This document shows positions 1-34,496 of a stretch of 34,496 bases of DNA, in pieces. Below the pieces are notes generated by a model. It was not told where the DNA came from. It saw only the letters and a list, made by a program, of their open reading frames with translations, and did no database searches. Source of the stretch: Pseudomonadota bacterium (lineage in GTDB: Bacteria > Desulfobacterota > Binatia > UBA1149). Numbering within the stretch: the stretch's first letter is position 1; each line of letters starts with the position of its first letter. Location of the stretch: contig JACNKC010000088.1 in assembly GCA_014382245.1 (NCBI GenBank), forward strand, positions 1 to 34,496. Reading direction: 5' to 3'. Made by a program: the position numbers and the translations under genes.

Positions 1-2
1 GG

Positions 3-1169
3 GTGGTGGCCACTGGCTTCAACTCTATTTCGGACTGCGTTTACGACTCGGCGGTCGACGTTCTCTACCTGGCCGACAATGCGCTGGAGACGGGCGGCGT
101 CACCGGCGACACTGTGTTCGCGTTGGCCGGGGCTTCTACGGCTTCGGGCCTTGCGGCGCTGGGCAACGAACTGGCGGCCGCGGGTACGATACCCTCGGCC
201 TCGGGTGTGGCCGTGGGCCCGTTGGGCGCGGTCTACGTTGGCGACGCCGTTGGCAGTGGCGCGGGGCGCGTGGTGGAGCTGAGCAGCAGCGGGGCGACGG
301 ATTTCGTAGCCTCGGGCATTGATTTTACTTCCGGCCTGGCTTTCGACAGCGACGGCAGCCTGCTGGTGGCCGAATCCACGGGCAGCTTCGAGTCGAAGAT
401 CAGTCGCTACGATTCCAGCGGTAGCCTTGTTGAGACGGTGTCCGGACCGACCTTTGCCCACGGCAGCTACGACCTCGCCTTTGACCGTGACGGCAGCCTG
501 CTGGTGACGGGCTCCTTCGGCGGCGACGTTGTCAGGCTGGCGGCGGGTGGCGGCAGCTCTTCTTTCGCATCGGGTCTGACCTTTGCTTCCGGTCTCGACG
601 TCGATGCTTTCACGGGCCGCGTTGTAATGCTGTCATCGACCTTCAGCGGGGAAGATGAAGACAGCTCCCTGCACATGTTCACTCCAGTGGACTCGTTGGT
701 GGCCGGGCGCGGGCACCCCGAGCGCAACTGCCTGGTCGAGTTTTACGGGCTGGAGCTGCTACCGCGCAAGCCGGGACGCCCGGCCAGGCACGCTATCTGC
801 CGCGACGGTGACCCCTGCGACGCCGATCGCCTGGTCAACCAGTCCTGCCTGTTTCCCGTCGGGGTCTGCGCCAATGTCGTTGACGCAGACCTGCCCGACT
901 GCAGCAGCAGCGGCCTGGCTTCTATAAGCCTGGACGCGGTGCCGGCGTCGGCCGAGCTTACGGAGCTGGCGACCCGTCTTTCGGCTGCCTTGCCCTTGAG
1001 CGAGTCAAGCTGCGCGTTCAGTGACGGGCTGCGCGTTGACCTCAGGCTGCGGCCGTCGGGTGTATTCAGAAAAAACCGCGCCCGCGTTCGTAGCCGTGCT
1101 CTTGGAGTTGACGTTGGCATGCGCGATCGCGACAAGGTCAAGTTGCTGTGTCTTCCGGCGGTAGAGTGA
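3..1169 (+). CDS. Secreted NHL/SMP-30-type beta-propeller protein, 5' partial
   Basis: The frame is open to the left edge, so the true start and any signal peptide lie outside the window; the GTG at position 3 is only the first possible start seen. The visible 388 residues contain blade-like repeats such as 'SGLAFDSDGSLLVAES', 'YDLAFDRDGSLLVTGS' and 'SGLDVDAFTGRVVMLS', spaced about 45-50 residues apart, as in NHL/SMP-30 six-bladed propellers. The last ~150 residues are Cys-containing and end in a beta-rich tail with 'DRDKVKLLC', a style of ending I associate with secreted proteins of deltaproteobacterial relatives. No catalytic role can be assigned; an extracellular or periplasmic binding or sensing role is inferred. 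Its TGA stop overlaps the next gene's ATG (TGATG), so the two are probably co-translated. It could also be a lactonase-like enzyme, but metal ligands were not identified. Confidence 0.7.
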   Translation: MVATGFNSISDCVYDSAVDVLYLADNALETGGVTGDTVFALAGASTASGLAALGNELAAAGTIPSASGVAVGPLGAVYVGDAVGSGAGRVVELSSSGATDFVASGIDFTSGLAFDSDGSLLVAESTGSFESKISRYDSSGSLVETVSGPTFAHGSYDLAFDRDGSLLVTGSFGGDVVRLAAGGGSSSFASGLTFASGLDVDAFTGRVVMLSSTFSGEDEDSSLHMFTPVDSLVAGRGHPERNCLVEFYGLELLPRKPGRPARHAICRDGDPCDADRLVNQSCLFPVGVCANVVDADLPDCSSSGLASISLDAVPASAELTELATRLSAALPLSESSCAFSDGLRVDLRLRPSGVFRKNRARVRSRALGVDVGMRDRDKVKLLCLPAVE

Positions 1170-2071
1170 TGTCTTACCCCGGGGCGAAGAATTGCCGCGC
1201 CGTTGCGGTGGCGGCCCTGCTGTTGTTGTCAGCGGCCGAGCTTTGCCTTGCCGCCGACCCCTGGGCCGACCGCGTGCGGAGTTTTCAGCCGGGCACCGGC
1301 GCGGGCTTCGGCGCCGACCAGCTGCCCGCCGTCGTGCTGGGCCCTCCTGTTGGAGCTGGCGCGCTCGAAGGTTCGAGCCACGTCGTGTCACTGGGCAACG
1401 GCGGTAGCCTGACGCTGGCCTTTCGCGACAACCTGGTTTTTGACGGGCCGGGTGATGATCTCGTCGTCTTCGAAAACGCTTTCTACGTGGGCGGCAATTC
1501 AGAGCAGGTGTTTACCGAGTATGCCTTCGTGGAAATCAGCGACGACGGGCGGCGCTGGCTGCGGTTTGATTTCGACCCTGCCACGGGCCTGGGGCTGGCC
1601 GGTCGGACGCCGGTGTGGGCGGGCGTAGAAGTCGACCCGCTGGGGCCCTCCGGGGGCGGTGACCGTTTTGATATTGCCGACCTGGGGCTCGGCTTCGTGC
1701 GTTACCTGAGACTGGTCGACGTGGATGGGCAGGTGGCCGACCTGGGCGACAGCCTGCCTCCTGCGGGCAGTGCCGGCTTTGACCTCGACGCTGCCGCGGC
1801 ACTCAACAGCAGCAGGGCCGGCAGGGTTCTCGGCCGCGTGTTGTCGGCGGGGGCACCGGTAGCGGGGGCACGTGTGAAACTGGTTCCTCTCGGAGACGGG
1901 CGCCGACTCCGGCGAAGAACCCGCGCTTCGGGGCGCTTCAGGTTCGCGCGTGTTCTGCCCAGCGGTGACTACAGGCTCAAGGCCCGCCTGCCCGGCAATC
2001 CCTGGACGACGGCGCTTGTATACCTTGACCTCGAGCAACTGTTGGTCTCCCGTGACCTGCAGCTGCAGTAG
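1169..2071 (+). CDS. Secreted cell-surface protein with C-terminal carboxypeptidase-regulatory-like domain
   Basis: The ATG at 1169 is chosen because it overlaps the preceding stop (TGATG) and opens a good signal peptide: positively charged start, hydrophobic core 'VAVAALLLLSAAELCLA', then 'ADPWADRV'. An in-frame GTG at 1148 would only add seven residues. The mature part has motifs of a surface-protein family common in myxobacteria-like genomes: 'VVLGPPVGAG', 'VVSLGNGGSLTLAFRDN', 'DGPGDDLVVFENAFY' and 'FVEISDDGRRWLRF'. The last ~75 residues, starting near 'GRVLGRVLSAGAPVAGARV', resemble a carboxypeptidase regulatory-like (CarboxypepD_reg) Ig-type domain. The product is about 300 residues and ends with TAG. 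Role unknown; an envelope-exposed structural or adhesive protein is inferred. It forms a two-gene unit with the propeller gene upstream. Confidence 0.75.
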   Translation: MSYPGAKNCRAVAVAALLLLSAAELCLAADPWADRVRSFQPGTGAGFGADQLPAVVLGPPVGAGALEGSSHVVSLGNGGSLTLAFRDNLVFDGPGDDLVVFENAFYVGGNSEQVFTEYAFVEISDDGRRWLRFDFDPATGLGLAGRTPVWAGVEVDPLGPSGGGDRFDIADLGLGFVRYLRLVDVDGQVADLGDSLPPAGSAGFDLDAAAALNSSRAGRVLGRVLSAGAPVAGARVKLVPLGDGRRLRRRTRASGRFRFARVLPSGDYRLKARLPGNPWTTALVYLDLEQLLVSRDLQLQ

Positions 2072-2136
2072 GCGCTGCCCGCTGCCGGGCCAGGCGCTTG
2101 TGCAAGCGCTGGCGGGCGAAGGTATAACTCGCCGCC

Positions 2137-2637
2137 ATGTCTGACACGCGCAGCTACAAGCAATTGCTCAGCCCGGCCGAGGTACTCGAGCGCCACAGTG
2201 GTGGACCCGACGACGGGGTATTTACCGACGGAAGCTGCGAGGGCAACCCTGGCCCGGGCGGCTGGGGCTGGGTGCGGGTGGACCAGGGCAAGATCGTGGC
2301 GGAGCGCTGGGGCCGTGACCCTGCTACCACCAACAACCGCATGGAGCTGGCCGCCCTGATAGACGCCTACGGCGAAATCGGCGCCGACGAAAGCGTGGCG
2401 GTTTACAGCGACAGCCAGATCTGCGTGAAGACGGTGAACGAGTGGGCCGCGGGCTGGAAGGCCCGCGGATGGAAACGAAAGGGTGGCCCCATAGCCAACC
2501 TCGAGCTGGTCAAGGAACTCTACGCCTTGGCGCTGGCGCATCCGGAAGTGAATTTGCGCTGGATTCGCGCCCACGACGGTTCGCGCTGGAACGAGTACGT
2601 TGACGCGCTGGCCAACAGCTACATGCGCGAACGCTGA
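2137..2637 (+). CDS. rnhA: Ribonuclease HI
   Basis: This 166-residue protein is an RNase H type 1 enzyme, which cleaves the RNA strand of RNA-DNA hybrids in the cytoplasm. The four acidic catalytic residues are visible: Asp31 in 'FTDGSCEGNPGPGG', Glu70 in 'TNNRMEL', Asp92 in 'YSDSQ' and Asp156 in 'WNEYVDALAN'. His146 in 'WIRAHDG' fits the flexible-loop histidine of the family. The length is close to the usual ~150-160 residues, with a short extra N-terminal segment (about 25 residues) before the first strand. That segment lacks the aromatic motif of an HBD hybrid-binding domain. The gene stands alone, 65 bp after the surface-protein gene, and ends 18 bp from the convergent permease gene. Assignment is firm. 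Confidence 0.93.
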   Translation: MSDTRSYKQLLSPAEVLERHSGGPDDGVFTDGSCEGNPGPGGWGWVRVDQGKIVAERWGRDPATTNNRMELAALIDAYGEIGADESVAVYSDSQICVKTVNEWAAGWKARGWKRKGGPIANLELVKELYALALAHPEVNLRWIRAHDGSRWNEYVDALANSYMRER

Positions 2638-2655
2638 CCGTCGGTCGCTGTTGGT

Positions 2656-3450
2656 TCAAGCGCGCTGGGGTCGCAGGGCGAGGCTGGCGAGGAACAGCAG
2701 CAGCGCCAGTACCACCATGGTCGGGCCCGCGGCGGTGTCTATGCGCCAGGAGAGCGCCAGTCCGGCCACGGCAGTGCCCGATCCCAGGCTGGCGGCCAGG
2801 GCCAGCTGCGAGCGAAAGTTTATCGTCCACAGGGCGGCGGTCGCCGCCGGTATGACCAGCAGGGCTTCGATGAGAAGTATGCCAACCAGCCTCACACCCA
2901 CGATCACCGTAACAGCGAGCAACACCAGCAGCAGGGCGTCAAGGCGGTCGACGGGTCGGCCATAAGCGCGGGCGATTTCCTCGTCGAAGGCGATGAGCAG
3001 CATCTCCCGAAAGAACAGTGCCAGTACCAGCAGGATGGCGGCCGCGGCAAGGGTGAGCAGCAACAGCTCGTTGCCACTGATGGAGAGCACGTCGCCGAAC
3101 AGGTAGGCGAACAGGTCCTGCCGGTAGCCGTCTTTCAAGCTCAACAACAGCAGGCCCAGCGCCATGGAGCCCGAGAAAAACACGCCTATGACGGTGTCTT
3201 CGCTCAAGGCTCCGCGCTTGGCGCTACTCTGAACCGCGAGCGCCACGATGACGGCAAAAACGGCGGCCGAAAGCACCGGGTCGATGCCCACGAGCAGCCC
3301 GATGGCTACCCCGGCGATGGCCGAGTGTGAGATGCCCACGCCGATAAAGGCAAGGCGCCTGAGGACGACAAAGAAACCCAGCGCGCCACAGAGCAGGCCC
3401 GCCACCAGCGCCGCCGCGAGGGCTCTCTGCATGAAAGCGTATTCGAGCAT
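2656..3450 (-). CDS. znuB: Metal (zinc/manganese-type) ABC transporter permease
   Basis: This 264-residue, very hydrophobic protein has the look of the ABC-3 family (ZnuB/MntB/TroC), with about eight predicted membrane segments. Recognisable stretches are 'GLLCGALGFFVVLRRLAFIG' near the N-terminus, then 'GVGISHSAIAGVAIG' and 'VRLVGILLIEALLVIPAATA'. It would form the membrane channel through which a divalent metal delivered by the periplasmic binding protein is imported. Its ATG at 3450 overlaps the stop of the ATPase gene by one base, and the order binding protein, ATPase, permease on the minus strand makes one operon. Zinc is favoured over manganese because the partner ATPase has a His-rich tail, but the sequence alone cannot settle the metal. 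Confidence 0.88.
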   Translation of the reverse strand: MLEYAFMQRALAAALVAGLLCGALGFFVVLRRLAFIGVGISHSAIAGVAIGLLVGIDPVLSAAVFAVIVALAVQSSAKRGALSEDTVIGVFFSGSMALGLLLLSLKDGYRQDLFAYLFGDVLSISGNELLLLTLAAAAILLVLALFFREMLLIAFDEEIARAYGRPVDRLDALLLVLLAVTVIVGVRLVGILLIEALLVIPAATAALWTINFRSQLALAASLGSGTAVAGLALSWRIDTAAGPTMVVLALLLFLASLALRPQRA

Positions 3451-4277
3451 CAGTCCTTTGCGCCGTCGTTGTCGGTGTGGGAGTGCTCCGGGCCGGTGGC
3501 GTGATCGTGGAAGGCGAACTCACCGGCGAGGAAGTTGAACTCGCAGCTGTAGGCTTCGCGCAGCGCGTGGCTGTGCACCACGTCGGCCGGGTTGCCGTGA
3601 GTGTGCATGCGCTGGTTGATGCACACCAGCTGGTCGGCCTGCCCGGCCAGTGCCAGCAGGTCGTGCGACACCGCCACCACCGTGAGCCCGAGTTGCTCCT
3701 GCAGGCGTCGCAGCAGGGCGTAGAATTCATGCTCGGCCGGCAGGTCAAGGCCGGCCGTGGGCTCGTCGAGCACGAGCAGTCGGGTGCTGGCACAGAGGGC
3801 CTGGGCGAGCAGCACGCGCCGTTGTTCGCCTCCCGAGAGTTGGCCGACGGGTCGCTGCTCGCGGTCGGCCAACCCGACCCAGTCGAGCGATCTCGCAACT
3901 TCTTTCCAGTCGTCGGCGCGCGGTCGCTTGAAGGGGCCGAGGCAACACAGGCGACCCATCATGACCACGTCGGCCACGGTGGCCGGAAAGCGTGGGTCGA
4001 TGGATTGACGCTGGGGAACGTAACCGAAGGCGTGCGGATCCTGCCCTTCGCTACCCGGTTCGATTCCGAACACGCGCACGCTGCCCGAGCTCACCGGCCA
4101 CAGGCCGAGTAATACCTTGAGCAGGGTAGTCTTGCCCGCGCCGTTGGGGCCCACGATTCCCAGGAACTGGCCGGCCGCGACCGACAGGCTTATGTCCTGG
4201 AGCACGTTGCGGCCGGCGCGCTCAACGCTGACATCGCTGAGCTGGACAACAGCTTGCTGGCTGTCGGCCAGGCTCAC
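3450..4277 (-). CDS. znuC: Metal (zinc/manganese-type) ABC transporter ATP-binding protein
   Basis: This 275-residue protein is the ATPase of the importer. Visible motifs in order: Walker A 'GPNGAGKT' (43-50), Q-loop 'YVPQR' (Gln89), ABC signature 'LSGGEQRR' (147-154), Walker B 'LLVLDEPTAGLD' (167-178) and the switch histidine in 'AVSHDL'. 'FPATVADVVMMGR' after the Q-loop is typical of the ZnuC/MntB-like subgroup. The C-terminus is unusually rich in His and acidic residues ('EFAFHDHATGPEHSHTD'), which could bind zinc and sense its level; that role is inferred. The ATG at 4277 overlaps the binding-protein stop by 4 nt, and its own stop overlaps the permease start by 1 nt, so the three subunits should be translationally coupled. 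Confidence 0.92.
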   Translation of the reverse strand: MSLADSQQAVVQLSDVSVERAGRNVLQDISLSVAAGQFLGIVGPNGAGKTTLLKVLLGLWPVSSGSVRVFGIEPGSEGQDPHAFGYVPQRQSIDPRFPATVADVVMMGRLCCLGPFKRPRADDWKEVARSLDWVGLADREQRPVGQLSGGEQRRVLLAQALCASTRLLVLDEPTAGLDLPAEHEFYALLRRLQEQLGLTVVAVSHDLLALAGQADQLVCINQRMHTHGNPADVVHSHALREAYSCEFNFLAGEFAFHDHATGPEHSHTDNDGAKD

Positions 4278-5260
4278 CGTTGTGCTCCGCAGGCCGACGC
4301 AAAAGCCCCGGCCAGCGTGCGCATGAGCGCAAAGTAGTCGCCTCGCGACGGATCGCGCGGGTCACCCAGGGGGTCAGCTGTTACCACTGTGGCCGAGAAC
4401 TCCTTTGCCAGCGTGACAGCGTTGCGACGCCCGGCACGCGGCTGCACAAGTATAGCCGGTACCGAGTGGCGACGCGCGGATTCGACCAGCGCGGCCAGTT
4501 GGCGGGCCGAGGCGCCGGCACCGGGTGAGTGCTCCACGATGCCCAGTTCCTCGAGGTCGTAGCGGCCGGCAAACCACGGCCACGCGTCGTGCCAGGCCAG
4601 GTAGTAGCGGCAGTGCGCAGCGTTGAGAGTGTCACGAATCTGCTCGTCGAGCTGGCCGAGCTCGTGGGCCAGTGCCTGTCCGCGCGCCTGGTAGTACGCG
4701 GCGCCGCCAGGATCGAGGCTCCCAAGCGCGTCGACCAGGGCGGGCAACACGTGGTCGCGCACCAGCAGCGGGTCGAGCCACAGGTGGGGGTCGCGGTCTG
4801 TGTGGCCTTCGCGGCGGGGGAGGCCTTGGCGGTCTGCGTGGCCAACGGGCGAGGGCAGTCCGGGCAGCTCGCCGAGCACGAGCAACGCTGGCGCCGTTTC
4901 CGAATCGGGCAGAAGTCGCCTTGCCCAGTTGTCGAGGCCGCCCACCATGACCAGCAGTCGGGCCGAGGCCAGGCGTTGCACGTGGCCGGGGCGGGGGGCA
5001 AAACCGTGGGGGTCATCGCCGGCAGTCAGCAGGGCCGACGCGCTGACCCGGTCGCCGCCTGCTTCGTCTACGAGCCAGGCCAGGGGAAGCAGGCTCGTTA
5101 TCACCGGCAGCGCCGCCCCGGCAAGTTTGTCGGTGACCACTGGATCGTTGGCAACCGGCCCGGATGACCGCCCGGCCACGAAGGCCAGCAATACCATCAC
5201 CAGCAGGGTGGCCGCCACCAGCAGTGCGGCGGTCCTTCGCATGGCCGACGTGGAACTCAT
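4274..5260 (-). CDS. znuA: Metal ABC transporter substrate-binding protein (ZnuA/TroA family)
   Basis: The ATG at 5260 gives a 328-residue protein with an N-terminal hydrophobic export segment (residues ~9-28); the frame stays open further upstream only as an antisense shadow of the neighbouring dehydrogenase gene. The metal ligands expected for cluster A-I (TroA-like) binding proteins can be placed: His85 in 'DPHGFAPRPG', His159 in 'DPHLWLDP', His224 in 'LAWHDAWPWF' and Asp296 in 'TADPLGDP'. A short His/charged loop ('GHADRQGLPRREGHTDRD') precedes the second ligand, like a reduced version of the ZnuA His loop. It should capture Zn(II) or Mn(II) in the periplasm. The gene starts 50 bp after the dehydrogenase stop on the same strand and overlaps the ATPase gene by 4 nt. 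Confidence 0.9.
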   Translation of the reverse strand: MSSTSAMRRTAALLVAATLLVMVLLAFVAGRSSGPVANDPVVTDKLAGAALPVITSLLPLAWLVDEAGGDRVSASALLTAGDDPHGFAPRPGHVQRLASARLLVMVGGLDNWARRLLPDSETAPALLVLGELPGLPSPVGHADRQGLPRREGHTDRDPHLWLDPLLVRDHVLPALVDALGSLDPGGAAYYQARGQALAHELGQLDEQIRDTLNAAHCRYYLAWHDAWPWFAGRYDLEELGIVEHSPGAGASARQLAALVESARRHSVPAILVQPRAGRRNAVTLAKEFSATVVTADPLGDPRDPSRGDYFALMRTLAGAFASACGAQR

Positions 5261-5284
5261 GTTTCTATGACCATGCCCGGCCGA

Positions 5285-5296
5285 CCCGTCGACGGG
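5285..5296. other. GC-rich palindrome between dehydrogenase and metal-transporter genes
   Basis: CCCGTCGACGGG is a perfect 12 bp palindrome, and the flanking bases extend it imperfectly (about 5277-5308). It lies in the 50 bp gap between the dehydrogenase and the binding-protein gene. There is no T-run, so it is not a textbook terminator. It may be a partial terminator, an RNA processing site or an operator; chance in GC-rich DNA is also possible. Confidence 0.3.
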
Positions 5297-5310
5297 GGCC
5301 GCGGGCACGG

Positions 5311-6057
5311 TCAGCTGCGGCCGAAGCCACCACTCACGCTTATGGCCTGCCCGGTTACCCAGGAGGCCTGCTCGGAGGCAAGAAAGGTGATCATCGCGGC
5401 TATGTCCTGTGGCCGGCCCAGGCGGCCCAGTGGGTAGAAACCCGCCGCCCGCGCGCGGGACTGCTCGTCGAGGTAGGCGATCATGGGAGTGTCGGTCACC
5501 CCGGGGCACACCGCGTTGACGTTGATGTTGTAGCGTCCGAGTTCGAGCGCCAGCCCACGCACCAATGATATGACAGCGCCCTTGGTGCTGCCGTAAACAG
5601 CCATGCGTTTCTCGTTGCCCTTGCCTGCCTCGGACGCCAGCGCGACGATTTTGCCCGACTGTTGCTCGACCATTAACTCCGAAGCCGCCCGGCAGCAGTT
5701 CATCGTGCCCAGCAGGTTGATGTCGATCAGTGCTTTCCAGTCTTCCGGGGTTTCGTCCTTGAAGAAGTCTATGCCACCGCCGACCCCGGCCGAGGTGACG
5801 AGTACGTCGAGTTGCCCCCAGGTTGATGCTGCGTCGGCGGCCGCGGCCTTGCATGCGTCGAAGTCGCGAACGTCGAGAAGCAGGCCGCGCGTTTCGTGGG
5901 CCGAGGTTTCTTCGAGGGCCGTCGCCAGGGCCTGCTCGTTGACGTCGGCCAGCAGTACGCGGGCGCCCTCATCGAGCATGTAGTCGACCGTGCAGCGTCC
6001 CAGCCCGGAGGCAGCGCCGGTTATCAATACGACCTTGTCACGTAGTCCCAGTTCCAT
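5311..6057 (-). CDS. Short-chain dehydrogenase/reductase (classical SDR)
   Basis: This 248-residue protein is a classical SDR, an NAD(P)(H)-dependent oxidoreductase with a Rossmann fold. The cofactor loop 'TGAASGLG' is at 13-20, and Asp38 in 'LLADVN' suggests preference for NAD(H). The catalytic residues are Asn114 ('DINLLG'), Ser142 ('ALASEAG'), Tyr155 and Lys159 ('VYGSTKG'). The usual N-N-A-G motif reads 'TSAG' (88-91), a modest deviation. The end 'WVTGQAISVSGGFGRS' is normal for the family. It resembles acyl-CoA or cyclic-alcohol dehydrogenases (3-oxoacyl-ACP reductase or BadH style), but the substrate cannot be read. It is the first gene of the minus-strand run leading into the metal importer, an unexpected pairing; co-transcription is likely from the 50 bp spacing but not shown. 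Confidence 0.88.
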   Translation of the reverse strand: MELGLRDKVVLITGAASGLGRCTVDYMLDEGARVLLADVNEQALATALEETSAHETRGLLLDVRDFDACKAAAADAASTWGQLDVLVTSAGVGGGIDFFKDETPEDWKALIDINLLGTMNCCRAASELMVEQQSGKIVALASEAGKGNEKRMAVYGSTKGAVISLVRGLALELGRYNINVNAVCPGVTDTPMIAYLDEQSRARAAGFYPLGRLGRPQDIAAMITFLASEQASWVTGQAISVSGGFGRS

Positions 6058-6141
6058 GGCGGTTCTCCCGCGCCGAAACTAGGCCCGCACTCGCGTGCTT
6101 TCAAGCACCGGGCCTTGAGCCCGAGGTAACAGGACAGCCGT

Positions 6142-7647
6142 TTAGAAAGGGCAGTTGAGCGTGACGGGCAATCCCACCGCGACCTTGAGAACCATCAGCG
6201 CGTCGGTCGAGGCCACGGCGCCGCTGGAATCGGTGTCGCACACCTCGAGATCGCAGCTCTCGAGGCCCACCGAGGACCTGAGTATGTACGAAGAGTCGAG
6301 CGCTGTAACCGTGCCGGAGTCATTGGGGTCGCCGCAGGCCACGCGTTGGCAGCTGTGGTCGCAAAGCTCGCCCGGGTCCCACTCGGTGTCGCCGTCATCA
6401 CACTGCTCGAGTGTGTCCAGTGTGCCGTTGCCGCAGGTGATGCTCAGGCGCGGGCATTCAATCTCCACGTCCAGTCCCACGGCCGCTTGCAGAAGCAGCA
6501 GCGCATCGGTCGCCGATACCCGGCCGCTGCTGTCCACGTCGCAGACTTCGAGCGCGCAGGAATCCAGTCCAACAGCTACCCTGAGGGTAAACAGGGCGTC
6601 GATGACGCTCACCGCTCCGCGCGAATCATCCGGGTCACCGCAGAGTACGGCAGCGCAGTTGTTGCGGCAGGACTCGCCGATTTCGTGGGCGCGGTCTCCG
6701 TCGTCGCAACGCTCGCCGATCTCGATGAGCCCGTTACCACAGGGAGACGTGTCGGGGTGTATGAGGTCGATGACCTGGAAAACCGGGTCGTGGTGAGTAT
6801 CAAACAGGCAGTCTACCAGTGCGGCCAGGGAGAAGACCGGGGCCTGCGGGTTTACGCACTCGTTGGGAAAACCGAGCTCGGACAGGTCGATGGCCCGGCA
6901 GTTTCCCGGCAGCTGGTGAAGCAGCTTGTTGTGCGCCACGCGCAGGTTCTCGTCGGTGCCCGGGTGACCAGTCGCAGCGGCATCGAGTTCTTCCTCGGCC
7001 CTGCACTCGGTACTGGCCGGCACTTTGCCGCGCTCCTGCTTCGAAAGGCAGCGTTCGCGTGAGTGAAACTCGTTGGTGACCATATCGGCCGCTTTGTGCG
7101 CGAGCAGGTCCTGGCAGTTTCTCTGTTGTCTGCTGAGCTCGAGCTCGAGCGCGGGGTATTCGACGCGGAGCATGTTGGCTATGTACTGGTCCACGGCAGC
7201 GATGATGCACTGCTGGTGGTCGAGCGCCGTGTAGGCAAGGCTGTCGAAGCCGGTGCAGAATCCGGGCCAGCCCAGTGCCAGCAGGCTCATGCCGGTGCAG
7301 CTGCGGTCGATTCGTTTGCCGAAAAGCTTGCGGGCCCTGACCAGGCGGTTATCGGTGGTTTCGTTGCCGGTGGGTTCGTCGGCTGCGGCCAGGCAGTCGG
7401 TCTCGGCCGGAAGCTGGCCCCGCACCACGTCGCGCCTGCAGGACTGTCGGGCATTGAGCGTGGAAACCATGTATTCGGTCGTGGCAAAACCCGCCTTGTT
7501 GCGGCACAAGGTGAGCTCGTCACTGAGCTGGGCGTGGCCCATTGCAGCTGGCAGCAGCAGTACGGCCGCCACCAGCAGCGAAGAAGTTGCAAGCTTGTAA
7601 AAAGTTACCCTGTGAAAAAACGACCTGTGAATTCTGGCTGAACGCAT
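6142..7647 (-). CDS. Secreted Cys-rich protein with two DUF4215-dockerin-like modules
   Basis: The ATG at 7647 begins a signal peptide (hydrophobic core 'LATSSLLVAAVLLLPAAMGHA', residues 19-39), giving 501 residues. Residues ~48-170 and ~178-300 are two copies of a Cys-rich module, each with a spaced C...C pattern, a 'G(Q/K)(L/V)PA(E/S)T(D/E)C' motif, a 'TD(N/E)(R/N)L' motif and an 'LG(W/F)P' motif. Then follow two copies of a second unit: 'CGNGLIEIGERCDDGD' (303-318) and 'CGNGTLDTLEQCDDGD' (405-420), each leading into a dockerin-like pair of EF-hand loops. Good 12-residue loops are 'DVDSSGRVSATD', 'DPNDSGTVTALD' and 'DTDSSGAVASTD'; the first loop of the first pair has one extra residue. The protein is probably extracellular or on the outer surface and binds Ca2+. 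Biochemical role unknown; docking to a cohesin partner is inferred. It is divergent from the Mrp genes. Confidence 0.8.
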   Translation of the reverse strand: MRSARIHRSFFHRVTFYKLATSSLLVAAVLLLPAAMGHAQLSDELTLCRNKAGFATTEYMVSTLNARQSCRRDVVRGQLPAETDCLAAADEPTGNETTDNRLVRARKLFGKRIDRSCTGMSLLALGWPGFCTGFDSLAYTALDHQQCIIAAVDQYIANMLRVEYPALELELSRQQRNCQDLLAHKAADMVTNEFHSRERCLSKQERGKVPASTECRAEEELDAAATGHPGTDENLRVAHNKLLHQLPGNCRAIDLSELGFPNECVNPQAPVFSLAALVDCLFDTHHDPVFQVIDLIHPDTSPCGNGLIEIGERCDDGDRAHEIGESCRNNCAAVLCGDPDDSRGAVSVIDALFTLRVAVGLDSCALEVCDVDSSGRVSATDALLLLQAAVGLDVEIECPRLSITCGNGTLDTLEQCDDGDTEWDPGELCDHSCQRVACGDPNDSGTVTALDSSYILRSSVGLESCDLEVCDTDSSGAVASTDALMVLKVAVGLPVTLNCPF

Positions 7648-7893
7648 AGTTGTGTACCCCGAAAGGGGGGCTGCTCCTGCCAGCGACGTTAGCCCTGATT
7701 CCAGGCGACCGTCAAGGTGGCAAGAGTTGTTGTTCGCGGCACGTCCGCGGGGGCCAACCCGCAGACCGCAATGGCTTGACTCCGCGGGCGGTGACGGCGA
7801 ATCAATGACCGTGCCCTTGGAGGTCTTCAATGGCATTTGCAGGGGCGTTTGCGTTCCCCCGGGTACCCCCCGAAAGGGGGAGAGGGCGATAAA
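7648..7893. other. Divergent intergenic region with two GAAA/TTTC-loop hairpins
   Basis: This 246 bp region holds the promoters of the dockerin protein (minus) and the Mrp pair (plus). A related element occurs at both ends: GTACCCCGAAAGGGGGG (7654-7670) and GTACCCCCCGAAAGGGGG (7863-7880). Each folds into a C-run/G-run stem with a 4-base loop (stems 7657-7668 and 7867-7880). The second ends directly in the purine-rich GGGGGAGAGGG that must serve as the ribosome binding site of the ATG at 7894. The first sits about 10 bases upstream of the minus-strand ATG at 7647. No clear -10/-35 pair was recognised. Confidence 0.5.
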
Positions 7894-9063
7894 ATGACAA
7901 CAAATGACGTGCGCGAGAAGCTGGCCGGGATAAAATACCCGGGGTTTACACGCGATATAGTGTCCTTCGGCGTGGTCAAGGAGATAGACCTTGACGACCG
8001 GCGGCTGCAGGTTCGATTGTCTATAGTTACCCGCGATGAAGAGGTCGCCGGGCGTATAGTTGCAGATGTTGAGCGGGTGCTCGAAGGGCTCGAAGGATTG
8101 CCTGCTCTCGACCTCGTGGTTGAGCGGGGGCAACAGGGCGAGGCCTCTGCCCAGGGCGATCAGCAAGCTGCCGAGCACGGGCATTCTCACGGGCATTCTC
8201 ACGGCGCCGCCGAAGCCCACGGCCCGGAGGGCATACCCGGGGTTGCCCACGTGGTGGCGGTCGCGAGCGGAAAAGGCGGGGTGGGCAAGTCGACGGTGGC
8301 GGCCAACCTTGCCCTGGCCCTGGCGGCGCGTGGCGAGCGAGTAGGCCTGCTCGATGCGGATATTTATGGCCCCAGCCAGCACCTGGTCATGGGCGTGCGT
8401 GACGAAGACCGCACGGGTCGCGATGAGCAGGGGCATTTTGTGCCGGTGGAGCGCCACGGCGTGAAGCTGGTTTCGATGGGCCTGTTCGTTGGCGAGGGCG
8501 ACGCCCTGGCCTGGCGCGGCCCGATGCTGACGCGCGCGCTCAAGCAGTTCATAGAAGAATCGGCCTGGGGAGAGCTGGACTACCTCGTGCTCGACCTGCC
8601 GCCGGGCACCGGTGACGTGCAGCTGACGCTTACCCGTGGACTCAAACTCGACGGTGGTGTGGTCGTCACCACGCCGCAGGACGTGGCTCTTGCCGACGTC
8701 GTGAGGGGAGTGAAGATGTTTGAGCAGGCCGGTACGCCGGTGTTGGGAGTGGTGGAAAACATGGCGCTGCACAGCTGCCCGTCCTGTGGCCACGAGACGC
8801 GGATTTTCGGTAGCGACGGTGCCGCGGCACTGGCGCGCAGCTCGGGCGTAGCGATGCTGGGCTCGGTGCCGCTGGACCGAAGTCTACGAGAGTCCTGTGA
8901 CAATGGGGTGCCGGTGGTCGTGGCCGACCCGGAGAGCGATACGGCAAAGATTTTTGAGTCAATGGCGGCAGCGGTGGTAGACAAGCTCGACGACGGCCAG
9001 AAGAGCGGGCAGGCCAACGGCTCGGGGAATGGTTCGATGGAGGGCGATAGCAGCAATGCCTGA
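7894..9063 (+). CDS. mrp: Mrp/NBP35-family Fe-S carrier ATPase with MIP18-like N-domain and His-rich linker
   Basis: The ATG at 7894 follows a strong purine-rich stretch (GGGGGAGAGGGCG), giving 389 residues. Residues ~1-80 resemble the MIP18 (FeS assembly) domain that precedes many bacterial Mrp proteins. A linker with 'HGHSHGHSHG' (95-104) follows. The P-loop ATPase domain begins with 'ASGKGGVGKST' (deviant Walker A, 125-135) and continues with 'LLDADIYGPS', 'LDLPPGTGDVQLT' and 'TTPQDVALADV'. Cys295 and Cys298 in 'SCPSCGHE' match the CxxC that binds a bridging Fe-S cluster between two subunits. Mrp proteins act in the cytoplasm as ATP-dependent Fe-S cluster carriers. The stop overlaps the next gene by 8 nt. 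The His-rich linker may bind Ni/Zn, which is inferred. Ile is encoded by ATA in 7 of 10 positions. Confidence 0.93.
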   Translation: MTTNDVREKLAGIKYPGFTRDIVSFGVVKEIDLDDRRLQVRLSIVTRDEEVAGRIVADVERVLEGLEGLPALDLVVERGQQGEASAQGDQQAAEHGHSHGHSHGAAEAHGPEGIPGVAHVVAVASGKGGVGKSTVAANLALALAARGERVGLLDADIYGPSQHLVMGVRDEDRTGRDEQGHFVPVERHGVKLVSMGLFVGEGDALAWRGPMLTRALKQFIEESAWGELDYLVLDLPPGTGDVQLTLTRGLKLDGGVVVTTPQDVALADVVRGVKMFEQAGTPVLGVVENMALHSCPSCGHETRIFGSDGAAALARSSGVAMLGSVPLDRSLRESCDNGVPVVVADPESDTAKIFESMAAAVVDKLDDGQKSGQANGSGNGSMEGDSSNA

Positions 9064-10204
9064 CAACGCAGCCAGCCAGGCGGGGGCTCAGAAAGGGGCC
9101 GCGCAGAAAACAGGCCAGGAAAAGGTCGTGCAGCAACTGCCCGGCGTCGACCACATAGTGGCCGTAAGCTCGGCCAAGGGTGGCGTAGGCAAGTCCACCG
9201 TGGCCGTTAACCTGGCGGCGGCCATGGCCGGGCGGGGGCTGCGCGTCGGTTTCGCCGATCTCGACATCTACGGACCGAGCGCGCCGGTGATGCTGGGCCT
9301 GCTCGAGCGGCCGCGTCCCGAGGGCGAACTCGTCAAGCCCCTGCAGGTGCACGGCATGAAGGTGATCTCGATGGGGTTTTTCCTTGACGAGGATTCACCC
9401 GTGCTCTGGCGCGGGCCGCTGGTGATGAGCGCCACGAGGCAGTTTCTGAGGGGCGTGGCCTGGGGCGAGCTCGATTGCCTGCTGCTCGACTTGCCGCCGG
9501 GCACAGGCGACATCCAGCTCACGGTCGCCCAGGAAGTGCCGCTTGACGGTGTAGTCATCGTCACCACGCCGCAGGACCTGGCCCTGGCAGACGTCGCCCG
9601 CGGCGTTTCATTGCTCAACAGGCTCAACGCTCCCATGCTCGGCATGGTGCAGAATATGAGCGGTATAGTGTGCGCCGACTGCGGGCACGTGGACCCGGTG
9701 TTCGGCGAGAGGGGAGCCGAGCAGACCGCGCGCACGCTTGGCGTGCCACTGCTGGCCGAGTTGCCGCTGGAGCCCGAAGTCTGCCAGAGCGGAGACGCGG
9801 GTGTGCCCCTGGTAATTTCTCATCCCGAAAGCGAGGTCGCCGGCCGCTTTGTTGCGCTTGCCGACAAGCTGGGCGAATTGCTCGAAGCGGGGCCCGAAAT
9901 GAGTGGCCCCCAGCCGGCCAGCGTGGAGCACGACAACGACAGCGGGCTGCTCACGGTAGCCTGGCAGGACGGCAGCTCGGACAGCTACCGTCTCGAGGGT
10001 CTGCGAGGCTGGTGTCCCTGCGCCCAGTGCCAGGGGCACAGCAACGAGATAACCTTCGTGGCTGGCGGCGCGACCCGGCTCGAAGGCATAGAGGGGGTTG
10101 GCCGCTACGCGCTCAGGTTGCGCTGGGCCGACGGGCACGACACCGGCATGTACTCCTTCGATTACCTCAAGGAGCTGGCAGACTACGCTGAGTGCCAGAT
10201 CTGA
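9056..10204 (+). CDS. mrp: Second Mrp/NBP35-family ATPase with C-terminal DUF971 domain
   Basis: The ATG at 9056 overlaps the upstream mrp stop by 8 nt, giving 382 residues. The N-terminus lacks the MIP18-like domain; after ~32 low-complexity residues the P-loop 'SSAKGGVGKST' (38-48) starts the ATPase domain, with 'FADLDIYGPS', 'LLLDLPPGTGDIQLT' and 'TTPQDLALADV'. Cys206 and Cys209 in 'VCADCGH' form the conserved CxxC. From about residue 290 a DUF971 (gamma-butyrobetaine hydroxylase N-like) domain is fused: 'LEGLRGWCPCAQCQG' with a C-x-C-x2-C cluster (320, 322, 325) and 'RYALRLRWADGHDTGMYS'. DUF971 domains are often linked to Fe-S proteins, so this looks like a specialised paralogue that could form heterodimers with the first Mrp; that is inferred. 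The stop codon lies inside a 14 bp tandem repeat. Confidence 0.92.
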   Translation: MPDNAASQAGAQKGAAQKTGQEKVVQQLPGVDHIVAVSSAKGGVGKSTVAVNLAAAMAGRGLRVGFADLDIYGPSAPVMLGLLERPRPEGELVKPLQVHGMKVISMGFFLDEDSPVLWRGPLVMSATRQFLRGVAWGELDCLLLDLPPGTGDIQLTVAQEVPLDGVVIVTTPQDLALADVARGVSLLNRLNAPMLGMVQNMSGIVCADCGHVDPVFGERGAEQTARTLGVPLLAELPLEPEVCQSGDAGVPLVISHPESEVAGRFVALADKLGELLEAGPEMSGPQPASVEHDNDSGLLTVAWQDGSSDSYRLEGLRGWCPCAQCQGHSNEITFVAGGATRLEGIEGVGRYALRLRWADGHDTGMYSFDYLKELADYAECQI

Positions 10205-10240
10205 GTTACCAGATCTGAGTTACCAGATCTGAGTTACCAG
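10195..10240 (+). repeat. Three tandem 14 bp repeats spanning the mrp stop codon
   Basis: The unit CCAGATCTGAGTTA occurs three times without mismatch (10195-10208, 10209-10222, 10223-10236), followed by a partial CCAG. The first copy contains the TGA stop of the upstream gene at 10202. Because 14 is not a multiple of three, the TGAs at 10202, 10216 and 10230 fall in all three frames. It looks like a slippage or duplication product. Confidence 0.9.
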
Positions 10241-10256
10241 CCCGGGTAGCGTCGGC

Positions 10257-11129
10257 TCAGACTTCGGGTTCTTCCCACCAGGGGTAGAAGTCGGGAAGGT
10301 CGCTCCACGCGCTCATGCTGAACTCAGCGGGTCGCTTGGCCAGGAAGGCCTCTACCCCCTCGCGGCAGTCAGCCCCGCGACCGGCCCACCAGATGCATTT
10401 TGAATCGACGAGGTGGGCTTCCTGCGGCGAGGCCTGCCCGAGTCCGTGCCACATCAGCGCGCGCGCCAGAGCCACCGACACAGCCGACGTGTTGTCGGCT
10501 ATCTCGCGCGCTATCTCAGTTGCTTTTGCCAGCACCTGGTCAGCGGGCAGCAGGTAGTTGAACAAGCCCGAACCGGATTCGTCGCCTGCTCGAAACACGC
10601 GCCCGGTCACTGCCCACTCGGTGGCCTTGGCTATGCCCACTATCCTGGGCAGGAACCAGGACGAACAGGCTTCGGGTACGATGCCACGGCGAGCAAATAC
10701 GAAACCTATCTTGGCGTCTTCGGCTGCTACCCTGATGTCCATCGGCAGAGTCATGGTTATGCCCACGCCCACCGCGGGGCCGTTGATGGCGGCGATGACA
10801 GGCTTGCGGCAGCGGTGGATGGCCAGGGTAACGCGCCCGCCGCCGTCGCGATGGGCGTCGAGCCCCCCGGTTTCGCCGTGGGCCTCCGAATCAAAGGTGG
10901 ATCCGCCCGTGGACAGGTCAGCACCAGCGCAGAAGGCGCGGCCTTCACCGGTTACGACCACCGCTCGCACGGAGTCGTCCCGGTCCACCTGCTCGAAGAG
11001 GCCCAGCAGCTCGTCCATCATGCGAGGGGTGAAGGCGTTGAGCCGTTCGGGGCGCGAAAGGGTAATCGTGGCCACGCCCTTGTCGACGGCGTAGTTACTG
11101 TGCTTGAGCTCGAGTTTTTTGTTTTCCAT
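10257..11129 (-). CDS. Enoyl-CoA hydratase/isomerase (crotonase) family protein
   Basis: The ATG at 11129 ('MENKKLELKH') is chosen as the family-like start, giving 290 residues; the frame extends 25 codons further upstream without crotonase features. Crotonase motifs are clear: 'ITLSRPERLNAFTPRM' (22-37), the first oxyanion-hole loop 'AFCAGADL' (65-72) and the second 'AAINGPAVGVGITMTLPMDI' (113-132). Glu153 in 'GIVPEACSSWFLPR' corresponds to one hydratase catalytic glutamate, while the position of the other reads differently, so isomerase or hydratase activity cannot be separated. A Gly/His-rich insert follows the first oxyanion loop (residues ~73-98). It probably acts on a CoA thioester in beta-oxidation-like degradation. 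It is a single gene, convergent with mrp and divergent from the secreted-protein pair. Confidence 0.88.
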   Translation of the reverse strand: MENKKLELKHSNYAVDKGVATITLSRPERLNAFTPRMMDELLGLFEQVDRDDSVRAVVVTGEGRAFCAGADLSTGGSTFDSEAHGETGGLDAHRDGGGRVTLAIHRCRKPVIAAINGPAVGVGITMTLPMDIRVAAEDAKIGFVFARRGIVPEACSSWFLPRIVGIAKATEWAVTGRVFRAGDESGSGLFNYLLPADQVLAKATEIAREIADNTSAVSVALARALMWHGLGQASPQEAHLVDSKCIWWAGRGADCREGVEAFLAKRPAEFSMSAWSDLPDFYPWWEEPEV

Positions 11130-11300
11130 AGCCCAAGGTTTCGCACCGAGGCGGCAGTTTTGCAATCCTGTTGGCCGCTGCAAAAGCGATAGCGCACTGC
11201 ACAAAAACGGCAGGTTTCGGGTGGTGCTGCGCCCGCGGTGTCTGATAGTCTAGGCTCGTGCCAGGGTCCGCAGGCGGCCCAGGCCCAGGAGGAGGCAGTC

Positions 11301-11678
11301 GTGAAGCAAGGCAGGGCGTTGTTCAAATTCAAGTCTGGTAAGTTGCGCGGGGTCCTGGGCCTGGTCTGCGCGGGGCTGTTGTTATCGAGCCTGGCCGCGG
11401 CCCAGACGGTGACCATCGATCCCGACACGGGTGACTTCATCGACCCACAGGCTGCCGAGCAACCGGCCCGCGGACAGTCTACCGGCGGCAACAGCGCGCC
11501 CGTGGCATCGGCGCTGTCGAGCTACCACGGTGATCTCGTGGCCCTGCCCAGTCCCACGCCCGGGGGTGGCATGATGGTCGACCTCAGGGGGCGTTTTCAG
11601 CAGGTCATGAAGGCAACGATCGGACCGGACGGAACCCCGGCGGTACATTGTGAGCCAGCGACGGGTGAGGGGCGCTGA
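11301..11678 (+). CDS. Small exported protein of unknown function, partner of the downstream zincin
   Basis: The GTG at 11301 is preceded by a strong ribosome binding site (AGGAGGCA, 11287-11294), giving 125 residues; an upstream in-frame start at 11238 lacks such a site. A signal peptide is evident: 'KFKSGKLRG' followed by 'VLGLVCAGLLLSSLAAAQ'. The mature protein is about 90 residues, with 'TVTIDPDTGDFIDPQ' at its start, a low-complexity Ser/Pro/Gly middle and a conserved-looking 'GGGMMVDLRGRFQQVMKATI' before the end. I recall similar 'MVDLRGRFQ' ends in other small exported bacterial proteins, without known function. The stop is one base before the GTG of the secreted zincin, so the two are co-expressed. 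It could be a chaperone, inhibitor or accessory subunit of that protease; this is speculation. Confidence 0.75.
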   Translation: MKQGRALFKFKSGKLRGVLGLVCAGLLLSSLAAAQTVTIDPDTGDFIDPQAAEQPARGQSTGGNSAPVASALSSYHGDLVALPSPTPGGGMMVDLRGRFQQVMKATIGPDGTPAVHCEPATGEGR

Positions 11679-11679
11679 C

Positions 11680-12885
11680 GTGCGACGGGGGTTGCTTGTC
11701 CTGGTCTGCCTGTTGTTTCTGTCGGCGGCATCTCCGGCCGCGGCCGCAACCATAACCGTGGTAAACAACGATGACCCGGGAGAGGGATTCAACGACCCGA
11801 CGCCGGGGGCGCCCATAGGCGGCAACCCTGGTACCACCCTCGGCGCGCTCAGGCTCAACGCCCTGCAGCGGGCCTGCGATCTCTGGGGCGCTCGCTTGCA
11901 GAGCAGCGTCGAGATCAGGGTGGGGGCCGTATTTGATCCCATCGGGGGTTCGGCGAGTAGTGCTACCCTGGGGTTTGCCGGCCCCACCACCGGTTTTATT
12001 AATTTTACCAACGCGCCGCGCGCGGGCACGATCTACCCGGTGCCATTGGCTAACAGTCTTGCCGGTTCGGATATTCACCCTGGGGCAGACGACATATCGG
12101 CTACCTTCAACAGCGATGTAGACGGCCCCATAGTGCTGGGCCCCACCGACTTCTACTACGGTTTTGACGGCCTGCCTGGCAGCGACGTGGACTTTATCAC
12201 GGTGGCTTTGCACGAGCTCGGCCACGGCCTGGGTTTTCTTACTTTCGTCGATGTCAGCACCGGGGCGAAAAACAGCGGCCTTGACGACGCCTACATGCTC
12301 AACCTCGAAGACCACAGCAGCGGCCTGGGCTGGCCGGTGATGACCAACGGCGAGCGCGTGGCCTCGGCGGTTGACCAGGGCGATCTGCACTGGACGGGCC
12401 CGGCGGCCCGCGCGGCGACCACTGGCCTGTCTGCCGGTACCCACGCGGGCAGCGGCCACGTGCTCATGTACGCGCCCAGCCCGCTGCAGCTCGGTTCGTC
12501 GGTGTCACACTGGAGTCTCGACCTGGCGCCCAACGAGTTGATGGAGCCGAGTTATTCCGGGGCCAACCGCGATCTCGAAATAACCCTGGCCGCCTTCGAG
12601 GACCTGGGCTGGCTGATCATAGCCGGTGCGACAACGACAACCACGACCACCAGCACGACGACTACTACGCTGCCACCCGGGGTCTGCGGTGCGCCCGTGA
12701 CCGAGAGTTTTCCGCCCTCTGCTTCCGACGCGCTGTCCATATTGCAGACCGCTGTGGGTATGAGCAGTTGCGCACTGTGTATCTGCGACGTGGATTCGGG
12801 CGGTTCGGTGGCCGCGTCAGACGCTCTGCGTGTTCTGCAGCGCGCCGTGGGTCTGTCGGTAACGCTCGTCTGCCCGGCCTGCTGA
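11680..12885 (+). CDS. Secreted zincin-like metalloprotease with Thr linker and dockerin-like C-terminus
   Basis: The GTG at 11680, one base after the previous stop and behind GAGGGG, opens a compact signal peptide ('RRGLLVLVCLLFLSAASPAAA'), giving 401 residues; an in-frame GTG at 11650 is the alternative. The zinc motif 'HELGHGLGF' is at 178-186. A later His277 in 'SSVSHWS', followed by 'NELMEP', is placed like the third zinc ligand and Met-turn of leishmanolysin-type (M8) metzincins, in which a long insert separates HExxH from the third His. After residue ~315 comes a Thr-rich linker (12631-12669), then a dockerin-like module whose second loop 'DVDSGGSVAASD' is intact while the first is degenerate. 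The product is probably an extracellular protease tethered through its C-terminus. It is clearly paralogous to the N-terminal part of the large protein starting at 30422. Confidence 0.85.
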   Translation: MRRGLLVLVCLLFLSAASPAAAATITVVNNDDPGEGFNDPTPGAPIGGNPGTTLGALRLNALQRACDLWGARLQSSVEIRVGAVFDPIGGSASSATLGFAGPTTGFINFTNAPRAGTIYPVPLANSLAGSDIHPGADDISATFNSDVDGPIVLGPTDFYYGFDGLPGSDVDFITVALHELGHGLGFLTFVDVSTGAKNSGLDDAYMLNLEDHSSGLGWPVMTNGERVASAVDQGDLHWTGPAARAATTGLSAGTHAGSGHVLMYAPSPLQLGSSVSHWSLDLAPNELMEPSYSGANRDLEITLAAFEDLGWLIIAGATTTTTTTSTTTTTLPPGVCGAPVTESFPPSASDALSILQTAVGMSSCALCICDVDSGGSVAASDALRVLQRAVGLSVTLVCPAC

Positions 12886-12905
12886 GTAGCGCGGGGGCCG
12901 AAAGT

Positions 12906-14210
12906 TCAGTCGAGTCGGCTGATGTCTTCGAGTTCGCGGCCGCGGGTTTCCGGCAGGCGCAGCAGCACCAGGCCCCCTAGCGCCACCGTGAGCGAAATCC
13001 AGGCCGCGGCCGAGGCTATCTCCTCCGCGTTGTCGCTGCCCATTCCCAGCAGCAGGAGGCCCAGTGTCCATCCCAGGGTCTGTACCGACACCGTCCAGCC
13101 CGAGGCCGTGCTGCGAAACGAGGTGGGAAACAACTCTGTTGATACAGCGCGCAGTATCACCGAGCCGGCCGTGCCGCAGAACACGATGAAGATGTAGGCA
13201 ATCGGCAAAGCGGCACCGCCGGGTCCGCGGTAGAACAGCCACGCGGCGGCAGGGTAGAGCAGGAAGAACAGCGCGCCCACTATTCTGCGGCCGTGCTTGT
13301 CGCCCTGTTTGCCGGCGACGATGTTGCCGATTATGCCTACCATTCCACCGGCGATGACCATGAACGAATACTGTCCGGGCGACCAGCCGTGCAGTTTCTG
13401 CACGATGTAGGAAGTGAACTGGAATACGCTCACCTCGCCGGTAGCAACCAGCAGGCTGGTCAGGCCCACGAGCGCTGTGCGGCCCGGGAACGCGGTGGCC
13501 AGGTCGATCACCGGCTGCAGGGCGTCGCGCCACCTGTGGTCGGTGTCAGCCGCGGAGGCCTTACCGGAGGCGAGCTGGTTGGCGACAAAGCGACCCGTCT
13601 CGGGCAGGTTGCGGCTGAACATGGGCAGCAGGAGTACGGGAAGTATTCCCATCGCGTAGAGGCTGCGCCAGCCGAAAGGCAGCACGTCGATGAAGGCGAA
13701 GCCGAGCGCGCCCAGTCCGTGACCGAAAGCCGCCAGCGCCGCCGTCATGCCTATGCCCCAGCCGCGGTGCTCGGCCGGAAACTCCTCGGCAATCAGCACC
13801 ATGCCTATGGCCACGCCGGCAAGAAGGAAGGTGCGTGTGAACATCTGCGCTGCGACAAAGTGGGCCGGCGTCTGGGAAAACGCGGTCAGGAAGGTTCCCA
13901 CGCTGAAGCCGACCACCGTGGCCAGGAACACCGGGCGGCGGCCTATGCGGTCGGCCACCGGCACCACGGCCAGGGCTGGCAGGCCGCCTATTCTCACAAG
14001 TCCGAGCAGGCCGCCCATCTTGTCTTCGTCCATGCCCACGCCTTCAGCGATGTGCTTGAGCGCCGAGGTGATTATCGAAAGGTCGTAGCCTTCGAACAGC
14101 AGGGCCAGCGAGACCACCCCCAGCAACTTGATGTGCCGTTCTTCGAGCGGTGGCAGGCGCCCGAGGAAGTGAGGGATCCACCAGGGACGCTTGGCGGCGG
14201 CAGCGCTCAC
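12906..14210 (-). CDS. MFS transporter (sugar/aromatic-acid symporter type)
   Basis: This 434-residue protein has the usual 12-helix pattern of the major facilitator superfamily. The loop 2-3 signature is present as 'VADRIGRRPVF', with 'GYDLSIITSALKHI' in helix 1 and 'EEFPAEHRGWGIG' after helix 4. The second half has 'LFPTSFRSTASGW', matching the repeated loop of metabolite:H+ symporters. The last residues 'LPETRGRELEDI' are the ending typical of the sugar-porter/aromatic-acid symporter branch. It should import or export a small organic solute across the inner membrane; the substrate is not readable. The GTG start at 14210 overlaps the Rieske gene stop by 4 nt (GTGA), so both are translated from one message. 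Confidence 0.88.
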   Translation of the reverse strand: MSAAAAKRPWWIPHFLGRLPPLEERHIKLLGVVSLALLFEGYDLSIITSALKHIAEGVGMDEDKMGGLLGLVRIGGLPALAVVPVADRIGRRPVFLATVVGFSVGTFLTAFSQTPAHFVAAQMFTRTFLLAGVAIGMVLIAEEFPAEHRGWGIGMTAALAAFGHGLGALGFAFIDVLPFGWRSLYAMGILPVLLLPMFSRNLPETGRFVANQLASGKASAADTDHRWRDALQPVIDLATAFPGRTALVGLTSLLVATGEVSVFQFTSYIVQKLHGWSPGQYSFMVIAGGMVGIIGNIVAGKQGDKHGRRIVGALFFLLYPAAAWLFYRGPGGAALPIAYIFIVFCGTAGSVILRAVSTELFPTSFRSTASGWTVSVQTLGWTLGLLLLGMGSDNAEEIASAAAWISLTVALGGLVLLRLPETRGRELEDISRLD

Positions 14211-14593
14211 GAAAGGGGGGGGAGCTCCACTATCGCAACGCCGTTTTCTTCAACAACGGGCAGTGCCTCAAGGCTTTTTCCCGAGGGCGGCCCGGCTACG
14301 CACAGGCCGGTGGCCGGTTCGTACAGGGCCCCGTGCGTGGCGCAGACTATCCAGCAACGGTCGTTTGAAAGAAACCGGTTTTCGACCCAGTCGAGCGTGG
14401 TGGGTATGTGTCGGCAGCGGTTGCGGTAAGCCAGCAGGCGGCCTTCGTGCCGCAGCAGGAAAGCCGGCGCGAGGATGCTTTTATCCCCGGTATCGCCCTC
14501 CGGGGGTGGTGCTGTCTCGGTAAAAGAAAAGGCAAGAGTCTCGCCTTCGGCCAGTTTCGAGGCTGCTTCTATGCTCATGGTGCGCGGAGCCAT
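14207..14593 (-). CDS. Rieske [2Fe-2S] ferredoxin-like protein
   Basis: This protein of up to 128 residues has the two Rieske cluster boxes: Cys60-x-His62 ('CRHIPTTLDW') and Cys84-x2-His87 ('CATHGALYEPATGLCVAGP'). The spacing and the final 'GKSLEALPV' strand are those of stand-alone Rieske ferredoxins such as those of aromatic dioxygenase systems. It would carry electrons in the cytoplasm. Two starts are possible: ATG at 14593 or ATG at 14578 ('MSIEAASKL'); neither has a clear ribosome binding site. It is the first gene of a two-gene operon with the MFS transporter. No oxygenase subunit is found in the window, so the electron acceptor is unknown. A degradative or detoxifying oxygenase partner elsewhere is inferred. 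Confidence 0.88.
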   Translation of the reverse strand: MAPRTMSIEAASKLAEGETLAFSFTETAPPPEGDTGDKSILAPAFLLRHEGRLLAYRNRCRHIPTTLDWVENRFLSNDRCWIVCATHGALYEPATGLCVAGPPSGKSLEALPVVEENGVAIVELPPLS

Positions 14594-14714
14594 CCGCGCA
14601 GACTACCAGTGGTGGCTTGGCCGGGCTACTGCACCCGGTCTAGCGGGGCTGGAGTTGGGGGTGGTTTTCGTGCTAAACAGGGCCTCCGGTGTTGCCCGGG
14701 GGAGGACTTCGCTT

Positions 14715-16007
14715 ATGGTCGCTATGCTTCGATTGGTTTTTGCTCGCCTTTCTTTTTCGGCGCTCGCCGCGGCGCTGGTTATTGCCACCACTGGCTTGTC
14801 TACCGAGGCCTTGTCGGCCGAGCCCGAGGTGGGTTCGAAAATCACCAAGGTCAACATGCACGACTACGAGGACTACCTGCCCCCCTCGGTGCAGATCATG
14901 CTTGATTACGGCATGACCATAGACGTAGGCGAGTACGAATCCTGCCCTTGGCCCAAAGCCTTTATCGACGCCACCGAGAAGTACTCGAGCCAGGTCGAGT
15001 TGTCCGAAGACAACCTGGCCCTGCACAACTACACGGCTGGCATGCCGTTTCCGAACATCGACGCCAACGATTCCGACGCTGCGTGGAAGATCATGTGGAA
15101 CCACGAGCACAAGCCGGCCTTCAGCGACGACGTGCGTACCGAGTGGGTGGTCGAGAACATGGACGATCGCGGCTACGTCGAAAAAATGCTGTCGTCGGAT
15201 GTCTGGCGGCGCCTGAAGTGGGAGGGCCGCATAGTAAACGAACCTAAACCGATCATCGAACACGACCCTGCCATGCGTTACACTGAGCAGTGGGGTCCGA
15301 TCGAGACGCCTTTTGACCTGAAAGGCACATCGTTCCTGATGTACCGATACGAGGAAGCCCAGCGCTCGGATGACTCGTGGCTGTACCTTCCGGCGCTGAG
15401 GCGCGTGCGACGCTATTCCACGTCGGACCGGAGCGGCACGCTGTTTGGCGGCGACATTGACCAGGATTCGATCTGGGGCTTCAACTCCAAGCCCGAGTGG
15501 TGGGACTTTCAACTGCTGGGCGAGCGCGAAATTCTCGTACCAATGCACGCGGGTAAGTACGGTACCCTCGACGTGTGGTGCAGCAGCGATGGTACAGCCA
15601 GTTGGGTTCCCTGCGTGGAGTGGGAAAAACGCAAGGTCTGGCTCATAAAGGGCACCCCTGAACGCTTGCCTGTGTACGCGTTCTCGAAGCGCCACCTGTG
15701 GGTTGACCAGGAAGTATTCAACGTAACCACCTCCGAGATTTTCGATAAGGCAGGCGAGCTATGGAAGGTGTGGCAGAACACCTTCTGGTGCACCGAGTCG
15801 GTGCGAGACAATCGACGCTACGAGGACAAGCGCCTGTTCACTCCGGCCATTGCGATGATCGACTTCCAGCTGCGCCACAGCTCGCGCATAACGCCTCCGG
15901 GGCCAGCCAATCCCATGGAACACGACTGGATGTTTGAGACCAGCGAGGAGTCCTTGAACGTGCCCGAGTTCTACACCATAGCCAGCGTTCTCAACGAGGG
16001 GCGCTGA
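14715..16007 (+). CDS. DUF1329 family exported protein
   Basis: The ATG at 14715 lies 10 nt after GGAGG and opens a signal peptide ('RLSFSALAAALVIATTGLST', cleavage near 'ALSAEPE'), giving 430 residues; the frame is open upstream but overlaps the divergent Rieske gene. DUF1329 hallmarks are 'GTSFLMYRYEEAQRSDDSWL' and 'YLPALRRVRRYSTSDRSGTL', followed by 'GGDIDQDSIWGFN' and several Trp-rich segments. Members are periplasmic or outer-membrane-associated proteins, often near RND-type exporters or DUF1302 porins in gammaproteobacteria, with a proposed LolB/LppX-like lipid-binding fold. Here no RND gene is near; it is followed by the lipase-maturation-factor fusion, which may also point to lipid handling. 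Function is otherwise unknown. Confidence 0.85.
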   Translation: MVAMLRLVFARLSFSALAAALVIATTGLSTEALSAEPEVGSKITKVNMHDYEDYLPPSVQIMLDYGMTIDVGEYESCPWPKAFIDATEKYSSQVELSEDNLALHNYTAGMPFPNIDANDSDAAWKIMWNHEHKPAFSDDVRTEWVVENMDDRGYVEKMLSSDVWRRLKWEGRIVNEPKPIIEHDPAMRYTEQWGPIETPFDLKGTSFLMYRYEEAQRSDDSWLYLPALRRVRRYSTSDRSGTLFGGDIDQDSIWGFNSKPEWWDFQLLGEREILVPMHAGKYGTLDVWCSSDGTASWVPCVEWEKRKVWLIKGTPERLPVYAFSKRHLWVDQEVFNVTTSEIFDKAGELWKVWQNTFWCTESVRDNRRYEDKRLFTPAIAMIDFQLRHSSRITPPGPANPMEHDWMFETSEESLNVPEFYTIASVLNEGR

Positions 16008-16009
16008 CG

Positions 16010-16031
16010 CTGCGCCTCGGCCGCGGCGCAG
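16010..16031 (+). other. GC-rich hairpin just after the DUF1329 stop
   Basis: CTGCGCC (16010-16016) pairs perfectly with GGCGCAG (16025-16031) across an 8-base loop, two bases after the TGA. There is no following T-run, so it is at most a weak or factor-assisted terminator, or a 3' mRNA stabiliser. Confidence 0.4.
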
Positions 16032-16058
16032 AAAGCGGCCTGGGAAAGAGCAGGACGG

Positions 16059-17894
16059 GTGAAATCGCTGCGCCGTCCGCTGCTGCTGTTCGACGGCGAC
16101 TGTTCGTTCTGCCGACTGTGGGTCGAGCGTTGGCGGCGAAGCAGCGGCGACAGCGTAGACTACGCCCCCTCGCAGCAGCGGGGCGGTGAGTTTCCGGATA
16201 TAGCCCCCGATGTCTTCGAACGCACGGTGGTGCTGGTCGACGTCGACGGTTGCGTGTACCGGGGCGCCCACGCGGTGCTGCGTGCCCTGGCCGCTTCGGG
16301 GCACGGCCGCTTGCTCGCGGCTTACCAGCGGCTGCCCGGTTTTGCCCCCGCCGCCGAGCTGGCCTACCGCGTGGTTGCGGCCAACCGCGTGCTGGCCTCG
16401 TCTGTCACCCGGCTGCTGCCGCCTGCTTCTCGCGCGCGCTACCTGTTGACCCGCAGATGTTTCCTGGCCGGGCTGGGCCTTGTCTACCTCGCCGCGTTTG
16501 TTTCGCTGTGGGTGCAGGTGCAGGGTTTGCTGGGGAGTTCGGGCATCGCGCCGGCAGGCGAGCTGTTGCAACGCTCGGCGGCGGCCGTACCCGGGCCCAT
16601 GCACTGGTGGCGCTGGCCCACGCTGATGTGGTTGTGGCCGGGTGACGTCTCGCTGCACCTGCTTTGCGCCGGGGGCGTGGTGGCGGCCTTGATGATGGTG
16701 GGCGGCCGCGCGCTGGTGGCGGCGAGCACGGTCGCCTGGCTGCTGTACCTTTCGCTGTTTACCGTGGGCGGCGTTTTTCTCAGCTTCCAGTGGGATATCC
16801 TTCTGCTCGAGGCAGGTGCGCTGGCCCCCTTTTTTGCCCTGGGCTGGCGAGCGGGCCGCGCCCCTTCTCGGGCGGCGTTGCTGCTGTACCGCTTGCTGTT
16901 GTTCAAGCTGATGTTCATGTCGGGGGTCGTCAAGCTGCTGGCCGACGATCCAGCCTGGTCGAACCTGTCGGCGCTCGACTTTTACTACTGGACACAGCCC
17001 TTGCCGCCGTGGACCGCCTGGTACGCTGATAAGCTGCCCGCCGGGGTACAGCGGGCATCGACCGCGCTGACGTTCGCGATCGAGTTGCTGCTGCCCTTCG
17101 CCTTGTTGGCCGGTCGTCGTGGCAGGCAGCTGGCAGCGTCGGGGTTTGCGCTGCTGATGGTGGTCATCGCCTTCACCGGCAACTATGGCTTTTTCAACCT
17201 GCTGACCCTGGTCCTGTGCCTGCCGCTGCTCGATGACCCCGCACTCGAACGCTTGCTGCCGTCGAGGGTGGCAGGCCTGCTGCGGAGAACCCCGGGCGAT
17301 GGAGCAGCAGCTGCACCTGGCGCGGGGGCTGTAAACGCAGCCGCGCGCGCGGCTGGCCTTGCCGCGCTGCTGTTGCTGGCCGCGCTCAGTCTCGGTCATA
17401 TGACCGGCCGCCTGCTGGGCTACGCAGCGCTGCCCCCGGCCCTGCGCGCGACGATGACCAGCTTGTCGTCCCTGCACCTGGCCGGTGGGTACGGCCTGTT
17501 TGCCCGCATGACCAGGCAGCGAAGCGAGATAGTAGTAGAAGGCAGTCTCGACGGCCGCCAGTGGAAGGCTTACGAGTTTCGCTATAAGCCCGGCGACCCC
17601 GCGCGGCGGCCGGCTTTCGTGGCACCGCACATGCCCCGCCTGGACTGGCAGATGTGGTTTGCCGCTCTCGGTGACTACCGCCACAACCCCTGGCTGACGG
17701 CGTTTATGCGTCGCCTGCTGCAGGGTTCGCCCGCGGTCATGGGCCTGCTGGGCGATGACCCCTTTGATGGCCGGGCGCCTCGTTACCTGCGGGCACTGCG
17801 CTATGACTATCACTTCAGCCCGGGCGGTGACGACGACGCCTGGTGGCGACGCGAGCCGCGTGGTCTCTACGCGCCGGTGATGGAGCGACGTTAG
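16059..17894 (+). CDS. Fusion of DCC (DUF393) thiol-disulfide domain with lipase maturation factor
   Basis: This 611-residue membrane protein begins (GTG at 16059) with a DCC/DUF393 domain: 'LLLFDGDCSFCRLWVERWRR' with the CxxC of a thioredoxin-like redox site, and further DUF393-like residues to about 130. The rest is a multi-pass lipase maturation factor (LMF1) family protein, with 'LSFQWDILLLEAGALAPFFA', 'GVVKLLADDPAWSNLSALDF', 'TGNYGFFNLLTLVLCLPLLDD' and the C-terminal hallmarks 'WKAYEFRYKPGDPARRP' and 'VAPHMPRLDWQMWFAALGDY'. Animal LMF1 helps lipases fold in the ER. The bacterial function is not established; a role in folding or disulfide formation of exported enzymes is inferred from the fused redox domain. 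It lies 51 bp after the DUF1329 gene and may be co-transcribed. Confidence 0.88.
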   Translation: MKSLRRPLLLFDGDCSFCRLWVERWRRSSGDSVDYAPSQQRGGEFPDIAPDVFERTVVLVDVDGCVYRGAHAVLRALAASGHGRLLAAYQRLPGFAPAAELAYRVVAANRVLASSVTRLLPPASRARYLLTRRCFLAGLGLVYLAAFVSLWVQVQGLLGSSGIAPAGELLQRSAAAVPGPMHWWRWPTLMWLWPGDVSLHLLCAGGVVAALMMVGGRALVAASTVAWLLYLSLFTVGGVFLSFQWDILLLEAGALAPFFALGWRAGRAPSRAALLLYRLLLFKLMFMSGVVKLLADDPAWSNLSALDFYYWTQPLPPWTAWYADKLPAGVQRASTALTFAIELLLPFALLAGRRGRQLAASGFALLMVVIAFTGNYGFFNLLTLVLCLPLLDDPALERLLPSRVAGLLRRTPGDGAAAAPGAGAVNAAARAAGLAALLLLAALSLGHMTGRLLGYAALPPALRATMTSLSSLHLAGGYGLFARMTRQRSEIVVEGSLDGRQWKAYEFRYKPGDPARRPAFVAPHMPRLDWQMWFAALGDYRHNPWLTAFMRRLLQGSPAVMGLLGDDPFDGRAPRYLRALRYDYHFSPGGDDDAWWRREPRGLYAPVMERR

Positions 17895-17997
17895 CTTGCT
17901 TGAGTTGTCGCGGCCATCGTGGCCTCATGCGCGGCTGCGGGATGGCGGCAGGTGGCAACAGCCCTGCGAACGCATCCACGGGAGTTAAAGAATACAG

Positions 17998-18657
17998 ATG
18001 AACATCGCCGAGACCGACGCCCTTTTGACCACCACGCGCTCCGTGCGCAAGCGGCTCGACTTTTCCCGGCCCGTTGAATCCGAGCTGCTCGAAGAGTGCA
18101 TAGACCTGGCGCTGCAGTCGCCAACCGGGTCAAACCAGCAGGGCTGGCACATAGTGGTCGTCACCGACGAGGACAAGCGAAAGGCCATAGCCGACGTGTA
18201 CCGCGAGGGCTTCACGGCTTACCAGGCCATGAAAGAGGGCGAGGACCCCGGTTTTGGAGAGGACGACCTGCGAGCCGAGCAGATGCCGCGCGTGTATGAC
18301 TCGGCCGGTTACCTGGCCGAGAACATGGAGAAGGCGCCGGCCTTCGTGCTTTTCTGCGTAGAAGGCCGGGTGGAGAATGCCGGTGTCATCGGCCAGGCGT
18401 CGTTGTACGGCTCGGTGCTGCCCGCTGCGTGGTCGTTCATGCTGGCCGGGCGCGCGCGTGGACTGGGAATGGCCTGGACGACCATTCACCTGTTCAAGGA
18501 GAAAGCCGTGGCCGAGCTGCTCGGGCTACCCGATAACGTGACCCAGACCGTGCTGTTTCCGGTGGCGTATTTTACCGGCGACGGCTTCAAGCCCGCTAAG
18601 CGGCTGCCGGCCTCCAGCGTTACCCACTGGAACAGCTGGGGCAGCAAGCGCGGCTGA
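17998..18657 (+). CDS. Nitroreductase family flavoprotein
   Basis: This 219-residue protein is of the FMN-dependent nitroreductase family. The FMN-phosphate motif 'TTRSVRKRLDFSRPV' is at 12-26, 'ALQSPTGSNQQGWHIVVV' follows, and 'GLGMAWTTIHLF' in the second half matches the conserved glycine-rich flavin-contact region. Members form homodimers and reduce nitro groups, quinones or enones with NAD(P)H; the substrate here is unknown. The ATG at 17998 has GGAG about 13 nt upstream, a slightly long spacing. The 103 bp gap after the LMF fusion carries a small GGCCA-TCG-TGGCC hairpin and otherwise nothing I can assign. A GC-rich terminator-like hairpin follows the gene. Confidence 0.9.
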   Translation: MNIAETDALLTTTRSVRKRLDFSRPVESELLEECIDLALQSPTGSNQQGWHIVVVTDEDKRKAIADVYREGFTAYQAMKEGEDPGFGEDDLRAEQMPRVYDSAGYLAENMEKAPAFVLFCVEGRVENAGVIGQASLYGSVLPAAWSFMLAGRARGLGMAWTTIHLFKEKAVAELLGLPDNVTQTVLFPVAYFTGDGFKPAKRLPASSVTHWNSWGSKRG

Positions 18658-18707
18658 AAGCTGGCTGCCTTCTATCGCGACGCCGCCCTTGCGGGCACAA
18701 TGATCGA

Positions 18708-18725
18708 GGGGCCCTGTTCGGCCCC
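18708..18725 (+). terminator. Terminator-like hairpin after the nitroreductase gene
   Basis: GGGGCC (18708-18713) and GGCCCC (18720-18725) form a 6 bp GC stem with a 6-base loop, about 50 bp after the nitroreductase stop. No T-run follows, so intrinsic termination would be weak. Confidence 0.35.
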
Positions 18726-18746
18726 CGGTACTGAGGTCCGTTCGAG

Positions 18747-18788
18747 CGGGCTGATACGTGCGGGCTGATACGTGCGGGCTGATACGAG
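18747..18788 (+). repeat. Three tandem 14 bp repeats before the AmpG-like gene
   Basis: The unit CGGGCTGATACGTG is present at 18747-18760 and 18761-18774, with a third copy at 18775-18788 differing in the last two bases. TGA trinucleotides at 18752, 18766 and 18780 occupy all three frames. Same unit length and same property as the repeat at 10195, but a different sequence. Confidence 0.9.
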
Positions 18789-18789
18789 C

Positions 18790-20244
18790 GTGCAGGTGGC
18801 GGGCGGCAAAAAGAAAAAGCGAGAGGCGAATCCTCACCTGTGGGTATCGAGTACCTACTTTGCCGAGGGGTTTCCGTACAGCGTAGTTCACCAGCTGGCC
18901 GAAGTTCTGTTCAAGGAAGCGGGCGCCAGCCTGCAGGCCATAGGCCTGACTTCTCTTTTTCACCTGCCCTGGAACCTCAAGTTTCTATGGGGCCCGCTGC
19001 TCGACGCCTTTGCGACCAAGCGGGCCTGGATGGTAACTGTCGAGCTGCTGATGGCCGTCCTGCTGGTGGGCCTGGCGCTGGTCGCAACGAGCGGGCAGGT
19101 GTTGCTGCTTGCGTCGCTGTTGTTTGCTTTGCTGGCCGTGCTGTCGGCTACCCACGACATAGCCATCGATGGCTACTACCTCGAGGCGCTCGACGAGGAC
19201 GACCAGTCGCGTTTTGTAGGCTACCGGGCGTCGGCCTACAAGGTGGCGATGATGCTGGTCGCCGGCCCCACGCTGATCTTTGTCAGCAAGGTGGGCTGGA
19301 CAGCCGCGTTTGCGGCCACCGCGGTGGTCATGTTGCTGTTGATGGCCTGGCACCAGGTTTTTCTGCCCAGGGTAGAGCTGCAGCAGCGCCCCGCCAGGAT
19401 GATGCTGGCCACGCTGTTGCGCGGGCGCGTGCTGGCGGGCGCGGTCGTGCTTGCAGCGTTGTTGCTGGCGGGCCGGTGGCTGCTGCCACAGCTGCAGCCG
19501 TTGCTCCCGGCTGCACTGCAGACGGTATCTGTTTCGGGCTGGATCGCGATCTCACTGCTCGCGTCACTGCTGCTGGCCATGGCCATGTTGCCCCGGCTCA
19601 AGCGTGCGCTGGCGGGTAGCGATTCGTTCTACGCGTCGGCCTTCGTCGATTTTCTCGCCCAGGACAGGGTGGGGCGCGTACTGGCCTTCGTGGTGCTCTT
19701 CAGGGCCGGCGAGTCCTTCCTGCTCAAGATGCGCTATCCCTTTCTGCGCGATCTCGGTATGAGCATGGAGCAGTACGCGTTTGCCAGCGGCACCGTGGGG
19801 CTGGTGGCTTCTTTCGTGGCCACGCTGCTGGGCGGCTACCTTATTTCAAAGCACGGGCTGCGGCGCTGGATATGGCCTTTCGTGCTGGCGCAGAACACGC
19901 TCAACCTGCTCTACATGTGGCTGGCCAGCGGATCAGGCGAGGGGCTGTCGGCTTGGACGCTGGTGGTTACGCTCGAAGCTTTCGGCTCGGGCCTTGGCAC
20001 CGCCGTGTTCATGGTCTACCTCATGCGCTGCTGTGGCAGGGAGCACCGGGCGGCCCACATGGCGTTGCTGACGGCCTTGATGAGTCTCGGCTTTACCATA
20101 GCCGGGGTGGCCAGCGGTTTTCTCGCCGATGCGCTCGGGTTCACGAGCTACTTCGGCTTTACCTTCCTGGCTTCGTTGCCGGCGATGGCCTTGATACCGC
20201 TGCTGCCCAAGCTTGATCGGACGGCAGGCGCCGGTGGTGCCTGA
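18790..20244 (+). CDS. AmpG-like MFS permease
   Basis: The frame is closed upstream by a TGA at 18766, leaving GTG at 18772 or GTG at 18790 as starts; neither has a clear ribosome binding site, and 18790 lies just outside the 14 bp repeat array. The protein is about 484 residues with 12 or more membrane segments. The N-terminal 'YFAEGFPYSVV' and 'LFHLPWNLKFLWGPLLDAF' are hallmarks of AmpG-type MFS permeases (peptide/acetyl-CoA transporter family), as is 'THDIAIDGYYLEALDEDDQS'. AmpG imports anhydro-muropeptides for peptidoglycan recycling; relatives in this family also carry acetyl-CoA or other solutes, so the substrate is not certain. No recycling enzyme is adjacent. The gene ends three bases from the convergent HMA-protein gene. 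Confidence 0.85.
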   Translation: MQVAGGKKKKREANPHLWVSSTYFAEGFPYSVVHQLAEVLFKEAGASLQAIGLTSLFHLPWNLKFLWGPLLDAFATKRAWMVTVELLMAVLLVGLALVATSGQVLLLASLLFALLAVLSATHDIAIDGYYLEALDEDDQSRFVGYRASAYKVAMMLVAGPTLIFVSKVGWTAAFAATAVVMLLLMAWHQVFLPRVELQQRPARMMLATLLRGRVLAGAVVLAALLLAGRWLLPQLQPLLPAALQTVSVSGWIAISLLASLLLAMAMLPRLKRALAGSDSFYASAFVDFLAQDRVGRVLAFVVLFRAGESFLLKMRYPFLRDLGMSMEQYAFASGTVGLVASFVATLLGGYLISKHGLRRWIWPFVLAQNTLNLLYMWLASGSGEGLSAWTLVVTLEAFGSGLGTAVFMVYLMRCCGREHRAAHMALLTALMSLGFTIAGVASGFLADALGFTSYFGFTFLASLPAMALIPLLPKLDRTAGAGGA

Positions 20245-20247
20245 TGC

Positions 20248-20604
20248 TCAGTCGGCCGGGCTGATGCTCGCTACCGAGTAGCCGGAATTTTCCAGCGCCT
20301 TGGAGCAGGCTTCGCTGCTCAGCTGGTGGCCCCCTGACACCGACACCTTGGCCGACTGCGTTTCGAAGTCGACGCTCACGCCGGTGACGCCGTGAATGCC
20401 CTCGAGCATTGACTCGATGGCTGACGGGCAGCGTATGGCACAGCTCATGCCCTCGATGGCCAGCACGTAGTCCTGCGCGTTTGCGCTGGCGCCGGCTTCG
20501 TCGGCAATGGCGCTGCTGACCGCCGGGCCCACGAACTGGGTACCCATGAAAAAGACCGCTGCGGTTGCCAGCGCGGCCAGTGATACGGCTGTTCTGTTCA
20601 TCAT
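20248..20604 (-). CDS. Small exported heavy-metal-associated (HMA) domain protein
   Basis: The ATG at 20604 has GGAGG about 9 nt upstream on the minus strand, giving 118 residues. A signal peptide or N-terminal anchor ('TAVSLAALATAAVFFMGTQF') precedes a single HMA-like domain from residue ~46: 'YVLAIEGMSCAIRCPSAIES', then 'GVTGVSVDFETQSAKVSV' and 'ALENSGYSVASI'. The fold signature is clear, but the metal site reads C-x-x-x-C (Cys55, Cys59) instead of the canonical CxxC. It should be a periplasmic copper- or mercury-type metal-binding protein; the altered spacing may change metal choice or stand for a non-metal role. It is convergent with the AmpG-like gene and divergent from agmatine deiminase. 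Confidence 0.85.
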   Translation of the reverse strand: MMNRTAVSLAALATAAVFFMGTQFVGPAVSSAIADEAGASANAQDYVLAIEGMSCAIRCPSAIESMLEGIHGVTGVSVDFETQSAKVSVSGGHQLSSEACSKALENSGYSVASISPAD

Positions 20605-20801
20605 GACAAGTAGCCTCCGGCTAAACAGTATAGCCGTGTCACTGGTTAAGAGCAGGCCCCGGGGCAGTATTTCCACGAGAAAATTCTACCAGCCCGCTGC
20701 CCGGCTCCCTGCCGACCTCTTCGGGGTGGTCAATATGCAGGCAGTGGCCGCTTGTTCGCCAGCGGCGGCCCTGTAGTAATTGACCCGGTGAAATTGACTC
20801 G
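20605..20801. other. Divergent intergenic region between HMA protein and agmatine deiminase
   Basis: This gap of about 197 bp must contain both promoters. A GCCCCGGGGC palindrome (20656-20665) lies about 50 bp upstream of the minus-strand start and could be an operator, although such palindromes arise easily in GC-rich DNA. A 14 bp tandem duplication (20778-20805) runs into the plus-strand start region. No convincing -10/-35 pair was seen. Confidence 0.35.
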
Positions 20802-20805
20802 GTGG
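20778..20805 (+). repeat. Two tandem 14 bp repeats at the agmatine deiminase start
   Basis: AATTGACCCGGTGA (20778-20791) is followed directly by AATTGACTCGGTGG (20792-20805), 12 of 14 bases identical. The second copy contains the upstream-most GTG start candidate at 20802. Same period as the repeats at 10195, 18747 and 30279. Confidence 0.8.
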
Positions 20806-21893
20806 ACGTCGATAAACATCTTTGTCGGGTGAACGACGGCTGCCGCATGCCCGCCGACTGGGAGCCGCAGGCCGCCTGCTGGCTGGCCTGGCCCTACAGG
20901 AGCGACCAGTGGCGCGAGCTGGAGGGTGCTCGGAGCCAGATTGCGGCCATGTTGCGCGCGCTGGCCGAGCCCGTGGAGGGAGCCGCGCTGGCGCCGGAGC
21001 GCATTGAGCTCCTGCTGGCCGATGACGATTGCGAGCGATCGGCGCGTACCCTGCTCAAGGGTGTGGATGCGGGCTTTCACCGCGTCCGCTACGACGACGC
21101 CTGGTTGCGCGACACCGGCCCCGTGTTCGTGATCGATGATAACGGCGGGCTGGCAGCTCGCGGCTTTGCGTTCAACGGCTGGGGCGGCCGTTTCGCCCTT
21201 GATCTCGACTCCCATGTCACCACCGACCTGGCCCGCCTGGCCGCCGCGCCGCTGTTGTCTTCTCCACTGGTGTTCGAGGGAGGGGCGGTGGACAGCGATG
21301 GACGCGGCACGCTGCTGGCCTCGCGCAACTGCCTGCTCGACGGGCGTCGCAACCCCGGCCTGTCGCTGGAGTCGTTGCAGGCCGAGCTGTGCTCAATGCT
21401 GGGTGCCGAGCATGTGCTGTGGGTCGAGGGCGCGCTGGCCAATGACCACACCGATGGCCACGTGGATACCCTGGCCCGTTTCGTGGGGCCCGGCTTGGTA
21501 GCCTGCGCGCTGCCCGCTGACGACCACGACCCGAACGCCCGACTTCTCAAGCGCCTGGCCGGGTGGCTGGGTGAGCAATGCTCGGCCGACGGACGGCGAC
21601 TGGCCGTGGTCAAGCTGCCTTCGCCGGGCCTGCTGCCCGGCGGTGACGGCGGGGCCTTGCCGGCCAGCTACCTGAATTTCGTGGTGGGTAACGCGACCGT
21701 CGTAGTGCCTCAGTTCGGTGTAGCTGCCGACGCGGTTGCCGTAAAAACCCTGTCGGGCTGTTATCCCGGTCGCCGGACGATTGGTCTGCCCGCGGGCCAG
21801 CTGCTGGCAGAGGGGGGTGCTTTTCACTGCGTGACGCTGCAGCAAGCGCTCGTGGCTGCCTGTCCGAGCTCGGATGCGGGGCCCAGACGATGA
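20802..21893 (+). CDS. aguA: Agmatine deiminase
   Basis: This protein (363 residues from the GTG at 20802) is a peptidyl-arginine-deiminase-fold agmatine deiminase, which converts agmatine to N-carbamoylputrescine and ammonia. Family motifs: 'MPADWEPQAACWLAWPYR' at the N-terminus, 'DAWLRDTGPVF', 'FNGWGGRF', 'VFEGGAVDSDGRGTLL', 'NDHTDGHVDTLARFV' and the catalytic Cys343 in 'EGGAFHCVTLQQ'. The start is uncertain: GTG 20802, GTG 20829 and ATG 20847 are all in frame without a good ribosome binding site. Relatives usually have a few residues before 'MPAEWEP', which suits 20829. The stop overlaps the next gene by 4 nt, and that gene encodes the next pathway enzyme, which supports the assignment strongly. 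Confidence 0.92.
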   Translation: MDVDKHLCRVNDGCRMPADWEPQAACWLAWPYRSDQWRELEGARSQIAAMLRALAEPVEGAALAPERIELLLADDDCERSARTLLKGVDAGFHRVRYDDAWLRDTGPVFVIDDNGGLAARGFAFNGWGGRFALDLDSHVTTDLARLAAAPLLSSPLVFEGGAVDSDGRGTLLASRNCLLDGRRNPGLSLESLQAELCSMLGAEHVLWVEGALANDHTDGHVDTLARFVGPGLVACALPADDHDPNARLLKRLAGWLGEQCSADGRRLAVVKLPSPGLLPGGDGGALPASYLNFVVGNATVVVPQFGVAADAVAVKTLSGCYPGRRTIGLPAGQLLAEGGAFHCVTLQQALVAACPSSDAGPRR

Positions 21894-22771
21894 GCAGACC
21901 GGAGCGGCTGAAAGTAGCCGTGCTGCAGGCCGATCTCGGTGCCGGCGGCAGTGCCAACCTCGAGCGCGTTGAAAAGCTCGTGCGCCGTGCGGCCGCACTG
22001 GGTGCCCGGGTCGTGGTGCCGCCGGAATTGTTTGAGCTGCCGTACTTTGCGAGAACCCGCGACCGGGCGTGGTTGCAGCGGGCGAATTCCGCAGAGGAAA
22101 GCCCGGCGCTGCAACTGGCCTCGCGGCTTGCCGCCGAACTGGAGATCGTCATACCGGCGTCGTTTTTTGAGCGCGACGGGGAGTCGGTGTTCAACAGCGT
22201 CGCCGTGCTGGACGCCGACGGCCGGATGCTCGGCCTGCACCGCAAGTCTCACCTCCCCGCTGGCCCCGGTTACGAGGAGGACTATTATTTTGAAGCGGGC
22301 GACGACTTGCCCCGCGCCTGGGACACGCGGTGGTGCCGACTGGGAGTCGGGGTCTGCTGGGAGCAGTGGTTTCCCGAGTGTGCGCGGGCGATGGCGCTGG
22401 ACGGCGCCGAGCTCATGGTGTTTCCGTCGGCCATCGGCAGCGAGCCGGGCCACCCCGAAATAAACAGCCGGGCTGCGTGGCAGCGGGTAATGCAGGGCCA
22501 CGCGGCGGCCAACAGTGTGCCCGTGGCGGCGGCCAATCGTTGCGGCCGCGAGGGGAAGTTGGAGTTCTACGGCGGGTCGTTCGTGACCGGCGTGAGCGGG
22601 GAAATTATCGCGGGTGTCGCGGAGGGTGGCAACGAAGTGTCGGTGGCGGAAATCAACCTCGAACAGGCGAGCGAGTACCGAGAGTTTTTTGACCTGTTGG
22701 GGTCGCGACGCCCGCGCTTGTATGGGATGCTCTCGGCCTCGCTTGCGGGCGACGGAGAAGAACGTGGGTAG
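21890..22771 (+). CDS. aguB: N-carbamoylputrescine amidase (nitrilase superfamily)
   Basis: This 293-residue protein has the nitrilase-superfamily catalytic triad: Glu46 in 'VVVPPELFELPYF', Lys119 in 'GLHRKSHLPAGPGYEEDYYF' and Cys156 in 'GVGVCWEQWFPE'. The motif 'PAGPGYEEDYYFEAGD' after the lysine, and 'FPSAIGSEPGHPEINS' later, are characteristic of the plant/bacterial N-carbamoylputrescine amidase branch. The enzyme hydrolyses N-carbamoylputrescine to putrescine, CO2 and ammonia, completing arginine-derived polyamine synthesis after agmatine deiminase. Its ATG overlaps the aguA stop by 4 nt (ATGA), and its own TAG lies within the next gene's first codons (8 nt overlap). No arginine decarboxylase lies in the window, so agmatine must come from elsewhere. 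Confidence 0.93.
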   Translation: MSRPERLKVAVLQADLGAGGSANLERVEKLVRRAAALGARVVVPPELFELPYFARTRDRAWLQRANSAEESPALQLASRLAAELEIVIPASFFERDGESVFNSVAVLDADGRMLGLHRKSHLPAGPGYEEDYYFEAGDDLPRAWDTRWCRLGVGVCWEQWFPECARAMALDGAELMVFPSAIGSEPGHPEINSRAAWQRVMQGHAAANSVPVAAANRCGREGKLEFYGGSFVTGVSGEIIAGVAEGGNEVSVAEINLEQASEYREFFDLLGSRRPRLYGMLSASLAGDGEERG

Positions 22772-23795
22772 CCTGAAAATTTGTAGCCTTGCCGATGTCA
22801 AGCTCGACGAAATAGCCGCTTTGCTGTACGAGCAGCGCCTGCGGCTGGGCCCGTTAACACCGGCCGCGCAGCAAGGCGACGCCTTGCGCACGGTGTGCCT
22901 TGAGCTGGTGACGGGACTGGCCGCCAACCGGCGCTGCGACACCGCGGTACTCGTGCAGGGCAAACGGGTGGTTGGCCTGCTCGCGGGCGAACGACAACTT
23001 CACGCGCCTGAGAAACTGGAGTCGCTATACCAGGAGCAGCGCTCGGTGCAGGTGCCCCTGCACGGCTTTGCCCTGGCCGAAGACATAGAGCCATTTGCCG
23101 GGGTGGCTGCCATGTACGGACATCTATCGGGCCGCTGGCTCGAAGATGGACTGATGACTCACACGCTGGACCTCGCAATCGGCGACCGGGCGGTCACGGA
23201 TGCCTGGGTGGCCATGGGCTTTGGTGGAAAGAGCGTCTGCGTGTTACGCGAGACCCGGCTGCCGGTGGAGAGCAACAGCAGTGTAGCCACGCGCCTGGTC
23301 GATCCGTTTGACGAGCAGGCCGCGGCTGTTGCCGACCAGATGCACAGGCAGCTGAGTAACTGGCAGGCCGGGTCGCCGATGTTCTGGCCATACAACGGCG
23401 AGCCCGACGCTGACTACTCGCGGCTGCGCAACGAACTATTGGCGGGAGACGACGCGGCCATGTTTCTCGCCGGAGACAGCGACAGCGCCAAGGGCGTGGT
23501 CGTACTCATTCCCCCCTTCTTCATCAGTCGCCTGTTCGACACCTCGAGCATGCTCTACTTGTGGGAAGGCGTTTCGGCAGCCGGGCAGAGAGGCGAGGGC
23601 ACGGGTTCGGCACTGCTGGCCCAGGCCATGGCCTGGGCACACGGCAGGGGCGTGCGTTGGTGCGCCCTGCACTTTGCGTCGGCCAACTCGATGGGTGCGC
23701 CGTTCTGGACAGGTCACGGTTTTGTGCCGGTGGCCGATACGCTCAAGCGCGTGCTCGACCCGGCCTGTGCGTGGGCGCGCGGGAGTGAATCGTGA
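22764..23795 (+). CDS. Double-GNAT-domain acetyltransferase-like protein
   Basis: The GTG at 22764, inside the end of aguB and about 5 nt after GGAGAAG, gives 343 residues. The C-terminal half has a clear GNAT acetyl-CoA-binding pattern: 'GQRGEGTGSALLAQAMAWA', then 'VRWCALHFASANSMGAPFWT' and 'GHGFVPVADTLKRVLD'. The N-terminal half has a degenerate version ending in 'AVTDAWVAMGFGGKSVCVLR', so it looks like a tandem GNAT with a probably inactive first copy. GNAT enzymes move an acetyl group from acetyl-CoA to amines. Because it sits third in the agmatine-to-putrescine operon, acetylation of putrescine or a related amine is an attractive guess, but nothing in the sequence proves the substrate. 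It overlaps both neighbours (8 and 4 nt). Confidence 0.8.
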   Translation: MGSLKICSLADVKLDEIAALLYEQRLRLGPLTPAAQQGDALRTVCLELVTGLAANRRCDTAVLVQGKRVVGLLAGERQLHAPEKLESLYQEQRSVQVPLHGFALAEDIEPFAGVAAMYGHLSGRWLEDGLMTHTLDLAIGDRAVTDAWVAMGFGGKSVCVLRETRLPVESNSSVATRLVDPFDEQAAAVADQMHRQLSNWQAGSPMFWPYNGEPDADYSRLRNELLAGDDAAMFLAGDSDSAKGVVVLIPPFFISRLFDTSSMLYLWEGVSAAGQRGEGTGSALLAQAMAWAHGRGVRWCALHFASANSMGAPFWTGHGFVPVADTLKRVLDPACAWARGSES

Positions 23796-24958
23796 AACGG
23801 AATTTCGTACTGGTGGCGGCACTGTTGTCGGGCCTCACCCTGTTGCTGTTCTGCGTGCTGGGTCCCGCGGTAGACCGCAGCATGAACAAGGTGGGCGGCG
23901 GAATGCCGCGCGAGCCATCGGACAGGGCCCGTGAACTCTACGACTCGTTGTTCGTGGCCGACCTTCACGCCGACTCGTTGCTGTGGGGGCGCGATCTTTC
24001 GCAGCGCGGGGAGCACGGTCACGTTGACCTGCCTCGCCTGCTGGCCGGCGGGGTCGCGTTGCAGGCCTTCACCGTTGTTACCCAGGTGCCGATGGGCATC
24101 AACATAGAGAGCAATCCCGCCGACAGCGACATAGTGCTGTGGCTGGCGTTGGCGCAGCGCTGGCCACCTGCCACCTGGACCAGCCTGGCCGAGCGCGCGC
24201 TGCTACAGGCGCGCAGGCTCGACGAGCTCGAGGCCGGCTCGGACGGCCAACTGCTGGTGCTCAGAACTTCGGCCGACCTCGACGACTATCTTTCCCGGCG
24301 AGGGCGGGGCGAGAAGGCGGTGGCCGCCTTCCTGGGCATAGAGGGGGCCCACGCCCTGGACGCTGAGCTGGCAAATGTTGATCGCTTGTTCGACGCGGGG
24401 TTCCGCATGATGGGCCCCACCCATTTTTTTGACAACGCGGTGGCCGGCTCGGCGCACGGGCTGGCCAAGGGCGGGCTCACGGGGCTGGGCAGGCAGGTCA
24501 TCGCGCGCATGCAGGAGCTGGGCATGATAGTGGACCTCGCGCATTCGTCGCCTGCCACCGTAGACGAGATCCTGGCCCTCGCAGTCCGTCCGGTCGTCGT
24601 GTCTCACGGGGGTGTGAAGGGCACCTGCGACAACACCCGTAACCTGTCGGACAAGCACCTGCGCGGCATAGCGGCCACGGGCGGGGTGATCGGCATAGGA
24701 TACTGGGAAACGGCCGTCTGCGGTGACGGTCCCGCCGACATTGCGCGCGCTATAGTGCACGCGATCAAGGTGGCCGGTGTGAGCCACGTCGGCCTGGGGT
24801 CTGACTTTGACGGAGCGATCACCGCCCCCTTTGACACAACGGGACTGGTTTCACTGGTCGACGAACTACTCGACGAGGGATTGTCCGACGACGATATTGC
24901 CGCCGTCATGGGCGGCAATACCTTGCGCGTGCTGCGCGCCGCGCTGCCGGCTGGCTGA
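23792..24958 (+). CDS. Membrane dipeptidase (peptidase family M19), membrane-anchored
   Basis: The GTG at 23792 overlaps the GNAT stop by 4 nt, giving 388 residues. An N-terminal hydrophobic segment ('FVLVAALLSGLTLLLFCVLG', 5-24) should anchor or export it; the Cys21 context is not a convincing lipobox. M19 (renal dipeptidase) zinc ligands are visible: His59 and Asp61 in 'ADLHADSL', Glu184 in 'GIEGAHAL', His251 in 'DLAHSS' and His272 in 'VVVSHGGVKG', with Asp338 in 'GLGSDFDGA'. 'GVIGIGYWETAVCGD' carries an aromatic-rich variant of the usual loop. The enzyme would hydrolyse dipeptides or related amide compounds in the periplasm. As the last gene of the agmatine/putrescine operon it may act on gamma-glutamyl or peptide-linked amines; that link is inferred only from position. 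Confidence 0.9.
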   Translation: MKRNFVLVAALLSGLTLLLFCVLGPAVDRSMNKVGGGMPREPSDRARELYDSLFVADLHADSLLWGRDLSQRGEHGHVDLPRLLAGGVALQAFTVVTQVPMGINIESNPADSDIVLWLALAQRWPPATWTSLAERALLQARRLDELEAGSDGQLLVLRTSADLDDYLSRRGRGEKAVAAFLGIEGAHALDAELANVDRLFDAGFRMMGPTHFFDNAVAGSAHGLAKGGLTGLGRQVIARMQELGMIVDLAHSSPATVDEILALAVRPVVVSHGGVKGTCDNTRNLSDKHLRGIAATGGVIGIGYWETAVCGDGPADIARAIVHAIKVAGVSHVGLGSDFDGAITAPFDTTGLVSLVDELLDEGLSDDDIAAVMGGNTLRVLRAALPAG

Positions 24959-24979
24959 ATCCGCACCGCTTCTTAACGA

Positions 24980-26347
24980 TCAGGGCTTGGCGTAGGGAAT
25001 CTCGAGATCTTCGAGTTTTCGGTACAGCGAAGACAGACTGATCGACAGTTGCTGCGACGTGGACTTCTTGTCCCACTCAGTGCGCTCGAGGACCGAGACT
25101 ATGTGATTCCTTTCGTACAGCGCCATGGCCGACTTGAGCTCGTCGCCAGCGGCCTGCATCGGGCCGACGGCCTCGACCAGTCGCGAGGGTAGTTCGTCCA
25201 CGCCGATCCAATCGCCAGAGCCCACGATCATTGCGTGTTCAATGGCGTTGTCGAGCTCGCGCACGTTGCCCTTCCAGGGTGAACTGACGAGTATTTTCAT
25301 GGCCGCGTTTTCTACGCCCTTGAAGTGATGGTTCATCTCGTGGTTGTGGCGGCGCACGAGAAAATCGACCAGCGGCGGCACGTCTTCTCGGCGCTCCCTC
25401 AGGGGGGGGATCTCTATCCCGAAGACGTTGAGCCGGTAGTAAAGGTCTTCGCGGAACTCGCTCGCGCCGACCGCCTCGTCGAGGTCCTGGTTGGTGGCCG
25501 CGATGATGCGGATGTCAATCTTCGTGGGGGTGGTCGATCCCACTTGCAGGACTTCCCTGTCTTCCAGTGCGCGCAACAGTTTTACTTGCAGGGCCAGCGG
25601 AAGGTCGCCGATTTCGTCGAGAAACACAGTGCCACCGCGTGCCCTCTGGAACAGCCCCTCCTGGCCGGTGACGGCGCCCGTGAAGGCGCCCCTCACGTGT
25701 CCGAACAGCTGGCTTTCGAGCAGGTTTTCCGGGATAGCTCCGCAGTTGATGGGCAGGAATATCTTGTCGCGGCGATCGCTGTAACGGTGTACTGCGCGGG
25801 CGACGACTTCTTTGCCGACGCCGCTTTCGCCCGTGATGAGCACCGTGGACAGGGTGGGTGCTACCTGCTGAATCTGCTCTGCGATTTTGCGCATCGCGGG
25901 ACTTTCACCCACAAGGTTCTCGATGTCGTAGCGAGACTCCACTTCTCCTCGCAGGTGCTGGATCTGCCAGGCGAGGTCCCGGCGTTCAAGAAGCCGACTG
26001 ATCTTGAGCAGCACATCGTCGTAGACAAGCGGCTTGATCATGTAATCGTGGGCGCCTTCCCGCAAGGCATCCACTGCGGTCTCCACGCTCGCGTAGGCAG
26101 TGACCAGTATTACCAAGGTCTGCGGGCAGAGCATGCGCACCTCGCGCAGTAATTCTACGCCGTCCATCCCCGGCATGCGGAGGTCGGTCAGTACGAGGTC
26201 GAACTCGGCCTCGTTGATTATTTCCCTGGCTTCTTCGCCGCTTTCGGCGACGTGGGTATCGTAACCCTCTTCTCGCAACACGTCGGCCAGGCTTTCGCGG
26301 CTGGCGATTTCGTCGTCGACTACCAGTATACTCGCGTTTATAGGCAT
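24980..26347 (-). CDS. NtrC-family sigma-54-dependent response regulator
   Basis: The ATG at 26347 has GGAGGG about 8-9 nt upstream, giving 455 residues. The receiver domain has the acidic pocket 'VVDDE' (9-13), the phosphoacceptor Asp55 in 'LVLTDLRMPGMDG' and Lys105 in 'YMIKPL'. The AAA+ domain has Walker A 'GESGVGKE' (173-180), the sigma-54 contact loop 'GAFTGA' (220-225) and Walker B 'TVFLDEIGD' (240-248). The C-terminus ends in a Fis-type helix-turn-helix ('TSQQLSISLSSLYRKLEDLE'). It is therefore a complete activator of sigma-54 promoters, driven by phosphorylation. The divergent globin-coupled histidine kinase is the obvious partner. Two sigma-54 promoter motifs near 28.6 kb are candidate targets. 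Its 3' end is convergent with the dipeptidase gene. Confidence 0.95.
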   Translation of the reverse strand: MPINASILVVDDEIASRESLADVLREEGYDTHVAESGEEAREIINEAEFDLVLTDLRMPGMDGVELLREVRMLCPQTLVILVTAYASVETAVDALREGAHDYMIKPLVYDDVLLKISRLLERRDLAWQIQHLRGEVESRYDIENLVGESPAMRKIAEQIQQVAPTLSTVLITGESGVGKEVVARAVHRYSDRRDKIFLPINCGAIPENLLESQLFGHVRGAFTGAVTGQEGLFQRARGGTVFLDEIGDLPLALQVKLLRALEDREVLQVGSTTPTKIDIRIIAATNQDLDEAVGASEFREDLYYRLNVFGIEIPPLRERREDVPPLVDFLVRRHNHEMNHHFKGVENAAMKILVSSPWKGNVRELDNAIEHAMIVGSGDWIGVDELPSRLVEAVGPMQAAGDELKSAMALYERNHIVSVLERTEWDKKSTSQQLSISLSSLYRKLEDLEIPYAKP

Positions 26348-26439
26348 GATTTGCTTACCCTCCTTCTTGCGCCGGGTTGATGCCACCGGCAGTAGCTTTT
26401 GACACTGCAGGCGCTGGCTGCAAACTCTCGAAGCTTCTT

Positions 26440-27753
26440 ATGCTTTCGCTTGTCGAACGTACAGGGCAGGACGCTGAATCCCGCACCGCGCTGCTCTGTT
26501 TCCTGGAAATCAACGCACCGGAGCGTGAGCGGCTGGCCGGTCTGCGGCGGTTCTTCGAAGATATCGCCGATAACATGATGGAGGAGTTCTACGAGTATCT
26601 TCTCAGGCACGAGCAAACGGCTGCTTTTCTCCAGGACCCGGCCCTTGTCGAGCGCTTGAAAAAAGCGCAGCGCCGACACTTCATCGAGCTTGCCGACTGT
26701 TGCGACTCCGAGGAGTACTTCGAGGCTCGGCTGAAGGTGGGCATGGCGCACGCGGGGGTCGGGCTGAGGCCCGAGTACTACCTCGGCGCTTACTCCTCGC
26801 AGCTGGCCTACGTGTCGGCGTCGGCTTCCAGGCGTTTCGCGGACGACGACCCAACCGAGCTCGAAGCGAACCTGCGGGTGGTCACGAAGGTGATCACACT
26901 CGACATATGCCTTGCGACCGAAGCGTACATTTATGGCGGCTACGTTGAGAAGTCGCTTTCCGAGGCTCACCAGGCTGCCGCCATTCGAGCGCGAGAGGCC
27001 CTGGCCGAAAAAGAACAAGAAGAACGGCGGAAGGAAGAGCTGCTCAGGATGGTCGTGCACGACATCAGGAGTCCGGTAACTGCCATCATGGCGGCTTCGC
27101 GCGCGGCATTGCGACGTTACAAGGACCCAGCGGAGCCGCCCGGGCGACAGTTTGCGCTCATAGAAGAGAGCGGCAAGAACGTTCTTAATATCATCGACGA
27201 GATTCTCAACGTGGCCGGGCAGGCGACCGGCGATATGCCTATCAACGCCTTGCCTTTTGACCTGGCTGTTCTGCTCCAGGACTGCGTGGCCGAACTCAGG
27301 CCTTATGCCGAACACACCGATCATTTTGTCGAACTGTCCTGCCCCGGCAGCTTGCCGGTGAGCTGGCTTGATCCCTTGCTCGTGCGGAGGGTGGTTTCCA
27401 ATCTTCTCGTAAACGCTTTTCGGCACACCCCGGCCGGTTGCAGGGTGGAGATTTTTGCTGGGCCGCTGGCTGCAGCTACCGCGGGTGGTCAAGTTGCAGG
27501 CAGCGAGACCGCGATGACTGACGGCGTGCTTATACGGGTGGCAGACAACGGGTCGGGTGTTTCGGCGCGGGTGGAGAAGCGTATTTTTGAAGGCGAGGCC
27601 ACCGGTGTTCTCAAGACCGAGGGGGCTTCTCTTACCACCGGGCTGGGCTTGCCCTTCTGCCGGCTGGCCTGCGAGCGCCTTGGAGGTAGCATAAAGCTCA
27701 CTCGACAGGGCGGGTTGGGGGCCTGTTTTGTAATCGAATTTCCGGCAGGCTGA
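26440..27753 (+). CDS. Globin-coupled sensor histidine kinase
   Basis: The N-terminal ~170 residues match protoglobin-type globin-coupled sensors: 'LAGLRRFFEDIADNMMEEFY', 'LKKAQRRHFIELA', and 'LKVGMAHAGVGLRPEYYLGAY', in which His104 occupies the proximal heme-ligand position (as in HemAT or DosC 'VHARIG'). A coiled linker rich in Glu/Arg (180-200) leads to the kinase: H-box 'MVVHDIRSP' with His207, N-box 'RRVVSNLLVNAFRHTPAG', G1 'VADNGSG' and G2 'TTGLGLPF'. No membrane segments are seen, so it is a cytoplasmic sensor of O2, NO, CO or redox through heme. The start is uncertain: ATG 26440 gives 437 residues, while ATG 26380 or TTG 26377 would add about 20 non-globin residues. A TTGACA at 26399-26404 could be its -35 box. 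It is divergent from the NtrC-type regulator. Confidence 0.9.
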   Translation: MLSLVERTGQDAESRTALLCFLEINAPERERLAGLRRFFEDIADNMMEEFYEYLLRHEQTAAFLQDPALVERLKKAQRRHFIELADCCDSEEYFEARLKVGMAHAGVGLRPEYYLGAYSSQLAYVSASASRRFADDDPTELEANLRVVTKVITLDICLATEAYIYGGYVEKSLSEAHQAAAIRAREALAEKEQEERRKEELLRMVVHDIRSPVTAIMAASRAALRRYKDPAEPPGRQFALIEESGKNVLNIIDEILNVAGQATGDMPINALPFDLAVLLQDCVAELRPYAEHTDHFVELSCPGSLPVSWLDPLLVRRVVSNLLVNAFRHTPAGCRVEIFAGPLAAATAGGQVAGSETAMTDGVLIRVADNGSGVSARVEKRIFEGEATGVLKTEGASLTTGLGLPFCRLACERLGGSIKLTRQGGLGACFVIEFPAG

Positions 27754-28007
27754 AGTGAACACGGCGGTAGTTGTCGCGCCAGGCCCCGTGCCGTTGCCGC
27801 CTTCGACCCGGGTACCTGACGCGACTACCCTCTGCGACGAGGGCAGTGCCGAAGTTGCAACTTCCCTGCCAAGCCACAGTTGGCTGGCAGATCCGGGGGC
27901 AGCCTTATTATTGGGGCCATAAGCGGCTTCCCGGGGGTGGATAGGTAGATCTCGAATTCGCAAAACCGAGAAAACCGGGGTGCTGGATTCCCGGAAGCGG
28001 GAATACT
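27754..28007. other. Convergent intergenic region with several hairpins
   Basis: This 254 bp gap between the kinase and the ferritin-like gene has no plausible ORF but several dyads: CCCTC/GAGGG (27828-27843), the perfect palindrome GAAGTTGCAACTTC (27851-27864), and ATTCCCG-GAAG-CGGGAAT (27987-28004). The last sits four bases from the ferritin-like stop and suits a terminator hairpin for the minus strand. A-rich runs (CAAAACCGAGAAAACC, 27961-27976) lie just beyond it; read on the minus strand they give T-rich stretches, which strengthens that reading. Confidence 0.45.
27987..28004 (-). terminator. Hairpin terminator candidate for the ferritin-like gene
   Basis: A perfect 7 bp stem (ATTCCCG/CGGGAAT) with a 4-base loop lies just downstream of the minus-strand stop. 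On that strand it is followed, after a short gap, by short T-runs (complement of AAAACC, 27961-27976). Plausible but not a canonical continuous U-tract. Confidence 0.45.
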
Positions 28008-28556
28008 TCAGTTAGCCCGGCTGGTTGCCGCCCGGGCGGAACGGGAGGTTCGGGCGGGGTCTTTTTCGCCGTCGGCGGAGCTCTCAGCTGCCTTCTCGAT
28101 AGAGCTTTCGAGTTTGTCGAGCCGGTGGCCGTGCCCCATGGTTTCGTCGGGCCTGTCGAGCAGTCGGCTGAACCCCCGCATACGTTCCTGGACCATGACG
28201 AAGAGTTCGGGGTAAACAGTCAGCAGTTCGGTCTGCTCGATGGCAGCGGTTATCTGTTGGGCTTCGAGTTCGGTTACGCCCTCGCTGACCCTGGCTCGCG
28301 CTTCGTCCAGCTTGGCTCGTTCGCGGTCAAGGGCCGATTGCATCGTGACCAGGAAAGGGCCGTCGTCTACGTCAACTTCCATTATGGCGGAGAGTGCCTT
28401 GAGTACGCGGGCGTGAAAACGCTCGTCGCTCGCCAGGCCCTTCCAGAACTCTGCGAGTTCGTTATTCCCCGCGTGAAGCTCGGCCAGCTCGTCGTACATT
28501 CTGCCGGTTTCGTCTTCGATGCGGGCGCAGTTATGGAGTATCTGCCGCAGGTACAT
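28008..28556 (-). CDS. Ferritin-like (rubrerythrin-type) protein
   Basis: The ATG at 28556 ('MYLRQILHNC') gives 182 residues. The pattern resembles the first helices of ferritin-like/rubrerythrin proteins: 'CARIEDETGRMYDELAELH' with an early glutamate, then 'FWKGLASDERFHARVLKALS' with an E-x-x-H pair (Glu45, His48). A second long helical region carries further Glu residues ('TELEAQQITAAIEQTELL'). The C-terminal ~45 residues are charged and probably disordered. Iron or redox function is inferred from this pattern; no iron-binding set is complete enough to be sure. The frame is open to 28757, but the upstream part has no family features. A sigma-54-like promoter (28572-28587) would put transcription only about 5 nt before this ATG, so the message may be nearly leaderless or the start needs revision. 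Confidence 0.65.
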   Translation of the reverse strand: MYLRQILHNCARIEDETGRMYDELAELHAGNNELAEFWKGLASDERFHARVLKALSAIMEVDVDDGPFLVTMQSALDRERAKLDEARARVSEGVTELEAQQITAAIEQTELLTVYPELFVMVQERMRGFSRLLDRPDETMGHGHRLDKLESSIEKAAESSADGEKDPARTSRSARAATSRAN

Positions 28557-28571
28557 TACACCCGTGTCGCA

Positions 28572-28587
28572 AGCAGGTGTCGTGCCA
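28572..28587 (-). promoter_or_regulatory. Sigma-54 (-24/-12) promoter candidate for the ferritin-like gene
   Basis: On the minus strand this reads TGGCACGACACCTGCT, matching the sigma-54 consensus TGGCACG-N4-TTGCW at all but one position, with exact GG-to-GC spacing. It differs from the plus-strand copy at 28752 in only two bases. Predicted transcription start is near 28561. Confidence 0.65.
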
Positions 28588-28751
28588 AGACTGCTGGGCA
28601 CGCTGATTTCCCGGTGGCGCTGCCCAAGCTGTTTATTCGCTTGCTGGAACTTCGCAGCCCTGGGAAAAAACCAGGCATTGTTTCTCCGTGACGTGGACAA
28701 GAACCAGCGCGCTTGGTGGCTTTTCCGGGCAGCTGGGAGTTTTAGGCGGGC

Positions 28752-28767
28752 TGGCACGGCACCTGCA
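28752..28767 (+). promoter_or_regulatory. Sigma-54 (-24/-12) promoter candidate for the universal stress gene
   Basis: TGGCACGGCACCTGCA matches TGGCACG-N4-TTGCW except for C in place of the first T of the -12 box. Spacing is exact. Predicted transcription start is near 28778, leaving a leader of about 76 nt before the GTG at 28854. Confidence 0.7.
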
Positions 28768-28807
28768 CATTCGCAGGCGAGTCGGTGCTGTCGGTAACAG
28801 AGGGGAG

Positions 28808-28844
28808 CTGGCCCAGGCCGGGCCAGTGCCTGGCCGCGAGGAGG
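28808..28844 (+). promoter_or_regulatory. Overlapping, mutually exclusive hairpins and RBS in the universal stress leader
   Basis: CTGGCCC (28808-28814) pairs with GGGCCAG (28820-28826). Alternatively GGCCAG (28821-28826) pairs with CTGGCC (28830-28835). Both stems use the bases 28821-28826, so only one can form. The second ends three bases before the ribosome binding site GAGGAGG (28838-28844). This is the arrangement of a simple leader switch; regulation is inferred. Confidence 0.45.
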
Positions 28845-28853
28845 TAAACGGGC

Positions 28854-29324
28854 GTGAAGACTTTCAAAAAAATACTTGCCGTTACGGACTTGTCTTCAGA
28901 ATCCCTGTCTGCAGTTTCTTATGCCGGCCACCTGGCCCGCGCCCAGGGAGCGAGTCTTGTCGTGCTTCACGTGGCTCACAGTACTACTGTGCTCTTTACC
29001 GAGTTCGTGCCGGGAATAGACATGACCGCGATCGACGAGGAAATTGAAACCGCGGCCCGCGAAAGACTCGGGAGTTGGGCGAAGCGCCATCTGCGCAAAG
29101 TCGAGCAGTTGGAGTTGATCGTGCGCAGGGGGCTCGTGCCCGAAACGGTGTGCGAGGTGGCGGCTGAGACCGGCGCCAGCATCATCGCCATGGCCACCCA
29201 CGGGCGCACCGGCGTTGGCCGCATGGTGCTCGGCAGCGTTACCGAGAAGGTACTCGCCCGGGCTCCCTGCCCGGTGCTGGTTGTCAGGCCTCCCAACCCG
29301 GTGGTCGAGGTAAAATCCGGCTGA
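28854..29324 (+). CDS. Universal stress protein (UspA family)
   Basis: The GTG at 28854 lies 9 nt after a strong GAGGAGG site, giving 156 residues, the usual single-domain USP length. It starts with 'FKKILAVTDLSSES', has 'GASLVVLHVAH' in the second strand, and the ATP-binding loop 'ATHGRTGVGRMVLGSVTEKV', in which the first glycine of the G-2x-G-9x-G(S/T) motif is Ala. The C-terminal 'CPVLVVRPP' is standard. ATP-binding USPs help survival under starvation, low oxygen and redox stress. The sigma-54 motif upstream and the nearby globin kinase/NtrC regulator suggest control by that pair. It is followed by a region of repeated GGNTGAC elements (29319-29357) and then by the hydrolase gene on the same strand, 80 bp downstream. 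Confidence 0.93.
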   Translation: MKTFKKILAVTDLSSESLSAVSYAGHLARAQGASLVVLHVAHSTTVLFTEFVPGIDMTAIDEEIETAARERLGSWAKRHLRKVEQLELIVRRGLVPETVCEVAAETGASIIAMATHGRTGVGRMVLGSVTEKVLARAPCPVLVVRPPNPVVEVKSG

Positions 29325-29404
29325 CGCATTCCGGGTTGACCCGTTTCCTGGGTTGACGCAGTGCCGGTGGCCCAATAGCCTTGCCGGTCCGCGGCCTGAA
29401 CACG

Positions 29405-30292
29405 ATGGATTCCCAACCCGGCAATGGAAAAAACAACAGCGCAGCCAGGTCCCTGCGTTTCGTGGTGGACGACGGCCTGGTGCTCGTGGGCGACGCCCAC
29501 GGTGACAGTTCTGCTCCGCCGGTGTTGTTGCTGCACGGCGGCGGCCAGACGAGGCACGCATGGAAGAACACGGCCAGGGAGCTTGCAGAGGCTGGCTATT
29601 ACGCGGTTGCTCTCGACCAGCGTGGACACGGTGACAGTGGTTGGTGTGAGCGCGGCGATTACGGCTTCCAGGTTTTCGCCGATGACCTATGCCGGGTGGC
29701 CGGACAGTTAAACGGCGCCGTCGCCCTGATCGGGGCATCGCTCGGTGGCCTGGCTGCGTTGATCTGCGAGGGTGAGTTGGCACCGGGGCAGGCGTCGGCG
29801 GTGGTGCTGGTAGACATCGCCCCGCGCATGGACAGCGACGGAGTCGAACGTATCGTTGCTTTCATGAAGGCCCGGCCCGATGGCTTTGCGAGTCTCGAAG
29901 AGGCGGCCGATGAAGTAGCCGGCTATCTCCCTCATCGACGCAGACCGCCATCGGTCGACGGCCTTGCCCGAAACCTGAGACGGGGCGAGGACGGGCGCTG
30001 GCGGCGGCACTGGGACCCCGGTTTTCTCAGCGCGCGCGGCACATCGGAAGACAGAGAAAACTTTCACCTCCGCTTGATGAAGGCAGCCGCTTCGCTTGAA
30101 GTGCCGACGCTGCTGGTTCGCGGCGGCATGAGCGAGATAGTGAGCGAAGAAGGCGCGCTTGAGTTTCTCAACGTCGTGCCCCACGCCGAGTACGTCGACG
30201 TGGAAAAGGCCTCGCACCTGGTGGCCGGGGATCGCAACGACGAGTTCTGCTCGGCGGTGGTCGAGTTTCTTTCACGCACGGTACCCGCCTGA
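29405..30292 (+). CDS. Alpha/beta-hydrolase
   Basis: The ATG at 29405 ('MDSQPGNG') gives 295 residues; the frame is open to 29381 but without a better start. The fold motifs are 'VLLLHGGGQTRHAWKNTA' (oxyanion region, 40-57), 'VALDQRGHGDSGW', the nucleophile elbow 'GASLGG' with Ser112, 'PTLLVRGGMSEIVSEE' carrying the acid-residue strand, and 'VEKASHLVAGDRNDEF' with the catalytic His near the end. This is the epoxide-hydrolase/haloperoxidase-like branch of esterase-type hydrolases; the substrate is unknown. It follows the universal stress gene on the same strand and may share its transcript. The stop codon lies in a 14 bp tandem duplication. Confidence 0.9.
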   Translation: MDSQPGNGKNNSAARSLRFVVDDGLVLVGDAHGDSSAPPVLLLHGGGQTRHAWKNTARELAEAGYYAVALDQRGHGDSGWCERGDYGFQVFADDLCRVAGQLNGAVALIGASLGGLAALICEGELAPGQASAVVLVDIAPRMDSDGVERIVAFMKARPDGFASLEEAADEVAGYLPHRRRPPSVDGLARNLRRGEDGRWRRHWDPGFLSARGTSEDRENFHLRLMKAAASLEVPTLLVRGGMSEIVSEEGALEFLNVVPHAEYVDVEKASHLVAGDRNDEFCSAVVEFLSRTVPA

Positions 30293-30306
30293 CGGTACCC
30301 GGCTGA
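30279..30306 (+). repeat. Two tandem 14 bp repeats spanning the hydrolase stop codon
   Basis: CGGTACCCGCCTGA (30279-30292) is followed directly by CGGTACCCGGCTGA (30293-30306), 13 of 14 bases identical. The first copy ends with the stop codon of the hydrolase gene; the second supplies a TGA in another frame. Confidence 0.9.
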
Positions 30307-30408
30307 CCTTGCAGTTGGATTAACTCCCCCCGGAAGGGTGGGGAGCAGGTACATGGGCGCTCGGGACTGCAGCTGATCGTGCCGGACGCACGCAAATACC
30401 TTGACAAC

Positions 30409-30414
30409 AAGGAG
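30409..30414 (+). promoter_or_regulatory. Ribosome binding site that decides the start of the large zincin
   Basis: AAGGAG stands 7 nt before the GTG at 30422, which is in frame with the long Cys-rich reading frame. A TAA at 30416 closes the frame just upstream. This favours GTG 30422 over the ATG at 30476, which has no such site. Confidence 0.6.
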
Positions 30415-30421
30415 TTAAGCA

Positions 30422-33400
30422 GTGTTCTATTGTACAAGCCCCGGGGCCCGATTTTTATGGGGTGTCCGGGGCTTGATGTTCGTGCAGTATCGACTCTACA
30501 CAGCCCTGCTGGCTTCGAGCCTGGCCCTGCTTTTTCCGGTGGCGGCGGTGTCGGCCACCATAACCATCATCAACCTGGACTCGGCCGGCGTGGGCCTGAA
30601 CGACACGACGCCAGCCACTCCCGTGGGCGGCAATACCGGCACCACCAAGGGTGCCCAGGCGCTGCAGACTTTCGAACACGCTGCCTCGATATGGGCGGGC
30701 CTGCTCGACAGCAGCGTCGAGATAAAGGTCGGCGCCAGCTTCGCCGCTCTCAGCTGCACGACTAATTCCGGTACGCTTGGGTCGGCGGGTACGCAGACGG
30801 TCCATCGCGATTTTCTCAACGCTCCGCTCGCTTCTACCTGGTACCCGCAGGCCCTGGCCAACGCTCTTGCGGGGAGTGATCTCGACCCTGCGAACAATGA
30901 TATAGGTATGCAGTTCAATGGCGCGATGGGCACCACCGGCTGCCTGGAGTCGCTATCCTGGTACATGGGTCTGGACGAGGTCGAGCCTGCTAACACCATC
31001 AACCTCGCGAGCGTGGCGTTGCACGAGATCGGCCATGGACTCGGATTTGCCAGCTTTGTAACGCTTTCGTCGGGGGCACTGTTCAATGGCCTGCCGGACG
31101 CATACAGCAGCCTGCTCGAAGATCACTCCACCGGCACGCTCTACCCGGCCATGACCAATGCGCAGAGGGTGACGGCAAGCAGCGATACCGGCGACCTGCA
31201 CTGGACCGGGGCCGCGTCGGTGGCTGCATCGGGGTCGCTCAGTTCGGGCGTGCACGCCAGTGGCCACATCGAGATTTATGCCCCCAGCCCGCAGGAGCCC
31301 GGCTCGTCGGTGTCTCACTGGAGTACGTCCGCTTTTCCCAACGAGTTGATGGAACCCAGCCACACCGGTCCCGATCTTGACCCTGGGCTGGCGCTGGAAC
31401 TCATGGTCGATCTTGGCTGGCAGCTGCTCAGCGCTTGTTCAGGCGGGGTGCCCGACGGTACGGCCTGCGATGACGGGTTGTTCTGCAACGGCGCCGATAC
31501 CTGCAGCGGGGGAGCGTGCAGCAGCCACGCCGGCGACCCCTGCAGCGGGGGTAGCGAGTGCAGCGCCACCTGCAACGAGGTTGCCAATAACTGCTTCGAC
31601 ATCGCTAACACGCCATGCACTGCCGATGCCATCGAGTGCACCGCCGACGTATGCGACGGCGCAGGAGCGTGCAGTCACACCGACGCCAGTGCCCAGCCTG
31701 GCGGTTGTGGCGACGACGGCACCTACCGTTGCGACGACTCCAATGATCCGGGTGGTCCCAGCAGTTTTGTCTACGACGACATCGCCTCCAGCGGTACCTC
31801 GCTTGCGCTGGCAGATGACGCGTCGTCCGGCGCGGCGCTGGGTTTTACGTTCAACTATTACGGCACCGATTACACGTCGCTGAACGTATGCTCGAACGGC
31901 CTGGTTTCCTTTACCGACAGCAGTTGCCCGCTCACCGCCGCTTCTATACCCACCGCCGCTGCCCCTAACGCCGCTATCATGGCCTTTTGGGAAGACCTGA
32001 ACCCTGAGCTGGGCGGAACAATCCACTATGAAACCCTGGGCGCTGCCCCGCAGCGGCGCTTCGTTGTGCAGTTTACCAACATACAGCACTTCGGCGGTGG
32101 CTCGCCGGCCAGCTTTCAAGTGGTACTTTTCGAAAGCGCCAATAACATCGAGGTGAGGTACCTGTCAGCCATCCCGGATGGTGGCACGCACACTATCGGC
32201 ATTGAGAACGCCACGGGAACCGACGGCATACAGGTGGTAAACGGAAACCCCGGAACCCTGGCCAACTTCACGATCCGTTATGACACCGGCGTCGCCTGTG
32301 ACGACGGCAACGTGTGTACCTTCCATGACATATGCGTTTCGTCGGTGTGCAGCGGCTCAAACCTGGTGACCTGCACGGCCAGTGACCAGTGCCACGACGT
32401 AGGAACATGTGATCCGGGTACGGGCGTCTGCAGTGACCCGGTTGCTGCCAATGGAACTGCCTGCGACGACGGCGATGCGTGCACGCAGACCGACAGCTGC
32501 CAGGCGGGCGTTTGCACGGGCTCAAACCCGGTAACCTGCACGGCCAGCGACCAGTGCCACACGGTTGGAACATGCAACCCGGGTACCGGCGTCTGCAGTG
32601 ACCCGGCGGTGGGCAACGGTACCGCCTGCGACGACAGCAACGCCTGCACGCAGAGCGACAGCTGCCAGGCGGGTAGCTGTGCGGGCGCCAACCCGGTTGT
32701 CTGTAACGCCAGCGACCAGTGCCACGACGTTGGAACATGTGACCCGGGTACCGGTGTCTGCAGTGCCCCGAACGCCGCCAACGGCACGGTCTGCGACGAC
32801 GGCGCGTTCTGCAACGCGGGCGAAACCTGTACGGCTGGTGTTTGCGGTGGCGGTGGCTTGACCGACTGCTCGGGCGCGGGCGACCAGTGCAACACCGGCA
32901 GCTGCAACGAGACCAGCAATGCCTGCGAAGCCGTGGTCGCCAACGAGGGCAATGCCTGCGACGACGGGGATCCTGCCACCACTGGTGACCAGTGCTCGGC
33001 AGGCGTATGCAGCGGCACGATTCCACCGCCGCCAGCCGTGGTGAGCATTTCACTTCCGGCGGGCGACCCGGTGCCAGGACAGATAATCACGGGTGAGCTA
33101 CTGATAGAGACCAGCCTGCCGCTGGGTAACTACGGAATAGATATAAACTGTGACGCCGCGTTGTTGACGATAGTGCCCCCGGTATCGGGAGGTAATACCA
33201 CCGAGTTTACAGCTGCGCCGGTGCAGAGCCTGGGCGCTTGCAGTGCGACCCTGAGCGGATTTCAATTCTCTAACCTTTTGTCACCAACCGGGGTGGTGAG
33301 CGTGGCCCATGTACAGTTCGAGGTGCTTGCCGGGGCCGTTGCCGGTAGCAGCAGCACGGTTGACCTGGTTCCCTCGGTCATTGGCGATACTGACGGCAAC

Positions 33401-34496
33401 AGTCTCGCGTTTGTTGACCTGGATAATACGATTACGATTGCCGCTGTATGCGGTAACGGCCTGCTCGAGCTGGGCGAACAGTGCGACGACAGCAACACTG
33501 ACGCCGGGGATTGTTGCTCGGCGACCTGTACCTTCGAGCCGGGCTCCTGTGACGACAGCGATGCCTGTACGCAGAGCGATAGCTGCCAGGCCGGGGTGTG
33601 CACGGGCTCGAACCCTGTTGTCTGCACGGCCAGCGACCAGTGCCACACGGTTGGCAGCTGCGATCCGGGTACCGGTGTCTGCAGTGATCCGGCTGCTGGC
33701 AACGGAGTGGTCTGCGATGACGGAGACGAGTGCACGCAGAGCGATACGTGCCAGGCGGGGGTGTGCACGGGCTCAAACCCTGTTGTCTGCACGGCCAGCG
33801 ACCAGTGCCATGACGTTGGCAGCTGCGATCCGGGTACCGGCGTCTGCAGTGACCCGGCGACGGGCGATGGAACTGCTTGCGATGACGGAGACGAGTGCAC
33901 GCAGAGCGATACGTGCCAGGCGGGGGTGTGCACGGGCTCAAACCCTGTTGTCTGCACGGCCAGCGACCAGTGCCATGACGTTGGCAGCTGTGACGCGGGG
34001 ACCGGTGTGTGCAGTGATCCGGCGACGGGCGATGGAACTGCCTGCGACGACGGCGACCCGGCGACCACCAGTGATGTATGTACGGGCGGCGTGTGCAGCG
34101 GGGTAGATCTCTGCGCGGCGGTGACCTGCACGGCCAGTGACCAGTGCCATGACGTTGGCACTTGTGCTCCGTCAACGGGCGCCTGCAGCGACCCAGCGTC
34201 GGCCAACGGTACAGCCTGCGACGACGGCGATCCCGTTACGACGGGCGACGAGTGCGTAGGCGGGGTTTGCGGCGGGACAGATCTCTGCGCGACGGTTACC
34301 TGCACGGCCAGCGACCAGTGTCATGTAGCCGGTAGCTGCGACCAGGCAACTGGCCTTTGCAGCGATCCGATCGCCGGCAACGGCACCGGCTGCGACGACG
34401 GCGACCCGGCCACTACCAGTGATGTATGTACGGGCGGGGTGTGCAGCGGGGTAGATCTCTGCGCGACGGTTACCTGCACGGCCAGTGACCAGTGTC
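30422..34496 (+). CDS. Large secreted Cys-rich zincin with nidogen-like, cohesin-like and CTDC-type repeats, 3' partial
   Basis: The frame runs without a stop from GTG 30422 to the window edge (1358 codons visible). A signal peptide spans about residues 20-44 ('YTALLASSLALLFPVAAVSA'). Residues ~45-335 form a zincin paralogous to the protein at 11680: 'HEIGHGLGF' (201-209), third-ligand candidate His299 in 'SSVSHWS', then 'NELMEP'. A Cys-rich stretch follows, then a beta domain at ~440-622 ('LGFTFNYYGTDYTSLNVCSN', 'IMAFWEDLNPELGGTIHYE') that resembles nidogen-like/SNG domains. From residue 626 come five repeats of ~55 residues of the 'CDDGDACTQTDSCQAGVCTG' type, a cohesin-like domain (873-1009), a DUF4215 motif 'CGNGLLELGEQCDDSN', and six more repeats up to the edge. 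It is probably an extracellular multidomain protease or adhesin; how it ends and is anchored is not visible. Confidence 0.88.
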   Translation, partial: MFYCTSPGARFLWGVRGLMFVQYRLYTALLASSLALLFPVAAVSATITIINLDSAGVGLNDTTPATPVGGNTGTTKGAQALQTFEHAASIWAGLLDSSVEIKVGASFAALSCTTNSGTLGSAGTQTVHRDFLNAPLASTWYPQALANALAGSDLDPANNDIGMQFNGAMGTTGCLESLSWYMGLDEVEPANTINLASVALHEIGHGLGFASFVTLSSGALFNGLPDAYSSLLEDHSTGTLYPAMTNAQRVTASSDTGDLHWTGAASVAASGSLSSGVHASGHIEIYAPSPQEPGSSVSHWSTSAFPNELMEPSHTGPDLDPGLALELMVDLGWQLLSACSGGVPDGTACDDGLFCNGADTCSGGACSSHAGDPCSGGSECSATCNEVANNCFDIANTPCTADAIECTADVCDGAGACSHTDASAQPGGCGDDGTYRCDDSNDPGGPSSFVYDDIASSGTSLALADDASSGAALGFTFNYYGTDYTSLNVCSNGLVSFTDSSCPLTAASIPTAAAPNAAIMAFWEDLNPELGGTIHYETLGAAPQRRFVVQFTNIQHFGGGSPASFQVVLFESANNIEVRYLSAIPDGGTHTIGIENATGTDGIQVVNGNPGTLANFTIRYDTGVACDDGNVCTFHDICVSSVCSGSNLVTCTASDQCHDVGTCDPGTGVCSDPVAANGTACDDGDACTQTDSCQAGVCTGSNPVTCTASDQCHTVGTCNPGTGVCSDPAVGNGTACDDSNACTQSDSCQAGSCAGANPVVCNASDQCHDVGTCDPGTGVCSAPNAANGTVCDDGAFCNAGETCTAGVCGGGGLTDCSGAGDQCNTGSCNETSNACEAVVANEGNACDDGDPATTGDQCSAGVCSGTIPPPPAVVSISLPAGDPVPGQIITGELLIETSLPLGNYGIDINCDAALLTIVPPVSGGNTTEFTAAPVQSLGACSATLSGFQFSNLLSPTGVVSVAHVQFEVLAGAVAGSSSTVDLVPSVIGDTDGNSLAFVDLDNTITIAAVCGNGLLELGEQCDDSNTDAGDCCSATCTFEPGSCDDSDACTQSDSCQAGVCTGSNPVVCTASDQCHTVGSCDPGTGVCSDPAAGNGVVCDDGDECTQSDTCQAGVCTGSNPVVCTASDQCHDVGSCDPGTGVCSDPATGDGTACDDGDECTQSDTCQAGVCTGSNPVVCTASDQCHDVGSCDAGTGVCSDPATGDGTACDDGDPATTSDVCTGGVCSGVDLCAAVTCTASDQCHDVGTCAPSTGACSDPASANGTACDDGDPVTTGDECVGGVCGGTDLCATVTCTASDQCHVAGSCDQATGLCSDPIAGNGTGCDDGDPATTSDVCTGGVCSGVDLCATVTCTASDQC
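30435..30475 (+). other. Inverted repeat at the start of the large zincin gene
   Basis: CAAGCCCCGG (30435-30444) and CCGGGGCTTG (30466-30475) are perfect 10-base inverted repeats with a 21-base loop. They lie between the two start candidates (GTG 30422, ATG 30476), the second arm ending directly before the ATG. The hairpin could control translation or select the start; it could also be an accident of coding sequence. Confidence 0.5.
32297..33020 (+). repeat. First block of CTDC-like Cys-rich protein repeats
   Basis: Five coding units of roughly 55 codons, each starting 'CDD(G/S)' and most containing 'TASDQCH(D/T)VGTC(D/N)PGTGVCS' variants. The fourth ('CNAGETCTAGVCGGGG') and the short fifth are diverged. 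They lie inside the large zincin and precede its cohesin-like domain. Confidence 0.85.
33038..33448 (+). other. Cohesin-like domain within the large zincin
   Basis: Residues 873-1009 (137 residues) resemble a cohesin: start 'VVSISLPAGDPVPGQIITGE', then 'SLPLGNYGIDINCDAALLTI', an Ala/Ser/Gly-rich loop, 'GVVSVAHVQFEVLAGAVAGS', and an ending 'DTDGNSLAFVDLDNTITIAA'. The order of short beta-strands, the aliphatic 'lxxxxIxxxxDxxLL' motif and the length suit the family. Recognition is by eye, so moderate confidence. Confidence 0.6.
33548..34496 (+). repeat. Second block of CTDC-like Cys-rich repeats, running off the window
   Basis: Six visible units of 55-58 codons, the last cut by the window edge. 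The second and third share a perfect 113 bp identity (33713-33825 and 33878-33990) at a 165 bp period, showing recent duplication. Later units carry a longer 'GVDLCATVTCTASDQC' variant. Confidence 0.9.

Follow-up and report, generated by a model that had tools for sequence, protein, structure and literature searches.

The window, by which we mean the whole stretch of 34,496 nucleotides analyzed here, belongs to genome G000 (2.94 Mb, 129 contigs) and carries the following genes and predicted promoters:

24980–26347, minus strand: NtrC-family response regulator (Pfam match and GAFTGA), proposed activator of both promoters
26437–27753, plus strand: protoglobin (globin-coupled) histidine kinase, with a putative start codon in a frame open from 26377
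28008–28556, minus strand: rubrerythrin-like (ferritin-like) gene (PF02915), start codon at 28556
28572–28587, minus strand: predicted sigma-54 promoter TGGCACGACACCTGCT, predicted start 28561, leader of about 5 nt
28752–28767, plus strand: predicted sigma-54 promoter TGGCACGGCACCTGCA, predicted start 28778, leader of about 76 nt with a Shine–Dalgarno sequence
28854–29324, plus strand: universal stress protein (USP) gene (Usp, 2e-32)

The regulator combines a receiver domain, an AAA+ domain with GAFTGA at residue 220 and a Fis-type helix-turn-helix (Response_reg 5.6e-29, Sigma54_activat 3.9e-70, HTH_8 1.3e-7), which is the domain set of the NtrC family, and the kinase has a protoglobin domain (1.6e-26) followed by HisKA and HATPase_c, as in globin-coupled sensor kinases. 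In alignments of the globin domain with HemAT, globin 2w31 and AfGcHK, the His of AHAGVGL coincides with the His of all three, and the Tyr of EEFYEY with that of AfGcHK; we take these residues to be the proximal His and distal Tyr of the heme pocket. The 3′ end of the kinase gene lies 0.8 kb from the left promoter motif and the divergent regulator gene starts 2.2 kb from it; both genes, within 2.2 kb of the promoter pair, had gone unmentioned in the initial annotation of this DNA. The spacer between kinase and regulator holds no sigma-54 motif scoring above 7.5 and no enhancer site (described below) with three or fewer mismatches. The USP has homologues of 53–57% identity at the same loci in G007, G009, and G010. 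The PF02915 match of the rubrerythrin-like protein is marginal (22.9 bits vs. a cut-off of 22.8), and among its homologues that of G143 lies above the cut-off, those of G010 and G070 below it, and three others have no match; the window protein has one ExxH (in DERFH) that is missing in some homologues, and its single-sequence structural model (pLDDT 49.3) is too poor for use. Next to the regulator gene is one for a membrane dipeptidase (M19; window 23792–24958), with homologues of 53–55% identity in the 18-kb regions around the kinase in G083 and G084 (L146, L148). At 32354–32804 and 33569–34494 the window also contains tandem repeats of 165–174 bp in 2.7–3.1 copies, which, as a guess, could encode a repeat protein on the plus strand.

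An Outward-Facing Pair of Putative Sigma-54 Promoters

The initial annotation had described two 16-mers, alike at 14 positions and facing outward, and both are found exactly where it had placed them, one on each strand, between the rubrerythrin-like gene and the universal stress gene. TGGCACGGCACCTGCA and TGGCACGACACCTGCT differ at 2 of 16 positions, fit TGGCACG-N5-TGCW, carry the GG and GC elements at fixed spacing, and are each one base off TGGCACG-N4-TTGCW, the single deviation that had been attributed to each being the same C for T before TGC. The start positions 28561 and 28778 were placed on the assumption that the C of the GC element lies at −12. Only these two sites match the pattern TGGCACGNNNNNTGCW without mismatch in the window, compared with a mean of 0.097 exact matches in dinucleotide shuffles of the window (n = 1,000; at least two matches in 4 shuffles), and none of the 1,000 shuffles contained a divergent exact pair at most 400 bp apart, in agreement with the earlier judgment that a mirrored pair is unlikely by chance. 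The strength of the signal lies in exactness and arrangement, because the pattern with two mismatches allowed occurs at chance level (33 in the window; shuffle mean 31.05). On a literature-based sigma-54 matrix, the pair reaches 16.8 and 17.4, whereas scores of at least 16 occur on average 0.08 times per shuffled window (60 shuffles). Across the whole 2.94-Mb genome, the exact pattern occurs 18 times and a reversed control pattern 8 times. As the sigma-54 reading implies, rpoN is present in G000 (one match, PF04552, 8.2e-63, contig C100).

The further statement that the window holds no other copy of the motif is correct for exact matches to TGGCACGNNNNNTGCW but not for strong motifs in general, since a third one lies downstream of the rubrerythrin-like gene together with enhancer-like sites 56, 85, and 116 bp upstream of it:

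27856–27871, minus strand: third sigma-54 motif TGGCAGGGAAGTTGCA, matrix score 16.2, directed toward the 3′ end of the kinase gene
27928–27943: enhancer-like site TTCCCGGGGGTGGATA, 8/10 palindrome match
27957–27972: enhancer-like site TTCGCAAAACCGAGAA, 8/10, 31 bp from TTCCCGGAAGCGGGAA
27988–28003: enhancer-like site TTCCCGGAAGCGGGAA, 10/10 palindrome match

A similar third motif occupies the same place in G007 (L033, 5074, minus) and G006 (L029, 6808, minus), where the neighborhood of the kinase yielded no rubrerythrin-like gene; an ATG follows the corresponding motif by 12 nt in G007, and none does so in the window. A small RNA from the third promoter was considered: the window stretch folds better than shuffled versions of it (z = −2.76), but those of G007 and G006 do not (z = 0.33 and 0.43), and Rfam returned no match for the stretch downstream of the promoter, so we keep this idea only as a lead. 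Separately, a well conserved stretch behind a sigma-54 motif occurs in two genomes of one genus (L030 10503–10700, L032 7474–7700); it contains two inverted repeats, one being GCCCGGCAACAATTGCCGGGC and the other having GGGTCCGCG arms, and has no Rfam match.

A Probable Shared Enhancer Palindrome

Between the two outward promoters lies a pair of candidate activator sites, at distances of 63 bp (left promoter) and 54 bp (right promoter):

28651–28666: enhancer-like site TTCGCAGCCCTGGGAA, 9/10 palindrome match
28682–28697: weaker second site TTCTCCGTGACGTGGA, 7/10, 31 bp from TTCGCAGCCCTGGGAA

The palindrome, TTCCC-N6-GGGAA, was first noticed by reading the intergenic regions of relatives. When 7,168 palindrome types (1,024 half-sites, gaps 3–9) were ranked in the 220 nt upstream of 7 of the 8 homologous promoters (G143, which has no enhancer site there, being left out), it came first, with at most two mismatches at 7/7 promoters and a score of 12 against at most 10 in 6 shuffled sets. 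A second site matching at 7/10 or better stands at exactly 31 bp from 10 of 18 sites, which were chosen by hand and some of which had previously been seen as pairs, compared with at most 2 of the 18 at every other offset from 17 to 60 bp. Within the window by itself, the palindrome is no commoner than chance would give: 2 sites against an expectation of 1.07, a number reached in 30/100 shuffles.

Exact sites were also counted for a correctly oriented sigma-54 motif (score at least 13) within 300 nt. Ten of 46 had one in the 10 genomes of the order that encode the regulator, or 7/43 without the three loci where the palindrome was first seen; in G003, G011, and G012, the order genomes that lack the regulator, 1 of 9 did, this one being the orthologue of the C98 site of G000. 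The contrast between 10/46 and 1/9 is not significant, and a split of the same sites by kinase instead gives 9/43 against 2/12. A wrong-way motif occurs at 1/55 sites (L204, G008), the same motif being rightly oriented for the site at L205. Rank and spacing are stronger signals than the regulator contrast. One set of enhancer sites probably serves both promoters.

Distribution of the Unit among Relatives

The kinase is found in 9 of the 13 genomes of the order, G000 included (the other eight at 43–49% identity), and the regulator lies beside it in 9/9. Regulator orthologues of at least 63% identity occur in 10/13 order genomes and reach 70–73% in the eight relatives with the kinase; G008 has the regulator at 63% and no kinase match, and in G003, G011, and G012 neither protein was matched. 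The rubrerythrin-like gene adjoins the kinase in five of the nine kinase-bearing genomes (G000, G004, G005, G009, G010), and in G001 it is on contig C188 and the kinase on C103. No match to the rubrerythrin-like protein was obtained in G011 (86% complete) or G012, which belong to the same genus as the window; this absence is therefore not evidence against the promoter reading, the genes themselves being missing. In a survey of the class, the kinase was detected at E ≤ 1e-50 in 20/148 genomes, G000 included, of which 11 lie outside the order; a regulator of 58–62% identity is nearby in 10 of these 11 and none in G147. A draw from the phylum, in which only four candidates per genome were scored, yielded the kinase in 3/395 genomes, namely G000 and two of the same class. 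The unit thus seems lineage-restricted and patchily kept.

The comparison with related genomes that the initial annotation had proposed supports its reading, as the outward pair recurs at 5 of the 8 rubrerythrin-like loci compared, the window included, each time with enhancer-like palindromes between the promoters. The other four lie at the homologous place in G010 (L035, 9005−/9171+), G009 (L036, 9050−/9209+), G005 (L034, 6143−/6575+), and G070 (L150, 3630−/3752+), the last of which has a second pair elsewhere (8567−/8689+). Both G070 pairs (L150 3630–3767 and 8567–8704) are in the same 122-bp register with enhancer-like sites in between. At the remaining loci, G004 and G001 have a promoter of the rubrerythrin-like gene only, with no outward partner, and G143 has a weak motif (10.9) abutting another, with no enhancer. 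The joint NtrC-type control that had been suggested is supported by rpoN, by the NtrC-family regulator 2.2 kb away and by the pair with palindromes at 5/8 homologous loci, and we regard the window pair as putative sigma-54 promoters under such control.

The Predicted Regulon

Much of the predicted target set is concerned with redox and respiration. Enhancer-linked promoters stand before a Rieske protein and cytochrome b in G001 (the latter by frame reading) and in G002 (both by frame reading), a hemerythrin in G010, a molybdopterin oxidoreductase in G008 and, in G070, hemerythrin-CBS, rubrerythrin-like, USP, and NMD3-domain proteins. In G010, a dihydroorotate-dehydrogenase-like gene followed by USPs lies on the right arm of the pair; in G009, this arm has genes for Rieske, cytochrome b, a multiheme cytochrome, an outer-membrane protein of the alginate-export type, and a USP sharing 56% identity with that of the window. 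Other candidate targets are a LolA-like protein (G009), Pfam-less proteins (two promoters in G005), and, behind one-mismatch enhancers near sigma-54 motifs on contigs C54 and C1 of G000, proteins without Pfam match.

One candidate on contig C98 of G000 combines an exact enhancer with a sigma-54 motif. It is nevertheless unlikely to be a target, because the orthologous site stands in G011, which lacks the regulator (none of its regulators is closer than 41–42% to that of the window). At this place (G000:C98:32358–32555 and G011:C7), a conserved TTCCCGG-type palindrome lies 182 bp from a sigma-54 motif before a very short frame.

A Putative Promoter Kept Close to the Start Codon

The left motif TGGCACGACACCTGCT ends 15 nt before the ATG at 28556, and in five relatives found by protein search alone with the window protein as query (G010, G001, G004, G009, G005), a sigma-54 motif ends 12–14 nt before the start codon in every case. 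With the window, G070, and G143 (weak motif) added, the gap is 9–15 nt at 8/8 loci, corresponding to predicted leaders of −1 to 5 nt, which is not a blind count because these are the rows of the search profile and G070 was found through its promoters. None of the eight has a Shine–Dalgarno sequence of at least 4 nt. Since the motif lies this close to the start and no Shine–Dalgarno is seen, the rubrerythrin-like mRNA should be nearly without leader.

A class-wide profile search matched 117/145 genomes, and the best 30 loci examined comprise the 8 profile rows, which rank first by construction, being the profile's own rows, and 22 more distant homologues. Of the latter, 0/22 have a motif within 15 nt of the start (three have one at 22–26 nt) and 17/22 have a Shine–Dalgarno sequence. 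Several of the 22 come from kinase-bearing genomes, so even possession of the kinase does not guarantee this geometry: G145 and G146 have a motif of score 14.0 at 22–24 nt from the start, and G083, G084, G086, and G147 have no sigma-54 motif at the start of the rubrerythrin-like homologue. Correct placement of the start codon is indicated by similarity to the window protein that begins at residue 1 in 5/5 relatives and by a start codon on profile position 1 in 26/30 homologues, including those in which a Shine–Dalgarno sequence marks the start; the first residue of the alignment (A1) is Met by choice of starts. The G009 homologue starts with GTG, which disfavors strictly leaderless translation there under the AUG rule, as given in the portion available of PMC3616915.

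Short gaps of 9–15 nt also occur on 4/4 arms of the two outward pairs of G070, with 12, 12, and 15 nt at the hemerythrin-CBS, USP, and NMD3-like genes, the last of which has GAGG 8 nt before its ATG. Among the 17 other exact sigma-54 sites in G000, 10 have a start 33–90 nt away with a Shine–Dalgarno sequence of at least 4 nt. At L009 1100–1516 (contig C45 of G000), an exact site is followed at 11 nt by the ATG of a 129-residue frame with no Shine–Dalgarno or Pfam match; this may be a second short-leader gene, or the real start may come later.

Proposed Mechanism and Alternatives

Motifs, genes and their co-occurrence, the enhancer with its spacing, and the conserved distance from promoter to start codon can be read directly from these genomes. 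We infer from them a heme-borne gas signal, phosphotransfer, binding of the regulator to these sites, and near-leaderless translation, and we consider it likely that the locus forms a divergent, sigma-54-dependent control unit for a two-component system, with the globin-coupled kinase as sensor. A ligand on the kinase heme, most likely O2, would change autophosphorylation of the kinase, which would in turn phosphorylate the NtrC-type regulator of the divergent neighboring gene. Between the promoters, the regulator would then assemble at the two TTCCC-N6-GGGAA enhancers with their 31-bp spacing and use ATP hydrolysis to open sigma-54 polymerase at both promoters, giving the universal stress protein rightward from a leadered mRNA and, leftward, the rubrerythrin-like protein from a message whose leader measures about 5 nt.

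That the motifs are chance or decayed sequences without function is highly improbable: it could draw on the loose pattern being at chance level in the window, but such a pair appeared in 0/1,000 shuffles and recurs at the same place in other genera. Real promoters driven by a different enhancer-binding protein, with the globin kinase and its regulator as chance neighbors, would be compatible with the at least four further NtrC-type regulators of G000 (41–42% identical to that of the window) and with the separate contigs of rubrerythrin-like gene and kinase in G001. We think this unlikely, however, given that the regulator accompanies the kinase in all nine order genomes that have it, that the rubrerythrin-like gene adjoins in five, and that the palindrome recurs at those promoters, in part of them with the 31-bp spacing.

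The most serious alternative touches the left transcript alone, yet we still hold it to be improbable: the mRNA may not be near-leaderless, either because the start codon is misplaced and a downstream start is used or because a longer mRNA comes from another promoter, the sigma-54 motif being minor. The open frame does extend upstream through the left motif to 28757, and the GTG of G009 is unfavorable for leaderless translation. Opposing this are the agreement of relatives and profile on the first residue, the next Met of the window protein (M20) being common to only 2/8 homologues, the recurrence of the short gap at the hemerythrin-CBS, USP, and NMD3-like genes of G070, and the position of the only sigma-70-like site found in 26300–29400, which is on the opposite strand at 27884.

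The divergent two-component control unit remains our preferred reading, and a broader version of it appears about evenly balanced between true and false, namely that a gas-sensing globin kinase and NtrC-type regulator run a sigma-54 regulon in which some genes (the rubrerythrin-like gene and, in G070, also the hemerythrin-CBS, USP, and NMD3-like genes) are purposely leaderless or nearly so, the promoter being locked to the start codon. If so, enhancer-driven transcription would be joined to leaderless translation, perhaps keeping synthesis going when ordinary initiation is reduced. The 9–15-nt gap suggests that a class of nearly leaderless mRNAs is made from sigma-54 promoters, for which no description was found in the portions available of the open-access literature searched, and it is a warning that start-codon annotation behind such promoters can mislead.

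Comparison with Known Systems

The nearest known system is NmpRSTU of Myxococcus xanthus, which according to the available parts of two papers comprises the NtrC-like NmpR, the protoglobin kinase NmpU, and the hybrid kinase NmpS (PMC11841059, PMC6211767); the globin kinase works by way of the hybrid kinase, and hypoxia raises the expression of an NmpR-dependent gene (PMC11841059, in part). As far as these excerpts go, both systems combine a protoglobin kinase and its NtrC-like partner with sigma-54 promoters that carry two enhancer palindromes and with a regulon of USP, hemerythrin, and respiratory genes, the promoters, palindromes, and regulon of the window lineage being predicted. They differ in the DNA site, which in the same excerpts is GCGCA-N5-TGCGC with a preferred gap of 14–15 bp for NmpR and in the window lineage TTCCC-N6-GGGAA, whose two copies begin 31 bp from each other and leave a gap of 15 bp. 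No NmpR-type site with two or fewer mismatches occurs in the two promoter regions of the window (one each in G009 and G005), and such sites across the window number 52 against 69 expected. NmpRSTU has, in addition, the hybrid kinase NmpS and the phospho-sink NmpT by the same partial account, neither of which is among the six neighboring genes scanned in the window, and the near-leaderless geometry predicted for the window lineage has no mention for NmpRSTU in the available text of PMC11841059 and PMC6211767. Among the matches listed (80 loci), homologues of NmpR by name gave full-length regulators at most 46% identical (short segments at most 52%), and tblastn with the kinase detected no globin part beside those loci. 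The window unit cannot be filed as NmpRSTU, because the NmpR DNA site was not found at its promoters; by analogy, it is predicted to work like NmpRSTU, as a relative in kind. Open-access searches for a protoglobin histidine kinase with sigma54 found only the Nmp papers, and those for globin-coupled, rubrerythrin, and response regulator together found only a diguanylate cyclase paper among the text available.

AfGcHK of Anaeromyxobacter sp. Fw109-5 (PDB 5ohe) resembles the window kinase in having a proximal-His/distal-Tyr globin domain followed by a histidine kinase. It is active with oxygen bound (PMC8697598, in the part available), and if the window kinase behaves likewise, the sign of the O2 response could be opposite to that of M. 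xanthus, because no hybrid kinase is among the six neighboring genes scanned. The available portion of PMC11841059 describes the target genes of the Anaeromyxobacter system as unknown, whereas the window unit has a sigma-54 activator and probable targets encoded alongside. Leaderless mRNAs have been mapped in Sinorhizobium meliloti and Bradyrhizobium (excerpts of PMC3616915 and PMC4842269), which the window resembles in its predicted start site at or within a few nucleotides of the start codon; in those excerpts, the Bradyrhizobium leaderless motif is of the extended −10 type, unlike the −24/−12 type that the window lineage keeps across genera for one gene family. The unit allows a globin-coupled kinase to be tested outside Myxococcus together with its regulator, a DNA site of defined spacing, and probable targets.
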